64,000 bases of DNA from Clostridiales bacterium DTU070 (lineage in GTDB: Bacteria > Bacillota > Clostridia > DSM-8532), in contig LFSH01000026.1 in the NCBI GenBank assembly GCA_001513105.1, positions 62,001-126,000 of the forward strand, given 5' to 3'. A program made the position numbers and the translations under genes. The notes beneath the pieces were generated by a model that worked only from the letters and a program-made list of their open reading frames with translations, did not search any database and was not told where the DNA came from. Below, piece after piece: positions 1 to 64,000 of the stretch. Within the stretch, counting starts at the first letter, position 1, and each line of letters opens with the position of its first letter.

Positions 1-560
1 TTGGCTTCTGTCAGTTCGGATACTTTCCCGCTGCTTAACTCTTCACCTGACTGGTGGTCAGATACGATTTTGAAAAAGAACATCTGGTGGGTTTTAAAGA
101 AAACAGCTCCCGCGTGGAATACTCCCGAAGCCTCCATGTCTGTGACGGTGACCCCTGAATCCCCGTTATATCCTTCGGTTCTGCCTGTTACCGGTACCGG
201 GCTCGTTAGAACCGTCCCTTCAATAAAGGAGTGCTTAAAGAGCATGTCGGGATAATATGCCTTGTATGCACCAAGATCAACAATTTTATTGCAGAGGATG
301 AGGGAGCCTGTTTTCAGATCCGGATTGCCGGTTCCGCAGATACCGATATTAACAAGGATGTCTCCCGGATTTGGGCTATGTACCGAGCACAGGGCGGTGA
401 CGCCTATTGCTGCGTTCAGTGCCCCTGTTCCGGTTATAAGCAGGTTAACCGCGCCATCTGAGAAAAACCGGAACCCGTTGATATCCGGCAGCCTTTTTAA
501 ATCGAAGTATTGGATTACAGGTTTTGCTTCACAGTAAAGCGCCGTAAAAATATAAATCAT
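1..560 (-). CDS. Nucleoside phosphorylase/MTA-SAH nucleosidase-like protein, 3' end cut by window edge
   Basis: The reading frame starts at ATG 560 and stays open to the left edge, giving about 186 residues without a stop. The product opens with MIYIFTALYCEAKPVIQYFD. It carries a glycine-rich NIGICGTGN stretch, a TDMEASG motif near residue 145 and KIVSDH near residue 166. In the purine nucleoside phosphorylase/MTA-SAH nucleosidase family, MEAS-type motifs contact the ribose and the later Asp protonates the base, so N-glycosidic bond cleavage or phosphorolysis is likely. The substrate cannot be named. The start lies 3 bp after the glgD stop, so it is probably the last visible gene of the glgCD operon. 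Confidence 0.75.
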   Translation of the reverse strand, partial: MIYIFTALYCEAKPVIQYFDLKRLPDINGFRFFSDGAVNLLITGTGALNAAIGVTALCSVHSPNPGDILVNIGICGTGNPDLKTGSLILCNKIVDLGAYKAYYPDMLFKHSFIEGTVLTSPVPVTGRTEGYNGDSGVTVTDMEASGVFHAGAVFFKTHQMFFFKIVSDHQSGEELSSGKVSELTEA

Positions 561-563
561 ACC

Positions 564-1685
564 TTATACCACCACGCCCTTGCCCACTATAAGGGGCCAG
601 TTCCTGTCCCCTTTCAGCTGTTTGTCTGCTGTTATTATAACACTTTTATCAAGGATGCAGTTATCCAGGAATGTATTCTCACAAACCACTGAGTCCTGCA
701 TTATAATGCTGTTTTTTATTACTGCGCCTCTTTTGACTTTTACACCCCTGAACAGTATGCTGTTCTCCGCATGGCCCTCAATAATGCAGCCGTCAGCAAC
801 GATTGAATTTTTGACCACTGCTTCGTCGTTATATTTTGCAGGCGGTTCATCCTTGACCTTTGTAAAGATCCTGCCGTTCTTTTCAAAAAGCTCGTAGCGT
901 ACAGCCGGATCCAGCAGTTCCATGTTTGTCCTGTAATACAGCTGTATATTGCATAAAGGCCTCCAGTAACCGGTGAATTCATAGGCGTAAAGGCGCAGTT
1001 CATTAACCTTTTTGACAAGAATGTCCCTTACAAATTCATAATACCCGTGGGCAGCACTTTCTTCAAGCAGCGATATCAGCAGTTTCCGCTTGATGATATA
1101 AACGCCCATTGATGCAAAGTCGCTTTTCGGGTTAAGCGGCTTTTCCTGCAGGTCGGTAATACGCTGGTCGCTGTCCTTTTCAACAATGCCGAGGTTGCAG
1201 AGGTATTCCTGCGGGAAATCCTTCATATACCGGCAGGCTATTGTAACATCGGCGTCCTTGTCTACGTGCTGCTTCAGCATATCTGTATAATTCATGTTAT
1301 AAATCGCATATCCCTGGTTTATCAGAACGAATTCCTCGTTGCTCCGGTTCAGGAATGTAAGGTTGCTGTACATTGCATCGGCATTGCCCTTGTACCAGCC
1401 CGTCCCGTATTCCGATAAATAGGGGGGAAGAATGAACAGGCCGTCGTTTTTCCTGTCCAGGTCCCATTCCTTTCCCGAACCAAGGTGGTCCATCAATGAG
1501 TGGAAGTTATACTGTGTCGGGATTCCTACATTTCGTATTCCTGAATTTATCATGTTTGAAAGGGCAAAATCTATGGCACGGTACTTTCCGCCGAAAGGCA
1601 CGGCTGAGATGGAGCGCCCGGCTGACAGCTCCTTCAGCCGGTTGTTTTTTCCACCGGTCAGTATAATACCCATCATATTATGCAT
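564..1685 (-). CDS. glgD: GlgD, regulatory paralogue of glucose-1-phosphate adenylyltransferase
   Basis: This 373-residue protein is homologous to GlgC (nucleotidyltransferase domain, then a left-handed beta-helix region with hexapeptide-like repeats). Its nucleotide-binding loop is altered (LTGGKNNRL instead of AGGQGSRLG). The GDHVY segment that holds the metal-binding Asp in GlgC is replaced by NQGYAIYN at about residues 123-130. In Firmicutes GlgD is an inactive or weak subunit that modulates GlgC in ADP-glucose synthesis for glycogen; that role is family knowledge. I chose ATG 1685 (MHNMMG) because a GGGAG site sits 8 bases upstream. It overlaps the end of glgC by 8 bp, implying translational coupling. 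Confidence 0.9.
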
Positions 1686-2958
1686 TGCCGTCACTCCCTT
1701 TCAATATCGCATATCCCGACGGAATGTCTAAAAACGGGAAGTCACCGGGTAATATATGATTGTCTATGACAGCATTAAGGCCGATGGTTACATTATCGGG
1801 CACTATGGTATTGGATCCGATTACGGTAATACGCGACTGGTATATTTTGTTGTTGAAAATGTTTTCAGCGTACTCACCGACACCGGTCCTGACGCCTGAA
1901 CCAATCACGGTTTTTTCTCCCACGATTGTGCAGTTGAGGGAGGAGTCCTGCTTTATAGTGCTGTTTGACATAATAATGCAGTTTTCAATGTTGACATTTT
2001 CTTCAACGGTAACACCCGAAAAGATGACCGAGTTTTTAACCCTGCCGAAAATCATGCAGCCCTCTGCAATTATCGATCTCGACACATACCCGTTTTCTCC
2101 GATATAATGTGCCGGTTTTATCGGGTTTGGAGTATAGATTCTCCAGTTCGGATCAAACAGGTTGAACTGGGGAACGCGGGTAATCAGGTCCATGTTGGAT
2201 TCATAATAGGCCTGGATGGTTCCCACATCCCGCCAGTAACCGGAGAAGGTATATGCCCAAAGGTTCTTGCCATCCTTAAGGAGTTTCGGGATGACATTTT
2301 TTCCGAAGTCATGGTCCGACTTGTCATCGTGATGGTCTTCAATCAGGCATTCTTTCAGGACGTTCAAATTGAATATGTAAACGCCCATTGATGCAAGATT
2401 GCTTTTCGGCTGAGGTGGTTTTTCCTCGAAACCGTATATTTTGCCCTCGTCGGTTGCATGAATGATGCCGTATCGGTGCGCCTCTTCAAAGGGGACCTCA
2501 ATTGCGGATATTGTTGCATCCGCATTGTTTTTTTTGTGAAAATCCAGCATCATGGAATAATTCAGCTTGTAAACATGATCACCGGAGAGGATTATTACAT
2601 ATTTCGGCTTCTGTTCTTCAATATAGTGCATATTCTGGTATACAGCATCGGCTGTACCTGAATACCATTCACTCCTTAGCTGCTTTGTGAAAGGCGGAAG
2701 AATTGTAACCCCTCCGTTCATCCTGTCCATGTCCCATGGCTTGCCTATTCCTATATGATGGTTAAGCTGCAGGGGCCTGTATTGTGTGAGCACGCCTACG
2801 GTATCAATGCCCGAGTTAATACAGTTGCTCAGTGAAAAATCAATGATGCGGTATTTTCCGCCATACATCACGGCAGGTTTGGCTATCAGTTTTGTCAGAA
2901 CTCCCAGCCTGCTTCCCTGGCCGCCGGCCAGGATAAGAGCAATAATTTCCTTTCTCAT
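1678..2958 (-). CDS. glgC: GlgC, glucose-1-phosphate adenylyltransferase
   Basis: The protein is about 426 residues and makes ADP-glucose from ATP and glucose-1-phosphate, the committed step of bacterial glycogen synthesis. The pyrophosphorylase signature AGGQGSRLG lies at residues 11-19, [12 protein letters not shown] follows, and the catalytic segment SGDHVYK is near residues 125-131. [13 protein letters not shown] and GYWRDVGTI are further family motifs. The C-terminal third has the isoleucine-rich hexapeptide pattern of a beta-helix. Two adjacent ATG codons exist (2961 and 2958). The second has the better distance (5 bases) from the AGGAGG site. It is the first gene of the leftward glgC-glgD-nucleosidase unit. 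Confidence 0.95.
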
Positions 2959-3226
2959 CATAACCTCCTGTCTGATGTTATGTTTTGCAAATCAACAGCA
3001 ATTTATGAGTTTATGTATGGAGGTTGATGATTATTTTGTGTTTAAATTTACTGAGATTTTAAGACTCAAATCATAAGTGGCCTGCAGGACAGTATTGCAT
3101 ATAATTGACATTTTATTAAATTAACCAACCAATCGCCTGTACCGCCAGGCAGGGGATTCTGTTTTATACACCGGGAATAAGCATTGGGCGAATTGTCACA
3201 GAATAATTACAAAATAAAAATTACCG

Positions 3227-3255
3227 TTGATTTTGCTGGATAATATTTGTATAAT
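3227..3255 (+). promoter_or_regulatory. Promoter of the cbpA-like/clpB operon
   Basis: TTGATT at 3227-3232 and TATAAT at 3250-3255 are separated by exactly 17 bases, a good sigma-A-type match 38 bp before the gene. The remaining 270 bp between this point and the divergent glgC start is A/T rich. I see no gene there. Confidence 0.7.
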
Positions 3256-3261
3256 TATAAT

Positions 3262-3278
3262 AGTCAAAGAAAGTCAAA
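3262..3278 (+). promoter_or_regulatory. CtsR operator (tandem heptad)
   Basis: AGTCAAA at 3262-3268 and AGTCAAA at 3272-3278 are separated by GAA. This fits the direct heptanucleotide repeat bound by the class III heat-shock repressor CtsR (A/GGTCAAA, three bases, A/GGTCAAA). It begins 6 bp after the -10 box, so a bound repressor would block transcription initiation. No ctsR gene is in the window. Confidence 0.8.
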
Positions 3279-3293
3279 GTTGGAGGTTGCCGC

Positions 3294-4214
3294 ATGGAAT
3301 ATAAGGACTACTATAAAATACTGGGAGTTGACAAAAACGCTTCCCAGGATGAGATAAAGAAGGCCTACAGGAAACTTGCCAAGAAATATCATCCTGATGC
3401 CAACCCCGGGGATAAAATAGCCGAAGAAAAATTTAAAGAGGTTAATGAAGCCTATGAGGTTTTAGGCGATGAAGAGAAAAGAAGGAAATATGATCAGTTC
3501 GGGAATATGAATTTCACGAACGGAATGAACTTTGATCCGTTCCAGTTCGGCAATTTTGAATTCAGAAAAAGCAATAACGGGTTCAGTGACTTCTTTAACA
3601 TGTTTTTTGGTGACGGCGGCATCGATCTGGATGATTTATTCGGAGCGGGCGGAGGGTTCAAAGGCTTCAGCAAAGGATTCTCAGGTACCCGCGCAATGCG
3701 GGGCGAAGATATAGAGGCGGAGCTGGCCATTACTCCGGAGGAAGGCCTCGAAGGGGTTGAAAAGACTTTTACGATCAGAACCGGTGAAGGAAAAAAAACC
3801 CTCTCGGTAAAAATACCCAAGGGTATTCCCGAAGGCGGAAAGATCAAACTGGCCGGACAGGGAAAACCCGGTATCGGAGGCGGCCGTAGCGGAGATTTGT
3901 ACATTAATATAAGATTTAAGGAAGGCAAGTATAAGCTGGAAGGCAACAACCTGATTAAAAGGACCGAGATTTATCCGTGGACTGCCGCCCTTGGCGGAGA
4001 AGTCAGGGTACAGGCACCGGATGGCATGATCCAGGTAAAAATACCTGCAGGTATACAGACCGACCAGAAAATACGGATACCGGGACAGGGTTATGGCAAA
4101 ACAAGGGAAAGCCGCGGTGATCTCTATATCCTGATAAAGATTGTCAATCCGCGGCATTTATCAAGCGAGCAGAGAAAACTGTATGAAAAACTTAAGGCTA
4201 CAGAGACTGATTAG
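3294..4214 (+). CDS. DnaJ-like co-chaperone without zinc finger (CbpA type)
   Basis: The protein has 306 residues. An N-terminal J domain carries the HPD motif at residues 33-35, which stimulates Hsp70 ATPase in this family. A Gly/Phe-rich linker follows at about 75-130, then the two C-terminal beta-sandwich substrate-binding domains. The CxxCxGxG repeats present in the DnaJ at 25474 are absent, so it is a class B/CbpA-like J protein. It is followed 50 bp later by clpB and shares its CtsR-controlled promoter, which suggests that it recruits DnaK to aggregates for ClpB. TTGGAGG lies upstream of ATG 3294. Confidence 0.9.
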
Positions 4215-4264
4215 AGCAAGACTTTTATATCTTATGGCAGCCCTGGAAGGGAGGATGCGAAAGG

Positions 4265-6865
4265 ATGAATTTTGAAAGATTTACTGATAAAGCACAGGAA
4301 GCCGTCGTTGATGCGCAGCAGCTGGCGCTTAAACTTGATCACCAGCAGGTGGACGTCGAACACCTGCATGCAGCGCTGCTTGAGCAGGAGGACGGGCTTA
4401 TTCCGAAACTTCTTGAAATGATTGGGGTTAATACCTCGGGATTGATGAATGAACTAAAAAAGGAACTGGACAGGCTTCCCAGGGTATATGGCACAAATGT
4501 GAACCAGGTTTATGCAACAAGGCGTTTCAACCAGGTACTGATTAAAGCCGAAGACGAAGCAGACAAGTTCAGGGATGAATATGTGAGCGTGGAACACATT
4601 TACCTTGTTATAGTAAACGAGAAGAATACGCCCTCCGCCCGGATTCTTGCGAAATATCAGGTAGACAGGGAAAAACTTCTTGCAGCCTTGTCGAAGATAA
4701 GAGGAAATGAACGGGTAACGAGCAAAAACCCCGAAGAAGGTTACCAGGCTCTGCAGAAGTATGGCAGGGATCTTGTTGAACTTGCAAGGGCAGGAAAGCT
4801 GGACCCGGTTATTGGAAGGGACCAGGAGATCAGGCGGGTAATACGGATCCTGTCACGCAGAACAAAAAACAATCCGGTATTAATCGGCGAGCCAGGTGTA
4901 GGAAAGACTGCCGTTGTTGAAGGCCTTGCCCAGAGAATACTGAAGGGTGATGTACCCGAAGGGCTGAAGGACAAGACCATTTTTGCCCTTGACATGGGTG
5001 CGCTGATTGCAGGGGCCAAATTCCGCGGCGAGTTCGAGGAAAGGCTGAAAGCTGTTCTTAAGGAGATAACCAAATCAGAAGGCAGGATAATACTTTTTAT
5101 CGACGAACTTCACACGATAGTCGGTGCAGGCAGAACCGACGGCGCAATGGATGCGGGAAACATATTAAAACCGATGCTTGCAAGGGGAGAACTGCATTGT
5201 ATCGGTGCCACAACCCTTGACGAATACAGAAAGTATATAGAAAAGGATGCTGCGCTCGAAAGAAGGTTCCAGCCCGTACTGGTGGATCAGCCCACCGTCG
5301 AGGACACAATATCCATTTTACGAGGGCTTAAGGAAAGGTTTGAAATTCACCATGGCGTGCGTATCACCGATAATGCGATCATTGCCTGTGCCGTTTTGTC
5401 GGACAGGTATATATCCGACAGGTTCCTGCCCGACAAGGCAATCGACCTGATGGACGAAGCTGCTTCAATGCTGAGAATGGAAATTGACAGCATGCCTTAT
5501 GAACTTGATGAGATAAACAGGAAAATAATGCAGTATGAAATTGAGCAGCAGGTTCTGGGCAAGGAAACTGACAGGAACTCAATTGAAAGAAAGAACCAGC
5601 TTGCTCAGGAGATACAGCGTCTGAAGCAGGAAGCCGACTCAATGAAAGCCCAGTGGGAGATGGAAAAGAGTTTTATAAAGAGGGAAAAGGAACTGAAAGA
5701 AGAGATTGAAAATGTAAAGCGTGAGATAGAGAACGCTGAAAGGGTATATGACCTGGAGACCCTTGCAAAACTGAAACATGGAACGCTGCCCGGGCTTGAA
5801 AAGGAGCTGGAGGAATATAAAAAACGCCAGAACTCACTGGACAGGCAGCTTTTAAAGGAAGAGGTAACCGAACAGGAAATCGCTGAAATTGTTGCAAAAT
5901 GGACCGGTATCCCTGTTACAAAACTTGTTGAAGAGGAAAAGCAGAAACTTCTGAACCTTGAAAAAATACTTCAGAAACGCGTGATTGGCCAGGACGAGGC
6001 TGTAAAAGCGGTGGCCGATGCCGTTCTCCGCGCCAGGGCAGGTCTCAGGGACCTAAACAGGCCTATCGGTTCCTTTATTTTCCTCGGGCCCACCGGTGTC
6101 GGAAAGACAGAGCTTGCAAAAACACTGGCTGATGCGTTGTTCGACAGTGAAGAAAACCTTGTCCGGATTGATATGAGTGAATACATGGAGAAACACTCGG
6201 TTGCACGACTGATAGGTGCACCTCCCGGATACGTGGGGTATGAAGAGGGAGGTCAGTTGACCGAAGCTGTGAGAAGGAAACCCTATTCGGTGATTTTGTT
6301 TGACGAAATTGAAAAAGCCCACCCCGATGTATTCAATGTACTTCTTCAGCTCCTTGACGACGGACGCCTGACCGACAGCCAGGGGCGAACGGTGAATTTC
6401 AAAAATGCCGTAATCATTATGACAAGCAATATCGGAAGCGAGTTACTGCTTGAAAGCATAAACGAAAACGGCGAGATTTCGGACAGGGTGAAGAACATGG
6501 TCATGGACAGCCTGAAAAACTATTTCAGGCCTGAATTCTTAAACCGCATTGATGATATAGTATTGTTCAGGCCATTAGGCTGGAAGGAAATGTACGGCAT
6601 TATTGAACTTATCCTGGACGAACTGCGCGAAAGGCTTAAGGACAGAAACATAAGTCTTGCCATAACCGACAATGCAAAGGACTTAATATTGAAAAAGGCA
6701 TATTCGCCGACGTATGGTGCCCGCCCGCTGAAAAGGTTTATCCAGAAGGTTGTTGAAACCGATTTGGGTAAAAAGATTATTTCGGGTGAAATTCATGAAG
6801 GATCGAAAGCCGTAATTGACGCAGATACCGATCTGAACGAGATTTTAGTAAAAGTATCTGAATAA
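4265..6865 (+). CDS. clpB: ClpB, ATP-dependent protein disaggregase
   Basis: At 866 residues this is a full-length ClpB. It has an N-terminal Clp repeat domain (1-150), a first AAA+ domain with Walker A GEPGVGKT at 208-215, and a long charged coiled-coil middle domain at about 400-530. A second AAA+ domain has GPTGVGKT at 608-615, followed by the C-terminal small domain. The middle domain separates it from ClpC and ClpA. It threads aggregated protein through a hexameric pore together with DnaK/DnaJ. AGGGAGG lies upstream of ATG 4265. It is the second gene of the CtsR operon and ends at a strong hairpin. Confidence 0.97.
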
Positions 6866-6871
6866 TAACTT

Positions 6872-6950
6872 AGGGGAAGGCTCTTCCGGTTCTTTACCTG
6901 TTCTTCAAATATAAAACCGGAACCGGTGAAGCCACTCCCCTGTTTTGATT
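6872..6950 (+). terminator. Terminator after clpB
   Basis: An imperfect inverted repeat (GGGGAAGGCTCTTCCGGTTC near 6873-6892, with its complement at 6920-6940) closes a large hairpin. It is followed by TGTTTTGATTTT. It starts a few bases after the clpB stop. Confidence 0.6.
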
Positions 6951-7264
6951 TTGCGCAACTGGTATTGTTCAACTCCTGAAACAATCGTTTTCCTCAACTC
7001 ATTTTTTTCATTTCCCAGATTGCATCTTAACAGAAAAGATTAATTATGCAGTGAAATACTGGTTTAAGTCCCGGAAAATGAAGTTTTCCATATTGTGATG
7101 TGAACAGATAACGGATATAATATTTCCTATATAATCCGTATTGTGATAAGCAAGCCAGCAGTAGTATTTTGTAGCATGGACTTATTTTGATACGGAATAT
7201 TTTCTGTTTTGCACATGGCTCATGAATAAGCTGTGCTTACTTACAATAAGAATGAGTTGGCAGT
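6951..7264. other. Gene-free stretch upstream of the SNF transporter
   Basis: No credible open frame is seen. A short dyad at about 7110-7140 (ACGGAT, A/T-rich centre, ATCCGT) lies roughly 125 bp before the transporter start. TATTGTGAT occurs on both sides of it and ATACGGAATATT repeats part of it. This could be an operator, but nothing identifies a regulator. Confidence 0.3.
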
Positions 7265-8635
7265 ATGGAAAAAAGGGAGACATTTGCTTCACGTCTGGGT
7301 TTTATCCTGATTTCTGCGGGATGTGCAATCGGTTTGGGAGATGTATGGCGCTTCCCGTACATTACCGGTCAGTATGGCGGAGGACTGTTTGTCCTGGTAT
7401 ACCTGGTGTTCATAATTATTCTGGGACTGCCCATCATGTCAATGGAACTTGCAGTGGGGCGTGCCAGCAGGAAAAGCATCGCCACATCATTCAATGTTCT
7501 GGAGAAAAAAGGACATAAATGGCATTGGATGGGCTATCTGGGCATGGCCGGGAACTACATACTGATGATGTTTTATACCACCGTTGCCAGCTGGATGGTT
7601 GCCTATTTCTACAAGATGCTGACAGGTCAGTTTGAAGGGCTTGATACCCAGCAGGTTGGCCAGGTTTTCAACAACCTCCTGGCAAATCCTGTTGAAATGA
7701 CAATCTGGATGGTATTAACAACGGTAATCTGTTTTGGAATCTGCTCTTTCGGGCTGCAGGAAGGCGTTGAAAAAGTTACCAAGATTTTTATGGTTCTTCT
7801 GCTCGCAATCATAGTGGTGCTTGCGGTCAGATCCATGACGCTTCCGAATGCCGTTCAAGGCCTGAAGTTTTATCTGCTGCCAGATTTCAGCCGTATGAAG
7901 GAATACGGTATATGGGAGACCATTTATGCAGCGATGAGCCAGGCTTTTTTTACCCTGAGCATCGGCATAGGTTCCTTGGCCATCTTCGGCAGTTATATAG
8001 GAAAAGAACGCCGGCTGCTGGGTGAGTCCATCCATATCGCTGCACTGGACACAGCTATTTCGATTATTGCAGGCCTTATAATTTTCCCTGCCTGTTTTTC
8101 ATTTGATGTTAACCCTGGTGAAGGGCCCGGCCTTGTATTCGTTACGCTGCCCAATATCTTCTACTCCATGAGCGGGGGCAGAATCTGGGGTTCGCTTTTC
8201 TTCATATTTATGTCATTTGCTGCGTTTTCTACGGTAATAGCAGTTTTTGAGAATATTATTTCCTTTGCAATGGATCTGTGGAACTGGAGCAGGAAAAAGG
8301 CATCTTTTGTCAACATGTTTCTGCTTATTGTGCTTTCAATGCCATGTGTCCTCGGATTCAACGTATTAAGCGGGTTCCAGCCTTTGGGAGCAGGGTCCAC
8401 CGTTCTCGATCTCGAAGATTTTATTATAAGTTACAACATCCTTCCCATAGGTTCGCTGATTTATGTATTGTTCTGCGTCAGCCGCTACGGATGGGGTTTT
8501 GATAATTTCATGGAGGAAGTGAATACAGGGGAAGGCATAAAAATGCCCCGTGCACTCAGAATATACCTGACATGGATATTGCCTGCAATTATCCTGATAG
8601 TGCTGATCCAGGGATATATAAACTGGTTCGCTTGA
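7265..8635 (+). CDS. Sodium-dependent amino-acid transporter of the neurotransmitter:sodium symporter family
   Basis: This 456-residue, very hydrophobic protein has about 11-12 membrane segments. It opens with the family signature: GFILISAGCAIGLGDVWRFP near residues 12-31 (sodium and substrate site in TM1), then GGGLFVLVYL. Bacterial members such as LeuT, MhsT and TnaT import neutral or aromatic amino acids with sodium. The substrate cannot be decided here, and the monocistronic setting gives no hint. Start ATG 7265 precedes the family's usual first helix directly, although no strong ribosome-binding site is visible. Confidence 0.88.
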   Translation: MEKRETFASRLGFILISAGCAIGLGDVWRFPYITGQYGGGLFVLVYLVFIIILGLPIMSMELAVGRASRKSIATSFNVLEKKGHKWHWMGYLGMAGNYILMMFYTTVASWMVAYFYKMLTGQFEGLDTQQVGQVFNNLLANPVEMTIWMVLTTVICFGICSFGLQEGVEKVTKIFMVLLLAIIVVLAVRSMTLPNAVQGLKFYLLPDFSRMKEYGIWETIYAAMSQAFFTLSIGIGSLAIFGSYIGKERRLLGESIHIAALDTAISIIAGLIIFPACFSFDVNPGEGPGLVFVTLPNIFYSMSGGRIWGSLFFIFMSFAAFSTVIAVFENIISFAMDLWNWSRKKASFVNMFLLIVLSMPCVLGFNVLSGFQPLGAGSTVLDLEDFIISYNILPIGSLIYVLFCVSRYGWGFDNFMEEVNTGEGIKMPRALRIYLTWILPAIILIVLIQGYINWFA

Positions 8636-8668
8636 CAGAAAGAAAGAATTGATACCTTTTGTGAAGGC

Positions 8669-9261
8669 ACATTGCACGATATCTTTAAACAGTTGATCTG
8701 TAAGGAAAAGATATCGTGCGAATGCTCAGAAATAGTCACTGCGTTTACAAGAGCTGTGCAGTTCAGCTCGGGCAAGCCAAAACTCGAAAAAATGCTTTAA
8801 TGTTGCAGATAAAGCAGGGATATTTGTGCAATGCCCGGAAACAGTCGCTGCGTTTGCAAGAGCTGTGCGGTTCAGCTCGGGCAAGCCGAAACTCGAAAAA
8901 ATGCTTATGAAAAATAATGTTAGGAAGCATTTTTTCTCAAACAGTCGGCTTGCTAATCCTCGCTCTGACCGCACATCTCTAAGCTGCACTCCGCTGAAAG
9001 TTTCCTTACATTGCACAAATATCTGTAGGCGCATTTGACAGTTCAGCACGAGCAAGCAGAAATTCGCAGAAATATTTTAAACCAAAAAAGTATGTAGCAT
9101 TTTTTCTGAAACAGTCGGCTTGCTAATCCTCGCTCTGACCGCACATCTCTAAGCTGCATTCCGCTGAAAGTTTCCTCGCATTGCACGATATCTCGAAACA
9201 CTTGACCTGTAAGGTAAAAATATCGTGCGAATGCTCGGAAGCAGTCGCTGCATTTGCAAAG
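8669..9261. repeat. Mosaic of direct and inverted repeats between the transporter and cdd
   Basis: Two direct copies of an 87-bp unit (A: 8711-8797 and 8820-8906) are followed by two copies of a roughly 98-bp unit (B: 8925-9024 and 9096-9193). B is a diverged reverse complement of A. Both contain a GCATTTTTTC end, a CGGCTTGC core and an end reading CATTGCACRATATCT. Partial A copies lie at about 9029-9079 and 9220-9261. At 8679-8719 and 9181-9228 a B end meets an A start, forming a hairpin around GCACGATATCT. Short open frames across it are by-products of the repetition. No transposase is present, so it resembles a non-autonomous or REP-like element. Confidence 0.8.
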
Positions 9262-9267
9262 CAACTA

Positions 9268-9296
9268 TTGTTATAAAGTAATTTTTGTAATAAAAT
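9268..9296 (+). promoter_or_regulatory. Possible promoter for cdd-era
   Basis: TTGTTA at 9268-9273, a 17-base spacer and TAAAAT at 9291-9296 lie 50 bp upstream of cdd, directly after the repeat cluster. Confidence 0.5.
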
Positions 9297-9346
9297 AGTA
9301 TCAGAAACAAGAAATCTTTTTCCAGGGCAGGGAGCGAATCTTTCCG

Positions 9347-9742
9347 ATGGATTATGATTTTCTGGTGAAAAAGGCGATGGAAGCCAGGGAAAATGCCTAT
9401 GCACCGTATTCGGGCTTCCGTGTCGGTGCCTGTATACAGACATCTGACGGCAGGATTTATACAGGATGCAATGTTGAAAACTCATCGTTCGGCGCTGCCA
9501 TCTGTGCTGAACGTACGGCAATAGTAAAGGCTGTATCCGAAGGTAGCACAAAAATAAGCGCAATTGCAATCACCAGCGACAGCGACCGGCTGACGTACCC
9601 GTGCGGAATTTGCCGCCAGGTGATATCTGAATTCGCAGGCGATGATATAAAAATAATTTGCAGTGATAAAAAAGGGCAATATAAAATATACGGGATGAAT
9701 GATATTCTGCCTCATGCATTTACAAGGGAGGACATGGAATAA
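9347..9742 (+). CDS. cdd: Cytidine deaminase
   Basis: The 131-residue product is the short, tetrameric type of cytidine deaminase, which converts cytidine or deoxycytidine to uridine for pyrimidine salvage. The zinc-site motifs are intact: CAERTAI (about residues 53-59, Cys ligand plus catalytic Glu) and PCGICRQ (about 86-92, two Cys ligands). SGFRVGA and GCNVENSS are the usual substrate-contact segments. It lies 44 bp ahead of era, as in many Firmicutes, so the two are probably co-transcribed. Confidence 0.95.
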   Translation: MDYDFLVKKAMEARENAYAPYSGFRVGACIQTSDGRIYTGCNVENSSFGAAICAERTAIVKAVSEGSTKISAIAITSDSDRLTYPCGICRQVISEFAGDDIKIICSDKKGQYKIYGMNDILPHAFTREDME

Positions 9743-9785
9743 TCGGGATATAACCGTAATAAAAGAGATATGAAAGGAGCTGTTT

Positions 9786-10676
9786 ATGTCTTTTCGTTCA
9801 GGATTTGTAACCATTGTAGGACGGCCCAATGTTGGAAAGTCGACACTGCTGAACCTGTTGACAGGTGAGAAGATCGCGATCATTTCCGACAAGCCTCAGA
9901 CAACGAGGAATTCAATAAGGACAATTGTTACCACCGAAGACTACCAGGTGGTTTTTATTGATACACCAGGAATACACCGGCCGAAGAACAAACTGGGGGA
10001 TTACATGCAGAAAACTGCGGTATCAGCTCTTGAAGATGTTGATGTAATCCTGTATATAGTCGAGGCCACCGACAAAACCATCGGACAGGGTGACATGAGA
10101 ATAATAGAACTTCTGAAAAAGGTTAATACACCTGTTCTCCTGCTGATTAACAAGATAGATCTCGTGGATAAACCCAGCCTTCTTCCCCTTATTGATGAAT
10201 ACAGCAAAGCATTGAATTTTGAACAGATCATTCCAATCAGCGCTCTTGATGCAAGGACAAAGGAACTGGTACTGAATGAAACGGTTAAGCTGCTTCCTGA
10301 AGGGCCGCCCTTTTTCCCTGAAGATATGATTACCGATCAGCAGGAAAAGGTATTGGTCCAGGAGCTTATCCGTGAGAAAATCCTGCACCTTATAAGCGAT
10401 GAAGTTCCCCACGGGGTTGGCGTTGAAGTCATACTGTTTAAGGAAATGCCCGAAAAGGAACTGATTGAAATACATGCAAATATTTACTGCGAGAAAGAAA
10501 GCCATAAGGGAATTATTATCGGGAAAAACGGCGAGATGCTCAAAAAAATAGGAACTTTTGCAAGAGAGGACGCTGAAAGACTTCTTGGTTCCAGGATATT
10601 CCTGAAGCTCTGGGTGAAAACCAGGGAGGACTGGCGGAACAGCGATTTTGTACTTAGGGAGCTCGGGTACAAATAA
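9786..10676 (+). CDS. era: GTPase Era, 30S ribosome assembly factor
   Basis: The 296-residue protein has the G1 loop GRPNVGKS at about residues 12-19, the G3 motif DTPG and the G4 motif NKID. A C-terminal KH-type RNA-binding domain includes GIIIGKNGEMLKKIG near 240. Era binds the 3' end of 16S rRNA during small-subunit maturation. ATG 9786 has AAAGGAG seven bases upstream. The length is normal for the family. Confidence 0.97.
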   Translation: MSFRSGFVTIVGRPNVGKSTLLNLLTGEKIAIISDKPQTTRNSIRTIVTTEDYQVVFIDTPGIHRPKNKLGDYMQKTAVSALEDVDVILYIVEATDKTIGQGDMRIIELLKKVNTPVLLLINKIDLVDKPSLLPLIDEYSKALNFEQIIPISALDARTKELVLNETVKLLPEGPPFFPEDMITDQQEKVLVQELIREKILHLISDEVPHGVGVEVILFKEMPEKELIEIHANIYCEKESHKGIIIGKNGEMLKKIGTFAREDAERLLGSRIFLKLWVKTREDWRNSDFVLRELGYK

Positions 10677-10766
10677 GCAAATTCCAAAAATAAGGTTTTC
10701 ACCTCTTGTATTGAAGCGTAGAGCAATGGTATACTTTAAATGATGCATAAACTTTATCAGCGTGCG

Positions 10767-10789
10767 AGCGTCTCTGCTTGTGAGACGCT
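10767..10789 (+). promoter_or_regulatory. Leader hairpin upstream of the DUF1846 gene
   Basis: AGCGTCTC (10767-10774) and GAGACGCT (10782-10789) form a perfect 8-bp stem followed by TGTTTGC. A promoter-like TTGTAT, 18 bases, TATACT lies just upstream, ending near 10735. The hairpin would sit in the leader RNA, about 40 bases before the start codon. It could be a weak attenuator. Confidence 0.4.
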
Positions 10790-10829
10790 TGTTTGCTGTA
10801 AAAAACTGTACCGATGCGGGAGAAGACAA

Positions 10830-12314
10830 ATGAATAAAATAGGATTTGATAATGACAAGTACATTCAGCTACAGTCTCAAAAAATTCTTGAGCGGATCGA
10901 ACTGTTTGGGGGTAAACTCTATCTTGAATTCGGAGGCAAACTGTTTGACGATTATCATGCCTCGAGGGTACTGCCGGGATTCAAACCCGACAGCAAGGTT
11001 AAAATGCTGCTCCAGCTGAAAGATCAGGCCGAAATCATAATAACAATAAACGCCGACGATATAGAAAAAAACAAGCGCCGCGGCGACCTTGGCATAACAT
11101 ATGACCTTGATGTTCTGCGTTTGATTGATGCTTTCAGGGATATCGGGCTTTACGTGGGAAGTGTTGTAATAACACATTACAGATCCCAGACAACAGCCGA
11201 TATGTTTCAAAAACGGCTCGAAACCCTTGGTATCAAGGTATACAGGCATTACCCAATACCGGACTATCCGTCAAACATTCCGCTTATTGTAAGCGATGAG
11301 GGGTTCGGCAAGAATGATTACGTTGAAACCACCCGCTCACTTGTGGTTGTTACTGCTCCTGGACCCGGAAGCGGTAAAATGGCAACCTGTCTTTCCCAGC
11401 TGTACCACGAGTATAAACACGGAGTCAAGGCCGGGTATGCCAAGTTTGAAACATTTCCGATATGGAATCTTCCGCTGAAGCATCCTGTTAACCTTGCGTA
11501 TGAGGCAGCTACAACCGACCTCGATGATGTTAACATGATTGATCCGTTTCACCTTGAAGCATACGGTGTAACATCCGTAAACTATAACAGGGACATTGAA
11601 ATATTCCCTGTATTGAATGCCATATTCGAAAAAATAGCAGGCAGGTCGCCGTATAAAAGCCCTACGGATATGAGCGTCAATATGGCCGGATACTGCATTA
11701 CCGATGACGAAGTGGTTTGCAGGGCGTCCGAGCAGGAAATTATTCGCAGGTACTACAATACACGCTGTTCGCTGCGCCAGGGCCTGGCAGAACGCGAGGA
11801 AGTGTATAAGCTGGAGCTGTTAATGAACCAGTTGGGTATTTCATCAAAAGACAGGCCTGTTGTCGAGGCTGCACTGAAACGTGCGGAGGAAACCGGCGGC
11901 CCTGCAGTAGCCCTTCAGTTGAACGACGGAAGAATAATCACAGGGAAGACATCAGCTTTACTGGGGGCGTCGGCGGCGCTTTTGCTGAATGCACTGAAGG
12001 AGCTGGGCGGAATTCAGCACGAAATACATCTTATCTCCCCAATTATTATTGAACCGATACAGGTTTTGAAAATAAAACATATGGGAAATCACAATCCGCG
12101 GCTGCATACCGATGAGATATTAATTGCCCTGTCCATTTGTGCCGCCACAAACCCTACCGCGGCGCTTGCAATGCAGCAGCTGCCGAAACTTAGGGGTTGT
12201 GAAGCCCATTCAACAGTAATACTGTCACGGGTGGATGAGAATGTATTTCAGAAACTTGGCGTTAACATAACATGCGAACCCCAGTACCAGACCAAAAAAC
12301 TATATCACAGGTAA
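10830..12314 (+). CDS. DUF1846 domain protein
   Basis: The predicted 494-residue protein belongs to the DUF1846 family, recognised from its opening (MNKIGFDNDKYIQLQSQKI), the GKLYLEFGGKLFDDYHASRV region and a GPGSGKMATCLSQLYHE segment. The last resembles a phosphate-binding loop. The family is common in Firmicutes and I know of no firmly established function for it. I placed the start at ATG 10830, behind a CGGGAGAAG site, instead of an upstream in-frame ATG at 10740, because the family begins here and a hairpin occupies the extra segment. Confidence 0.85.
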   Translation: MNKIGFDNDKYIQLQSQKILERIELFGGKLYLEFGGKLFDDYHASRVLPGFKPDSKVKMLLQLKDQAEIIITINADDIEKNKRRGDLGITYDLDVLRLIDAFRDIGLYVGSVVITHYRSQTTADMFQKRLETLGIKVYRHYPIPDYPSNIPLIVSDEGFGKNDYVETTRSLVVVTAPGPGSGKMATCLSQLYHEYKHGVKAGYAKFETFPIWNLPLKHPVNLAYEAATTDLDDVNMIDPFHLEAYGVTSVNYNRDIEIFPVLNAIFEKIAGRSPYKSPTDMSVNMAGYCITDDEVVCRASEQEIIRRYYNTRCSLRQGLAEREEVYKLELLMNQLGISSKDRPVVEAALKRAEETGGPAVALQLNDGRIITGKTSALLGASAALLLNALKELGGIQHEIHLISPIIIEPIQVLKIKHMGNHNPRLHTDEILIALSICAATNPTAALAMQQLPKLRGCEAHSTVILSRVDENVFQKLGVNITCEPQYQTKKLYHR

Positions 12315-12464
12315 AAATGGGTTGCTCCCTCAACAAACGGCTTATATCAGCATATATGGCTTTAAGGACATAGTCGCTTTCGGATTTGGCTTGATTTGGT
12401 ATACATAAACCAAAAGGCTGGACAGAAAATACATATATAATATCTGTTCGTTGAGGGGGATAAC

Positions 12465-12644
12465 ATGATAAAGGATTTAGCATGGCAAATGTTCAAGAAA
12501 ACAGGTAATATAGAGTATTTTCTGCAGTATAAAAACCTTGAGAAGGGAAAATCGGATTTCAGTACTGAAGCAGCTTCCGATACAGTTTTGGATGGTGAAA
12601 AATGGCGTATGTCAAAACCAGGGGAATGGTCGTCCGGGAAGTAA
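12465..12644 (+). CDS. yqzL: YqzL-family small protein
   Basis: This 59-residue frame is preceded by GAGGGGG. Its first 30 residues (MIKDLAWQMFKKTGNIEYFL and onward) match the pattern of the tiny YqzL proteins, in which W..F..TGN..YLL is conserved, encoded just upstream of recO in Bacillus and clostridia. Here the frame runs 43 bp into recO. The part beyond about residue 45 is longer than the usual product and reads through the recO start, so the overlap may couple translation. Function is unknown. Confidence 0.75.
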   Translation: MIKDLAWQMFKKTGNIEYFLQYKNLEKGKSDFSTEAASDTVLDGEKWRMSKPGEWSSGK

Positions 12645-13342
12645 AGGTCGGGGATTATGACAAAATCCTTACGGTAGTTACAGAGGATTTGGGAAGAATT
12701 TCGGTTTCGGCGAGAGGTGTAAGGCGCAGCGGTAACCGCTGCTCTGCCGGAACTCAGATTTTTTCCTACTGTGATTGGGTTCTGTACAAGGGAAAAAATA
12801 CATATATACTGAATTCATGTGAGATTATTAACTCTTTTTACGAAATAAGGCAGGACATGACCCTGCTTGCTCATGCTGCGTATATGCTGCAGCTGATTCA
12901 TGACACTTCATACGAGAATCAGCCTGCAAAGGACAGGCTCACGGTTTTGCTGCATGCTTTGGAAAACCTTCTACAGAAAAACAGGACTCCTTCACTTGTT
13001 ACCCGTGTGTTTGCGCTGAAAACCGTTCAGTTAATGGGCTATGTGCCCATTGTTTCAGGCTGCTGTTTATGCGAGACCAGGGAAACTGATAATATATACT
13101 TCAGTTTTGAGCGCTGCGGATTCGTGTGCGAAGAATGCGTTGCTGGGCTTAACAATGTTGTCCCGGTGAAAACAGGTGCCGCAAAAGCACTGATTTATGT
13201 GCTTTGTGCAGAACCGCGCAAAGCATTCGGGTTCGAGCTTGCCCCCGATGTTCTGAAGAATTTCATCGAAATTGTTGACAGGTACGTTGATGACAGGCTG
13301 GAAAAGAAGTACAGCAAAATGAATTTTTTGCAGGAGCTGTAG
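12602..13342 (+). CDS. recO: DNA repair protein RecO
   Basis: The protein has 246 residues. An N-terminal OB-fold domain (about 1-80) is followed by a helical domain with a four-cysteine zinc site, CCLC near residues 155-158 and CEEC near 178-181. RecO with RecR loads RecA onto SSB-coated single-stranded DNA and anneals strands. Its start overlaps yqzL. The length is typical (240-255). Confidence 0.93.
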   Translation: MAYVKTRGMVVREVKVGDYDKILTVVTEDLGRISVSARGVRRSGNRCSAGTQIFSYCDWVLYKGKNTYILNSCEIINSFYEIRQDMTLLAHAAYMLQLIHDTSYENQPAKDRLTVLLHALENLLQKNRTPSLVTRVFALKTVQLMGYVPIVSGCCLCETRETDNIYFSFERCGFVCEECVAGLNNVVPVKTGAAKALIYVLCAEPRKAFGFELAPDVLKNFIEIVDRYVDDRLEKKYSKMNFLQEL

Positions 13343-13351
13343 GACGGAAAC

Positions 13352-13437
13352 GATATCGTGCGAATGCTCAGAAACATTCGCTGCATTTGCAGGAGCCGGT
13401 AAGTATCAGCCGGTGCGGGCCGGGTTGGAAAAATGCA
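13352..13437 (+). repeat. Dispersed partial copy of the repeat at 8669-9261
   Basis: ATATCGTGCGAATGCTCAGA at about 13354-13373 is identical to the start of the A unit at 8711. It continues with a similar CGCTGCATTTGCA segment, then diverges into CCGGTAAGTATCAGCCGG and a GGAAAAATGCAAAAG end. It fills the recO-secG gap. A weaker relative of the second half (CCGGTAAGTAcaGgCCCGG, then AAAAAGCAAAAG) lies at about 63611-63656. Confidence 0.65.
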
Positions 13438-13451
13438 AAAGAAACTTTTAC

Positions 13452-13480
13452 TTGTAATATAAATTTGTTTGTGTTAAAAT
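13452..13480 (+). promoter_or_regulatory. Promoter of secG
   Basis: TTGTAA (13452-13457), a 17-base spacer and TAAAAT (13475-13480) lie 48 bp upstream of secG. Confidence 0.5.
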
Positions 13481-13527
13481 TAATGACGCTGGATTTCATC
13501 GAGAACGGAATTATTGGAGGTTTAGTA

Positions 13528-13761
13528 ATGGAGATTGTTGTTAATATTCTGCATATATTAGTTTCTATCGCAATAATCGCTGTAGTATTGTTACAGTCCG
13601 GACGTTCTGCCGGAATAAGCGGTGCTATTGCCGGCGGTGCAGAAACCTTTTTCGGAAAACACAAAGGCCGTACCATCGACGCAATGCTTAGCAAGTACAC
13701 AAAGTTTGCAATTGCTGTTTTCATTGTAACATCCATTATTCTGACAATATTATTAAAGTAA
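13528..13761 (+). CDS. secG: Preprotein translocase subunit SecG
   Basis: The product has 77 residues with two membrane helices: residues 3-22, and 55-76 near the C terminus. Between them lies the conserved cytoplasmic loop LLQSGRSAGISGAIAGGAET. SecG binds SecYE and assists SecA-driven export. An upstream in-frame start would add unrelated sequence. ATG 13528 has TTGGAGG eight bases away. Confidence 0.92.
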   Translation: MEIVVNILHILVSIAIIAVVLLQSGRSAGISGAIAGGAETFFGKHKGRTIDAMLSKYTKFAIAVFIVTSIILTILLK

Positions 13762-13897
13762 TTGCCTTAGGTAATATCAACAACGCGAACGGGACTGTAC
13801 ATGCTTCGAAGGTGTGTATGGTCTTTTTGTTTATCGGTGTTTTGTAATTTGCGTTATAATCCGTTCTTTAAAATTTCTATGGAAAAGAAGGTTAGTT

Positions 13898-15877
13898 ATG
13901 CCTGAATTCAGAATAAAATCCGATTACAGGCCTTCGGGTGACCAGCCCGAGGCAATAGAAAAATTGGCAGATTCAATTAACAGGGGGAACAGACATCAGA
14001 CACTTCTTGGTGTTACGGGCTCGGGTAAAACCTTTACAATAGCCAATGTGATAGAAAAGGTACAAAAGCCCACCCTGGTCATCGCCCATAACAAAACCCT
14101 TGCAGCACAGTTGTGCTCGGAATTCCGTGAGTTTTTTCCCGATAATGCGGTAGAGTATTTTGTAAGCTATTATGATTACTACCAGCCCGAAGCATATGTT
14201 CCCGCCACCGACACATATATAGAAAAGGATTCATCAATAAACGACGAGATTGATAATCTGCGGCATTCCGCAACGGCAGCCCTGTTTGAGAGAAGAGATG
14301 TAATAATCGTTGCCAGTGTTTCATGCATATACGGCCTTGGCGATCCCGAGGATTACACCGATCTTATGGTATCTTTAAGGCCGGGAATGCAGAAGGACAG
14401 GGATGAAGTTATAAAAAAACTTGTTGATATCCAGTATACCCGCAATGAAATTGATTTCCGAAGGGGAACATTCAGGGTAAAAGGGGATGTACTGGATATT
14501 TATCCCGCATCTTCTTCCGGTACTGCAATAAGGGTGGAGTTTTTTGGTGACGAAATAGACAGGATTACCGAAGTGGATCCGTTTACAGGCGAAATAATAG
14601 GAACACGAACCTACTTTGCCGTGTTTCCCGCATCCCACTATGCCACGACAAGGGCAAAGATGGAGGCTGCAATCAAGTCAATAGAACAGGAGCTTGAAGA
14701 AAGGCTTGAATACTTCAGGGCGAATGACAAACTCCTCGAAGCCCAGAGGCTGGAGCAGAGGACAAGATATGATCTCGAAATGATGCGAGAGATAGGCTTT
14801 TGCTCGGGAATAGAAAACTACTCCCGCCATATCAGCGGCAGGGAGCCCGGAAGCCCGCCGTATACCCTTCTTGACTATTTCCCGAAAGATTTTCTTGTGG
14901 TAATTGACGAATCCCATGTAACAGTTCCACAGATCGGCGCGATGTACAACGGGGACCGCTCAAGAAAGGAAACCCTTGTTGAATATGGATTCCGCCTTCC
15001 GTCTGCTTTTGATAACAGGCCCCTTACGTTCTCGGAGTTCGAACAGAAGGTCAACCAGGTCATTTATGTAAGCGCCACTCCGGGGAACTATGAGCGGGAG
15101 AAATCCTCGGTTATTGTCGAGCAGATTATAAGACCGACGGGACTGGTTGATCCTGAAGTTATTGTAAAACCGGTAAAGAACCAGATAGACGACCTCATGG
15201 AAGAGATACAGGTCAGGGTTGAACGCAATGAGCGGGTCCTGGTGACCACCCTTACAAAAAGGATGGCGGAGGACTTGACCCAGTACCTTGCTGATGTCGG
15301 GATTAAAGTCAGGTACCTGCATTCGGATATAGATACGATTGAACGTATGGAAATAATCCGGGATTTGCGGCTGGGTGAATTTGACGTCCTCGTTGGCATC
15401 AATCTTCTCAGGGAAGGCCTTGATTTGCCGGAGGTTTCCCTTGTTGCAATCCTTGATGCCGACAAGGAAGGCTTTCTGCGTTCTGAAACATCGCTGATAC
15501 AGACAATAGGAAGGGCGGCAAGAAACGTAAACGGTAAGGTTATCATGTATGCTGATCATATGACAGGCTCAATGGAAAGGGCAATCAGTGAAACCAACAG
15601 GAGAAGGCAGAAACAGATGGAATATAACAGGAGAATGGGGATTACTCCGAAAACAATACAGAAAGCCGTGCACGACACCCTTGAGACTTTAAAGGTGGCT
15701 GAAGAAGGCAAGGCGTTTGTTATTGACGATGGTGACATGCCCGTTGAGAAACTGATCGGGAAACTTACTGCCGAAATGAAGGCTGCTGCAAAAGAGCTGG
15801 AGTTTGAAAAAGCCGCAATGCTGAGAGACAGGATTAACGAATTGAAGAAAAAACTTGAGGAAGAGGAAACTGATTAA
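13898..15877 (+). CDS. uvrB: Excinuclease ABC subunit UvrB
   Basis: The 659-residue protein has Walker A GVTGSGKT near residue 40, the beta-hairpin segment [10 protein letters not shown] used for damage verification, helicase motifs including IDESH and QTIGRAARN, and the C-terminal UVR/UvrC-binding motif ([19 protein letters not shown]). UvrB is the damage-verifying core of nucleotide excision repair. I start it at ATG 13898 after AAAAGAAGG. Upstream in-frame codons would add 28 atypical residues. No uvrA follows here; a uracil-DNA glycosylase gene does. Confidence 0.97.
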
Positions 15878-15878
15878 A

Positions 15879-16601
15879 ATGAGAATCCCGTTGATTCCGG
15901 ATAATGTTCACAGTTCGTGGTTTGATTTCTTAAGCCGCGAACGTTTGGAAATGATAAAGGACATATCATGCAGAATAGGGGAGGACGTCAATCCTGAGTA
16001 CAACAATATTCTGCGTTTTCTGAATGTGGATCTTCTGAATGTAAAGGTTGTTGTATTAGGGCAGGATCCATATCCCGAGAAGGGAACGGCCACGGGCAGG
16101 GCCTTTGAAGTAGGCGGCCTGAAGTCGTGGGATCAGCCTTTCAGACAGGTTTCATTGAAAAACATTATCCGCCTGGTATATAAAAGTTACAATAATATAA
16201 CCAGGTACGAGGATATCCTTTCATTTACCGAAATAAAGAAAGAAATAAAGGAAGGCAGGTTTCCGATACTCCCGCCTGATAAACTGTTCGAGTCGTGGGA
16301 AAAGCAGGGCGTCCTGCTTCTGAATACGTCTTTCAGCTGCATTCCGAACAGCCCTCAGAGCCATGCATTAATATGGCAGGATTTTACCCGTGAACTGATA
16401 GGGTATATCTCGGAAAGATTCGAGCTTTGCTGGTTTCTATGGGGAAAACACGCTATAAGCCTGAAACCGGTTATAAACAGGGGTACCTTTTTTGTTTCAA
16501 GGCATCCCATGCTTTGCTCTTCAAAATATGACGATGATTTTCTTAAGTCTGATTGTATTGACAAAACAAGGCATATCATAAACTGGCTTGGAACGGCATG
16601 A
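15879..16601 (+). CDS. Divergent family-1-like uracil-DNA glycosylase
   Basis: About 240 residues. GQDPYP replaces the canonical GQDPYH near residue 58. GVLLLNTSFSC corresponds to the uracil-recognition strand GVLLLNTVLTV. RHPMLCSS replaces HPSPLS but keeps the catalytic His. LWGKHA matches the family. The Asp that activates water in family 1 is present. A stretch of about 20 residues (about 105-130) is longer than usual. It probably removes uracil from DNA, but altered loops could shift substrate preference. ATG 15879 follows the uvrB stop almost directly, with GAGGAAGAGG upstream inside uvrB. Confidence 0.8.
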   Translation: MRIPLIPDNVHSSWFDFLSRERLEMIKDISCRIGEDVNPEYNNILRFLNVDLLNVKVVVLGQDPYPEKGTATGRAFEVGGLKSWDQPFRQVSLKNIIRLVYKSYNNITRYEDILSFTEIKKEIKEGRFPILPPDKLFESWEKQGVLLLNTSFSCIPNSPQSHALIWQDFTRELIGYISERFELCWFLWGKHAISLKPVINRGTFFVSRHPMLCSSKYDDDFLKSDCIDKTRHIINWLGTA

Positions 16602-16745
16602 CCAGAATGGGCCTGTGCCGTAGAACTGCGAAGCAATTTATTCCGTTCTTTTTACCGAATAATTTCATGTCGCTCCGGTTAATTTAAGAACATCGGCATT
16701 CAACACATGAATATGAAATAAAATGCCATGGCTTAAATTACATCG

Positions 16746-16803
16746 GGGCGGTTCCGTGCTTTTTCCGGCATCAGATAATGAAAACGCCGTTTCGGAGCCG
16801 CCC
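16746..16803 (+). other. Long hairpin upstream of spoIVB
   Basis: GGGCGGTTCCG (16746-16756) is complementary to CGGAGCCGCCC (16793-16803), with a 36-base loop and one mismatch. No T tract follows, so it is not a standard terminator. It ends 26 bp before the spoIVB start and may be a transcript-end or leader structure. The rest of the 228-bp gap holds nothing I recognise. Confidence 0.35.
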
Positions 16804-16829
16804 GAGGTACCCGAACTGGAGCGTGTGAT

Positions 16830-18101
16830 ATGATATTCAGGAAGGAGAAATCTTTTCTCAGGCTTGGTTTTCTTGTTTTGATTGTCATAGTATCGTTGTA
16901 TCTTTCCCTGGTAGTGTTTACGCCAAGCCAGATGACTGTTCTGGCGGGAGAAGTATACCGCGTCGAGTTTTTCTCGCCGTTCCGGCTTCAGTTATCGGCT
17001 GAAACCGGGGGAATACATGTTGAGAGGATGGAAACGGCATACAGGAGCTCTGTCCTCTCTATGCCGTATACACTTAAGGGAACCCAGTATGGGCAGAAAA
17101 AGGTCCAGCTGAGCCTGTTCGGCCTTGTCCCTGTCAAGGACATAAACGTCAATGTTATTCCTGCCAGTGAACTGATCGTTTGCGGGAATACTGTCGGCAT
17201 AAGGTTGTACATCAGGGGAATTCTTGTTGTTGGAGTTTCAGGCGTCATGACTTCCGACGGGAAGGAGGTCCTGCCTGCCAGGGATACAGGCATTGAGCCC
17301 GGGGACTTCATCATCGCCGTGGATAACAGGGAAATAGAAAGAATAACCGATTTATCTGAAATAATTGACAAGTCGTGTGGGAAAGAAATTACAATAAGGT
17401 TTATACACGACAGCCAGGTGAGGGAGGTAAAGGTTACGCCGGTGCAAAGCGCTGAAGACGGAAAGTACAGGATTGGATTATGGGTCAGGGACAGTACGGC
17501 GGGAATCGGGACACTGACTTATATTGAAGAGGAAACGGGAAAGTTTGGAGCTCTTGGTCATGGGATTACTGATATTGATACCGGGATCATGATGCCTGTT
17601 AAGAACGGGGAACTGCTCAGATCATCCGTATATGGTATCAGAAAGGGGCTCCAGGGCAGCCCGGGTGAATTGCAGGGTGATTTCCTGAAAAGCCCCGAAG
17701 TGATAGGCGAAATATACTGGAACACAGCATTCGGAGTATTCGGAAGAATAGACAGGAATGTACTGTCCGGGCTGAACGGAAGGAAATATCCCGTCGGAAC
17801 AAGAAGCATGGTAAAGGAAGGCCCTGCGACCATCCTGTCCAATATACATGAACAAGAGGTTGAAGAGTTTACCGTTGAAATACAGCGTATTGCAAGAAGA
17901 AATCTTTCGGGACCGAAGAGCATGATAATAAAAATCACCGATCCGCGGCTCCTGAGCGAAACAGGCGGAATTATCCAGGGGATGTCGGGCAGCCCTATTA
18001 TCCAGAACGGAAGAATAATCGGAGCGGTCACGCATGTTCTTGTGAATGATCCTACAAGGGGCTACGGAATTTTTATTGAAACCATGCTGGGCATGAATTA
18101 A
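16830..18101 (+). CDS. spoIVB: SpoIVB, sporulation serine protease (S55)
   Basis: The protein has 423 residues. An N-terminal membrane anchor lies at about residues 10-32. A PDZ domain follows at about 110-200, with GVMTSDGKEVLPARDTGIEPGD and the downstream GDFIIAVDN. Then comes the S55 peptidase domain with GHGITDIDTG (catalytic His) and GMSGSPI (catalytic Ser near 388). SpoIVB is secreted from the forespore into the intermembrane space and triggers pro-sigma-K processing. It is strong evidence for an endospore former. Its classical neighbour spo0A is not in the following kilobases; lepA follows instead. Confidence 0.93.
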   Translation: MIFRKEKSFLRLGFLVLIVIVSLYLSLVVFTPSQMTVLAGEVYRVEFFSPFRLQLSAETGGIHVERMETAYRSSVLSMPYTLKGTQYGQKKVQLSLFGLVPVKDINVNVIPASELIVCGNTVGIRLYIRGILVVGVSGVMTSDGKEVLPARDTGIEPGDFIIAVDNREIERITDLSEIIDKSCGKEITIRFIHDSQVREVKVTPVQSAEDGKYRIGLWVRDSTAGIGTLTYIEEETGKFGALGHGITDIDTGIMMPVKNGELLRSSVYGIRKGLQGSPGELQGDFLKSPEVIGEIYWNTAFGVFGRIDRNVLSGLNGRKYPVGTRSMVKEGPATILSNIHEQEVEEFTVEIQRIARRNLSGPKSMIIKITDPRLLSETGGIIQGMSGSPIIQNGRIIGAVTHVLVNDPTRGYGIFIETMLGMN

Positions 18102-18284
18102 TCCCGTTTGCTCCCTGTATATGTTTCATTTATTTTATATACTTTATCCCAACCCGACATTTTGGCACGGTCCCTGTTTTAACCGGTATCTGTACAAAAG
18201 TTTGGTTACTGTGGTATAATTCATTAGTAATATTTTGTCACCCCGGACGGTAAGCCGGAATTTCCGCCTTATTGAAATGACACG

Positions 18285-18313
18285 GAGAAATTGCAGGGCA
18301 ATTTCTCTTTCTT
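18285..18313 (+). terminator. Hairpin with U-rich tail ahead of lepA
   Basis: GAGAAATTGC (18285-18294) and GCAATTTCTC (18298-18307) form a perfect 10-bp stem with a three-base loop, followed by TTTCTT. A TATAAT box lies near 18216. The hairpin therefore falls in the lepA leader transcript and could attenuate it, or terminate spoIVB read-through. Confidence 0.55.
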
Positions 18314-18350
18314 AAAATCCGAATGATAGAAGTGAGGTTTCAGTAGTTAA

Positions 18351-20162
18351 ATGCCAGGAGAGAGACAAAAAAACATAAGGAATTTCTGTATTATAGCTCA
18401 TATTGATCACGGAAAATCAACACTGGCCGACAGGTTGCTTGAAAAAACCGGTGTTCTTACAGAACGGGAAATTGAGTCGCAGGTCCTGGATACCATGGAG
18501 CTGGAACGGGAACGCGGTATCACAATAAAAGCCCAGGCTTCAAGGATGGTTTACAGGGCAAACGACGGCCGGGAATATATTCTGAACCTTATCGATACAC
18601 CGGGCCATGTTGACTTTAACTATGAAGTGTCAAGAAGTATTGCTGCCTGTGAAGGTGCAATACTGGTCGTTGATGCTTCACAGGGTATTGAGGCTCAGAC
18701 CTTGGCAAATGTCTATCTTGCCCTTGAGCATAACCTTGAAATCATACCCGTTATCAATAAAATAGATTTGCCCGGTGCCAGACCCGACGAGGTAAAACGC
18801 GAGATAGAGGATGTTATTGGCCTTGATTGCAGCGATGCTCCGCTTATCTCGGCAAAAAACGGGATTAATATAGAGGCGGTTCTTGAAAAAATAGTTGAAT
18901 TGATTCCTCCGCCGTCAGGTGATGAGGAATCCCCCCTTCGCGCGCTGATTTTTGATTCCCTTTACGATAATTATAAGGGAGTAATAGCGCATGTAAGGGT
19001 AATGGAAGGAAGCGTCAGGCCCGGCCAGGAGATTTTCATGATGCATACCAAAAAGAAATTTACCGTTACCGAACTGGGCTATTTCCGTCCCGGCGGCCTG
19101 ATATCAGCCGATGCACTGTATGCCGGTGAAGTGGGTTTTATATGTGCAAGCATTAAAAATGTAGCCGATACCCGTGTCGGGGATACGGTAACCCTGGCAT
19201 CCAATCCCGCAAAGGAGCCGCTGCCCGGATATAAAAAGGCAGTTCCTATGGTATTCTGCGGTATTTATCCCGCGGACGGTTCCAAGTACAGCGATTTGCG
19301 CGATGCCCTTGAAAAGCTGCAACTGAATGATGCTTCACTGCTGTATGAGCCGGAGACGTCAGCTGCTTTGGGTTTTGGGTTCAGATGCGGATTTCTGGGG
19401 CTTCTGCACATGGAGATAATCCAGGAGCGGCTTGAACGTGAATACAATCTTGATCTCGTTACCACGGCTCCGAGTGTTATATACCGCATAACAAAAACAA
19501 CCGGTGAAGTTTTAACGATAGACAATCCGACGAATATGCCCGATCCGGGTTCAATAGAAAAAATGGAAGAGCCAGTGGTGAAAGCGTCAATTATGACTCC
19601 TCCCGAGTATGTCGGCAGCATAATGGAACTGTGCCAGGATCGCAGGGGCGAGTACATCGGCATGGAATATATTGAAAGCAACCGGGCGGTATTGACTTAC
19701 GATATGCCGCTGAATGAAATAGTGTATGACTTTTTCGATGCCCTGAAATCACGGTCGAAGGGATATGCTTCCTTTGATTATGAGTTCAAGGGTTACAAGG
19801 AATCTGACCTGGTGAAACTTGACATCCGCCTTAACGGAGAAGTGGTGGACGCTTTGTCCTTTATCGTGCATAAAAGCAAAGCATACGACAGGGGAAGAAG
19901 AATTGCAGAGAAACTTAAAGAGACCATTCCGAGGCAGATGTTTGAAATTCCGATCCAGGCCTGCATTGGCTCAAAGATAATTGCAAGGGAAACGGTAAAG
20001 GCATACAGGAAGGACGTTCTTGCAAAATGCTACGGCGGAGATATAACAAGAAAGAAGAAGCTGCTTGAGAAGCAGAAGGAAGGCAAGAAACGCATGCGCC
20101 AGGTGGGAAGCGTGGAGATCCCGCAGGAAGCCTTTATGAGCGTTCTGAAACTTGATACATAG
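18351..20162 (+). CDS. lepA: Elongation factor 4 (LepA)
   Basis: The 603-residue translational GTPase has [14 protein letters not shown] near residues 15-28, DTPGHVDF and NKIDLPGA. It also has the LepA-specific C-terminal domain ([20 protein letters not shown] near 557-576), which replaces EF-G domain IV. The family acts on stalled or mistranslocated ribosomes under ionic stress. hemW follows 10 bp after its stop, a linkage common in Firmicutes. Confidence 0.97.
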
Positions 20163-20172
20163 GCGTTGAGAA

Positions 20173-21324
20173 ATGTTAACCTGCAGGAATGAAACTTTAG
20201 GAATATATATTCATATACCTTTCTGCATTAAGAAATGCAATTATTGTGATTTTCCCTCTTTTCCGGGCATGGACGGCTGCTTCGGGGATTACACCGATGC
20301 ATTGTGCAGGGAAATCGTTCAGAAGGCCGGCAGCCTTTCGGATAAAACGGTGGATTCTGTTTTCTTCGGAGGAGGAACCCCGTCGGTTCTTCCCCCGGGA
20401 TGCATTACCAGGATTGTTAATGCCCTGTCGGACAATTTCGATATATCGGAAAATGCGGAAATATCAATTGAAGTCAACCCGGGAACAATATCGCGTGAAA
20501 AGGCGGCCGTGTACAGGGAGCTTGGTTTCAACCGCATCAGCATAGGGCTGCAGTCTGCAGAGGACAGGCTTCTTGAGCTGATGGGCAGGATCCATACCCG
20601 GGAGATGTTCGAGGAATGTTTCGAAATTGCAACAGAGAGCGGTTTTACCAATATTAATGCAGACATCATTTTCGGCGTTCCGACCCAGACCATGGATGAT
20701 TTCCGGAAAACAGTCGAGCTGATTCTCAGGAAAGGGGTAACACATGTTTCATGCTACAGCCTTAAACTTGAGGAAGGCACTCCCTGGTATGAGCTGAATG
20801 AAAAAGGAGAGTTGCCCGAAATAAATGAAGACCTGGAAAGAGAAATGTATTATTGGGCAATAAGAAGACTTAAGGAATCGGGCTTTGTTCATTATGAAAT
20901 ATCCAATTTCGCAAAACCCGGATACCAGTCGGTTCATAACCTGAAATACTGGACAGGCAAGCCTTACATTGGTTTCGGAGCAGCTGCCCATTCATATATC
21001 GGGGACATCAGGTATTCAAACACCGAAAATCCTGTTGAATATATCATGGGGATAAGGGAAGGAAAACCCGTAACCGAACCAGGCAAATATATCGGTTCTG
21101 ACGAGAAACTCTCCGAACGCTTCATCCTTGGGCTGAGGCTGGTTGAAGGGATTGACATGAAGCAGCTGAAACAGGAATTCGGGGATGAGGCTGTGGCAAA
21201 ATACAATGAAAGAATCCGGATGCTGATGGGGAAAAACCTTCTCTGCCTTGAGAACGGCATGCTGAAGCTGACAAAAACAGGACTTGATTATGCAAACCAG
21301 GTTTGGATCGAGTTCATTGCTTAG
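20173..21324 (+). CDS. hemW: HemW, radical SAM heme chaperone
   Basis: This 383-residue radical SAM protein carries the cluster motif CIKKCNYCDF (CxxxCxxC, residues 19-25), FGGGTPS near 68 and the HemW-like C-terminal wing. Unlike true HemN, proteins of this branch bind heme and deliver it to client enzymes, and many were misannotated as coproporphyrinogen oxidase. ATG 20173 lies 10 bp after lepA with GGCGTTGAG upstream. It is probably co-transcribed with lepA and ends at a terminator. Confidence 0.9.
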   Translation: MLTCRNETLGIYIHIPFCIKKCNYCDFPSFPGMDGCFGDYTDALCREIVQKAGSLSDKTVDSVFFGGGTPSVLPPGCITRIVNALSDNFDISENAEISIEVNPGTISREKAAVYRELGFNRISIGLQSAEDRLLELMGRIHTREMFEECFEIATESGFTNINADIIFGVPTQTMDDFRKTVELILRKGVTHVSCYSLKLEEGTPWYELNEKGELPEINEDLEREMYYWAIRRLKESGFVHYEISNFAKPGYQSVHNLKYWTGKPYIGFGAAAHSYIGDIRYSNTENPVEYIMGIREGKPVTEPGKYIGSDEKLSERFILGLRLVEGIDMKQLKQEFGDEAVAKYNERIRMLMGKNLLCLENGMLKLTKTGLDYANQVWIEFIA

Positions 21325-21358
21325 CACCGGAAGGTCCGGATTTTCCAAAAAAGAAAAA

Positions 21359-21399
21359 ACCACCCTCTTGACAAAAAACAGGCTGGGTGGTATTTTTAT
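21359..21399 (+). terminator. Terminator of lepA-hemW, overlapping the hrcA promoter
   Basis: ACCACCC (21359-21365) and GGGTGGT (21385-21391) form a stem with a 19-base loop, followed by ATTTTTATTAT. An A-rich run precedes it. The loop contains the -35 box of the hrcA promoter, and the T tract is its -10 region. Confidence 0.6.
21368..21396 (+). promoter_or_regulatory. Promoter of hrcA-grpE-dnaK
   Basis: TTGACA (21368-21373), a 17-base spacer and TATTTT (21391-21396) place the start site a few bases ahead of the CIRCE operator, as in other class I heat-shock operons. Confidence 0.65.
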
Positions 21400-21407
21400 T
21401 ATAGCGT

Positions 21408-21434
21408 TTAGCACTCGTTTGAAGAGAGTGCTAA
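21408..21434 (+). promoter_or_regulatory. CIRCE operator (HrcA binding site)
   Basis: A perfect TTAGCACTC, nine bases, GAGTGCTAA inverted repeat. It is identical to the CIRCE consensus and lies just downstream of the promoter. HrcA, encoded next, would repress here, relieved when GroEL is titrated. About 195 bp of A/T-rich leader separate it from hrcA, with no further gene. Confidence 0.97.
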
Positions 21435-21630
21435 TAACAAGCGGTAAGGATTGCTACCTTATTATAAATATATATTGGTTAAAGTAGTATTAATAATCTT
21501 AACGGGTATATATTAAGAGATGATGGGTTTGTAAAAGATTAAGATTAATGCAGGTTTGTGGTTTCACTCTGTTATACAGTAGTTTTTTTGATTATGGGGT
21601 CTATAACTATTGTATGGAGGTGAGGTTACG

Positions 21631-22680
21631 ATGTGTGAAGAAGGATTAAGCGAACGCAAGATGCAGATTTTAAGAACGCTTATTGATGATTATATAAAAA
21701 CCGCACAGCCAGTGGGTTCAAGGACCATTTCAAGAAAAAACGAACTGGGTCTGAGTTCTGCTACCATCCGAAATGAAATGGCTGACCTGGAAGAGATGGG
21801 ATATATTTCACAGCCCCATACTTCGGCCGGCAGAGTTCCTTCTGACAAGGGCTACCGGTTCTATGTCGATCACCTGATGCAGGTCCAGGCATTGAGAATG
21901 GATGAAATAAAACAGATAAAGGATGCCATTGAACTTAAGATAAATGAAATAAATACGCTGATTCGGCGCGCTTCTGACATTATATCCATGATTACAGGAT
22001 ATGCGTCAATAGCACTTTCGCCGCGCTTAACAAAAACCACCCTTAAATCGGTACAGGTAGTACCGGTGGATGAGAAGAAAATCCTGATTGTAGCCGTTGT
22101 GAACACGGGTGTTGTAAAAAACCAGGTTGTCCGTATCGGCTATGAATTAAGGCAGGATACGCTTACCGTGCTTTCCAATTACCTGCAGGAAAAGCTGAAC
22201 GGGCGGATAATCGAAAATATCGAGCTTCCTTCAGCCCTTGAAATTCAGCTTGAAACGGGTGTATCGGGCGAAGTGGCAAATCATGTGATTGATGGCCTTA
22301 AAAAATGCCTGCAGGATGTTGAGGACGCGGAACTTATAATGAATGGCGTGTCAAACTTGCTGAATCACCCTGAGTTCAGTGATCTGATAAAGGTTAAGGA
22401 ATTGTTTGACCTGCTTAGCGAACAGCGTACGATTAAATCGTTGATGAGCTCTGCAATGAAAAAGCAGGGGCTTAGCGTTCAGATTGGAACCGAGAATGAA
22501 CACGAGGTTATGCGCGACTGCAGCCTTGTTACCACCGTTTACAACCTTGGTGATACCGAACTGGGCACGCTTGGTATCCTGGGACCTACAAGGATGTACT
22601 ATTCGAGGGTTATTTCAGCAATGAGTTATATAAGGAAAATAATAAACAATGAGATAATCAGAATAATAAGCGAAGAATAG
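21631..22680 (+). CDS. hrcA: Heat-inducible transcription repressor HrcA
   Basis: The protein has 349 residues. Its N-terminal winged helix includes RTISRKNELGLSSATIRNEM and the LEEMGYISQPHTSAGRVPSD-type segment typical of HrcA. A dimerisation domain and a GAF-like inserted domain follow. It represses its own operon through the CIRCE site upstream. ATG 21631 is chosen behind GGAGGTGAGG. An in-frame TTG at 21610 has no comparable site. Confidence 0.96.
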   Translation: MCEEGLSERKMQILRTLIDDYIKTAQPVGSRTISRKNELGLSSATIRNEMADLEEMGYISQPHTSAGRVPSDKGYRFYVDHLMQVQALRMDEIKQIKDAIELKINEINTLIRRASDIISMITGYASIALSPRLTKTTLKSVQVVPVDEKKILIVAVVNTGVVKNQVVRIGYELRQDTLTVLSNYLQEKLNGRIIENIELPSALEIQLETGVSGEVANHVIDGLKKCLQDVEDAELIMNGVSNLLNHPEFSDLIKVKELFDLLSEQRTIKSLMSSAMKKQGLSVQIGTENEHEVMRDCSLVTTVYNLGDTELGTLGILGPTRMYYSRVISAMSYIRKIINNEIIRIISEE

Positions 22681-22718
22681 CATCACTTATTACTGATTGA
22701 ATGGAAGGATGAAACTCA

Positions 22719-23366
22719 ATGGCTAATAACAGGACAGATGATAAAAATCTGGATAAGGCAACGGAAGAGCTTGCGAAGGAAAACATGGAGACAGGGATAA
22801 ACACTGAAGAAAAGGAACAGGAAGCAAAAAACGGAGAAACCGGTGATAAGGCAGAGCAAAGCGAAACAGCTTCCGAAGGCGGCCTAAGCGATAAGGCAGA
22901 AGAAGGAACAGGCAGCCGGGAGGAAGGCCACGATCAAAAAGAAAAGGAAATAAACGAATTGAAGGATCAATTGCAAAGACTTGCCGCAGAGTTTGATAAC
23001 TATAAAAAAAGAACACGGAAAGAAAAAGAAAAAATATATGCATCTTCGATTGCGGATGTTGTATCCGCTTTTCTTCCTGTTGTGGACAATATTGAAAGAG
23101 CATTGCAGGCTTCAGAAGGAAGCGATGAAAGCATACGGGAAGGCGTTGTTTTGATTCACAGGCAGATGATGGAAGTGCTGTCTAATTTAGGGGTTAAGCC
23201 CATTGAAGCCAAGGGCCGGAAGTTTAACCCGGACTTCCATGAAGCCGTAGCGCATGTTGAAGATGAGAATTTCGGAGAAAATGAAATTGTGGAGGAGTTC
23301 CTCAAAGGATATATTTTCAATGACGAAACCGTCATCCGTCATTCGGTTGTAAAGGTTGCAAATTAA
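22719..23366 (+). CDS. grpE: Nucleotide exchange factor GrpE
   Basis: The 215-residue protein begins with an 80-residue, Glu/Lys-rich, low-complexity tail. Then come the long dimeric coiled coil (KEINELKDQLQRLAAEFDNY and onward) and the C-terminal beta domain with VKPIEAKGRKFNPDFHEAV. It releases ADP from DnaK. The tail is somewhat longer than in mesophilic GrpE. It sits 38 bp after hrcA with AATGGAAGGATG upstream. Confidence 0.96.
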   Translation: MANNRTDDKNLDKATEELAKENMETGINTEEKEQEAKNGETGDKAEQSETASEGGLSDKAEEGTGSREEGHDQKEKEINELKDQLQRLAAEFDNYKKRTRKEKEKIYASSIADVVSAFLPVVDNIERALQASEGSDESIREGVVLIHRQMMEVLSNLGVKPIEAKGRKFNPDFHEAVAHVEDENFGENEIVEEFLKGYIFNDETVIRHSVVKVAN

Positions 23367-23379
23367 AGACTTTCTTTGA

Positions 23380-25269
<1,890 letters not shown>

Positions 25270-25314
25270 TTAATCGGTATAAAAAATCAGATAATAATCA
25301 TGTTGCAATAAGCA

Positions 25315-25340
25315 CGAGTCAAAGGCAATCCTTTGACTCG
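25315..25340 (+). other. dnaK-dnaJ intergenic hairpin
   Basis: CGAGTCAAAGG (25315-25325) and CCTTTGACTCG (25330-25340) form a perfect 11-bp stem with a four-base loop, followed by TTGCTGTG and not by a T run. It could stabilise the 3' end of the dnaK message or be a leaky terminator before the separate dnaJ promoter. Confidence 0.6.
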
Positions 25341-25400
25341 TTGCTGTGATATGGGCTAATTGCAGGAACAAGGACATAAACCGGCATGGATTTGTGTCAG

Positions 25401-25429
25401 TTGAAGGCGTATCTGAATTATGCTATAAT
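25401..25429 (+). promoter_or_regulatory. Separate promoter for dnaJ-prmA-rsmE
   Basis: TTGAAG (25401-25406), 17 bases, TATAAT (25424-25429) lie 45 bp before dnaJ. No CIRCE or CtsR box accompanies it, so dnaJ may have heat-independent expression. Confidence 0.65.
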
Positions 25430-25473
25430 CTTGAAGTTACTTTTATGGAAAACGGCTGTGGGGGTTGATTCAA

Positions 25474-26607
25474 TTGGCTGAAAAAAGAGATTATTATGAA
25501 ATACTGGGAGTAAGCCGTGACGCTGATGAAGCAGAGTTAAAAAAAGCATACAGAAAACTGGCCAAGAAATATCACCCGGATATGAACCCCAACGACAAGG
25601 AAGCTGAAGCCAAGTTCAAGGAAATCAACGAAGCCTATGCGGTTTTAAGCGACCCCCAGAAAAGGCAGCAATATGACAGGTTTGGTCATTCTGGCCTTAA
25701 TGGGAACGGTTTTGAAGGTTTCAGCGGTTTTGGCTTTGATTTTGGTTTTGAAGATCTTTTTGATACATTTTTCGGAGGTTCGCCCTTCGGAAGAAGCACA
25801 CGGAGAAAAACCGGACCGCAGCGGGGCTCCGATTTGAAATATTCACTTGAAATCAGCTTTACCGAAGCTGCATTTGGAACAACGAAGGAAATAAACATCA
25901 GCAGGATGCAGCTGTGCCATGTCTGCAAGGGCACGGGATCAAAACCCGGTTCGGCTCCTGAAACATGCAAGCGCTGTAACGGTACAGGGCAGATCAGGCA
26001 TGTTCAGGCCACTCCGTTCGGGCAGATGGTGAATATGCGGGTGTGTGACGTCTGCCGTGGAGAGGGAACGATTATAACCAATCCATGTGATGAATGCCGT
26101 GGAAACGGAAGGGTTCAGAAGACATCAAAGATTAGTATAACAATACCTGCAGGCATTGACAACGGGCAGACCATATCGCTTCGCGGGGAAGGGGAACCGG
26201 GCTTCAGGGGAGGTCCTCCCGGTGACCTGTATGTAACCGTAAGGGTTAAGTCCCATCCTATATTTACAAGGGACGGGTACAATGTAATTTGTGAAATACC
26301 AATTACCTTTACCCAGGCTGCGCTGGGTGCCGAACTGGATATACCCACCCTTGAAGGCACAATGAAATTCAACATTCCCGAAGGAACGCAGACCGGAACG
26401 GTTTTCCGCCTTAAAAACAAGGGGATCAAACATTTGCGGTCGAATGCGAAAGGTGATCAGCTTATAAAGGTCAATGTTGAAGTGCCGACAAAGCTCTCCG
26501 CTAAACAGAAGGAACTGCTGAGAGAGTTTGCTGAAATCAGCGGGGATGATGTATTTCAGCAGAGGAAGACCTTTTTCGAAAAAATGAAGGATTTGTTCAG
26601 CAATTAA
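25474..26607 (+). CDS. dnaJ: Chaperone DnaJ (Hsp40, zinc-finger type)
   Basis: About 377 residues. The J domain has HPD at residues 34-36, followed by a Gly/Phe-rich region. Four CxxCxGxG repeats at about 140-205 ([32 protein letters not shown]) bind two zinc ions. The C-terminal peptide-binding domains complete the class A architecture. The start is probably TTG 25474, giving MAEKRDYYE, with GGGGG nine bases upstream. TTG 25465 would add three residues. Confidence 0.95.
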
Positions 26608-26689
26608 ATACCCTTTTCCGCCGCATGCTAAGCATGAAGTGTTTATAAAGTCTGCGGAAAATTTTATAAGGTTCAGAAGGAGCATTCTT

Positions 26690-27634
26690 GTGGAGTGGTT
26701 GGAATTAGAAGTTACAACAGAGCCTGAACACCAGGAAACGGTATCCGGGATTCTGCTCGACCAGGGAGTCCAGGGGCTGGAGATAGTGGACCCCGATGCT
26801 TTCAGGCAGGTTCTTGATGAAAACAGTTATCTTGATTTTGCTGATGACGGCTTAATAGACAGTTACGGCGACAAGGTGGTTATCAGGGCCTACTTCAGTC
26901 CGGATAGCAACATTGAAGTATTGAAGAATAGGCTTGAGGAAGAGTTTCAGAAACAACTGGGCATGATACTCGAATACGGGTTTAAAATTCGCGATGACTC
27001 CGAATGGAAGGATAACTGGAAAAAGTATTACAGGACATTCAAAATCTCGGACAGGGTTACTATCAAGCCTACTTGGGAAGATTACCGGCCTTCGGGCAAT
27101 GAGGCGGTTGTTGAGCTTGAACCCGGAATGGCGTTTGGAACCGGTTCGCATGAGACAACAAGGATGTGTGCATTCTTCCTTGATGAGCTTATAAAGGGCG
27201 GTGAAACCGTCCTGGATTTGGGCTGCGGAACCGGGATCCTGGGAATAATCGCTGCTAAATTAGGTGCGGCGGAAGTAACCTGCGTTGACATTGACGATGC
27301 AGCGTACCGGGCCTGCGTTGAAAACGTTTCAAGAAATAATGTTTCAGGCACGGTACGCGTGATCCGTGGTGAATTAAAGGATACAGAATCAAAAAAATAC
27401 GATATTATTGTAATTAACATTATTTCGGATATAATTTTATCATTGCTGCCCGATTTGAAAAATTACAGCAGTGAAGGGACAAACATACTTCTGTCGGGTA
27501 TTATTTCAGACAGGCGTGAAGACATTGTTAATGCCATGGAAAAGTACGGTTATAAATTAATCCGGGAAAAAAAAGACGGTGAGTGGGTGGCAATGCAGAT
27601 ATGCACAGGTTTTTTGTTTCGCCCGACGCTATAA
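26690..27634 (+). CDS. prmA: Ribosomal protein L11 methyltransferase PrmA
   Basis: The product has 314 residues. An N-terminal L11-recognition domain (WLELEVTTEPEHQETVSGIL) precedes the SAM-binding methyltransferase domain, whose VLDLGCGTGILGI glycine loop begins near residue 180. GMAFGTGSHETT and the NII segment near 247 are PrmA hallmarks. It trimethylates ribosomal protein L11, which is encoded at 43446. I placed the start at GTG 26690 behind AGAAGGAG. An upstream in-frame ATG at 26639 would add 17 unlikely residues. Confidence 0.93.
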   Translation: MEWLELEVTTEPEHQETVSGILLDQGVQGLEIVDPDAFRQVLDENSYLDFADDGLIDSYGDKVVIRAYFSPDSNIEVLKNRLEEEFQKQLGMILEYGFKIRDDSEWKDNWKKYYRTFKISDRVTIKPTWEDYRPSGNEAVVELEPGMAFGTGSHETTRMCAFFLDELIKGGETVLDLGCGTGILGIIAAKLGAAEVTCVDIDDAAYRACVENVSRNNVSGTVRVIRGELKDTESKKYDIIVINIISDIILSLLPDLKNYSSEGTNILLSGIISDRREDIVNAMEKYGYKLIREKKDGEWVAMQICTGFLFRPTL

Positions 27635-28362
27635 ATGGTGATACTGTATTTATATCAGGAGAGGACCTTGTACACATGGTCCAGGTTCTTCGGTTCAAGG
27701 CCGGCGATCACCTGCTGGTGTTTGACGGAACCGGTCCGGAACACGAAGTTGAGCTTGTTTCAGTTGAAAAAAACAGGGCTGTCGGAAGGATAATCAGGAC
27801 TTATAAACCCGATACCGAACCGGAGACAAGAGTCATCCTGTTCCAGGGAATGCCGAAGTCTGATAAAATGGAATGGATTATTCAGAAAACCGTTGAACTG
27901 GGAGTTGCCCAAATCGTTCCGGTGATAACCAGGTATTCAGTAGTAAGAAATGCCGACGGAAAGCAGAAAAGATGGAACAGGATTTCCCGGGAAGCCTGCA
28001 AGCAATCAGGGCGTGTTCTTATCCCTGAAGTGCAGGAACCTGTGGAATATTGCCGGGCCCTCGGGATGTGGAGAAGCATTTCCTCGGATGAAAGCAGCGG
28101 CCTGTCACTTCCGGTTTTCTGCTATGAAAACGAAACTGAAAAATGTTTGAAAGATTTGCTTAAATGTTATAATATAAATTGTGTTAAAACCGTCGGTATA
28201 TTTGTAGGACCTGAAGGCGGTTTTTCAGAAGAAGAAATCAGGCTCGCCAAAGACTATGGTATTATTCCTGTCGGGTTGGGTAATAGAATACTGAGAACTG
28301 AAACTGCAGCGATAGCAGTCATGTCGGTCATCATGTACGAAATGGGAGAGTTTGATTTATGA
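27601..28362 (+). CDS. rsmE: 16S rRNA m3U1498 methyltransferase RsmE
   Basis: The 253-residue SPOUT-family enzyme begins MHRFFVSPDAINGD. It has a PUA-like N-terminal domain and the knotted C-terminal domain, with FVGPEGGFSEEEI near 202-214 and LGNRILRTETAAIAV near 228-242. Both are diagnostic for RsmE. It methylates U1498 of 16S rRNA. It overlaps the last 34 bp of prmA and is overlapped by the next gene through ATGA, so translation is coupled throughout. Confidence 0.94.
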   Translation: MHRFFVSPDAINGDTVFISGEDLVHMVQVLRFKAGDHLLVFDGTGPEHEVELVSVEKNRAVGRIIRTYKPDTEPETRVILFQGMPKSDKMEWIIQKTVELGVAQIVPVITRYSVVRNADGKQKRWNRISREACKQSGRVLIPEVQEPVEYCRALGMWRSISSDESSGLSLPVFCYENETEKCLKDLLKCYNINCVKTVGIFVGPEGGFSEEEIRLAKDYGIIPVGLGNRILRTETAAIAVMSVIMYEMGEFDL

Positions 28363-28730
28363 CGAATGTTTCGTTTGTTATAGTTGATGATGCTGTTTTT
28401 ATGCGGACCCTGATCCGTAAGATTATAGAACAGATTGATGGCTATACCGTGCTTGCCGAGGCCTCGAACGGCAAAGAGGCAATTGAGGCTGCGCGGGTAT
28501 ATAAGCCTGATATTATGACCCTGGATTTAACCATGCCTGAAATGGACGGAATAAAAGCGCTGCCGGCAATTCTCGAGGCAAGTCCGAAGACCCGGGTAAT
28601 AGTTGTTTCGGCAATGGGGCAGCAGTCAATGGTTATTGATGCCATAAGGCATGGTGCAAAGGATTTTATTATAAAGCCGTTTGAAAGGTACAAAGTCTAC
28701 CAGGCCATAAACAATGTATTGGCTTTTTAG
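28359..28730 (+). CDS. Stand-alone response-regulator receiver (CheY-like)
   Basis: The 123-residue protein is a receiver domain only. The acidic pair VDDAVFMR is near residues 9-16, the phospho-acceptor Asp lies in MTLDLTMPEMDG near 55, a switch Ser sits in VVSAMG and the Lys in IIKPFE. There is no output domain, so it would act by protein contact, as CheY does at the flagellar motor. Overlap by 4 bp with rsmE indicates co-translation with an rRNA methyltransferase. No kinase or chemotaxis gene is adjacent. A CheX-type phosphatase gene lies at 49629. Confidence 0.92.
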   Translation: MTNVSFVIVDDAVFMRTLIRKIIEQIDGYTVLAEASNGKEAIEAARVYKPDIMTLDLTMPEMDGIKALPAILEASPKTRVIVVSAMGQQSMVIDAIRHGAKDFIIKPFERYKVYQAINNVLAF

Positions 28731-28774
28731 GCTGATTATGCTATTTTTTTGTACATGACTCTGGAGGATATGAA

Positions 28775-29653
28775 ATGATTAGAAGCATGACCGGGTACGG
28801 TTACTATAAATACCAGGACGAACTGGTATCCATGGATGTTGAGATTAAAACGGTGAATCACCGGTATTGTGATGTTTATATACGGATGCCCAGGCAGCTA
28901 AGCTGTTTTGAAGACAAAGTACGCTCGCTTATTATGAGCCGTGTATTCAGGGGCAAGGTGGATGTCTTCATTAACTGGGAAAACCTTGGAGAAGGGGTTA
29001 AAAAAGTTATACTTGATAAAAATCTTGCGCTGGAATATTATAATGCAATGAGAGAATTAGCAGAGGAGCTTCAGTTAAGGGACGATGTTTCTTCGCTGGC
29101 GCTGGCAAGATTCCCTGAAATCCTCAGAATTGAAAAGAAAGAGGAAAACTCGGATGAGGTCTGGTCTGTATTGGAGCACGCCGTAAACAAGGCATTGGAT
29201 CTTCTGATTGAAATGCGTGAAGCAGAGGGGGAAAAGCTGAAGGCAAGTCTCGTAGAGATATGTAAAAACATAGAGAATTACAGGTTGCGGATAAAAGAGC
29301 GTGAACCCCTTGTTGTTGCTGAATATAAGGAGAAACTATCAGGCAGGATCCAGGAGCTGATGACAAATGATGTTGTCGATCAGTCACGCCTTGCGATGGA
29401 AGTTGCCATATTCGCAGACAAATGCAGCATTAATGAGGAGCTGGTACGCTTAAAAAGTCATATAGATCAGTTCCTGGAAATTATGAACACCGAAGGTCCC
29501 ACAGGAAGGAAACTTGACTTCCTTCTCCAGGAAATGAACCGGGAAGTAAATACAATAGGCGCCAAGGCCAATGACCTGGATATTACGAAGAATGTAATTG
29601 AACTGAAGAGCGAAATTGAGAAAATAAGAGAACAGGTACAAAACGTGGAATGA
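28775..29653 (+). CDS. YicC/YloC-family endoribonuclease
   Basis: The 292-residue protein starts with the family signature MIRSMTGYGYYKY and ends with the conserved C-terminal block (GRKLDFLLQEMNREVNTIGA, then SEIEKIREQVQNVE). YicC-family proteins have been reported as ribonucleases acting in small-RNA and mRNA turnover; this is family knowledge. It is the usual first gene of the clostridial yicC-remA-gmk-rpoZ cluster seen here, with TGGAGG upstream of ATG 28775. Confidence 0.92.
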   Translation: MIRSMTGYGYYKYQDELVSMDVEIKTVNHRYCDVYIRMPRQLSCFEDKVRSLIMSRVFRGKVDVFINWENLGEGVKKVILDKNLALEYYNAMRELAEELQLRDDVSSLALARFPEILRIEKKEENSDEVWSVLEHAVNKALDLLIEMREAEGEKLKASLVEICKNIENYRLRIKEREPLVVAEYKEKLSGRIQELMTNDVVDQSRLAMEVAIFADKCSINEELVRLKSHIDQFLEIMNTEGPTGRKLDFLLQEMNREVNTIGAKANDLDITKNVIELKSEIEKIREQVQNVE

Positions 29654-29686
29654 TTTATAAAACCCCGCAATATGGAGGAATTTGAT

Positions 29687-29971
29687 ATGAAATTAATTAA
29701 TGTCGGCTTCGGTAATATTGTTGCCGCGAACAGGATTGTTGCAATTGTAAGTCCGGAATCAGCACCTATCAAAAGGATTATTCAGGAAGCCCGGGAACGC
29801 AGCATGCTGATTGATGCGACATATGGCAGAAGAACCCGTGCCGTTATCGTTACAGACAGCGATCATATCATTCTGTCTGCTGTACAGCCCGAAACTGTCG
29901 CTCACAGGCTTGGCGGCAAGGCATTGAACAGCGCCATTATAGATGAGGTTGAACCGGAGGTTGATGAATGA
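29687..29971 (+). CDS. remA: RemA-like DNA-binding regulator (DUF370)
   Basis: The 94-residue protein ([20 protein letters not shown] and onward, with [20 protein letters not shown]) matches RemA, an activator of extracellular-matrix genes in Bacillus subtilis that binds DNA as a ring-like oligomer. In Clostridia it sits between yicC and gmk, as here. ATG 29687 has TGGAGGAATTTGAT upstream; an earlier ATG at 29672 overlaps that site. It overlaps gmk by 4 bp. Confidence 0.92.
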
Positions 29972-30558
29972 GTCCCGGTCTGCTGGTTGTGGTATCCGGA
30001 CCTGCGGGGGTTGGAAAAGGAACGGTTGTATCGCTTGCACGGGAAAAAAACAGGGACATTGTTTTTTCGGTTTCGGCAACTTCGCGATGCCCAAGACCGG
30101 GAGAGAAAGACGGCGTGAATTATTTTTTTGTCTCCCGTGACAGGTTTCAGGAGATGATACGTGAGAATGCCCTGCTGGAATGGGTTGAGTATTGCGGTAA
30201 TTTTTACGGCACCCCGAAAATGTATGTCGAGCAGGAATTGGAAAAGGGCAATACCGTTCTTCTTGAAATAGAGGTCGAAGGTGCTCATAACGTTAAAAAA
30301 CAATATCCCCAATGTATTCTGGTATTCATAACTCCACCAAGTCTTGAAGAGCTGAGAAATCGTATAGTTAAGCGCGGGACTGAATCTCCCGAAGTTATTG
30401 AAAAGCGCATGCAAAGGGCAAAAAAAGAGCTTGAACAGCTTGACAGGTATGATTATGTAATTACAAACGAATCGGTGGAAGATGCGGCAAATCAGCTGCT
30501 TGAAATAATTGAAAAGGAACGAAACAGGTTAAATAAGAAAAATATGCATAAGGAGTGA
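29968..30558 (+). CDS. gmk: Guanylate kinase
   Basis: The product has 196 residues with P-loop GPAGVGKGT near residues 11-19, followed by the GMP-binding segment [20 protein letters not shown]. It converts GMP to GDP at the expense of ATP. ATGA overlap with remA and a tight junction with rpoZ mark a single transcript. Confidence 0.96.
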
Positions 30559-30563
30559 TACAG

Positions 30564-30779
30564 GTGATAAAACCTTCAATAGCTGAGCTTCTTGATAAGA
30601 TAGAAAACCGCTATGTCCTGGTTAATGTGACCGCGAAAAGAGCAAGAATGCTTAATGAAGGCGCACAGCCCCTGACTGCAAAAACTTTTGACAAGGATGT
30701 TGCAACTGCAATAAATGAAATAAATGAGGGAAAGATCAGGTATAAAAGAATAAAACGCCCAGGCAGTGCTGCACAATAG
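30564..30779 (+). CDS. rpoZ: RNA polymerase omega subunit
   Basis: About 71 residues, matching omega: KPSIAELLDKIENRYVLVNV, AKRARML and the ATAINEINEGKIRY segment. The start is uncertain. GTG 30564 has AAGGAG eight bases upstream; GTG 30555 overlaps that site and the gmk stop. Omega promotes assembly of the polymerase core. It completes the yicC-remA-gmk-rpoZ unit. Confidence 0.9.
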   Translation: MIKPSIAELLDKIENRYVLVNVTAKRARMLNEGAQPLTAKTFDKDVATAINEINEGKIRYKRIKRPGSAAQ

Positions 30780-30810
30780 TATCTGAGATTTTTACCGGGA
30801 GGAAGAATAT

Positions 30811-32202
30811 ATGGCTTTTGAAAAAACGATGGAAAAAATAGTGTCACTATCTAAAAACAGGGGATTCATTTTTCAGGGTTCCGAGATTTACGACGGTTTG
30901 GCAAATACATGGGATTACGGACCTTTGGGCGTGGAACTTAAGAATAATGTAAAAAAACTGTGGTGGAAGAAATTTATCAGGTCCAACCCCTACAATGTCG
31001 GTCTTGATTCGGCAATACTGATGAATCCGATGGTTTGGGTTGCTTCAGGGCATGTAGGCGGTTTTTCAGATCCGTTAACCGATTGCCGGAGCTGCAAAAA
31101 AAGGCACCGTGCAGACAACCTTGTCGAAGAATGGAATAGGGAACACAACATTGAAATGAGAGTTGACGGAATGAGCAACGAAGCTCTTACGAAATATATA
31201 GAAGAAAACGAAATCACATGTCCTAACTGCGGGAAAAAGGATTTTACCGCTGTCAGGCAGTTTAACCTGATGTTCAAAACATTCCAGGGTGTTACCGAAG
31301 ATTCGAAAAACGAGATATATTTGAGACCCGAAACAGCCCAGGGGATATTCGTGAATTTCAAAAATGTCCAGAGATCCACAAGGAAAAAGCTCCCGTTCGG
31401 AATCGGGCAGATCGGGAAATCTTTCAGGAACGAAATAACTCCCGGTAATTTCATATTCCGTACCAGGGAATTTGAGCAGATGGAACTGGAGTTTTTCTGC
31501 GAGCCCGGAAAAGACATGGAATGGTTCGCGTACTGGAAAGAGTTCTGTTATAACTGGTTGTTGTCCCTGAATATCAGTAAAGAAAACCTACGGATGAGGG
31601 ATCACTCGAAGGAGGAACTCAGCCATTACAGCAAGGCCACCACCGATATAGAATACAAGTTCCCGTTCGGCTGGGGTGAATTGTGGGGAATTGCGAACAG
31701 GACCGATTTTGACCTGAAAAAGCATATGGAGCATTCCAAAGAGGATTTGAGCTATTTTGACCCGATGACAAACGAGAAATATATACCGTACTGCATAGAG
31801 CCGTCGGTGGGCGCCGACAGGGTAACCCTGGCATTCCTGTGTGAAGCTTACGACGAAGAGGAAGTGGGCGAGGGTGATGTCCGTACCGTATTGCGGTTCC
31901 ATCCCGCACTTGCTCCTGTTAAGGTTGCGGTTCTGCCGCTGTCTAAAAAACTCGCCGACCATGCATTCAGGATTTATGAAGAACTGATCAAGTATTACAA
32001 CTGCGAGTATGACGATACCGGAAGTATCGGTAAGCGTTACCGCCGCCAGGACGAGATTGGTACCCCGTATTGTGTAACCTTTGACTTCGAATCGGTTGAC
32101 GACAATAAGGTAACAATCCGCGAAAGGGATTCCATGGAACAGGTAAGAATACCCATTGCGGAGCTGAAGGACTATTTTTCAGGCAAGTTTGATTTGCTCT
32201 GA
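30811..32202 (+). CDS. glyS: Glycyl-tRNA synthetase (single-chain, class II)
   Basis: The 463-residue enzyme is the dimeric, eukaryote/archaea-like glycyl-tRNA synthetase, not the alpha2-beta2 form. It has [20 protein letters not shown] near residue 14, a zinc-binding insertion (CRSCKKRH near 92, then CPNCGKKDF), class II motif [12 protein letters not shown] near 172 and a C-terminal anticodon-binding domain. It charges tRNA-Gly. No T-box leader fits in the 31-bp gap after rpoZ, unlike many Firmicute glyS genes. Confidence 0.95.
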
Positions 32203-32415
32203 AAGTTAAATTTTTAAACTTAATTTTTTGCTTTTTCAAGTTTACAGTAATACTCACTTGTGCTATTATTGTAACGTTGATAACCGATTGGATATTTATA
32301 GCAGTTGCATCGTAAAAAGAACAGCGTAGTATGTCAAAAACTGTCATATGCAATTATTTACATAAATGTATAGTAATAGCTGCTATATAGAAGGAGTTTT
32401 AGGAGGGAATTTTAT

Positions 32416-35046
32416 ATGGCGAAGTATGTTTATTTATTCAGCGAGGGTAATGCCTCAATGAAAGAACTGCTTGGAGGAAAGGGAGCCAATCTTGCAGAGA
32501 TGACAGGTCTTGGCCTTCCTGTGCCAAGAGGGTTCACGGTTACCACAGAAGCGTGTACCCGTTTTTACGAGGATGGAGAGGTTATTGCAAAGGAAATCGA
32601 GGATGAAATATTTGCAACCCTTTCAAAAATGGAATCAATTGTAGAGAAGAAGTTTGGAAATCCCGAAAACCCTTTGCTGGTTTCAGTACGCTCAGGCGCA
32701 AGAGTATCAATGCCCGGTATGATGGATACCATCCTGAATCTCGGTTTGAATGACGAAGTAGTTGAAGGGCTTGCAAACCTGACGCAGAATCCCCGTTTTG
32801 CATATGACAGCTACAGGCGCTTTATAATGATGTTTTCCGATGTTGTTATGGGAATTGAAAGAGCGAAATTTGAAAAGCTGCTGGATGAAATGAAGGAAAA
32901 GAAAAGCGTTAAGAACGATACCGACCTTGATGCCGATGATTTGAAGAATCTTGTTCAGCAGTATAAGGAAGTTTACCTGAAAGAAATGGGTGAACCCTTC
33001 CCGCAGGAACCGAAAGTTCAGCTGATGGAAGCAGTCAAGGCTGTATTCCGTTCATGGAATAACGAAAGAGCAATAGTATACAGAAGGCTTAATGATATTC
33101 CTTCTGACTGGGGAACAGCAGTAAACGTCCAGGAAATGGTGTACGGCAATATGGGCAATGATTCCGGTACCGGAGTTGCATTTACAAGAGACCCGTCCAC
33201 CGGTGAGAAAAAACTTTACGGAGAATTCCTTATGAACGCCCAGGGGGAGGACGTAGTTGCCGGTGTAAGAACTCCTCAGCCTATTGAAACATTAAAAGAT
33301 ATAAATCCTGAAGCGTATAACCAGTTCATTGATATTGCAAGGAAGCTTGAGGAGCATTACCGCGACATGCAGGATATGGAATTTACGATTGAGCGCGGAA
33401 AACTGTTCATGCTCCAGACCAGGAACGGTAAAAGAACCGCCCAGGCGGCATTAAAGATTGCGGTTGACCTTGTGGAAGAGAATATGATAACCAGGGAAGA
33501 GGCTTTGATGAAAGTGGATCCGAAGCAGTTGGATACGCTCCTCCATCCCCAGTTTGAACCTAAGGCGCTGAAGGCCGCAAAGCCTGTAGCGAAGGGCCTG
33601 CCTGCATCTCCGGGTGCTGCCACCGGTAAGATTTATTTCAGTGCCGATGATGCTGCCAAGGCCTTTAAGAACGGTGAACAGGTAATACTTGTCCGTGTGG
33701 AAACATCTCCTGAGGATATTGAAGGAATGCATGTTTCGCAGGGTATTTTGACAGGCCGCGGCGGAATGACTTCCCATGCTGCTGTTGTTGCAAGAGGTAT
33801 GGGCAGATGCTGTGTTGCTGGATGCGGTGAAATTACAATTAAAGAAGAAGAGAAATATTTTATTGATAAAAACGGCAGGAGATACAACGAGGGGGACTGG
33901 ATTTCCCTTGACGGTTCCACCGGATATGTATACGGTGAACAATTGCCGACAGTACCGCCTGAAATGACGGGATACTTTGCAACCCTGATGCAGTGGGCGG
34001 ATGAAGTGCGGGCTTTGAAAATAAGGACTAATGCTGATACTCCGAAAGACGCAGAACAGGCTTTAAGTTTCGGTGCAGAAGGAATCGGGCTGTGCCGCAC
34101 CGAGCATATGTTCTTTGACAGCGGAAGAATAGGCGCAATGAGAGAAATGATTGTTGCCCGCACCGAGGAGCAGAGAAGAAAGGCTCTTGACAAGCTGCTG
34201 CCTATGCAGAGGGCAGATTTTGAAGAGCTGTTCAGGGCAATGAAGGGGTATCCTGTTACAATCCGTTTCCTGGATCCTCCGCTGCATGAGTTCCTGCCCA
34301 AGGAAGAGGAAGATATTGAAGCCCTGGCATCCGAAATGGGAATTTCAGCTGATGAATTAAAGAAAGTCGTTGCAGAGCTTCATGAATTCAACCCGATGCT
34401 GGGTCACAGGGGCTGCCGCCTTGCGGTAAGCTATCCTGAAATAGCTGAAATGCAGACAAGAGCGGTTATTGAAGCTGCCATAAACGTAAACAGGGAAGGC
34501 ATGAACATTGTGCCTGAAATCATGATTCCGCTCGTAGGTGATGTAAAAGAACTGAAATATGTGAAGGACGTTGTTGTAAAAACAGCCGACGAAGTCATCA
34601 AGGAAGCCGGCGTGGATCTGAAGTACCTTGTCGGTACAATGATTGAGATACCTCGCGCAGCCATAACCGCAGATCAAATTGCGACAGAAGCGGAATTCTT
34701 CTCCTTCGGAACCAACGACCTGACCCAGATGACCTTTGGTTTCAGCAGGGACGATGCAGGCAAGTTCCTTGAAGAATACTATAACAAGAAGATTTATGAA
34801 TTCGATCCCTTTGCAAAACTTGATCAAACCGGTGTTGGCGAGCTTGTAAGAATTGCGGCCGAAAAAGGGCGCAGTACAAGACCTGACATCAAAATGGGTA
34901 TCTGTGGTGAACATGGCGGAGATCCTTCTTCAATTGAATTCTGCCATAATGTAGGTTTGCAGTACGTTTCCTGCTCACCGTTCAGAGTGCCCATTGCAAG
35001 GCTTGCAGCTGCCCAGGCCCAGATAAAGAATCCAAGAAATAAATAA
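32416..35046 (+). CDS. ppdK: Pyruvate, phosphate dikinase
   Basis: At 876 residues this is a full-length PPDK. It has an N-terminal nucleotide-binding domain (GGKGANLAEMTGLGLPVPRG near 15-34), then the swivelling phosphohistidine domain (GGMTSHAAVVARGMG with the phosphorylated His at residue 454), then the PEP/pyruvate barrel (GTNDLTQMTFGFSRDD and SCSPFRVPIARLA). It interconverts PEP, AMP and PPi with pyruvate, ATP and phosphate. In thermophilic clostridia this is a main PEP-to-pyruvate route. A 213-bp A/T-rich leader precedes it. Transcription ends at a strong terminator. Confidence 0.97.
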   Translation: MAKYVYLFSEGNASMKELLGGKGANLAEMTGLGLPVPRGFTVTTEACTRFYEDGEVIAKEIEDEIFATLSKMESIVEKKFGNPENPLLVSVRSGARVSMPGMMDTILNLGLNDEVVEGLANLTQNPRFAYDSYRRFIMMFSDVVMGIERAKFEKLLDEMKEKKSVKNDTDLDADDLKNLVQQYKEVYLKEMGEPFPQEPKVQLMEAVKAVFRSWNNERAIVYRRLNDIPSDWGTAVNVQEMVYGNMGNDSGTGVAFTRDPSTGEKKLYGEFLMNAQGEDVVAGVRTPQPIETLKDINPEAYNQFIDIARKLEEHYRDMQDMEFTIERGKLFMLQTRNGKRTAQAALKIAVDLVEENMITREEALMKVDPKQLDTLLHPQFEPKALKAAKPVAKGLPASPGAATGKIYFSADDAAKAFKNGEQVILVRVETSPEDIEGMHVSQGILTGRGGMTSHAAVVARGMGRCCVAGCGEITIKEEEKYFIDKNGRRYNEGDWISLDGSTGYVYGEQLPTVPPEMTGYFATLMQWADEVRALKIRTNADTPKDAEQALSFGAEGIGLCRTEHMFFDSGRIGAMREMIVARTEEQRRKALDKLLPMQRADFEELFRAMKGYPVTIRFLDPPLHEFLPKEEEDIEALASEMGISADELKKVVAELHEFNPMLGHRGCRLAVSYPEIAEMQTRAVIEAAINVNREGMNIVPEIMIPLVGDVKELKYVKDVVVKTADEVIKEAGVDLKYLVGTMIEIPRAAITADQIATEAEFFSFGTNDLTQMTFGFSRDDAGKFLEEYYNKKIYEFDPFAKLDQTGVGELVRIAAEKGRSTRPDIKMGICGEHGGDPSSIEFCHNVGLQYVSCSPFRVPIARLAAAQAQIKNPRNK

Positions 35047-35064
35047 ACCTGAGTATTATATAAA

Positions 35065-35102
35065 GGGTACTTCCGCGAATACTGCGGAAGTACCCTTTTT
35101 TA
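35065..35102 (+). terminator. Terminator of ppdK
   Basis: GGGTACTTCCGC (35065-35076) and GCGGAAGTACCC (35084-35095) form a perfect 12-bp stem with a 7-base loop, followed by a T7 run. Confidence 0.93.
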
Positions 35103-35162
35103 CTGCCTGCGTGTACATGGATAAAAATGGTTATAAGATGATAAAAAATGCATAAAATATAA

Positions 35163-35191
35163 TTGACAAAAAAAGCAAGTTGTGCTACGAT
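35163..35191 (+). promoter_or_regulatory. Promoter of the trp operon
   Basis: TTGACA (35163-35168), a 17-base spacer and TACGAT (35186-35191) lie about 90 bp ahead of the T-box leader. Confidence 0.7.
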
Positions 35192-35269
35192 TAGAAACAA
35201 TAATTTTTGATGACAAACCATTGATTTAAACCAACAGTTTAATAAACCGAACAAACCGTTGAACAAGAA

Positions 35270-35519
35270 TAGTAAGAATAATCACTTGCATTCAGAGAGC
35301 CGTACCTGGTGTGAATCCGGCTGCAAGCTTATTCCGAATGGACTTGTGAGGGAAGCCCGAAATCCGGAAGGAGAGTAGTCGCTTACGGGGGCCCTGCCCG
35401 TTATCAGCTGGGTGCATATGTTGGTATGCAATAATGAGCGGGCGTAGCAATACGCCAATTTGGGTGGCACCGCAGAAGCTGAAGCTTTTGTCCCATTTCA
35501 GGGACAAGAGCTTTTTTTA
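35270..35519 (+). promoter_or_regulatory. T-box riboswitch, probably tRNA-Trp specific
   Basis: The conserved T-box sequence AATTTGGGTGGCACCGC lies at 35457-35473. Downstream is a rho-independent terminator: AGCTTTTGTCCC 35483-35494, GGGACAAGAGCT 35501-35512, then T7. Upstream elements fit a Stem I: AGAGAG near 35294, GGTGTGAA near 35308, and GAATGGAC near 35336 with UGG at 35339-35341 as the likely specifier codon. Uncharged tRNA-Trp would pair with the specifier and the T-box bulge, favouring the antiterminator. The trpE gene 74 bp downstream agrees with a Trp specifier. Confidence 0.92.
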
Positions 35520-35592
35520 TACCTTCTTTCAGGCATGCAACGCTTGTTTATACATAAAAACCTGTTTAATTCGGTTAAAAGGGGTGATTACA

Positions 35593-37047
35593 TTGACAAT
35601 TCCTGATTACAACGAAATTGTGAAACTGGCGGAAAAATACAATACCATTCCGGTTTGCAGGGAAATTTATGCCGACATTACAACTCCCATTGCGCTTCTT
35701 AAGAAAATTTCCCGGATCAGTGACAGGTACTGCCTTCTTGAGAGTGTAGACGGCGGCGAAAAATGGGGCAGGTATTCCTTCCTTTGCTACAATCCCGTTG
35801 CAAGTATTACATGCAAAAACGGGGAAATAACCATTGAGGAAAAAGAGAAAAAGGTGGTACGTTCGCAGAAACCTCTTGAAGAACTGAGAGCATATCTTGC
35901 AAGATACAAATCTCCAAGGCTGAAGGAAATACCCCCGTTTACAGGAGGGTTTGTCGGGTACTTTTCATACAGCATGATAGGCTACTCAGAACCGGTGAAA
36001 GTCAAAAGCGGTGAATTCAACGATTTTGACCTGATGCTTTTTGACAAGGTAATTGCCTATGACCATCTGAAGCAGAAAATCAACATCATTGTAAACATAT
36101 CAGCCGAAAACATTGAAGAAAACTACAGGAAAGCCCTTGCAGACATTGAAGAGACAGCCGGGATGATTACACGGCAGGCCGAAGTTTCTGAAACGGTAAC
36201 CGAAAGCAGCCCCTGTTTTACCTGCAATGTGTCCAAAGAAGAATTCTGCACCATGGTTGATAAGGCAAAGGAATACATAAGAAACGGCGATATTTACCAG
36301 GTCGTTATTTCAAGACGTTTTGAAACAGAATATAAGGACAGTCTCATCAATGCATACAGGGTTTTACGAACAACCAACCCTTCACCTTACCTGGTGATTA
36401 TGCAAAAGGATGATGTCCAGATCATAGGTACATCCCCCGAAACACTTGTAAGGCTGCAGGACGGCAAATTAACGACTTTTCCGATTGCAGGAACCAGGCT
36501 CCGCGGCAGGGACGCCATTGAGGATATGGAACTGGAACGGGAACTGTTGAATGATGAAAAGGAGCTGGCGGAACACGATATGCTGGTTGACCTTGCAAGA
36601 AACGATTTGGGGAAGATATCCAAATTTTCAAGTGTTAACGTGACAAAATACAAAATGATACAGCGCTATTCAAAAATAATGCATATCACTTCCGAGGTTG
36701 AGAGTTTAATAGCCGAAGGCAGGGATACTTTCGATGCGATAGAAGCGCTTCTGCCGGCCGGAACCCTGTCCGGGGCGCCTAAAGTCCGGGCATGCGAGAT
36801 TATTGAAGAGCTTGAAAAGGATCCAAGGGGTATTTACGGCGGAGCAATAGGCTATGTAGATTTTTCAGGCAATATGGATATATGTATTGCAATCCGCATG
36901 GCGGTAAAGAAAAATGACAGGGTATATGTCCAAGCAGGAGCCGGGATTGTTGCAGACAGCATACCCGAAAAGGAGTTCGAGGAATCCGAGAACAAGGCCA
37001 GAGCCGTGATAGAGGCCATTCTAAAAGCAAGCGAGGTGGAACGGTGA
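35593..37047 (+). CDS. trpE: Anthranilate synthase component I (TrpE)
   Basis: About 484 residues. The chorismate-binding core is complete: GDIYQVVISRRFE, GTSPETLVRL, PIAGTRLRGR and LPAGTLSGAPKVRA. LLES at residues 48-51 corresponds to the tryptophan-binding site of TrpE, so feedback inhibition by tryptophan is likely. It makes anthranilate from chorismate with ammonia supplied by TrpG. The start is TTG 35593 behind AAAAGGGGTG. Upstream in-frame codons fall inside the T-box leader. It overlaps trpG by 4 bp. Confidence 0.95.
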   Translation: MTIPDYNEIVKLAEKYNTIPVCREIYADITTPIALLKKISRISDRYCLLESVDGGEKWGRYSFLCYNPVASITCKNGEITIEEKEKKVVRSQKPLEELRAYLARYKSPRLKEIPPFTGGFVGYFSYSMIGYSEPVKVKSGEFNDFDLMLFDKVIAYDHLKQKINIIVNISAENIEENYRKALADIEETAGMITRQAEVSETVTESSPCFTCNVSKEEFCTMVDKAKEYIRNGDIYQVVISRRFETEYKDSLINAYRVLRTTNPSPYLVIMQKDDVQIIGTSPETLVRLQDGKLTTFPIAGTRLRGRDAIEDMELERELLNDEKELAEHDMLVDLARNDLGKISKFSSVNVTKYKMIQRYSKIMHITSEVESLIAEGRDTFDAIEALLPAGTLSGAPKVRACEIIEELEKDPRGIYGGAIGYVDFSGNMDICIAIRMAVKKNDRVYVQAGAGIVADSIPEKEFEESENKARAVIEAILKASEVER

Positions 37048-37619
37048 TGATATTGATAATTGATAATTATGACAGTTTTACTTATAACCTGGTACAGCTT
37101 GCGGGAAACACGCGCGGAGACATCGTTGTGGTACGGAATGATGAGAAGACTGCGGAAGAAATAAAAAACATGAACCCTTCTCATATTATTATTTCATCAG
37201 GATCGGGGAATACAGGAGTGTGCAGGGAGGTTATCGGACTAATGAAGGGAATTGTTCCGATATTAGGCACAGGCCTCGGTCACGGCGCAATATGTGAAGC
37301 GTTTGGTGCCGCTGTAGTTCAGGCGGGCAAACCCATGCACGGAAAGCAGAGCAGTATACATATTGCGAACGGGTGCAGGGTGTTCATGGGTCTTCCGCCG
37401 ATAATACAGGCTGCACGGTATCACTCGCACGTTGTCAGGAAAGAGTCGCTTCCCGATGAACTATTGGTTATTGCGGAGGATGATGAGGGGGAAGTAATGG
37501 GAGTGAAGCACAGGGATTACGAAATATTCGGTCTTCAGTTCAGCCCCGAATCGATACTGACACCTCAGGGAGCAGTAATAATAAACAATTTTCTGCAGAT
37601 CGGAGGTGAAGCAATATGA
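37044..37619 (+). CDS. trpG: TrpG-like anthranilate synthase component II with a destroyed glutaminase active site
   Basis: The 191-residue protein is clearly a TrpG/PabA-type class I amidotransferase fold: IIDNYDSFTYNLVQL, MHGKQSSI, RYHSHVV and PESILTPQG. Its catalytic residues are gone. The nucleophile motif GxCLGHQ reads GTGLGHGAI, with Gly77 for Cys. QFHPES reads QFSPES, with Ser167 for His; Glu169 remains. The oxyanion strand SPGPG reads SSGSG. It should not hydrolyse glutamine, so it may be a structural partner of TrpE. The frame is intact and coupled to its neighbours, arguing against simple decay. Confidence 0.9.
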   Translation: MMILIIDNYDSFTYNLVQLAGNTRGDIVVVRNDEKTAEEIKNMNPSHIIISSGSGNTGVCREVIGLMKGIVPILGTGLGHGAICEAFGAAVVQAGKPMHGKQSSIHIANGCRVFMGLPPIIQAARYHSHVVRKESLPDELLVIAEDDEGEVMGVKHRDYEIFGLQFSPESILTPQGAVIINNFLQIGGEAI

Positions 37620-38626
37620 TTAAGGAAGCAATTCAGAAACTTCTGAACATGGAAAACCTGTCCTTTGAAATGACAAAAGCGGTTATGGATGAGATAATGA
37701 ACGGAAAAGCAACCAACGCGCAGATAGCATCCTTCATCACCGCGATGAGAATGAAGGGCGAAACTATAGACGAGATTACGGCTTGTGCGACGATTATGCG
37801 GCAATGCGGCACAAAACTGAGGTATGACGGTGATGTCCTGGATATCGTAGGAACGGGTGGCGATCGGGCGTATACTTTCAATATATCCACAGTTTCGGCT
37901 TTTGTAATTTCCGCTGCAGGCGTGCCAGTCGCAAAACACGGCAACAGGAGCGTGTCAAGCAAATGCGGAAGTGCCGATGTACTGGAAGCGCTGGGAGTTA
38001 AAATAGATATTCCGCCTTCAAGGAGCGAAAAGATACTGAAGGAAACAGGAATCTGCTTTATGTTCGCCGCAAACTACCATCCTTCGATGAAATACGCCGC
38101 GCCTGTAAGAAAGGAACTGGGGGTGCGCACCATTTTCAATATCCTGGGACCGCTTGCAAGCCCCGCAAATGCAAGCATGCAGTTGTTGGGCGTTTATGAC
38201 GAGAATCTTGTGGAACCTCTTGCCCGGGTACTTTCAAACCTTGGCGTGAAGAAAGCAATGGTGGTGCATGGACATGACGGTCTCGATGAAATATCCCTGA
38301 CCTCTTCATCCACCGTATGCGAAGTAAATAACGGGTATCTGAACAGCTTCTTCCTGGATCCGCGACAGTTCGGATTTGAATACTGCAGTCCTGAAGATTT
38401 GACAGGCGGCGGTCCTGAAGAAAACGCTGATATTGCATTAAGAATATTAAGCAGTGAAAAAGGCCCGAAACGGGACATAGTACTTCTGAACTCAGCTGTC
38501 TGCCTATACATGTTTTTTAACAACATAACATTAAGGGAATGCGTGAAACTGGCAGCCGACACAATCGACAGCGGCAGGGCGATGGAGCAGCTGAAAAGGT
38601 TTGTCAGGTTGTCAAACGAGGAGTAA
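37616..38626 (+). CDS. trpD: Anthranilate phosphoribosyltransferase
   Basis: The 336-residue enzyme has the PRPP-binding glycine motif GTGGDRAYTFNIST near residues 80-93, KHGNRSVSSKCGSADVLEAL and the NILGPLASPA segment. It attaches the phosphoribosyl group of PRPP to anthranilate. It overlaps trpG by ATGA. It is separate from trpG, not fused as in enterics. Confidence 0.96.
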   Translation: MIKEAIQKLLNMENLSFEMTKAVMDEIMNGKATNAQIASFITAMRMKGETIDEITACATIMRQCGTKLRYDGDVLDIVGTGGDRAYTFNISTVSAFVISAAGVPVAKHGNRSVSSKCGSADVLEALGVKIDIPPSRSEKILKETGICFMFAANYHPSMKYAAPVRKELGVRTIFNILGPLASPANASMQLLGVYDENLVEPLARVLSNLGVKKAMVVHGHDGLDEISLTSSSTVCEVNNGYLNSFFLDPRQFGFEYCSPEDLTGGGPEENADIALRILSSEKGPKRDIVLLNSAVCLYMFFNNITLRECVKLAADTIDSGRAMEQLKRFVRLSNEE

Positions 38627-38651
38627 TAATTAAACAGGCCGGTGTTTTGAT

Positions 38652-39473
38652 ATGATTCTTGAAAACATAGTAAAATCAACTGAAATGCGGGTAGAAGCGG
38701 CGAAAAAAAGGATTTGCCCCGAAGAATTGAAATCCCGGGTTTATCATGACCTGAAGGCCGGAAGATTTAACAGGCGCGAAGATTTCGCCTTTGAAAAAAG
38801 CCTGAAGGGGAACGGGATATCCTTCATATGTGAAGTAAAAAAGGCCTCACCGTCAAAGGGGATAATAGCGCCGGTTTTTCCGTACCTGGAAATTGCGAAG
38901 GAATATGAAGAAGCCGGGGCCAGTGCCGTATCGGTGCTTACAGAACCGGAGTATTTCAAGGGAAGCGATGTTTTTCTGAAAGAAATAAGCGAGCTTGTAA
39001 ACATACCTGTGCTCCGGAAAGACTTTATCATCGATGAGTACCAGGTTTACGAATCAAAACTCCTGTGCGCCGATGCGGTATTGCTAATCTGTGCGCTGCT
39101 TGACACGGACGCTCTGAAAAAATTTATCGGAATATGCGATGCTCTTGGCCTTTCAGCCCTTGTGGAAGCCCATACCGAAAAGGAGGTCCTGTCGGCTGTT
39201 GATGCCGGAGCAAGGATTATCGGGGTGAATAACCGTGACCTTAAAACATTCCGGGTGGATATACGGAACTGTATCAAACTAAGGCCGCTGGTCCCGGATA
39301 ATATCATTTTTGTTGCGGAGAGCGGCATTCAGACGCCTGAAGACATATCAATGCTTGAAAATGCAGGGGTTGACGCTGTTCTGATTGGTGAAACCCTTAT
39401 GAGAAGCAGGGATAAAAAAGGCATGCTGCAGAAACTCAGGGGCGGAGAAAGCAAATTACATCCCGGAGGCTGA
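38652..39473 (+). CDS. trpC: Indole-3-glycerol-phosphate synthase
   Basis: The 273-residue beta/alpha barrel has the family motifs FICEVKKASPSKGII (residues about 57-71), VLRKDFIIDEYQVYESKLLCAD-type loop residues, GVNNRDLKTF and ESGIQTPEDI. It closes the indole ring of IGP from CdRP. It sits 25 bp after trpD. Confidence 0.95.
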   Translation: MILENIVKSTEMRVEAAKKRICPEELKSRVYHDLKAGRFNRREDFAFEKSLKGNGISFICEVKKASPSKGIIAPVFPYLEIAKEYEEAGASAVSVLTEPEYFKGSDVFLKEISELVNIPVLRKDFIIDEYQVYESKLLCADAVLLICALLDTDALKKFIGICDALGLSALVEAHTEKEVLSAVDAGARIIGVNNRDLKTFRVDIRNCIKLRPLVPDNIIFVAESGIQTPEDISMLENAGVDAVLIGETLMRSRDKKGMLQKLRGGESKLHPGG

Positions 39474-39477
39474 TAAA

Positions 39478-40113
39478 ATGGTAAAGATCAAGATATGCGG
39501 ATTGACATCCGAACAGGATATAGAATCGGTAAATAAAGCCCTTCCCGATTACATAGGTTTTGTTTTTGCCAAAAGCAGAAGACAGGTTGACGAAAACAGG
39601 GCAAAAGAGCTGAAGAAGCGTTTAAGCCCGCATATAAAGGCCGTTGGGGTATTTGTCAATGAAGAACCCGAAAGAATTATAAACCTGTGCAGAAATAAAA
39701 TAATAGACCTGGTCCAGCTTCACGGTGATGAGGATGAGGACTACATAAGGCACCTCAGGTGCCATATTCCGAATAAGATTATCAGGGCGGTAAGGGTTAA
39801 GGAGCCTGCTGATATAGAAAAGGCTGCGGATTTTTCCTGCGACTACCTGCTTTTGGATGCTTTCGATGAGAAGGAATATGGAGGTACGGGAAAGACTTTT
39901 GACTGGTCGATGATTTCGGCCGTTAACAGGCCTTTTTTCCTTGCGGGCGGCATCAACAGCGGTAATGCAGTGCGTGCAATAAAGCATTGCAGACCATACT
40001 GCATTGACGTAAGCAGCGGTGTTGAGACCGGCGGATGCAAAGATCGGGATAAAATAAAGGAAATTGTGGCTATCGTAAGACAGTTTACGACAGAAGACAT
40101 CAAGGATACCTAA
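39478..40113 (+). CDS. trpF: Phosphoribosylanthranilate isomerase
   Basis: The 211-residue TIM barrel opens KIKICGLTSEQDIE with the catalytic Cys. It has GFVFAKSRRQV, VQLHGDEDEDY, LLLDAFD carrying the general-acid Asp, GGTGKTFDW and LAGGINSGN. It carries out the Amadori rearrangement of PRA to CdRP. ATG 39478 follows trpC by 4 bp, with CCCGGAGG upstream. Confidence 0.95.
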   Translation: MVKIKICGLTSEQDIESVNKALPDYIGFVFAKSRRQVDENRAKELKKRLSPHIKAVGVFVNEEPERIINLCRNKIIDLVQLHGDEDEDYIRHLRCHIPNKIIRAVRVKEPADIEKAADFSCDYLLLDAFDEKEYGGTGKTFDWSMISAVNRPFFLAGGINSGNAVRAIKHCRPYCIDVSSGVETGGCKDRDKIKEIVAIVRQFTTEDIKDT

Positions 40114-40171
40114 ACTGAATTACCAGGCAAAACCTTGTATATGTTAACATCAAACAAAGGAGGACAGGAAA

Positions 40172-41356
40172 ATGGCAAAGGGAAGATTCGGAATCCATGG
40201 CGGGCAGTATATTCCCGAGACACTGATGAATGCGGTTATAGAGCTTGAGGAAGCATATAACAGGTTAAGGGAGGATCCCCGGTTCAATGAAGAACTGGAC
40301 AGTTTGCTGAGGAATTATGCCGGGAGGCCGTCCCCGCTGTATTATGCAAAAAAGATGACAGAGGACCTGAGCGGGGCGAAAATATACCTCAAGAGAGAGG
40401 ACCTGAACCATACAGGCTCGCATAAAATCAATAATGTTCTGGGGCAGGTTCTTCTTGCGAAATACATGGGGAAAACACGTGTGATTGCAGAAACAGGCGC
40501 GGGCCAGCACGGCGTTGCCACCGCAACCGCTGCCGCACTTATGGGAATGGAATGCGAAATATTCATGGGCAGGGAGGATACCGAACGCCAGGCACTCAAT
40601 GTTTTCCGGATGAAACTGCTCGGCGCAAAGGTTAACGTAGTGACAAGCGGAACACAGACACTGAAGGATGCGGTGAATGAAACCCTGCGCGAATGGAGCA
40701 GGCGCGTTCACGACACCCATTACGTATTAGGCTCGGTAATGGGCCCGCATCCGTTTCCTACCATTGTACGTGATTTTCAAAAGGTTATAGGAATTGAAGT
40801 CAGAAAGCAGATACTCGAAACAGAAGGAAGGCTCCCCGATGCCCTTGTTGCCTGTGTTGGAGGAGGCAGTAATGCAATAGGCTTGTTTTATGATTTCATA
40901 AAGGAGCCTGATGTACGGCTCATTGGCTGCGAGGCTGCAGGCCTCGGGATTGACACCGGTAAGAATGCCGCAACAATAAACACCGGGACTGTAGGGATAT
41001 TTCACGGCATGAAGTCTTACTTCTGCCAGGATGAGTATGGCCAGATAGCACCGGTTTATTCCATTTCAGCAGGACTTGACTATCCGGGTGTGGGTCCTGA
41101 GCATGCCTACCTGCATGACATCGGGAGGGCGGAGTATGTGGCTGTTACAGACAATGAAGCAGTAGAGGCTTTTGAATACCTGTCGCGTACCGAAGGGATA
41201 ATACCTGCGATTGAAAGCGCCCATGCAGTTGCCTATGCGATAAAACTTGCTCCAACGATGGGCAGGGACAGGATTATTGTAATCGGCCTTTCGGGCAGGG
41301 GTGACAAGGACGTTGCCGCTATAGCACGATACAGGGGGGTTGATATCCATGAGTAA
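40172..41356 (+). CDS. trpB: Tryptophan synthase beta chain
   Basis: The 394-residue enzyme is a TrpB1-type beta subunit. [14 protein letters not shown] lies near the N terminus, the PLP lysine is in HTGSHKINN near residue 85, and [11 protein letters not shown], the phosphate-cradle [12 protein letters not shown] and GLSGRGDKD follow. It condenses indole with serine. CAAAGGAGG precedes ATG 40172. It overlaps trpA by 8 bp, as usual. Confidence 0.97.
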
Positions 41357-42128
41357 TATCAAAAACGCGTTTGCGAACGGCAAGGCATTTATACCGTTTA
41401 TAACGGCGGGCGATCCATCGCCTGAAATAACGGGAGAACTTGTACTTCAAATGGCTGAAGCCGGGGCTGACCTGATTGAACTGGGAATCCCGTTCTCTGA
41501 TCCCGTCGCCGAAGGAGAGGTTATTCAGGCAGCCAACATGCGTGCTTTATCGGGCGGGGTAACCGCCGACAAAATATTTGAACTGGTAAAACATATTCGT
41601 GACAAATGTACCGTTCCGATAGTCTTCATGACATATGCAAACCCGGTGTTCCGTTATGGCGCTGAAAAGTTCCTGGGAAACTGCAGAGAAGCCGGTGTTG
41701 ACGGTATTATTATTCCCGATCTGCCGTATGAAGAAAAGGAGGAAATACAACCGTTCTGTTCAAAGTACGGGGTAACCCTTATCTCAATGATTTCTCCCGC
41801 ATCAGGCAGCAGGATAAAGATGATAGCAAAAGAAGCCGAAGGATTCATATACTGTGTATCATCGATGGGTGTGACCGGTGTAAGGCAGCACATAGGTGAC
41901 GAAGTAAAGGAAATGGTGAAACTTGTAAAAACCGTTAATGACATTCCCTGTGCCGTTGGTTTTGGTGTTTCAACTCCCGGGCAGGCGGCAAAAATGGCAG
42001 GGTATGCCGACGGTGTGATCGTGGGAAGCGCAATAGTTAGAATTATCGGGGAATACGGCCGGGAATGCGTTCCCCATGTAGCCGGATATGTCCGCATGAT
42101 GAAAAGTGCCATTGAAAAAGTAAAATAA
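41349..42128 (+). CDS. trpA: Tryptophan synthase alpha chain
   Basis: About 259 residues. The barrel carries PFITAGDPS, the catalytic Glu in [15 protein letters not shown], the catalytic Asp in [10 protein letters not shown] and the phosphate site GFGVSTP. It releases indole from indole-3-glycerol phosphate and channels it to TrpB. ATG 41349 is preferred over TTG 41340 because of the CAGGGGGG site and the family start. It is the last gene of the trp operon. Confidence 0.96.
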
Positions 42129-42207
42129 ATGTTCCTTAAAGTTTTAATATACCGCTTGTTTTGTTTCTGAAAACAGGTTATAATAAATTATTGCCAAAGT
42201 TGGAGTA

Positions 42208-42236
42208 TTGACAGTGATTTTAAAATGTGCTAAACT
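42208..42236 (+). promoter_or_regulatory. Promoter of rpmG-secE-nusG-rplK-rplA
   Basis: TTGACA (42208-42213), a 17-base spacer and TAAACT (42231-42236) lie 117 bp before rpmG, after the trp operon. Confidence 0.65.
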
Positions 42237-42352
42237 ATAACCTGCTTTGCAAATAGGGCTTTTTTTTATGCATTAATTTTTTATGCATGGGTATTATGCC
42301 TTTACACAGTTAGCTAATATTCATTTGGAGCAGATTATAAGGGGTGTAGAAA

Positions 42353-42502
42353 ATGAGAGTAAAAATTACCTTGGCTTGTACTGAATGCAAACAGAGAAAC
42401 TATGATACCATGAAGAATAAAAAGAATGATCCGGACAGGATTGAAATGAACAAGTACTGCAAGTTCTGCCGGAAACATACCTTGCATAAGGAAACAAGAT
42501 AG
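42353..42502 (+). CDS. rpmG: 50S ribosomal protein L33
   Basis: This 49-residue frame encodes a zinc-ribbon L33: CTECKQRNY near residues 9-17 and CKFCRKHT near 36-43. All four Cys are kept, so it is the zinc-containing (C+) form. It lies directly ahead of secE and nusG, the standard Firmicute arrangement. ATG 42353 has AAGGGGTG upstream. Confidence 0.95.
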
Positions 42503-42548
42503 GACGGCTTTCATTCATACAGTAAATCATGGTTAGGAGTTGTTTTCA

Positions 42549-42764
42549 ATGGCTGAACAGGTACAGAAAAAGCCTAATATTTTCAAAAGATTTGTGAAAT
42601 TCGTCAAGGAAGTTCGCGGTGAACTGAAAAAGGTTATTTGGCCTTCAAGAAGCCAATTAGTGACTTATACGCTTACCGTTATTGTCATATGCCTTATGTT
42701 GGGTGCCGTAATTTGGCTTTTTGATGCCCTTTTTAGCTTTTTATACAAACTTGTGTTTGCTTAA
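42549..42764 (+). CDS. secE: Preprotein translocase subunit SecE
   Basis: The 71-residue protein has the SecE signature FVKEVRGELKKVIWPSRSQL, followed by one C-terminal membrane helix (about 41-68). This is the single-helix Gram-positive form. SecE clamps SecY. ATG 42549 is used; an in-frame codon at 42540 adds only three residues. Confidence 0.94.
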   Translation: MAEQVQKKPNIFKRFVKFVKEVRGELKKVIWPSRSQLVTYTLTVIVICLMLGAVIWLFDALFSFLYKLVFA

Positions 42765-42819
42765 TACAGGGCAGATGCAGAGTTGAAAAAGGAGGGCAGG
42801 AGCGCGTCTCCGCATATTA

Positions 42820-43341
42820 ATGAGCGAACAGGCATATTGGTATGTTGTTCATACCTATTCGGGTTATGAGAATAAAGTAAAGGCGAACCTGGAAAAAATT
42901 ATAGAGAACAACCCCCATCTTCAGGATTATATCCACGACATAGTTGTTCCTATGGAAGAACAGATAGAAATTAAGGACGGGAAAAAGAAAGCAACGTTAA
43001 AAAAGGTTTTTCCGGGATACGTGCTTGTTAAAATGATAATCACTGATGAGTCCTGGTATGTTGTGCGTAACATCAGGGGGGTTACCGGTTTTGTCGGGCC
43101 GGGGTCAAAACCCGTTCCGTTGTCCGATGACGAGATACGGGCAATGGGTGTGGAACAGGTTGAAACTGTTGTTGATTATGAAATCGGCGACAGTGTAAGA
43201 GTAATAGACGGACCGCTGGAAAGTTTTATCGGTACTGTTGAAGAAATCAGCATGGACAGGAAAAAGGTACGCGTCCTGGTTTCAATGTTCGGACGTGAAA
43301 CTCCGGTAGAGCTTGAATTTACTCAAATTCAAAAATTGTAA
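42820..43341 (+). CDS. nusG: Transcription termination/antitermination factor NusG
   Basis: The 173-residue protein has the NGN domain, with YVVHTYSGYENKVKANLE at residues 8-25 and VFPGYVLVKM. A C-terminal KOW domain (IGDSVRVIDGPLESFIGTVE) follows near 125. NusG binds RNA polymerase and tunes pausing, and its KOW domain contacts ribosomal S10. secE-nusG-rplK-rplA is the classical order. Confidence 0.96.
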   Translation: MSEQAYWYVVHTYSGYENKVKANLEKIIENNPHLQDYIHDIVVPMEEQIEIKDGKKKATLKKVFPGYVLVKMIITDESWYVVRNIRGVTGFVGPGSKPVPLSDDEIRAMGVEQVETVVDYEIGDSVRVIDGPLESFIGTVEEISMDRKKVRVLVSMFGRETPVELEFTQIQKL

Positions 43342-43403
43342 TATTAATGATTTATTTATTCAGGAATCTATTATCCATATAATAATGTGGAGATTCAGAT
43401 ATA

Positions 43404-43422
43404 AACTGCCTGAATGGCAGTT
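43404..43422 (+). other. Hairpin ahead of rplK
   Basis: AACTGCC (43404-43410) and GGCAGTT (43416-43422) close a five-base loop 24 bp before rplK, just upstream of the GGGAGGTGG site. L1 autoregulates the L11 operon by binding such leader RNA. I cannot confirm the L1 motif by eye. Confidence 0.4.
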
Positions 43423-43445
43423 AATTTTCTGGGAGGTGGATTAAA

Positions 43446-43871
43446 ATGGCAAAGAAAGTTATTGGCTATGTAAAGCTCCAAATACCTGCAGGAAAGGCTA
43501 CACCTGCTCCACCGGTTGGACCAGCTTTAGGACAACATGGTGTTAACATTATGGGTTTCTGTAAGGAATTCAACGAGAGAACGGCGAAAGATGCCGGGCT
43601 GATCATTCCGGTTGTAATTACGGTTTATGCAGACAGATCTTTTACTTTTATAACCAAAACACCGCCTGCTGCCGTACTTATCAAGAGAGCATGCAAGATC
43701 GAAAAAGGATCGGGCGTTCCGCAGCGTGACAAGGTGGCAAAACTTTCAAAAGAAGATCTGAGAAAGATTGCCGAGATTAAGATGCCCGATTTGAACGCAT
43801 CAGATATTGAAGCGGCAATGAGAATGGTTGCCGGAACTGCAAGAAGTATGGGCGTTGTTATTGAAGACTGA
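43446..43871 (+). CDS. rplK: 50S ribosomal protein L11
   Basis: The 141-residue protein has the proline-rich N-terminal segment [20 protein letters not shown] and the C-terminal rRNA-binding domain ([11 protein letters not shown]). It forms the GTPase-associated centre with 23S rRNA and is the substrate of PrmA, encoded at 26690. GGGAGGTGG precedes ATG 43446. Confidence 0.97.
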
Positions 43872-43935
43872 TTGTTTGTCTTACAACGTGGGAGGGAGAA
43901 ATCCCGGGTATTATACCACAAAGGAGTGATAGGTT

Positions 43936-44634
43936 ATGAGAAAAAGAGGTAAGAAGTATCTTGAAAGCGCAAAGCTTGTAGATAGAACCACATTATATGA
44001 ACCGAAAGAAGCCTTTGAGATTGTTCAGAAAGCTGCAAGGGCAAAGTTTGACGAAACAGTGGAAGTTCACGTCCGTCTGGGTGTTGACTCCCGCCATGCT
44101 GATCAGCAGGTACGCGGCGCTGTTGTTCTTCCCCATGGAACAGGTAAAACCGTACGTGTGTTGGTATTCGCAAAGGGTGAAAAGGCAACCGAAGCCGAAA
44201 ACGCTGGTGCTGATTATGTAGGCGCAGAAGAGCTCGTAACAAAGATCCAGAAGGAAAACTGGTTTGATTTTGATGTTGTTGTTGCAACTCCTGACATGAT
44301 GGGTGTCGTAGGGCGAATTGGACGTCTTTTAGGCCCTAAGGGCTTAATGCCGAACCCGAAAGCCGGTACAGTTACAATGGATGTTGCAAAGGCAATTGCA
44401 GATATTAAAGCCGGTAAAATTGAATACCGTCTTGATAAAACAAACATTATTCACTGTCCCATTGGTAAGGTTTCCTTTGGTACAGAGAAGCTGCTTGATA
44501 ACTTCCGTACCCTTATGGACGCGCTTATCAAGGCTAAGCCGGCTGCAGCAAAAGGCCAGTACCTGAAGAGCGTTGTTGTATCGTCAACAATGGGTCCCGG
44601 TATAAAAATCAACCAGCAGAAGGTACTGGACTAA
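43936..44634 (+). CDS. rplA: 50S ribosomal protein L1
   Basis: The 232-residue L1 has the signature of the two-domain fold: [38 protein letters not shown] and ISSTMGPG-like [12 protein letters not shown]. It builds the L1 stalk at the ribosomal E site and usually represses the L11-L1 operon. It overlaps nothing and is followed by a new promoter for rplJL. Confidence 0.97.
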
Positions 44635-44641
44635 AAAGTTC

Positions 44642-44670
44642 TTTACAAACAGGGTTTAATGTAGTAGAAT
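44642..44670 (+). promoter_or_regulatory. Promoter of rplJ-rplL
   Basis: TTTACA (44642-44647), a 17-base spacer and TAGAAT (44665-44670) begin 8 bp after the rplA stop. Confidence 0.55.
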
Positions 44671-44860
44671 AACACTTGTTTGCAAAACAGAATAAAAACC
44701 ATAGACAGCAGGAACCATTATGGTGTAACGTATATCATCCTGCCGAGGTGAAAGTATATAAGGGTTTAACAGTACTGCCCTCTGTATGTCTGTGGTTTTC
44801 CATGAATACAGAGGGTTTTATATATGCTCTTATTACCTGGGCAGAAGCAGTAAATAGCAA
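44671..44860 (+). promoter_or_regulatory. L10 leader with attenuator
   Basis: About 190 bases of leader RNA precede rplJ. Near the middle, CAGCAGGAACC and a later ATCCTGCCGAGGTGAAAG can pair, fitting the kind of structure that binds the L10(L12)4 complex. Downstream, CCCTCTGTAT (44778-44787) and ATACAGAGGG (44806-44815), followed by TTTTA, form a terminator hairpin. Excess L10 would favour termination. The position matches ribosomal protein leaders in Firmicutes; the exact fold was not computed. Confidence 0.7.
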
Positions 44861-44873
44861 GGAGGTGCAGCAG

Positions 44874-45410
44874 GTGGCAAGTGAAAAAATCCTGAACATG
44901 AAAAAGGCCAAGGTGGAAGAACTTTCGCAGAAAATGAAAGAGGCAAAGTCTTTTATCTTAGCTGACTACAGAGGATTGACAGTTGAACAGGATACTCAGT
45001 TAAGAAGGGAAATGCGTGAAGCCGGTGTTGAGTATACCGTAATGAAGAACTCAATCATCAGGTTTTCAGCGAAGGAAAATGGCTATGACGCACTTGACGA
45101 GTACCTGGTAGGGCCTACGGCTCTGGCAATCAGTTTGAATGACCCGGTGGCACCATCAAAACTGCTTTCAAAATTTGCCAAGCAATATGATAAACTTGAA
45201 ATTAAAGCCGGTGTTGTTGAAGGTAAGGTTATTGACATCGAAGGTGTCAAATCCATTGCAAATCTTCCTTCGAGGGAAGAACTGGTGGCAAAGGTTGTTT
45301 GTGGTTTGTCGGGTCCATTGTATGGATTAGTCAATGTTCTGAATGCAAATATTCGCGGTTTGGTGGTGGCATTGAACGCCATCGCGGAGAAAAAGCAAGC
45401 TGAAGCTTAA
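44874..45410 (+). CDS. rplJ: 50S ribosomal protein L10
   Basis: About 178 residues from GTG 44874, which has GGAGGTG seven bases upstream. Upstream in-frame codons lie within the attenuator. Family blocks are KAKSF-like EAKSFILADYRGLT, EYTVMKNSIIRFS, GPTALAIS and LPSREELVAKV near the C terminus. L10 anchors L7/L12 dimers in the stalk. Confidence 0.95.
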   Translation: MASEKILNMKKAKVEELSQKMKEAKSFILADYRGLTVEQDTQLRREMREAGVEYTVMKNSIIRFSAKENGYDALDEYLVGPTALAISLNDPVAPSKLLSKFAKQYDKLEIKAGVVEGKVIDIEGVKSIANLPSREELVAKVVCGLSGPLYGLVNVLNANIRGLVVALNAIAEKKQAEA

Positions 45411-45437
45411 TAAAATTATGATTTGGAGGTTAGTACG

Positions 45438-45827
45438 ATGAGTGAAAAAATCGCAAAATTAATGGAAGAAATTAAAGGTTTAACCGTTCTTGAACTTTCT
45501 GAATTAGTAAAAGCTCTTGAAGAGGAATTCGGAGTTTCTGCCGCAGCTCCTGTAGCTGTTGCTGCTGCAGCTCCTGCAGCCGGCGGTGCTGCTGATGCCG
45601 CTCCTGCAGAAGAAAAGACTGAGTTTGACGTTGTTCTGAAGGATGTTGGTCCTGAAAAGATCAAGGTTATCAGGGTTGTACGTGAAGTTACCGGCCTCGG
45701 CCTTAAGGAAGCCAAGGAGCTTGTTGACAAGGCTCCTTCCACCGTTAAAGAAGGCGTTTCCAAGGAAGATGCAGATGCAATGGTTGCAAAATTCAAGGAA
45801 GCTGGAGCTACCTGCGAACTCAAGTAA
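45438..45827 (+). CDS. rplL: 50S ribosomal protein L7/L12
   Basis: The 129-residue protein has the dimerising N-terminal helices ([20 protein letters not shown]), an Ala/Pro-rich hinge at about 41-60 and the factor-binding C-terminal domain ([35 protein letters not shown]). It recruits translational GTPases. ATG 45438 follows GGAGGTTAGTACG. Confidence 0.97.
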
Positions 45828-45843
45828 TTGCAGTAAACATGAA

Positions 45844-45869
45844 AACCCGCATGAAATGCGGGTTTTTTT
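45844..45869 (+). terminator. Terminator of rplJL
   Basis: AACCCGCAT (45844-45852), a three-base loop, ATGCGGGTT (45856-45864), then a T run. It is a textbook intrinsic terminator. Confidence 0.93.
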
Positions 45870-45912
45870 GCATTTAAACATAATTGCAAAATGCAAGTTT
45901 TATTTTTTGAAC

Positions 45913-45941
45913 TTGCATTTTCTTATTGCAGATGATAATAT
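45913..45941 (+). promoter_or_regulatory. Possible promoter of lysA
   Basis: TTGCAT (45913-45918), 17 bases, TAATAT (45936-45941), 139 bp before lysA. No lysine riboswitch is apparent in the short leader. Confidence 0.45.
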
Positions 45942-46079
45942 ATTAAAAACTGTTTTTCAGGCTCATTATTCAATAAAAAATAATTGTACTTAATAAACAT
46001 GATATCCTTGCTTTTTAAGAGCCATGAATGAGGCGTATCAGGATACGGTGTATATCAGTTCGGACAGGATGGTGACGGT

Positions 46080-47387
46080 ATGCTGGATAATCTTAGGATA
46101 AATAACGCGGGACATCTCGAAATAGGCGGTTGTGATACGGTTGAGCTTGTAAAAAAGTATGGAACGCCGCTGTATGTTATGGATGAAATGGTTATTCGCA
46201 ACAACTGCAGAATGTATAAAAAAGCACTTGATAAATATTATGACGGTAACGGCCTGGTGCTGTATGCAAGCAAGGCATTCTGCACAATTGCCGCATGCAG
46301 GATTGCGGAACAGGAAGGGCTCGGTCTCGACGTGGTTTCGGGTGGTGAACTGTATACTGCAATAAAAGCCGGATTTCCAATGGAAAAAGTGTATTTCCAC
46401 GGTAATAATAAAACTCCTGATGAGATTGAAATGGGCATAGACCATAACGTGGGCCGATTTGTTGTTGATAATGAGACAGAACTTTATAATATTGAAGAAA
46501 TTGCGGCCCGGAAGGGGAAAAAAGTCAAAATACTGGTCAGGGTCAAGCCGGGTATTGATGCCCATACACATCAGTTTATTCTGACCGGACAGATTGATTC
46601 GAAATTCGGTGTGGCCCTGGAAAACGGCGAAGCCCATGCACTGGTTGAAAAGGCCGTTAAGATGGATAATATTGAAGTGGTCGGGGTACACTGCCATATC
46701 GGCTCCCAGATATTTGAACTTGAACCCTTTGAACGTGCTGCTGAGATCCTGCTGGGATTTATCGCCGAAGTAAGGGACAGGTTTGGTGTCCGGTTAACCG
46801 AGCTGAACCTTGGAGGCGGTTTCGGGGTTAAATATACCGAAGCGGATAAGCCCCTGGAGTTTGAGCTGTTTGTGGAATCGATTTCAAAAACTGTTAAGAG
46901 AATATGCGTCGAAAAGAACATAGAGAATGTATTCATCCTGATGGAACCCGGGAGGTCGCTCGTAGCTTCTGCCGGGATAACACTGTACCGGGTGGGAAAT
47001 GTTAAGGAGATAGAGGGAGTAAGAAAATATATTTCAATTGACGGGGGAATGTGCGATAATCCGCGGTATGCCCTGTATAACGCCGAGTATACCGCTTTGC
47101 TTGCAAATAAACCCGGCAGCCCGAAAACCGAAACGGTTACAATAGCAGGGAAATGCTGTGAATCAGGTGACCTGATAGCAAAGGATATTAAAATGCCTGA
47201 AACCCGGCCCGGGGATATTGTGGCTGTACTTGCAACAGGGGCATACAATTACTCAATGGCGATGAATTATAACAGGATAGGCAAACCGCCGGTTGTACTG
47301 GTGAAGAACGGAAAGGATCGCCTCATTGTAAAACGTGAGGATTATGATGATATTATCCGCAATGACATAATGCCCGACGACCTGTAA
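46080..47387 (+). CDS. lysA: Diaminopimelate decarboxylase
   Basis: The 435-residue PLP enzyme of the alanine-racemase-like fold III group has the PLP lysine in YASKAFC near residue 62, HGNNKTPDEIE, GVHCHIGSQIFE, LNLGGGFGVKY, EPGRSLVA and the CESGD motif near 361. It makes L-lysine from meso-diaminopimelate, the last step of lysine synthesis. It stands alone between two terminators. Confidence 0.96.
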   Translation: MLDNLRINNAGHLEIGGCDTVELVKKYGTPLYVMDEMVIRNNCRMYKKALDKYYDGNGLVLYASKAFCTIAACRIAEQEGLGLDVVSGGELYTAIKAGFPMEKVYFHGNNKTPDEIEMGIDHNVGRFVVDNETELYNIEEIAARKGKKVKILVRVKPGIDAHTHQFILTGQIDSKFGVALENGEAHALVEKAVKMDNIEVVGVHCHIGSQIFELEPFERAAEILLGFIAEVRDRFGVRLTELNLGGGFGVKYTEADKPLEFELFVESISKTVKRICVEKNIENVFILMEPGRSLVASAGITLYRVGNVKEIEGVRKYISIDGGMCDNPRYALYNAEYTALLANKPGSPKTETVTIAGKCCESGDLIAKDIKMPETRPGDIVAVLATGAYNYSMAMNYNRIGKPPVVLVKNGKDRLIVKREDYDDIIRNDIMPDDL

Positions 47388-47431
47388 AAGACCTTCCCAT
47401 TACTGTTTTAACCTGAAAACTTATCTGGCAC

Positions 47432-47467
47432 ACTGCATTCCGAAAGAGCGGGAATGCAGTTTTTTTG
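47432..47467 (+). terminator. Terminator of lysA
   Basis: ACTGCATTCC (47432-47441) and GGAATGCAGT (47451-47460) form a perfect stem, followed by a T7 run. Confidence 0.9.
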
Positions 47468-47532
47468 TGCAATAAACCGACGGGAAATATTGATTTTCCC
47501 GGTAAAGGGTATTCAATAGCGCTGCGGCACTT

Positions 47533-47566
47533 AAACGTTGACAGACTTCTGTCAAACGTTTATCAT
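47533..47566 (+). promoter_or_regulatory. Promoter of der-plsY-cheX-gltS inside a dyad
   Basis: TTGACA (47538-47543), a 17-base spacer and TATCAT (47561-47566) make a good promoter. The -35 box and spacer form a near-perfect dyad: AAACGTTGACAG at 47533-47544 mirrors CTGTCAAACGTTT at 47549-47561, with one extra base on the right arm. A dimeric repressor could sit there; none is identified. Confidence 0.65.
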
Positions 47567-47600
47567 AGTATGAGGAATTTTTATGTCGGAGGCTGAGAAA

Positions 47601-48929
47601 TTGTCAAAACCCGTTGTAGCAATAGTAGGAAGGCCCAATGTAGGCAAGTCGACATTATTCAATTATATAACAGGTCGAAGAATATCCATAACCGAAGATA
47701 CACCGGGTATAACCAGGGACAGGATTTATGCCGAGGCAGAATGGCGGGGCAGGACGTTTACTCTTATTGACACCGGCGGAATAGAGCCTAATACCGGTGA
47801 TTATATAAAAAAGCTGATGCTCCGTCAGGCAGAATTGGCTGTTGAAACCGCGGATGTAATTATTTTCCTGCTGGATTTGAAAACAGGCTTGACTTCTGCC
47901 GATGAAGACGTGGCGGTAATGCTGAGAAAATCTGAAAAGCCTGTAGTGGTTGCTGTAAACAAGGCTGATAATGTCGGCGAACTTCCGCCCGAAGCGTACG
48001 AGTTTTATAACCTGGGCATGGGCGAGATTTATCCCGTATCCTCGATACACGGGCTTGGCATTGGGGATCTGCTTGATGCTGTATATGAATACTTTCCCGG
48101 GGAAGCGCAAGAGGAACAGGATGAGGATGTTGTCAATGTTGCTGTTATCGGAAAGCCTAATGTCGGGAAGTCATCACTTATAAACCGTATACTTGGTGAA
48201 GAACGTGTTATCGTAAGCGATATACCCGGAACCACAAGGGACGCAATTGACACGCGCGTGGAAAGAAATGGGAAGGTATATAATTTTATAGACACTGCGG
48301 GAATACGAAGAAAGAGCAGGATTGAAGAGAACATTGAAAGATATAGTGTGATTCGTTCCTGGACCGCAGTGGACAGGGCGGATGTCTGCATAATCATGAT
48401 TGATGCGAATGAAGGCGTCACAGAACAGGACACGAAAATTGCAGGCTATGCCCATGAGCAGGGCAAGGCATGTATTATAACGGTTAACAAATGGGATGCT
48501 GTTGAAAAGGAAACCGGGACTCTCGAGAAAATGCGCAAGGATATACTGCAGAAACTTGATTTCATGGATTATGCGCCAGTGGTTTTCATTTCTGCAAAAA
48601 CCGGCCAGAGGGTTGAACGGCTGTTTGAACTTGTGGATTTTGTTTTTGACCAGGCATCATTCCGCATACAGACCGGCATACTCAACGATGTGCTTAATGA
48701 AGCCACAGCCATGGTTCAGCCTCCTTCGGATAAGGGCAAAAGCCTGAAGATTTATTACATGACCCAGACAGGCATAAGGCCGCCTAAGTTTGTTTTGTTT
48801 GTTAATGATGCGAATTTAATGCACTTTTCCTATGAAAGATATATAATAAACACTTTAAGAAAGAATTTTGGTTTTGAGGGTACGCCCATTCGGCTGATTC
48901 TGCGAGAAAAAAATCAGGATGGTATATGA
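47601..48929 (+). CDS. der: GTPase Der (EngA), 50S assembly factor
   Basis: About 442 residues with two tandem G domains and a C-terminal KH-like domain. G1 loops are GRPNVGKST near residues 10-18 and GKPNVGKSS near 185. DTGGIE and DTAGIRRKS are the two G3 segments. Der acts in large-subunit assembly. I prefer TTG 47601 (MSKPVVAIVGRPN), with TCGGAGG eight bases upstream. ATG 47583 is in frame but precedes that ribosome-binding site. Confidence 0.94.
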   Translation: MSKPVVAIVGRPNVGKSTLFNYITGRRISITEDTPGITRDRIYAEAEWRGRTFTLIDTGGIEPNTGDYIKKLMLRQAELAVETADVIIFLLDLKTGLTSADEDVAVMLRKSEKPVVVAVNKADNVGELPPEAYEFYNLGMGEIYPVSSIHGLGIGDLLDAVYEYFPGEAQEEQDEDVVNVAVIGKPNVGKSSLINRILGEERVIVSDIPGTTRDAIDTRVERNGKVYNFIDTAGIRRKSRIEENIERYSVIRSWTAVDRADVCIIMIDANEGVTEQDTKIAGYAHEQGKACIITVNKWDAVEKETGTLEKMRKDILQKLDFMDYAPVVFISAKTGQRVERLFELVDFVFDQASFRIQTGILNDVLNEATAMVQPPSDKGKSLKIYYMTQTGIRPPKFVLFVNDANLMHFSYERYIINTLRKNFGFEGTPIRLILREKNQDGI

Positions 48930-48946
48930 AAGCAGGGGTCTGTTAG

Positions 48947-49561
48947 ATGATTATCAGAACGGCTTTATGTGTAATTGCCGGTTATTTGCTGGGTAGTCTT
49001 AATGGCTCGCTGATAATTGGCAAACTGTTTTATAACCAGGATGTCAGAAAACATGGCAGCGGGAATGCGGGAGCCACAAATACGCTGAGAACCCTGGGAA
49101 AAACCGCTGCTGCCGGTGTTTTGGCGGTTGATATCCTTAAAGGCATTCTTGCATGTATTACCGGAAGATTGATTATCGGGGATTCGGATAACTTAGGTTA
49201 TGTAGGAATGTATGCAGCAGGGTTTGCTGCAATCATAGGCCATAACTGGCCGGTATTCTTTGGCTTTAAAGGCGGCAAGGGCGTATTGACAACATTTTCG
49301 GTGGTTATGTATATAAGTCCGTTGCCTGCTCTTGTTTGTCTCGGTATTTTCATAATAGTAGTGGCAATAACCCGGTATGTTTCTCTTGGTTCCATGATTG
49401 CGGCAGTTTGCTGGCCTGTTGTGTCAGCTCTTTTTGGCCTGCCCGCGGATTTGATATTTGCGGGCATACTGATGGTCGTGCTGATAATAGTTCGTCACAA
49501 GGACAATATTTCAAGGCTGATAAACCACACTGAGAAAAAAATCAGTTTTAGGGGAAAGTAA
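48947..49561 (+). CDS. plsY: Acyl-phosphate glycerol-3-phosphate acyltransferase PlsY
   Basis: The 204-residue membrane protein has the PlsY motifs GYLLGSLNGSLIIGKL (residues 12-27), GSGNAGATNTLRTLG (37-51), the GHNWPVFFGFKGGKG block near 98-112 and ITRYVSLGS. About five membrane helices are visible. It transfers an acyl group from acyl phosphate to glycerol-3-phosphate, the first step of phospholipid synthesis. der-plsY adjacency is common in Firmicutes. Confidence 0.95.
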   Translation: MIIRTALCVIAGYLLGSLNGSLIIGKLFYNQDVRKHGSGNAGATNTLRTLGKTAAAGVLAVDILKGILACITGRLIIGDSDNLGYVGMYAAGFAAIIGHNWPVFFGFKGGKGVLTTFSVVMYISPLPALVCLGIFIIVVAITRYVSLGSMIAAVCWPVVSALFGLPADLIFAGILMVVLIIVRHKDNISRLINHTEKKISFRGK

Positions 49562-49628
49562 AGGATTAATTCAGATTTTGCATGAAATATTCCGATTAAT
49601 TATTATATTGGGTTAATTGGGGGAAACA

Positions 49629-50111
49629 ATGAAGGTTGATTATATTAATCCCGTTTTGATTGCATCGAGCAGAATCATCAAAATACTTCTGCAGGAAGAT
49701 GTAATACTGGGAAGGCTGTCCCTGTCTGACGGCCATAACCTTACAGACAGCATGGCAATTATTATGTGGATGAGCGGGGATTTTGAAGGGCGTTTTGTAT
49801 TTGCGATAAAGCGGGATGTCGCTTTATATATAGCCAGTACAATGATGGGAGAAGAAATCACCGAGCTTGATGATATGGCTAAAAGTGCAGTCGCTGAAAT
49901 GGCAACAATGATTCTCGGCAGAACGGGTATAATATTTTCTGAAAGAGGTATTGAGGTCAAAATCAGCTATCCCACCCTGGTTGAAGGAGATTGCGTTTAC
50001 ATATCCACTCTTAGCCAGAAAAAACGTACCATAATCAATATCCCGCTGATAATGAGTCGGGGGAATGTTATTGACATAAAGATTGAAAGCGGGGATCTAA
50101 TCCGCGAATAA
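49629..50111 (+). CDS. CheX-like chemotaxis phosphatase family protein
   Basis: The 160-residue protein has the CheX pattern: an N-terminal helix with YINPVLIASSRIIKILLQED, a DFEGRFVFAIKRDVALYIAS strand-helix, and the active helix segment DDMAKSAVAEMATMILGR. CheX-family phosphatases use an E..N pair; here ExA at the position expected for Asn (AEMATM, not AEMANM) makes activity doubtful. It probably partners a CheY-like receiver, possibly the orphan at 28359. No chemotaxis operon is present. ATG 49629 follows TTGGGGGAAAC. Confidence 0.75.
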   Translation: MKVDYINPVLIASSRIIKILLQEDVILGRLSLSDGHNLTDSMAIIMWMSGDFEGRFVFAIKRDVALYIASTMMGEEITELDDMAKSAVAEMATMILGRTGIIFSERGIEVKISYPTLVEGDCVYISTLSQKKRTIINIPLIMSRGNVIDIKIESGDLIRE

Positions 50112-50133
50112 ACTGGATAGGGGAGTATTACTT

Positions 50134-51543
50134 ATGGAGAACGGTTGGATTATTGCATTGTATTTTTCAGGGATAGCTGCTTGTCTTGGTATAGCTACAG
50201 CTCTGAAAATAAAGATCAAAATTTTTCACAAGCATTTGATGCCCACGTCAATGCTTGCAGGTACTATCGGGTTCATAGCCCTGCAGCTTGCAAGGTATGT
50301 TTTCGGCTGGCTCAGCGAGGAAACGCTTAGGCAGATCCAGCATGAACTTGGATACTTGGTTTCCCATCTCATGGCAGTGGGTTTTATAGCTCTGGCATTA
50401 AAGGACAGGAATAAAAAGAAGAATACGGATATAGTCAATACGGGCTATGCCATTGTAAAGACATACATGGTCCAGGGTATTATAGGACTGGTTATTTCCC
50501 TTTTGCTGGTGAGGTTTGTTTATCCCGACCTGTTTCCGCCGCTGGGTATGTTGCTTCCGCTGGGTTTTGCCCAGGGGCCTGGTCAGGCAGTGAACATCGG
50601 CATTAAGTGGGAGGAGGCCGGTTTTACCGACGGGGCAAATATCGGTCTTGCAATCGCTAATTTCGGGTTTTTATGGGCATTAATCGGAGGAGTGCCGTTC
50701 CTGAATTTCCTTCTCAAAAGAGTTTATAAGAACCAGAAAAAATACAGCATACATGAAGTGAAAGACATGGAACTTGAAAAAAATACACGGCGTACGATAT
50801 CAATTCCCAAAAGTGCGCATATTGATGATTTGACAATTCAGCTTCTTCTTATAGGTTCGGCTTATCTTATGACTTACCTGTTAATCTGGGGTTTGTCAGC
50901 CGTTCTGACTTCGCTCGGTTCATTCGGCGAAACTGTTTCAGAAATGCTGTGGGGATTCAACTTTGTGATTGGAACGGTAGTAGCCCTGGTAGCACGTATT
51001 TTTATAGATAAACTGCGGGTTAAAAGGATTATCCGTCATAACTATGCTGATAACTACCTGCTTCAGAGAATTTCATCAGCAGCTTTCGACTTTATGATTA
51101 CAGCATCACTTGCTGCTGTTTCAATAAGCGTATTAAGGGAGAACTTTATACCCATTCTGATTATAACAGCCGCAGGAGGCATCTCGATGATGTTTTACTG
51201 TTATTACCTGTGCAGGTGGATCTATAAAGACGAGCAGTTGGAGCATATTATAGCGTTATACGGTATGTGGACCGGAACGATAACCACGGGTATTGCGCTT
51301 CTTCGTGAAATTGATCCGTATTCAAAGTCCAGGGTGCCTGAAAACCTTGTGTTGGGAAGCGGGTTTGCAATATTCATAGGATTTCCGTTAATGTTTATTC
51401 TTGCTTTACCGCTGCATGCCTTTAAGACGAACCAGCCGGTATATTATTTCTGGACCTTCGCTGCCATGTTAGCAATGGACATCCTGATGACCGTTTTTCT
51501 GTATCTGAACAGACCGGGGAAGAAACAGGAAGTGAAAAATTAG
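50134..51543 (+). CDS. GltS-like sodium:glutamate symporter family protein
   Basis: The 469-residue membrane protein has about 11-12 helices. The first half includes LPLGFAQGPGQAVNIG near residues 142-157, where GltS has its first glycine-rich re-entrant loop. The second half has YGMWTGTITTGIALLREIDP near 377-396, resembling the second loop (TPTGMALLR..DP) of GltS. The family imports glutamate with sodium. The glycine-rich loop is not the exact GGHGTA motif, so the substrate may differ. It is the last gene of the der-plsY-cheX unit. Confidence 0.75.
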   Translation: MENGWIIALYFSGIAACLGIATALKIKIKIFHKHLMPTSMLAGTIGFIALQLARYVFGWLSEETLRQIQHELGYLVSHLMAVGFIALALKDRNKKKNTDIVNTGYAIVKTYMVQGIIGLVISLLLVRFVYPDLFPPLGMLLPLGFAQGPGQAVNIGIKWEEAGFTDGANIGLAIANFGFLWALIGGVPFLNFLLKRVYKNQKKYSIHEVKDMELEKNTRRTISIPKSAHIDDLTIQLLLIGSAYLMTYLLIWGLSAVLTSLGSFGETVSEMLWGFNFVIGTVVALVARIFIDKLRVKRIIRHNYADNYLLQRISSAAFDFMITASLAAVSISVLRENFIPILIITAAGGISMMFYCYYLCRWIYKDEQLEHIIALYGMWTGTITTGIALLREIDPYSKSRVPENLVLGSGFAIFIGFPLMFILALPLHAFKTNQPVYYFWTFAAMLAMDILMTVFLYLNRPGKKQEVKN

Positions 51544-51558
51544 ACCTTTTCATAAGAT

Positions 51559-51586
51559 CAGCGGGACGGTCGGAACCGTCCCGCTG
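51559..51586. terminator. Hairpin between convergent gltS-like and bactofilin genes
   Basis: CAGCGGGACGGT (51559-51570) and ACCGTCCCGCTG (51575-51586) form a perfect 12-bp stem with a four-base loop. T tracts on either side are weak, so it is a probable bidirectional end signal. Confidence 0.55.
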
Positions 51587-51618
51587 CCAAAACCTTCATA
51601 ATCAGCGCTGATGCATAT

Positions 51619-52047
51619 TCAGCCCTCTTTTTCTTCTATTACATTATTAATAGGTTTACTCTTTTTGAAGTCGAGTCTCTTTTTTCGGTTTTTGTCATCA
51701 TCAGGGGAAGGCTCAACCATTTTGCAGGCTCCCTCGAAAACAGCACCTTCATCGGTTACAAGGCTATGTATTTCAACGTCACCCTTCAGGCGGGCCGTTG
51801 ATTCAAGGTGGAGATTATTCTTGGCATAAATGTTCCCATTAACGGTACCGGCCAGGATCATGTTTTCGCACCAAATGTTTCCCGTGATAACAGCATTGAC
51901 GAGAACGATGACATCACCTGCAACTTTAATATCGCCCTCTATGCGTCCTTCAACCTTGACAGAACCGTCAGACTCGATACTTCCTGTAACGGTTGAATGT
52001 TCTCCGATTATTGTGTCCATTACCGCAGTGTTTCTCTTTTTCATCAT
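51619..52047 (-). CDS. Bactofilin family cytoskeletal protein
   Basis: The 142-residue protein has a short basic tail, then a right-handed beta-helix core built from GxIxxDGxVxVEGRIEGDI-like turns (STVTGSIESDGSVKVEGRIE, IWCENMILAGTVNGNIYAKN). This is the bactofilin (polymer-forming, formerly DUF583) fold. Bactofilins polymerise without nucleotide and recruit cell-wall enzymes. It follows the M23 peptidase gene by 24 bp on the same strand. GGAGG precedes the two adjacent ATG codons. Confidence 0.92.
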   Translation of the reverse strand: MMKKRNTAVMDTIIGEHSTVTGSIESDGSVKVEGRIEGDIKVAGDVIVLVNAVITGNIWCENMILAGTVNGNIYAKNNLHLESTARLKGDVEIHSLVTDEGAVFEGACKMVEPSPDDDKNRKKRLDFKKSKPINNVIEEKEG

Positions 52048-52071
52048 AATAACCAGCCTCCGTGATATTTC

Positions 52072-53019
52072 TTAATTCTTTCCCGTACCAATAAATATAG
52101 TCGGATCTATGGGTTCCCCGTTCAGCACTATTTCAAAATGCAGATGAGGTCCCGTTGCAACCCCGGTCGATCCAACCTCGGCAATCTTTTCTCCGACTTT
52201 GACTTTCTGCCATTTCTTTACGAGTATCTTGGAACAGTGGGCATATCTTGTAACAAGGCCGTTGCCATGATCAATGTCCACCATATACCCGTAGCCGCCG
52301 CTTTTACCGGCTGCAATAACGGTACCTGACGCGGCTGCATAGATTGGATTTCCTTTCTTGCCTCCAATATCCACCCCGGTATGAGGTTGATATTTTTTAT
52401 AAATGGGGTGAAGCCTGTTTCCGTAACCCGATTCTATGATACCCTTGGTGGGCCAGAAAGTGGGCAGACTGTTCAGGAAATTTTCAAGTTCTGCTTTTTT
52501 ATCGGACAGCTCGGAAAAAAGCTCATCTTCCTTTTCTTCAGCATCTTCAAGGAAATTCAGCAATGCTTTCAGTTCTGATATTTTACCTACGAAAGACAGC
52601 GAAGGATTGCTTGCGATGGTTGATCTGCTGATAGCAAAGGATTTTATTTCCTTGTCAATATAATTGCTCACTATGTTCTGAACCTGGTAATTGAATTCTT
52701 CCAGTTTATCTGTTGAAAGCTTGTCAAAACTTTCTATTTCGGATATAATCGCTATATTTTGCCGGGCAATGTTCTGCTGCTCAACAAGAAACGAATTCAA
52801 AGCCATGTATTCTTCCCTGAGCTCCCGGTTTTCCTTTACAGCATAAGCAAGACTTATTGAAAGAAAGGCAATAACCAGTACAATAGAGGTCAAAAATAAA
52901 AACAGTTTTGAGAAAGGATGAGTCGTTTTCAGGGTTTTAACCCTGTTAGAATTATGGGGTACTATCATTAACGATACGTATTTCCTTGTCTTGGGCGTTT
53001 TTCGTCTTCCTTTTTTCAT
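52072..53019 (-). CDS. Membrane-anchored M23 peptidase (LytM domain)
   Basis: The protein has 315 residues. A basic cytoplasmic tail is followed by one membrane helix (about 38-60), a coiled-coil linker (about 62-190) and a zinc-endopeptidase domain from about residue 200. The zinc ligands are present: HTGVDIG (His and Asp, near 218-222) and HLHFE (near 293-297). It should cut peptidoglycan cross-links or regulate such an enzyme. Paired M23-bactofilin genes occur in many bacteria and shape cells or appendages, so the two products probably work together. Confidence 0.92.
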   Translation of the reverse strand: MKKGRRKTPKTRKYVSLMIVPHNSNRVKTLKTTHPFSKLFLFLTSIVLVIAFLSISLAYAVKENRELREEYMALNSFLVEQQNIARQNIAIISEIESFDKLSTDKLEEFNYQVQNIVSNYIDKEIKSFAISRSTIASNPSLSFVGKISELKALLNFLEDAEEKEDELFSELSDKKAELENFLNSLPTFWPTKGIIESGYGNRLHPIYKKYQPHTGVDIGGKKGNPIYAAASGTVIAAGKSGGYGYMVDIDHGNGLVTRYAHCSKILVKKWQKVKVGEKIAEVGSTGVATGPHLHFEIVLNGEPIDPTIFIGTGKN

Positions 53020-53636
53020 AATGCCACCCTTTTTCAGTTTTTTTAGAAATCAAAAAATCTTATCTGTTTATGATTTCATAAAAAAGAAAAAATTATATCC
53101 GCTCCACCTTTAACTTTTGTGATAAGATTAAGCCAAACTTGTGCACGGGATTTGATGCAAGTTCCTCAAAAGCGCTATATAACCCGATCACTCGATAATA
53201 ACGCGGCAATAAATTACACAACTGTTTCTATTATAATACAAATTAATTTCAAAATGAAGATTAAAATCGAATTTTTACCGCAGGAATGGAAAATATTACA
53301 TAAGACAGATTTCCGCCAGTTCGGAGAAAAAAGGCAGGGCAGACAATCCCGTCCGCTCTATATCTTTTCAGTTCTTAACAGAAAAGCTGAAAAATATGAA
53401 TTGGTCAGGCGTGTTTTTATATTGACATGCTTGATTCCTTGTAGGCGTGCTCAAAACGGTGGAGTAACACCACTTATAGCTATCACGAGTGAGTTTCAGT
53501 TTCTTATAATAGGCAGCCTGAAAACGAGGAGTGAAAATCATAGATAAATTAGCAACGCTGTTTTCAACTCCCTAATAAAATAGAAATGGATAAGCAAATT
53601 ATGCTTTTATTCAAAAGGTTCTGTATCAAATGTTAT
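53020..53636. other. Gene-poor A/T-rich stretch
   Basis: Between the M23 gene start and the small broken gene there is a 142-codon plus-strand frame (53119-53547), but it has no ribosome-binding site, atypical composition and no recognisable motif. A short GTGGAGTAACACCAC hairpin lies near 53459. I assign no gene here. Confidence 0.5.
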
Positions 53637-53845
53637 TTAAAAAATAGGCAGGTTATATTTTTTACTTAATTTTTTAAGTCTCTTTTTAGCCTCTTTTTCA
53701 TCATATAATCTTTCATCCAATACAACATCCAATTCTGTAAGAAACTTTGCCCTTACCATTGCAATATATTCCTGCCCGTCTTCTACAATTTTGCAATTTT
53801 CCATATTTTACCCTGAAAATCTACGTTAAAATCCAATTCATACAT
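53637..53845 (-). pseudogene. Small gene next to the CRISPR array, split by a one-base frameshift
   Basis: ATG 53845 has an excellent AAAGGAGAATAAAACT leader but stops after 20 codons (MYELDFNVDFQGKIWKIAKL). A second frame (53637-53804, 55 residues, MENCKIVEDGQEYIAMVRAK and onward) overlaps it in the -1 register. Adding one A to the short A-run near 53787-53790 would give one continuous 69-residue protein with a Lys-rich helical C terminus (EKEAKKRLKKLSKKY). I do not recognise the family. A real deletion, a sequencing error or programmed slippage are all possible. It begins 47 bp beyond the trailer-end repeat. Confidence 0.6.
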
Positions 53846-53891
53846 AGTTTTATTCTCCTTTCATGTCCCGATATCAAACCTAAATTGATTT

Positions 53892-54119
53892 GATCAAATT
53901 CCTTATAGGTAGGCTAAAAACTGTGATTTCTCGCACGGAGCAGTCATAAAAACAAAAAAGTTTCAATTCCTTATAGGTAGGCTAAAAACCTTCTATGTCG
54001 AACGTTTCCTCGTTATTTATCTGGTGTTTCAATTCCTTATAGGTAGGCTAAAAACCCAGGGCAATTTCAATTCGCAAGCTCCAATCACGGTTTCAATTCC
54101 TTATAGGTAGGCTAAAAAC
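53892..54119 (-). CRISPR. Short orphan CRISPR array, four repeats, type I-B-like
   Basis: 30-bp repeats lie at 53892-53921 (degenerate), 53960-53989, 54026-54055 and 54090-54119, with spacers of 38, 36 and 34 bp. The three intact copies are identical: GTTTCAATTCC, TTATAGGTAGG, CTAAAAAC in plus orientation. Read on the minus strand they end ATTGAAAC, the usual 5' handle of type I-B crRNA, so transcription is probably leftward. The leftmost copy has three mismatches near that end, as trailer repeats often do. No cas gene lies within the window, so processing must rely on Cas proteins encoded elsewhere. Confidence 0.95.
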
Positions 54120-54300
54120 CCGTCAAGTACGCATAATAAGCCGCTGCTAAAAAATGCACATTGCAAAGTTTTTCAGTATAAAACCCTCTGATAGTTGAAA
54201 TTGCTGAATTCTTTCTTCCGTCGATCCCCGGGGATTTTTACGCTATCGGACATCGACGGATCGTAATTTCGTAAAAATCCCGGTAATAACTTCCGGCTTA
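54120..54300 (-). promoter_or_regulatory. Putative CRISPR leader
   Basis: The A/T-rich block right of the last repeat would be the leader for leftward transcription. It contains an inverted repeat, CCGTCGAT (54218-54225) with ATCGACGG (54252-54259), enclosing CCCCGGGGATTTTTAC. A second AAAAATCCCGG copy, in inverse sense, is near 54274. An open frame of 69 codons across it is probably fortuitous. Confidence 0.55.
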
Positions 54301-54520
54301 TATCTTCCCTGTTATTAATAATAACATAAATATCCTGTACTGTCACATTCATTTTACGCTTTGCTTCATGAAACATAAACACAGGAACAGATTGTCATGC
54401 TTGGGCTGAACGTGAAGTGACACTGTTGTACCGGAATAAAGGATTTGTATGCATACGCTTAAAATGCTATATTTAGTATAGAGGTTAAACTGGCTTAAGT
54501 GCAGGAAAGGAGATGAGCCT

Positions 54521-55663
54521 ATGATTATCCAAAGCAAGCGGGTGTTTGTTTCAGGACAGTTTATCCCTGCCCAGGTTCACGTGGATGAAGGCAGAATTTC
54601 GAAAGTTGAAGCATATGGCGCATCAGTTCCCGATGAGGATTATGATACCCTGTTAATCGTACCCGGGTTTATTGATATACACACCCATGGGATGGGCGGT
54701 TATTCTGCCGATGAACCTTCTCCCGAAGGCCTCGTTGAATGGCTTAAAACGCTTCCTTCCGAGGGAGTCACATCCTTCCTGCCGACAACCACAACGCAAA
54801 GCCGTGAAACTACAATTAAGGCCTTAAAAAATATTGCCTTTGTGAAGAAACAGCGGCATCCCGGTGCGGAAATCCTGGGCGTACACCTTGAAGGGCCGTA
54901 TCTTGATTACAATTTCAGGGGCATGCACCTTGAAGAGCATTTAAGGGCTCCTTCTATTGAAGAGTTTATTGAATACCAGGAGGTATCCGGTAACCTGGTC
55001 AAATATATGACAATAGCCTGCGAGCATGACGATGATTTTTCGCTGACACGGTATGCAAGCAGGAACGGGGTGAAAGTATCCATCGGCCACAGCGCTGCAG
55101 GTTTTGAAAAGGCAATGCTTGCACTTGCCAACGGCGCATCCTCGTTTTCACACAGTTTCAACGCAATGCGGGCGATGCACCACCGTGAACCGGGCGTAGT
55201 GGGTGCATTGATGAGCTCCGATGCGTATGCGGAAGTGATTGCCGACGGGTACCATGTTCATCCGAATGTTGTGAAAATCCTGTTTAATGCGAAAGGCAAC
55301 AGGAACGTTATTCTTATAACAGATTCCATCGGTGTAAAGGGACTTCCGGAGGGAATATACGACATATCAAATGTCAAGGTATCGCTTGACAGGCATGGAA
55401 CTGCATGGATCTTCGGTACCGATACGATAGCAGGCAGTTCGTTAAGAATGAACGAGGGCGTCAGGTTCCTTGCAGGCCGTGCATCTGTTTCTGTTGAAAC
55501 TGCAATTCTTTCTGCAACTTTATACCCGGCAAAAGCCATTGGAATTGAAAACAGAAAGGGCAGCATAAGGTCCGGAAACGATGCCGATCTCGTGGTTGTT
55601 GATGACAATTTTGACGTAATGGCTGCATACTGCATGGGTGTGAAGGTTTACAGCAAGCAATAA
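54521..55663 (+). CDS. nagA: N-acetylglucosamine-6-phosphate deacetylase
   Basis: The 380-residue amidohydrolase has PGFIDIHTHGMGG near residues 47-59 (metal-binding HxH), the catalytic-site GVHLEGPYLD near 123, SIGHSAAG, SHSFNAM and ITDSIG with the catalytic Asp near 273. It deacetylates GlcNAc-6-P from cell-wall or chitin recycling. The product goes to NagB; a nagB gene lies 8 kb away at the right edge on the other strand. GAAAGGAGATG precedes ATG 54521. Confidence 0.95.
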   Translation: MIIQSKRVFVSGQFIPAQVHVDEGRISKVEAYGASVPDEDYDTLLIVPGFIDIHTHGMGGYSADEPSPEGLVEWLKTLPSEGVTSFLPTTTTQSRETTIKALKNIAFVKKQRHPGAEILGVHLEGPYLDYNFRGMHLEEHLRAPSIEEFIEYQEVSGNLVKYMTIACEHDDDFSLTRYASRNGVKVSIGHSAAGFEKAMLALANGASSFSHSFNAMRAMHHREPGVVGALMSSDAYAEVIADGYHVHPNVVKILFNAKGNRNVILITDSIGVKGLPEGIYDISNVKVSLDRHGTAWIFGTDTIAGSSLRMNEGVRFLAGRASVSVETAILSATLYPAKAIGIENRKGSIRSGNDADLVVVDDNFDVMAAYCMGVKVYSKQ

Positions 55664-55829
55664 ATTTTTTCATGTATTTTGAGAGAGGCTTTGGCTGTAA
55701 CCGGGTATATTTATGGTAGTGTTATGTGAGATAAGGCTGATAATTACAGCGTTGACGGAGGTTTGTCCGATTGAGGGCTTATTGGTATTATAGGATATAT
55801 ATTATTGCAACAGGGGAACTGAACAACTT

Positions 55830-58463
55830 ATGAAAAATCTGGTAATAGGAATACTGGCACATGTGGATGCAGGCAAGACGACATTGTCGGAAAGCCTGCT
55901 GTATTTAAGCGGCAAAATCAGGAAACTCGGAAGGGTGGACAATAAGGACGCCTATCTTGATACCTATGAACTTGAAAGAGCACGGGGGATTACAATTTTT
56001 TCGAAGCAGGCGGTGTTCAGGATTGGTGATCTGCAGGTTACTCTGCTGGATACCCCCGGGCATGTGGATTTTTCGACCGAAATGGAAAGAACGCTCCAGG
56101 TGCTGGATTATGCCATCCTGGTAATCAACGGATCGGAAGGCATACAGGGGCATACAAAAACACTGTGGCGTCTGCTTGATATATACCAGATCCCCGTTTT
56201 CCTGTTTATAAATAAAATGGATCAGAACCGGGCAGAACGGGAAGAATTAATGGCTGAACTGAAAAAACAGTTGTCTGACCGGTGCATGGATTTCGGGCAA
56301 ACCGATACCGAGCACTTCTTTGACCAGCTGGCAATGTGTGATGAAGGCCTGATGGAGACCTTCCTTGAAAAAGGGCGGATAGAGAATTCCCAAATCCAAA
56401 AAGCAGTAAAAATGCGCAGGGTATTTCCGTGTTTCTTTGGCTCTGTCCTGAAACTTGACGGTGTTGAAGAGTTTTTGAACGGTATCGGGAAATACACCGA
56501 AGCTCCGTCCTATCCCAAAAATTTCGGTGCCAGGGTATTTAAAATCAGCAGGGATGAAAAGGGAAACCGGATGACCCATATGAAAATAACCGGAGGAAGG
56601 CTGAAGGTAAGGGATATTGTCAGCAATGGCGACTGGGAGGAAAAGGTTACGCAAATCCGTATTTATTCCGGCCAGAAGTATGAGGCCGTAAATGAAGTTA
56701 AGGCCGGGACGGTTTGCGCTGTTACGGGCCTTACCCGGGCAAGGTCCGGCGAAGGGCTGGGCGAGGAAAGAAACATATATTCACCCGTTCTCGAACCTGT
56801 ACTGTCATACCGCGTTGTACTTCCCGAAGACTGTGATCCGAGGGTTATGCTTCCAAAGCTCAGGGAAGTTGAAGAAGAGGAACCTGAGCTTCGCATACTT
56901 TGGAATGAGCAGCTTAAGGAGATCCAGGTCCGGATAATGGGAGAAGTGCAGCTTGAAATCCTGCAAAGCATGATAAAAGACCGGTTCGGAATAGATGTAT
57001 CCTTTGATTCGGGAAGGGTTGTATACAAAGAAACCATTGCAAATACGGTAGAGGGAGTCGGGCATTTCGAACCGCTGCGCCACTATGCAGAGGTTCACCT
57101 TTTGCTGGAGCCTGCAGCGCGCGGCAGCGGCCTTGAATTTGCCGTTGACTGCAGTGACGATGTACTGGCAAGGAACTGGAAAAACCTTATCCTGTCCCAC
57201 CTGAAGGAAAAGGTCCATATTGGGGTTCTTACAGGCTCTCCTGTTACAGACATGAAAATAACTCTTGTTTCGGGAAGGGCGCACAATAAACATACCGAAG
57301 GCGGGGATTTCAGGGAAGCCACCTATCGTGCTGTGCGGCAGGGGCTGAAGGAAGCAGAATCCATACTGCTTGAGCCGTACTATGATTTTCAGCTTGAGAT
57401 TCCTGAAAAAATGGTTGGACGCGCCATTTCGGATATTGAAAGGCTGCACGGTACATGCCGGATTTCACAGGTCAGTGGTGACATGGCGGTTATCTCCGGC
57501 AGTGCTCCTGTTTCAACTCTCCAGAACTATCAGAAGGAGGTTACGGCATATACAAGGGGGCAGGGACGGCTGTTCTGTACGCTGAAGGGGTATGATGTCT
57601 GCCACAATGCTGAAGAGGTAATTGCGGCCATTGGCTACGACTCCGAGAAGGACGCTGAAAACCCTACGGGTTCGATATTCTGTGCAAACGGCGCAGGTTT
57701 TGCCGTCAGCTGGGATAAAGTAAAGGAATACATGCATGTTGAAAGCTGGCTGAAGCAGGGAAAATCGCATGAGAATGCAAAGGATGAGAAGAACCGGGCC
57801 AATCCCGACAAATGGATTACACCTGATGAGGTTGACAGGATCTTTGAAAAAACCTTTTTCGCGAACCAGGGCAGGAAAACATACCTGCAAAAAAGAAGGC
57901 CCGCCGCGGAAGAGAATTACAGCCGGGATGTATACGTAGGAAAACCAAGGGAGGATAAAGAGGAATATCTTCTTGTGGACGGCTATAACATTATCTTTGC
58001 GTGGCCGGAGCTGAAAGACCTGGCGAAAGAAAACATGGACAGCGCAAAGTCGAGGCTGCTTCATTACCTGTCTAAATACAAGAGCGTTGAAAATATAAAT
58101 GTTATTGTTGTGTTTGATGCTTACCGCGTCCAGGGTCACCCCGAGGAAGTTATTGAATATGATAACCTGATTGTGGTATATACGAGGGAGGCGCAGACAG
58201 CCGACCAGTATATTGAGAAGTTCGCCCATGTCAACAAGGGAAAATACAATATAACCGTTGCGACATCAGACGGCTTGCAGCAGGTTATTATCAGGGGTGA
58301 AGGATGTGCCCTTATGTCGGCGTCAGAGCTGAGGGAAAAGGTAAAAATGACTAACGAAGGTATTATCAATGCCTTCAGGGAAAAACAGGCGGTGGACCGC
58401 AATTACCTTGGAGATGCCATATCCGATGAAGCCAAGAGGCGGATGCAGAAACTTGTGGACTGA
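55830..58463 (+). CDS. TetM-like ribosomal GTPase fused to a Rae1/YacP-type NYN endoribonuclease domain
   Basis: 877 residues. Residues 1 to about 640 are an EF-G/TetM-type translational GTPase: AHVDAGKTT at 10-18, RGIT at 52-55, DTPGH at 74-78 and NKMD at 128-131. TetM-like domains II-V follow. A basic linker leads to a C-terminal NYN domain from about residue 712 (YLLVDGYNIIFAWPELKDL) with acidic residues D717, D763 (VVFDAYR), D792 (TADQ) and D814 (ATSD). This closely resembles B. subtilis Rae1/YacP, which cuts mRNA in the ribosomal A site. The GTPase may place the nuclease there. It is probably not a plain tetracycline-resistance gene. Confidence 0.88.
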   Translation: MKNLVIGILAHVDAGKTTLSESLLYLSGKIRKLGRVDNKDAYLDTYELERARGITIFSKQAVFRIGDLQVTLLDTPGHVDFSTEMERTLQVLDYAILVINGSEGIQGHTKTLWRLLDIYQIPVFLFINKMDQNRAEREELMAELKKQLSDRCMDFGQTDTEHFFDQLAMCDEGLMETFLEKGRIENSQIQKAVKMRRVFPCFFGSVLKLDGVEEFLNGIGKYTEAPSYPKNFGARVFKISRDEKGNRMTHMKITGGRLKVRDIVSNGDWEEKVTQIRIYSGQKYEAVNEVKAGTVCAVTGLTRARSGEGLGEERNIYSPVLEPVLSYRVVLPEDCDPRVMLPKLREVEEEEPELRILWNEQLKEIQVRIMGEVQLEILQSMIKDRFGIDVSFDSGRVVYKETIANTVEGVGHFEPLRHYAEVHLLLEPAARGSGLEFAVDCSDDVLARNWKNLILSHLKEKVHIGVLTGSPVTDMKITLVSGRAHNKHTEGGDFREATYRAVRQGLKEAESILLEPYYDFQLEIPEKMVGRAISDIERLHGTCRISQVSGDMAVISGSAPVSTLQNYQKEVTAYTRGQGRLFCTLKGYDVCHNAEEVIAAIGYDSEKDAENPTGSIFCANGAGFAVSWDKVKEYMHVESWLKQGKSHENAKDEKNRANPDKWITPDEVDRIFEKTFFANQGRKTYLQKRRPAAEENYSRDVYVGKPREDKEEYLLVDGYNIIFAWPELKDLAKENMDSAKSRLLHYLSKYKSVENINVIVVFDAYRVQGHPEEVIEYDNLIVVYTREAQTADQYIEKFAHVNKGKYNITVATSDGLQQVIIRGEGCALMSASELREKVKMTNEGIINAFREKQAVDRNYLGDAISDEAKRRMQKLVD

Positions 58464-58541
58464 ACGGCTGCACCGTTAACGATTGTAGCTTTTCCGGGCT
58501 GAAGTCGTTGATAAGTAATACAACAATTCCGGCAGCCGCTG

Positions 58542-59033
58542 TCATTCATCCGTCTTTTCAAACCCCGGTTCCCTGAACTTTCTGAATTCATCCAGTATGG
58601 CGGGGTGGGTTTCGAAAAACCTGTTCAGCATATCAATATTTGCCATTGTGTTTTTACTGATACTGTGTTCAATGAGTTCTGTCTCCGAAAGAAGGTTTTC
58701 TGTAATTCCTATGTTTACTAAGAATTTTTCGATAACGTTATGCCTTTCAAGCAGGAATCTGCCGTATTTTTTCCCGGCCTCGGTAAGAAAAATAATGCCG
58801 TACTTCCGGTAATCCAAAAGTCCGAGGGCAGAGAGCTTCTGGACCATTTTTGTCGCGGAGGAGGGCTTTACGTTCAGGAGGTTTGAAAGGGTGTTTATTC
58901 TCATATAACCTTCCTTCTCCATGTTCCTGTAAATCATTTCAAGGTAATCCTCCATGCCGGATGTCAGTAATTTATCCTCCTGGTTTAAAAGCTGGTATCC
59001 GCGTACTGTGTAAAACCTGTCATTCCTGCTCAT
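58542..59033 (-). CDS. DtxR/MntR-family metal-dependent repressor
   Basis: About 163 residues. The N-terminal winged helix (SGMEDYLEMIYRNMEKEGYM, TLSNLLNVKPSSATKMVQKL) and dimerisation domain (LLERHNVIEKFLVNIGI, EHSISKNTM) match DtxR/IdeR/MntR-type regulators. No SH3-like third domain is present, as in MntR. It lies divergent to feoAB with a perfect dyad between them, so iron- or manganese-dependent repression of feoAB and itself is likely. The start is ATG 59033 behind GGGGTGG; upstream in-frame codons lack a site. Confidence 0.88.
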   Translation of the reverse strand: MSRNDRFYTVRGYQLLNQEDKLLTSGMEDYLEMIYRNMEKEGYMRINTLSNLLNVKPSSATKMVQKLSALGLLDYRKYGIIFLTEAGKKYGRFLLERHNVIEKFLVNIGITENLLSETELIEHSISKNTMANIDMLNRFFETHPAILDEFRKFREPGFEKTDE

Positions 59034-59128
59034 TTTTCCACCCCTGAAGTTTTGGTTGAAAAGTGATTTATACAAAACCCTATTCGTAACAACCGGCAAT
59101 TATGTTTCATATATTAGTCCTGAGCAAA

Positions 59129-59150
59129 AAATTTAGCCGCCGCTAAATTT
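59129..59150. promoter_or_regulatory. Operator dyad between the DtxR-like gene and feoAB
   Basis: AAATTTAGC (59129-59137), CGCC, GCTAAATTT (59142-59150) is a perfect 9+4+9 palindrome. Its position between the divergent regulator and the ferrous-iron transport genes and its TTTAGC/GCTAAA arms resemble DtxR-family metal boxes. It starts 29 bp before feoA. Confidence 0.7.
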
Positions 59151-59178
59151 ATGAAAAAAATGTCTGGGGGTTTTGTAT

Positions 59179-59418
59179 ATGAAAGGTATTACTATTCCGC
59201 TGAACTGTTTGCCGGTTGGTAAAAAGGCAAAAGTGAAACTGCTCCGGTCGGATGGAATTATCCGAAGAAGAATGCTTGATTTGGGGCTGATTCCTGACAC
59301 TGTTGTTGAAGCAATCCAGAAAAGCCCATCAGGTGACCCGACGGCTTACTATATCCGTGGTGCGGTAATGGCCCTGCGTTCGGAAGAAGCAGGAAGAATT
59401 CTCGTGGAAATGGCCTGA
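59179..59418 (+). CDS. feoA: FeoA, ferrous iron transport accessory protein
   Basis: About 79 residues with an SH3-like fold: LPVGKKAKVKLLRSD, RRRMLDLGLIPDTVVE and the ALRSEEAGRILV end. FeoA binds FeoB and affects its GTPase or uptake. ATG 59179 has CTGGGGG eight bases upstream. It precedes feoB by 25 bp. Confidence 0.93.
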   Translation: MKGITIPLNCLPVGKKAKVKLLRSDGIIRRRMLDLGLIPDTVVEAIQKSPSGDPTAYYIRGAVMALRSEEAGRILVEMA

Positions 59419-59443
59419 GCATGTCGCAGGGGAGGATTGGGAA

Positions 59444-61591
59444 ATGGGGCTTACAAACCGGTCCACAGGCTCAAATGTATTGCAGGAGGAGCTGAAAATA
59501 GAGTGCGCTCCTGGTGACAAAATCATAGCTCTTTCGGGTAACCCTAACGTGGGGAAAAGCACCGTATTCAACAGTCTGACAGGTATGAACCAGCATACCG
59601 GGAACTGGCCGGGGAAAACAGTTGCAAATGCCCGGGGCAGATGCAGGCATAGGGGCAGAAATTTTATAATCGTTGATATTCCCGGAACCTATTCGCTTAT
59701 GGCGAACTCAGCAGAGGAGGAGATTGCGCGGGATTTTGTATGCTTCGGAAATCCCGATGCGGTTGTTGTGGTTACCGATGCCACCTGCCTTGAGAGAAAC
59801 CTGAACCTTGTCCTTCAGATACTTGAAATTACCGACAAGGTTGTTGTCTGCGTCAATCTCATAGACGAAGCGGAAAGGAAGAAAATCCGCATAGACTTTG
59901 CGGAACTGTCCCGGCGCCTCGGCGTACCGGTCATACCCACAAATGCGCGCAGGAAAAAAGGCCTGAATGAACTGATGGATGCCGTTTATGCCGTGACAAA
60001 CGGGAAAATCCGGCTTAACCCGATAAAGATTACATATGATAAGGCAATAGAACAGGCCGTGGAAATAATACAGCCTGAAGTTCGGAAACTTACAGGCGGC
60101 AGAATTAACAACCGCTGGGTTGCACTTAAACTGCTTGACGGGGATGAACACATTATCGGTTCGATAAGCAGGCATACCGGTATTGATTTAGCGGGTAATG
60201 CAAACCTGGCCGCCCTTTTGGGCAAAGCAAAACAGTACCTTGCCGAAAACGGCATTAAGCCCGAAGATTTCCGCGACAAAACGGTGTCCCGGCTGGTAAC
60301 CGTTGCAGAAGAGTTAAGCAGGGAAACCGTCACATTTGAAAACAGGCAGTATAACAGTATTGACAGAAAGATAGACAGGGTTCTGACGTCGAAAATATTC
60401 GGGCTTCCTGTTATGCTTGCACTGCTTGCAATGATACTGTGGCTGACCGTTGAAGGCGCAAACTTGCCGTCCTCCATCTTAGCTGACTTCCTGTTCGGGA
60501 TTGAAAAAAAGATTTCGGAAATTATATTATCATCGGGTTCCCCGGCCTGGCTTCATGACATTCTTGTTCATGGAATGTACCGCACACTTGCCTGGGTGGT
60601 TTCTGTTATGCTTCCGCCTATGGCAATTTTCTTTCCGCTGTTCACATTTCTTGAAGACCTGGGGTACCTGCCAAGGGTGGCCTTCAACCTCGACAATTTC
60701 TTCAAGAAGGCATGTGCCCATGGGAAACAGGCTTTGACAATGTGCATGGGCTTCGGCTGCAACGCGGCGGGAGTTATAGGGTGCAGGATCATCGAATCGC
60801 CGCGGGAACGCCTGATTGCAATTTTAACAAACAATTTTGTGCCGTGTAACGGCCGGTTCCCGACACTGATAGCAATAAGCGTTATATTTTTCGGTGGAGC
60901 CATTGGCGGGGCTTTTCAGTCAGCAGTCCCCACCCTTGCTGTAACGGGTGTTGTCCTTTTTGGCATAATAATAACGCTTCTGGTTTCCAGGATCCTTTCA
61001 AAAACCGTACTGAAGGGTTATCCGTCATCATTTGCGCTGGAACTGCCGCCATACCGCAGGCCGCAGATAGGACGGATAATTATTCGCTCAATATTTGACA
61101 GGACATTGTTTGTTCTTGGACGCGCAGTTGCGATTGCCGCCCCGGCCGGGCTGGTTATATGGATAATGGCCAATGTTGCGGTGAATGATATAAGCCTTCT
61201 GAAGCATGCTGCAGACTTTCTGGAGCCTTTCGGCAGATTGCTCGGAATGGACGGGTATATCCTGATGGCTTTTATCCTCGGGCTTCCCGCAAATGAAATT
61301 GTTATCCCGATTATTATAATGAGTTACACGGCTTCGGGGGCAATGCTTGAATTTGATACGCTTAAGGACTTAAAACAGCTTCTCGACGCGAATGGCTGGA
61401 CATGGCTTACAGGACTCAACGTGATGCTGTTTTCGCTGATGCATTTCCCGTGCGGCACGACGCTCTGGACGATAAGAAAAGAAACCGGCAGCATGAAATG
61501 GACGCTCGCTGCATTTGCAATTCCCACAGCGGCAGGTATCGCGGTATGTCTTATCATTGCGGCCGCAGCACGGATTTTCGGACTGGCATAG
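59444..61591 (+). CDS. feoB: FeoB, ferrous iron transporter
   Basis: The 715-residue protein has an N-terminal G domain: P-loop GNPNVGKS at about 32-39, DIPGTYSL near 85 and VNLIDEAE near 144. A helical GDI region and the polytopic Gate/Core membrane domain follow, with the conserved motif CMGFGCNAAGVIGCRIIESP near 435-454. It imports Fe2+ across the cytoplasmic membrane. It lies downstream of feoA and the DtxR-like box, consistent with iron control. Confidence 0.97.
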   Translation: MGLTNRSTGSNVLQEELKIECAPGDKIIALSGNPNVGKSTVFNSLTGMNQHTGNWPGKTVANARGRCRHRGRNFIIVDIPGTYSLMANSAEEEIARDFVCFGNPDAVVVVTDATCLERNLNLVLQILEITDKVVVCVNLIDEAERKKIRIDFAELSRRLGVPVIPTNARRKKGLNELMDAVYAVTNGKIRLNPIKITYDKAIEQAVEIIQPEVRKLTGGRINNRWVALKLLDGDEHIIGSISRHTGIDLAGNANLAALLGKAKQYLAENGIKPEDFRDKTVSRLVTVAEELSRETVTFENRQYNSIDRKIDRVLTSKIFGLPVMLALLAMILWLTVEGANLPSSILADFLFGIEKKISEIILSSGSPAWLHDILVHGMYRTLAWVVSVMLPPMAIFFPLFTFLEDLGYLPRVAFNLDNFFKKACAHGKQALTMCMGFGCNAAGVIGCRIIESPRERLIAILTNNFVPCNGRFPTLIAISVIFFGGAIGGAFQSAVPTLAVTGVVLFGIIITLLVSRILSKTVLKGYPSSFALELPPYRRPQIGRIIIRSIFDRTLFVLGRAVAIAAPAGLVIWIMANVAVNDISLLKHAADFLEPFGRLLGMDGYILMAFILGLPANEIVIPIIIMSYTASGAMLEFDTLKDLKQLLDANGWTWLTGLNVMLFSLMHFPCGTTLWTIRKETGSMKWTLAAFAIPTAAGIAVCLIIAAAARIFGLA

Positions 61592-61605
61592 CCTTGTTTC
61601 AAAAT

Positions 61606-61642
61606 CAAAACAGCCGGCGGTGCTTGCCTGCCGGCTGTTTTG
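61606..61642. terminator. Bidirectional terminator between feoB and mgtE
   Basis: CAAAACAGCCGGC (61606-61618) and GCCGGCTGTTTTG (61630-61642) form a 13-bp stem flanked by an A run on the left and a T run on the right. It can end both the rightward feoAB and the leftward mgtE transcripts. Confidence 0.9.
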
Positions 61643-61666
61643 ATCTTAGGGGGATTTGGTTATGTT

Positions 61667-63001
61667 TTAAATATGCAAAAGCCATGAAGCCATCGAGAAA
61701 TATATCGTAAGCGCTGCGGCATCAACGAGGGTTGTTATAAGCGGACTTGCCATTATCGCCGGATCCAGCCTCAGTTTTTTTGCCAGGATGGGGAGCACTC
61801 CGCCTATAATTTTCGCTATTACTATAGTGCAGAATAATGTCAGGCACACAGTCAGGGACACATATAAATCTGTTTTCATCAAAAAGTAAATTCTCAGAAA
61901 GTTTACGGAAGACAAGGCTAATCCAACTACGAGGCTTACCTGGATTTCCTTCCATATAACCTTGAAAATGTCCCTGGTTTCAATTTCGCCCAGTGCCAGG
62001 CCCCTTATTATAAGCGTTGACGATTGTGAGCCGGAGTTTCCGCCTGTATCCATAAGCATCGGGATGAACGCTGCGAGTACCACAACCGACTGCAATACGT
62101 CGTTAAACCTGGTAATGATATTCCCCGTGAATGTTGCCGAAACCATAAGGATCAAAAGCCAGGTAATTCTGTGCCTTGCCAGCACCAGCGGATTTGTTTT
62201 CAGGTACTCTCCATCCGAAGGATGCATGGCGGCCATTTTCTGGAAGTCCTCGGTGTTCTCCTGATCAATAATGTCCACAACGTCGTCTATCGTTACAATG
62301 CCTACAAGCCTTCGCTCATTGTCAACCACGGGCATTGAAATAAAATCATATTTTTTGAACAGTGACGCAATCTTTTCATGGTCATCCAGGGTGCTTATAT
62401 AAATGGGATCGGTTGTCATAATGTCTTCCACCCGGGTTGATTCATCACTTAATATAAGTTTTCTTATGGGTACAACACCTTCAAGTATCCTGTTACTGTC
62501 CAGGACATAGCAGGTATCGATTGTTTCCTTGTCTACGCCTGTTTCCTTTATATGTTTCAAAGCCTGTTCCACAGTCATTTCCTTTTTAAGGTCCACGTAT
62601 TCAATTGTCATTATGCTCCCGGCTGAGTCCTCCGGGTATTTCAGAAACTGGTTTATAAGCTTTCTTGTTTCCACGTCGGTGGCTTTCAGCACTCTTTTTA
62701 CGATGTTTGACGGCATTTCCTCGAGGAAGTCAATTGTATCATCAAGAAACAGTTCATCTATAATATCCTTGATTTCCTTATCAGTTATGGATTCAATAAT
62801 ATATCCCTGGAGATCATACGGTATATAGGAAAACACCCCTGCCGCAATTTCCTTCGGCAGTATTCTGAATATAATCAGCAGCTTTTGCTTGTCCAGCTCT
62901 TCCAGAAGCTGGGCTATGTCAACTTCATTCATGTCAATGAGCTTGTTTCTTGCTTCACTGTACTTGCCGTTTTCAATGAGTTCAATAATCAGTTCCTTCA
63001 T
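61667..63001 (-). CDS. mgtE: MgtE-type magnesium transporter
   Basis: The 444-residue protein has the MgtE layout: a helical intracellular N domain (about 1-130), two CBS domains (about 131-260, with TTDPIYISTLDDH) that sense Mg2+, and a C-terminal pore domain of five helices, including MLMDTGGNSGSQSSTLIIRG near 315-334. It is a gated Mg2+ channel. TTAAGGAGGG lies directly ahead of ATG 63001. Confidence 0.95.
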   Translation of the reverse strand: MKELIIELIENGKYSEARNKLIDMNEVDIAQLLEELDKQKLLIIFRILPKEIAAGVFSYIPYDLQGYIIESITDKEIKDIIDELFLDDTIDFLEEMPSNIVKRVLKATDVETRKLINQFLKYPEDSAGSIMTIEYVDLKKEMTVEQALKHIKETGVDKETIDTCYVLDSNRILEGVVPIRKLILSDESTRVEDIMTTDPIYISTLDDHEKIASLFKKYDFISMPVVDNERRLVGIVTIDDVVDIIDQENTEDFQKMAAMHPSDGEYLKTNPLVLARHRITWLLILMVSATFTGNIITRFNDVLQSVVVLAAFIPMLMDTGGNSGSQSSTLIIRGLALGEIETRDIFKVIWKEIQVSLVVGLALSSVNFLRIYFLMKTDLYVSLTVCLTLFCTIVIAKIIGGVLPILAKKLRLDPAIMASPLITTLVDAAALTIYFSMASWLLHI

Positions 63002-63018
63002 TCGGCAGCCCTCCTTAA

Positions 63019-63054
63019 AAGAGCCACACCTTTCGTGCAGTAGTTATGGCTCTT
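63019..63054 (-). promoter_or_regulatory. Hairpin covering the mgtE leader
   Basis: On the minus strand AAGAGCCA and TGGCTCTT enclose a 20-base loop. The stem is followed by TTAAGGAGGG, the mgtE ribosome-binding site. It could affect translation or terminate transcription. I do not see the M-box magnesium riboswitch consensus. Confidence 0.4.
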
Positions 63055-63754
63055 ATATTAGTATTTGTGTTTTTGCCAAAATTAACAGGTAAAGGAACAG
63101 GATCCACAACTACCACCTCCGCCGTAAAAAATAATAAAAACGAAACAACATCAGAAAAACAGAAAGCAACATCAATGCCAGGGCTTAACATTGAGTCTGA
63201 ACATCAGCAAACTTTACCGGTTTTACAAATCACAAAACCGGGATATTTGCTATGCGTACCAAACAGTGCATAATACCGTGATCTGAAATAAAAGGGAAAG
63301 GTATGTATGAAAATTAATATGACCTGTGCCGCAAAATGAGGCTTATACATGAAAAAACAGAGTTTGGCACAGTCATTATTAAGTTTTCCATGTACATACG
63401 CTTACCGCTGCTGTCGATACTACTACTGCCAGACTCCATTTTTTCACCTCGCTTTTGCTTTCCGGCACATATTGCTTATATAATTATTCTATGTTTATAC
63501 AGGAATAAAGTCAATAAAAATACGGAACAAACAGACGTTTTTTTCCGGGTAAAGCCTTAGGAAAAACGAAGATATTGAACAATGCGCGCCAAACAGTTGC
63601 TGTATATTAAGGAACCGGTAAGTACAGGCCCGGCCTGACTGCAAAAAAGCAAAAGATGCCGCTTCATCCCTGCCCGAAGTTTTATTCATTTTACATAAAA
63701 ATCCGAGCTTACCTTCGGTAACATTACACTGATTATGTAAAACACGGGAAACGG
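63055..63754. other. Intergenic stretch without a supported gene
   Basis: About 700 bp between mgtE and nagB, both leftward. Plus-strand open frames here lack ribosome-binding sites and family features. On the minus strand a short GGGGSCGSCSFTC-like reading near 63085-63130 has no start codon. A weak relative of the 13352 repeat lies at about 63611-63656. Nothing else is recognised. Confidence 0.5.
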
Positions 63755-63782
63755 GGCAGGTGTCTTTGCGGATTCGCCTGCC
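63755..63782 (-). terminator. Terminator-like hairpin after nagB
   Basis: GGCAGGTG (63755-63762) and CGCCTGCC (63775-63782) form an 8-bp stem with one G-T pair. On the minus strand it lies 13 bp after the nagB stop and is followed by CCGTTTCCCGTGTTTT, so termination is plausible but the T tract is interrupted. Confidence 0.45.
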
Positions 63783-63794
63783 TCGGTTCTTACG

Positions 63795-64000
63795 TTAAAT
63801 ATCCAAAGGAGTTACAACAATCAGATCCCTGTGCAGCTGCAGTATTGATGCAGGTACCTGCGGTGTTACCGGACCGAACAGAGCTTTTTTCAGTATTTCT
63901 TTTTTGTCTTCTCCGCTGGCGATCAGCAATGCCCTTTTGGCCTGTATGATAGCCCTGATCCCCATTGTAATCGCTCTCTTTGGAACTTCATCTATACTGT
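63795..64000 (-). CDS. nagB: Glucosamine-6-phosphate deaminase, C-terminal part
   Basis: The frame enters from the right edge and ends at TAA 63795. The 68 visible residues include VPKRAITMGIRAIIQAKRAL, LLIASGEDKKEILKKAL, FGPVTPQVPASILQLH and a short VTPLDI end. These match the C-terminal quarter of NagB, which converts glucosamine-6-P to fructose-6-P and ammonia. It would follow NagA (54521) in amino-sugar use. The 5' part is outside the window. Confidence 0.93.
   Translation of the reverse strand, partial: SIDEVPKRAITMGIRAIIQAKRALLIASGEDKKEILKKALFGPVTPQVPASILQLHRDLIVVTPLDI

What the first reader, a model, noticed from the sequence alone, without database searches (positions are those of the whole stretch)
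53892..54300. Orphan mini CRISPR array with readable direction and a leader dyad
Three perfect repeats plus one degenerate repeat, three spacers, and an A/T-rich flank with a CCGTCGAT/ATCGACGG dyad on the side opposite the degenerate repeat all point to leftward transcription. There are no cas genes within 53 kb on the left or nearly 10 kb on the right. A small array like this could be an anti-element relic, a recent seed array, or a satellite fed by Cas proteins elsewhere.
Basis: partly seen in the sequence, partly recalled or inferred. Interest (0 to 1): 0.5.

Follow-up and report, generated by a model that had tools for sequence, protein, structure and literature searches.

The report
Stranded CRISPR array of broken system
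This is a small leftover CRISPR memory array whose own Cas machinery is broken elsewhere in the genome, and the odd mirror-image sequence beside it proves to be a conserved part of CRISPR leaders in related bacteria.

Summary
The array is real: repeats at 53892 (degenerate), 53960, 54026 and 54090, spacers of 38, 36 and 34 nt. It reads leftward. It is an orphan in the window, not in the genome: two more arrays carry its repeat (one mismatch), and C40 shares its leader. The genome has two type I-B systems. A complete Cst-type operon (cas6-8b-7-5-3-4-1-2, contig C35) has another repeat (15 of 30 positions alike). The Csh-type operon, whose intact relatives carry this repeat, is wrecked on C45: cas6 and the start of cas8b are deleted, cas3 stops after 48 codons before an IS3-type element, and cas4-cas1-cas2 are gone. 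The window array is therefore most likely a stranded satellite of a decaying I-B system. An older relic repeat lies 464 bp to its left, and the same gene gap in a congener also holds relic repeats. No spacer target was found. The 'leader dyad' is the best part: it is a 46-nt palindromic leader element found in leaders of intact I-B systems across Clostridia, with compensatory changes also in held-out sequences, usually 95-97 nt before the first repeat. Its role (distal leader site for spacer integration or transcription) is inferred.

The parts
53892..53921 (-). degenerate terminal (leader-distal) CRISPR repeat
   Evidence: 3 mismatches to the perfect repeat, all at the end away from the leader
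53922..53959 (-). spacer 3 (oldest), 38 nt
   Evidence: no target found
53960..53989 (-). CRISPR repeat GTTTTTAGCCTACCTATAAGGAATTGAAAC
53990..54025 (-). spacer 2, 36 nt
   Evidence: no target found
54026..54055 (-). CRISPR repeat
54056..54089 (-). spacer 1 (leader-proximal), 34 nt
   Evidence: no target found
54090..54119 (-). first (leader-proximal) CRISPR repeat
54120..54262 (-). leader; 78% identical over 143 nt to the leader of the C40 array; in most relatives similarity ends at the outer edge of the dyad element
   Evidence: model R1, 64.3 bits; compensatory changes in build set and held-out set
54318..54346 (-). possible promoter upstream of the element (GTGACA, 17 nt, TATTAT)
   Evidence: 2% of 300 shuffles score as high, uncorrected; not tested experimentally
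53428..53457 (-). relic CRISPR repeat, 9 mismatches
   Evidence: falls opposite a relic repeat of congener G025 in the alignment

Best explanation
The locus is a stranded satellite array of a decaying type I-B (Csh-type) CRISPR-Cas system. It was once filled by that system's own Cas4-Cas1-Cas2 at the leader end and read leftward into crRNAs for its own Cas6 and Cascade. In this genome that operon is broken, so the array most likely no longer gains spacers and is no longer processed into working guides; the intact Cst-type I-B system uses another repeat. The dyad is a conserved, palindromic leader-distal element that most likely acted as a DNA site for positioning spacer integration or activating the array. 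Shown: array, leader homology, state of both operons, conservation and covariation of the element. Inferred: loss of function and the role of the element.
For: Same repeat at one mismatch at C40 (5 copies plus a degenerate one) and at the joined C45/C35 ends; leader shared with C40. C45 holds a cas6 fragment (68 aa aligned, of 242), cas8b lacking its start, full-length cas7 (Csh2) and cas5 (Cas5h), cas3 ending after 48 aligned residues, an IS3-family transposase, then a 3-repeat array without the leader element. One Cas1, one Cas6 and one Cas3 over cut-off in the genome, all in the Cst-type operon. Close relatives of the C45 operon with unbroken genes where seen (L079, Cas7 79%; L080, Cas7 72%, contig cut inside cas8b) carry near-identical repeats and the same leader element. 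Element: double-sided changes in 29 cells against 14.3 in shuffles, 0/500; held-out set 12 against 5.0, 0/500; 15 of 16 places found in 33 genomes lie beside CRISPR repeats.
Against: Three of the four window repeats are perfect, so decay is not far advanced. Cas7, Cas5 and most of Cas8b remain open, so loss may be recent or partial. A Cst-type Cas6 could in principle cut this repeat; the two repeats agree at 15 of 30 positions, mostly in GGAATnnAAA near the 3' end. In the complete congener G026, arrays with this repeat type and leader reach 22, 19 and 15 copies although the genome's only Cas1 is Cst-type and it has no Csh-type Cas7, which could mean supply in trans. Type III effectors (Cas10) were not searched for. 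The genome is a 107-contig draft.
Confidence: 0.75

Rival explanations
1. Live satellite served in trans: the Cst-type Cas4-Cas1-Cas2 and Cas6 of the same cell recognise the shared leader element and the similar repeat end, and keep feeding and processing the Csh-type arrays.
For: A weaker form of the element lies directly behind cas2 in the C35 Cst-type leader (23.7 bits) and between cas2 and array in those of G026 (24.0) and G024 (23.7), and at a detached Cst-repeat array of G026 (34.2 bits). In G026, 4 spacer pairs between 74 Csh-type and 66 Cst-type spacers share targets at E below 1e-5 (none in the reversed control), two of them with the same boundaries. In-trans adaptation between types is proven in Flavobacterium (PMC8092290, passages).
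Against: Cas6 of the two types is barely alike (27% over 60 residues). In G026 the four shared Cst spacers are numbers 40, 44, 55 and 57 of 62 from the leader, as if the other arrays stopped growing early. In the window only three spacers exist. A genome paper on a likely close relative of G026 reports three cas clusters (PMC3593316, passages), so G026 may hold another cluster that I did not find.
Confidence: 0.17
2. Anti-cas or anti-element guard: the orphan array keeps spacers against a rival element or against cas genes, as the I-F orphan arrays of E. coli do.
For: The array persists although its operon is broken.
Against: None of the 10 spacers of the three orphan arrays matches any held cas operon or other held locus beyond chance; none of the 3 window spacers matches phages, plasmids or viral contigs, and no convincing target appeared in 32 family genomes.
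Confidence: 0.04
3. Recent seed array formed by off-target integration next to a chance repeat-like site.
For: Only three spacers.
Against: It carries a full leader with the conserved element, a degenerate terminal repeat and an older relic repeat nearby, and congener G025 has relic repeats in the same gap.
Confidence: 0.02
4. About the dyad alone: it is only an mRNA 3' hairpin or terminator of cas2 that travels with arrays.
For: In three cas-adjacent loci checked it abuts the cas2 stop codon (L079, L080, C35).
Against: It is kept at arrays with no cas2 upstream (window, C40, G026), keeps its distance to the first repeat, is not followed by a T run in the window, C40 or L079, and its loop is conserved.
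Confidence: 0.15

Closest known systems
Type I-B (Csh1/Csh2, Hmari-like) CRISPR arrays of Clostridia and Thermoanaerobacter (e.g. Thermoanaerobacter wiegelii, L083)
   Same: identical 30-nt repeat GTTTTTAGCCTACCTATAAGGAATTGAAAC, spacers of about 36 nt, same leader element
   Different: here no cas genes adjoin, 3 spacers instead of more than 80, and the cognate operon is broken
[quoted passage not shown]
   Same: small array without local cas genes; degeneration is one proposed origin
   Different: here the wreck of the cognate operon is identified in the same genome
E. coli I-F orphan arrays with anti-cas spacers (as described in PMC8616872, passages read)
   Same: array outlives its cas genes
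   Different: no spacer matches cas genes here
Leader-distal motif of the Sulfolobus islandicus I-A leader, bound by Csa3a (PMC9456107, passages read)
   Same: a distal leader motif at nearly the same place: -143 to -94 there, -142 to -97 here
   Different: here a palindrome with compensatory changes in bacterial I-B leaders; the binding factor is unknown and no sequence relation was tested

Membership tests
Type I-B (Csh-type) CRISPR array | direct repeats of about 30 nt ending ATTGAAAC, separated by unique spacers of about 35 nt | tested here: met
   identical repeat in T. wiegelii beside a Csh-type operon
Type I-B (Csh-type) CRISPR array | leader shared with arrays beside Csh-type cas operons | tested here: met
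   leader element at 64.3 bits here, 65.0 and 67.3 bits in L079 and L083
[quoted passage not shown]
   cas6 and cas3 truncated, cas8b lacks its start, cas4-1-2 absent
[quoted passage not shown]
   needs small-RNA sequencing
Anti-cas orphan array (E. coli I-F kind) | spacers match cas genes of the cognate type | tested here: not met
   no match of 10 spacers to held cas operons
Viral mini-array | lies on a phage, prophage or other mobile element | tested here: inconclusive
   flanking genes are an M23 peptidase, an amidohydrolase, an EF-G-like protein and FeoB, which does not look like a prophage; the C40-type repeat occurs at the edge of one viral contig, L095, not examined further
CRISPR leader-distal motif (S. 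islandicus I-A kind) | conserved motif about 95-145 nt upstream of the first repeat | tested here: met
   95-97 nt from model end to repeat in 16 of 23 Csh-type leaders with two or more repeats, 120-142 in the other 7
CRISPR leader-distal motif (S. islandicus I-A kind) | bound by a regulator that modulates Cas1 integration | not testable with these tools
   needs binding and adaptation assays

The most novel reading that the evidence does not exclude
The palindromic 46-nt leader element is a shared docking site that lets one adaptation module serve arrays of two different I-B types, so that arrays outlive their own cas genes as satellites of the surviving system.
Probability: 0.17. Interest if true: 0.7.

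Novelty: new member of a known kind. Interest (0 to 1): 0.42.

Why it matters
The array itself is an ordinary relic, but it led to two useful things. First, a clear case of how CRISPR systems decay: the cas operon is eroded by deletions and an insertion element while dispersed arrays with good leaders remain. Second, a compact, conserved palindromic element in I-B leaders of Clostridia, with compensatory changes and a usually fixed distance to the first repeat. If it directs spacer integration, it gives a concrete site to mutate in bacteria whose leader factors are, as far as I know, not settled, and a marker for telling leaders, array direction and orphan arrays apart.

Tried and rejected
Spacer targets: the 3 window spacers against phages (only 17-nt chance matches or E of about 1), plasmids (none), viral contigs with every sixth base free (none) and 32 family genomes (repeats and short chance matches only); all 10 orphan-array spacers against held loci (only themselves or chance). 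Arrays of G026 (the 63-repeat and the 15-repeat one) and of C40 against phages: none. Two shared G026 targets in viral contigs: none.

RNA or DNA element: the palindrome covaries, which fits either. A promoter scan put the better promoter-like site upstream of the element in the window, C40, G005:C97 and G026:2322866 but between element and repeat in L084, L086, L091 and L094; overall the scan inside the leader was not significant (median p 0.45, 4 of 23 below 0.1), so no firm statement is made. Helical phasing of the distances was considered and dropped as too few classes.

Rfam strand as direction evidence was rejected: the model hits the + strand here, but it also hits the strand opposite to the cas genes in L083 and L079.

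Literature: searches listed no paper that I recognised as describing this element; passages of PMC4022347 and PMC10328091 on clostridial and acetogen leaders do not describe it either. The obvious leader surveys are not held (the latter by a DOI from memory; 86 and 87 for two further papers), so I do not claim it is unpublished.

Full report
What is there. The four repeats, three spacers and the dyad are at the stated places. On the minus strand the repeat is GTTTTTAGCCTACCTATAAGGAATTGAAAC. The order is leader on the right, three perfect repeats, degenerate repeat on the left. Direction is supported by homology: the 143 nt next to the first repeat are 78% identical to the same flank of a second array on contig C40, and leaders of arrays that directly follow cas2 in relatives have the same element on the same side.

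Not an orphan in the genome. The window is C7:62001-126000 of a 107-contig, 2.89-Mb draft. The repeat, with one mismatch, recurs on C40 (five copies plus one with four mismatches) and at the end of C45 and start of C35, which overlap in sequence and so are one locus; the C35 end shows one repeat fewer.

Two I-B systems. C35 holds a complete operon: cas6, cas8b (Cst1), cas7 (Cst2/DevR), cas5, cas3, cas4, cas1, cas2, followed by an array with the repeat CATAGAATCTAACCAGTGTGGAATGTAAAT, of which 10 copies are seen before the contig ends. It agrees with the window repeat at 15 of 30 positions; at least 14 occurs in 1.7% of shuffles. C45 holds the remains of a Csh-type operon. Against the intact operon of L079 (JAAYMA010000079.1, a Clostridiaceae MAG; Cas7 79% identical), about 690 bp of cas6 and cas8b are replaced by 75 bp, cas7 and cas5 are full length, cas3 aligns for 48 residues only and is followed by an IS3-family transposase, and no cas4, cas1 or cas2 of this type remains in the stretches searched. 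The array behind it shows no leader element. Searches of the whole genome find one Cas1, one Cas6 at E up to 1, one Cas3 over cut-off, and one Csh-type Cas7, the C45 one. Hence the window array's own system cannot be complete in this draft.

History of the site. The array sits between an M23 peptidase gene and an amidohydrolase gene, in ordinary chromosomal surroundings. A relic repeat (9 mismatches) lies at 53428-53457; in the first 53 kb of the window no position on either strand has fewer than 12 mismatches. In congener G025 the same gap holds degraded repeats and a leader-like remnant; in congener G026 the gap is shorter and no repeat was found there. The site has thus held arrays since before the split from G025, or gained them twice.

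The congeners. All four genomes of the genus have exactly one Cas1. Those of G000, G025 and G026 lie in closely related Cst-type operons; G024's lies in a more distant one of the same general type. Csh-type Cas7 (family PF05107) is found only in the window's genome among the four, and in 12 of 32 genomes of the family. G026, one contig, has arrays of the window's repeat family at six places, the longest with 22, 19 and 15 repeats, and no cas gene of either reference set within about 9 kb of those examined. Of its 74 Csh-type and 66 Cst-type spacers, four pairs share sequence at E below 1e-5 (two further pairs at 6e-4 and 0.01 are counted as chance); in the reversed control the best was 0.003. 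The four Cst spacers are numbers 40, 44, 55 and 57 of 62 from the leader, which hints that the dispersed arrays stopped growing earlier; this is a small, after-the-fact observation. Caution: G026 resembles Clostridium stercorarium in size and in having a 63-repeat array (my inference), and its genome paper reports 10 CRISPR loci and three cas clusters, two with cas8a1 (PMC3593316, passages). I found only one cluster, so another may serve those arrays.

The dyad is a conserved leader element. From 20 elements (alignment A1), 14 pairs were set; double-sided changes occur in 29 cells against 14.3 in shuffles (0/500), and in at most 7 when partners are slid; the count of pairs with such changes (7) is not above the shuffles (6.2) in this set. 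A model built from A1 found 16 distinct places at E up to 0.001 in 8 of 33 genomes of the order (21 rows, 5 being the other strand of the same place). 15 of the 16 have at least one CRISPR repeat within about 135 nt downstream (two of these only single or degenerate repeats); the exception, G017:C4, has 147 nt of contig left and no repeat. Ten of the 16 were not in A1. A second alignment of these ten plus three weak Cst-type hits (A2) gives 12 double-sided cells against 5.0 (0/500) and 7 pairs with such changes against 3.4 (1/500); as A2 was collected with the model, it leans towards the structure. Invariant in A1 are G5-T6-C7, A9, T17, A23-A26 and G40-A41-C42 of the window element, so the loop is conserved too. 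From the model's end to the first repeat the distance is 95-97 nt in 16 of 23 Csh-type leaders with at least two repeats and 120-142 nt in 7 (relic, single-repeat and contig-end cases were left out of this count). In most relatives similarity to the window leader ends at the element's outer edge (54257-54262; one reaches 54278), so it marks the leader's far end. In three cas-adjacent loci checked it abuts the cas2 stop (L079, L080 and C35). Weaker forms stand in Cst-type leaders (23.7, 24.0, 23.7 and 34.2 bits).

How it probably works. Inference: an element that keeps its distance to the integration site, whether or not cas2 precedes it, is most simply a DNA site used when new spacers are inserted, or an activator site. 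A leader-distal motif at -143 to -94, bound by Csa3a and needed for efficient adaptation, is known in the I-A leader of S. islandicus (PMC9456107, passages); the element here lies at -142 to -97. That is a likeness in position and perhaps function, not membership. An RNA hairpin role is not excluded: the window strand folds at -21.3 kcal/mol (z -2.8) and a promoter-like site lies upstream of it.

Verdict. The array is an ordinary relic satellite of a wrecked I-B system. The leader element deserves follow-up; whether it is already published I could not settle, because the main leader surveys are not in the library.

Noticed in passing
window 35250-35498 (+) and 44681-44831 (+): T-box leader and ribosomal protein L10 leader, both over Rfam gathering scores.
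   Followed up: no
window 54231-54280: A second inverted repeat, GGGATTTTTACG with CGTAAAAATCCC, shares one arm with the inside of the leader element, so two alternative hairpins are possible here; the C40 copy lacks the outer arm (read).
   Followed up: partly
L095 1-90 (IMGVR_UViG_3300033999_000343): A viral contig begins with two copies of the C40-type repeat (the first cut by the contig end) around one spacer; phage mini-array or misbinned host end.
   Followed up: no
L135 (G024:C113): G024 carries a more distant Cst-like operon: Cas6 33% and Cas7 28% identical to the C35 proteins, Cas1 62%.
   Followed up: no
L122:9383-9731 (G026): A small detached Cst-repeat array with its own strong copy of the leader element (34.2 bits), so detached arrays exist for both I-B types.
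   Followed up: partly
L140 (G009:C55): Another CRISPR system with repeat GTCTCTCCCTATGTAGGGAGAGTGGATTGAAAT, distant Cas7, Cas3, Cas1 and Cas2, and a complex double array.
   Followed up: no

Follow-up and report, generated by a model that had tools for sequence, protein, structure and literature searches.

What does a protein do that joins a translational GTPase to a Rae1-like nuclease in a single polypeptide, and does it deserve the name of tetracycline resistance protein that many of its relatives carry? These questions are raised by a gene in a stretch of 64,000 nucleotides from Clostridiales bacterium DTU070, referred to here as the window. The gene was originally predicted to encode a ribosomal-protection-type (TetM-like) GTPase fused to a Rae1-like nuclease, that is, a self-delivering factor that cuts mRNA at an occupied or stalled ribosomal A site within a quality-control, antibiotic-response or toxin-like system. 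In a 2019 paper (PMC6613710) that cites the discovery paper, Leroy 2017, Rae1 itself is presented as an endoribonuclease of the ribosomal A site in Bacillus subtilis. The reading favoured here, at a probability of about one half, is that the fusion would be the clostridial Rae1, a ribosome-dependent mRNA endonuclease that has its own GTPase loading arm and serves as a constitutive housekeeping factor. This reading is drawn from sequence comparison and structure prediction.

Architecture of the gene and its product

The 877-codon frame was found to be intact and uninterrupted, with every motif at its predicted position (Table 1). Because 115 further fused homologues with identical active-site residues were read, the fusion is neither a chance event nor an assembly join, and both explanations were rejected. 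The gene stands alone downstream of nagA, as originally described: a gap of 167 bases separates it from the end of nagA, and its downstream neighbour lies on the opposite strand. A nagA-like sequence is located upstream of the orthologue also in the related genomes G263 and G150. An operon with nagA was rejected on account of the 167-base gap and of a separate promoter-like site for the fusion gene. This site is a consensus match, of a kind no more numerous than in shuffled sequences, and leaves a leader of only ~30 bases; a sequence resembling it was found 5' of the G150 and G201 orthologues. A promoter leader that is short and conserved speaks for expression being constitutive. Downstream of the fusion gene, a DtxR-like regulator and FeoA-like and FeoB-like iron-transport genes (58542–61591) were recognized by sight and look ordinary.

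Table 1. Features of the fusion gene, in window coordinates
Feature	Position	Strand	Basis
Promoter-like site TTGTCC-17-TATTAT, extended -10 (TGG TATTAT)	55763..55791	+	Consensus match
GTPase-NYN fusion gene, 877 aa	55830..58463	+	Open frame; 115 further fused homologues
G domain, residues 1-223; G1 10-18, G2 52-55, G3 74-78, G4 128-131	55830..56498	+	Pfam GTP_EFTU 1.5e-49
EF-G domains II + III, residues 232-392	56523..57005	+	Pfam EF-G_D2, EFG_III
Domain IV, residues 395-509, tip loops GVGHFEPLRHYAEVH and HNKHTEGGDF	57012..57356	+	Pfam EFG_IV; loops compared with TetM, TetO, EF-G
Domain V, residues 513-593	57366..57608	+	Pfam EFG_C
Conserved GTPase-subfamily extension, ~590-637 (C591, C618, H636)	57597..57740	+	Conservation; relatives compared
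Linker, ~640-711; disordered 644-665 and 675-708, predicted helix 665-679	57747..57962	+	AlphaFold2 pLDDT <50
NYN_YacP (Rae1-like) nuclease domain, 712-877; D717, N720, D763, D792, D814	57963..58460	+	Pfam 8.1e-50; Rae1 5mq9 phmmer 2.2e-23; AlphaFold2 model

Residues ~1–640 constitute, as judged by profile and motif matches, a complete five-domain translational GTPase of the EF-G/Tet type. The Pfam GTP_EFTU match covers residues 4–223 above its cut-off, and EF-G domains II–V are matched, also over the cut-offs, as far as residue 593. The hallmarks of EF2-family translational GTPases were all found, namely motifs G1–G4 (AHVDAGKTT, RGIT, DTPGH and NKMD), the catalytic histidine of DTPGH, and domains I–V. 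K16, T17, D74, H78, N128, K129 and D131 are identical in 116 of 116 fused sequences and in all 20 rows of unfused length (one of which is a fusion truncated at a contig end), which upholds the earlier view of an intact GTPase. The whole AlphaFold2 model was observed to match EF-G structures in Foldseek, and the best sequence matches of this half among solved structures are TetO and TetM. The genome of the window has two further genes of the EF-G type.

Domain IV bears the tip signature of the subfamily, GHFEPLRHYAEVH and HxKHTxGGDFR, in which H485 is aligned with the tip histidine of EF-G. Its tip loops (57054–57098 and 57282–57314), unlike those of TetM, contain many histidines that are invariant or nearly so (H412, H418, H423, H485 and H488). 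The extension at residues 590–637 is part of the GTPase rather than of the linker, being present also in unfused relatives. It has the motif S[VI]FCxxGxGxxVxWxxVxxxMH, with C591 conserved in 136 of 136 and C618 and H636 nearly invariant. This C591/C618/H636 extension was absent from TetM, TetO and EF-G in a sequence comparison, and is possibly a metal site. Since the unfused relatives end at the extension (~residue 637), the fusion appears to have been made onto a complete GTPase.

The linker measures 56–113 residues in the fused homologues, with a median of 75, and the family's linkers are ~37% charged. What follows it is, by sequence and model, a Rae1/YacP NYN domain with all catalytic residues intact. 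The NYN_YacP match spans residues 714–875 with 169.5 bits against a cut-off of 24.6 (E 8.1e-50), and includes the motifs LLVDGYN (714–720), VVFDA (760–764), TAD (790–792) and ATSD (811–814). D717, N720, D763, D792 and D814 are identical in 116 of 116 fused sequences, that of the window included. B. subtilis Rae1 was the nearest solved sequence in phmmer (5mq9, 2.2e-23). A comparison with the Rae1 structure had been proposed together with the original prediction, and its outcome agrees with the assigned identity: modelled alone with AlphaFold2 (pLDDT 87), the domain superimposes on crystal structure 5mq9 with TM scores of 0.74/0.79, an rmsd of 1.6 Å and 38% identity, and the residues of the acidic pocket are intact. 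The long AlphaFold2 model (38 fused homologues; mean pLDDT 80, pTM 0.59) does not fix the placement of the NYN domain relative to the GTPase.

The two forms of YacP differ in the tail that follows the TSD motif. In 22 stand-alone YacP proteins this tail was found to have 64–68 residues and a mean net charge of +4.5 in its last part. In the fused copies it has 25–87 residues and a mean charge of -0.8, and is shorter than 45 residues in 28 of 116 cases, two of which arise from contig ends. A basic tail of constant length, which is a feature of stand-alone YacP and is not demanded by the Pfam model, is thus not a property of the fused copies, and about one quarter of them are missing the tail. 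In B. subtilis Rae1, R166P in the tail region is among the changes from a suppressor screen and was classed as loss of function (PMC6613710). Because the tail was eroded once YacP was fused, the simplest reading would be that the GTPase took over ribosome targeting.

Distribution and history of the fusion

How widespread is this architecture, and what became of the free-standing nuclease? The class was surveyed in 293 genomes, with counts based on the matches listed and on a length threshold, and with nine broken or contig-edge rows set aside. NYN_YacP was detected in 192 of these genomes; among the 150 matches listed, 86 lie in frames of >600 aa, 59 are stand-alone (<260 aa) and 5 fall between. 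The GTPase subfamily was found with a profile of domains IV–V plus the extension, with a wide gap to EF-G. Among the matches listed, it occurs at fused length in 96 of the 293 genomes and at unfused length in 19, so that the search for the same two-domain order in Clostridia, suggested at the outset, gave a positive answer. The subfamily occurs also outside the class, as it was present in 18 of 250 genomes of a phylum-wide sample (16 at fused and 2 at unfused length). Among the named records, relatives of the fused C-terminal half were found in Desulfosporosinus, Anaerovorax, Fusibacter, Anaerostipes, Blautia and Roseburia, among others.

Genomes with the fusion had been expected to lack a stand-alone yacP, and this was largely borne out. 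A search of the window's own genome (99.95% complete) returned no NYN_YacP besides the fusion. Among the matches listed, a second NYN_YacP above the cut-off was present in only one of the 96 fusion genomes (G284); these genomes are related, so that the counts are not independent trials and the mutual exclusion partly reflects shared ancestry. Additional matches in G120, G174 and G208 were discounted as partial 21-bit matches below the cut-off. At stand-alone loci, RlmB adjoins YacP in 19 of the 24 examined, and MrnC (mini-RNase III) is also present in 11; inspection of the locus in the window's genome showed that the mrnC–rlmB pair is kept, with nothing yacP-like behind it. Taken together, the sequence data suggest that the fusion replaces the free-standing Rae1/YacP. 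Four stand-alone YacP loci of family f18 (L006, L016, L017 and L021), beside which no RlmB was found, group on the NYN tree close to L191, which belongs to G284. Genomes with the unfused GTPase contain a separate YacP in 13 of 19 cases, no YacP in 6 and the fusion in none, among the matches listed. Many genomes have YacP without a GTPase of the subfamily; since the GTPase also persists without YacP in those six, there is no obligate coupling between the two activities.

On the GTPase tree, the division between fused and unfused members corresponds to one change (SH-aLRT 83), and TetM and TetO are placed on a separate branch from the fusion subfamily. The unfused sister GTPases, of ~650 aa, come from families f34, f55, f58, f63, f69 and others; L122, at first placed with the unfused proteins, is truncated at a contig end and was therefore left out of the tree. 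This pattern is consistent with a single fusion, and fusion is, with moderate support, a likelier direction than splitting because stand-alone YacP is present also in Bacillus and Synechococcus. In genome G209, which also has an unfused GTPase, a stand-alone NYN (L019) is nested among the fused NYN domains and is likely a de-fusion. A 644-aa member without NYN (L199), from the L. salivarius megaplasmid pMP1CEA3 (NZ_CP116813.1), has fused sequences as its nearest rows. By these placements, L199 and L019 appear to be two later break-ups of the fusion, and their occurrence indicates that either half can live alone. L199 adjoins an rpsN (S14) gene; its annotation, TetM/TetW/TetO/TetS family, is that of a tetracycline resistance protein, and its host strain is sensitive. 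In Agathobacter rectalis, a 933-aa fusion annotated as TetM/TetW/TetO/TetS family (L200, NZ_CP143948.1) lies on a 252-kb plasmid and adjoins a BrnT/CopG-type toxin–antitoxin pair.

Proposed mechanism and alternative readings

How might the two halves cooperate? We infer that the protein binds ribosomes and cuts mRNA, in an ordered series of steps with a role in rescue. On a paused ribosome, the EF-G-like arm in its GTP form would dock at the factor-binding site and push the His-rich tip of domain IV towards the decoding region, where it would probe or clear the A site. On GTP hydrolysis domain IV would be withdrawn. The NYN domain, kept at high local concentration by a flexible tether of ~70 residues, would then enter the vacated A site, or reach the mRNA just downstream, and its Asp-rich metal site would cut the message. 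After the cut the stalled message would become degradable and the ribosome would be rescued, and the fusion would thereby do the job of free YacP in bacilli and other clostridia. Domain IV of EF-G-like factors, as in EF-G and TetM, reaches into the A site. As domain IV and the NYN domain cannot fill the A site together, a sequential hand-off, which is a conjecture, would be needed. The original prediction, which noted that TetM-type GTPases bind near the place that Rae1 enters, missed this competition; binding there argues for sequential rather than simultaneous action. Its idea of a self-delivering nuclease is consistent with the replacement of free YacP and with the tail erosion. The full version, in which a GTP-gated, ribosome-bound mRNA nuclease uses its unique His-rich tip to sense and clear a blocked A site and passes the exposed codon on to the tethered Rae1, and in which the standard Rae1 of many gut clostridia is concealed by the label 'tetracycline resistance protein', is tentative and stands well below even odds.

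Should the annotation be taken at its word instead? The fusion would then confer tetracycline resistance as a ribosomal protection protein, and its RNase domain would contribute a resistance action of a new kind, as proposed in 2015 (PMC4342817). The TetO and TetM matches to the GTPase, the rank of tet_protect as the best NCBIfam match, and the annotation of many relatives as TetM/TetW/TetO/TetS family all favour this. However, the score with that model (NF012153) is 436 bits, far short of the cut-off at 775, and an unfused relative scores 427. Loop III of TetM/TetO, YSPVS, which we take to be the tetracycline-site loop, is absent; HNKHT is aligned there, with K487–H488 in place. In addition, the subfamily branches away from TetM/TetO, and the gene is single-copy across the class rather than patchy. 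Leader-peptide attenuation was rejected, as the ~30-base leader has no room for it and is too short for attenuation in the style of tet(M). A weaker point, given the diverged loop III, is that L. salivarius P1CEA3, the strain whose megaplasmid carries the NYN-less relative, is sensitive to tetracycline (MIC 1 µg/ml; PMC10778751). With the score below the cut-off and the YSPVS loop missing, the strict 'TetM' label fails, including the ribosomal-protection type of the original prediction, and a resistance gene was rejected as the leading reading; resistance is now quite improbable. Nor is the antibiotic-response or toxin-like system supported, the gene being single-copy and widespread, with a promoter leader that is both short and conserved. 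In principle, a ribosome factor with an RNase domain could stop translation by cutting mRNA, as a toxin or defence effector, but no result here favours this, and conservation across the class, the ordinary nagA neighbour upstream in its genus and the lack of an antitoxin-like partner at the locus make it hardly credible.

Two further readings accept the domains and deny the cooperation. The GTPase may have its own ribosome job, such as rescue, recycling or back-translocation of stalled ribosomes, with the NYN domain trimming stable RNA (rRNA or tRNA). This accords with the neighbours of free YacP counted above, as RlmB and MrnC are both rRNA enzymes, with the rRNA/tRNA maturation role once proposed for NYN_YacP (cited in PMC4342817), and with the six genomes that have kept the unfused GTPase but have no YacP. 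It is unlikely, considering the description of Rae1 as an A-site mRNA endonuclease (PMC6613710) and a fusion partner that is an A-site-type factor, not an rRNA enzyme, which points to translating ribosomes. Alternatively, the fusion may only secure co-expression, with the halves working independently and handing nothing over. The existence of the de-fused NYN and of the NYN-less GTPase, and the long, variable and disordered linker, would be expected on that account; retention of the fusion over much of the class with nearly all free YacP lost, and tail erosion limited to the fused copies, would not, and mere co-expression is accordingly judged unlikely, a shade more so than stable-RNA trimming.

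Relation to known systems

If the mechanism of a GTPase delivering an mRNA endonuclease to the ribosome is true, it would represent an unusual form of translation quality control, and the fusion would offer a handle on how Rae1 reaches the A site. Many 'tetracycline resistance' genes of gut bacteria, among them those on the Agathobacter rectalis plasmid and on L. salivarius megaplasmids, would then be misnamed, which matters for resistome surveys. No functional study of the fusion was found in the open-access literature. As far as that literature shows, it is new that the fusion is common and nearly excludes free YacP, that an unfused sister exists, that the history takes a single change, that the tail is eroded, and that evidence speaks against the TetM label.

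The architecture has been known since 2015, when Atkinson (BMC Genomics 2015, PMC4342817) described a YacP-like NYN RNase domain on Tet proteins of ten clostridia and put forward the idea of RNase-based resistance. Those fusions have the same two parts in one protein and come from the same taxonomic group, and the window protein, compared with them by description, is very probably another member. The main text of that paper names the protein a Tet protein, whereas residues, distribution and exclusion are not analysed there.

What distinguishes the fusion from its better-known relatives? With Rae1/YacP of B. subtilis (5mq8, 5mq9) it has in common the NYN fold and all acidic residues, at ~38% identity; unlike Rae1, its NYN domain is fused to a GTPase, is not located beside rlmB, and in many members has an altered or lost basic tail. 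TetM and TetO are likewise five-domain EF-G-like GTPases, of similar length and with the same G motifs, but the fusion differs from them in its tip loops, its added Cys/His extension, its sub-cut-off score and its separate branch. Elongation factor G has the same domain order and fold, and its tip histidine is aligned with H485, whereas loop I and the extension of the fusion GTPase are different. The unfused sister GTPases belong to the same subfamily and carry the same tip loops and extension, but are without the linker and NYN domain, with YacP being separate or absent.
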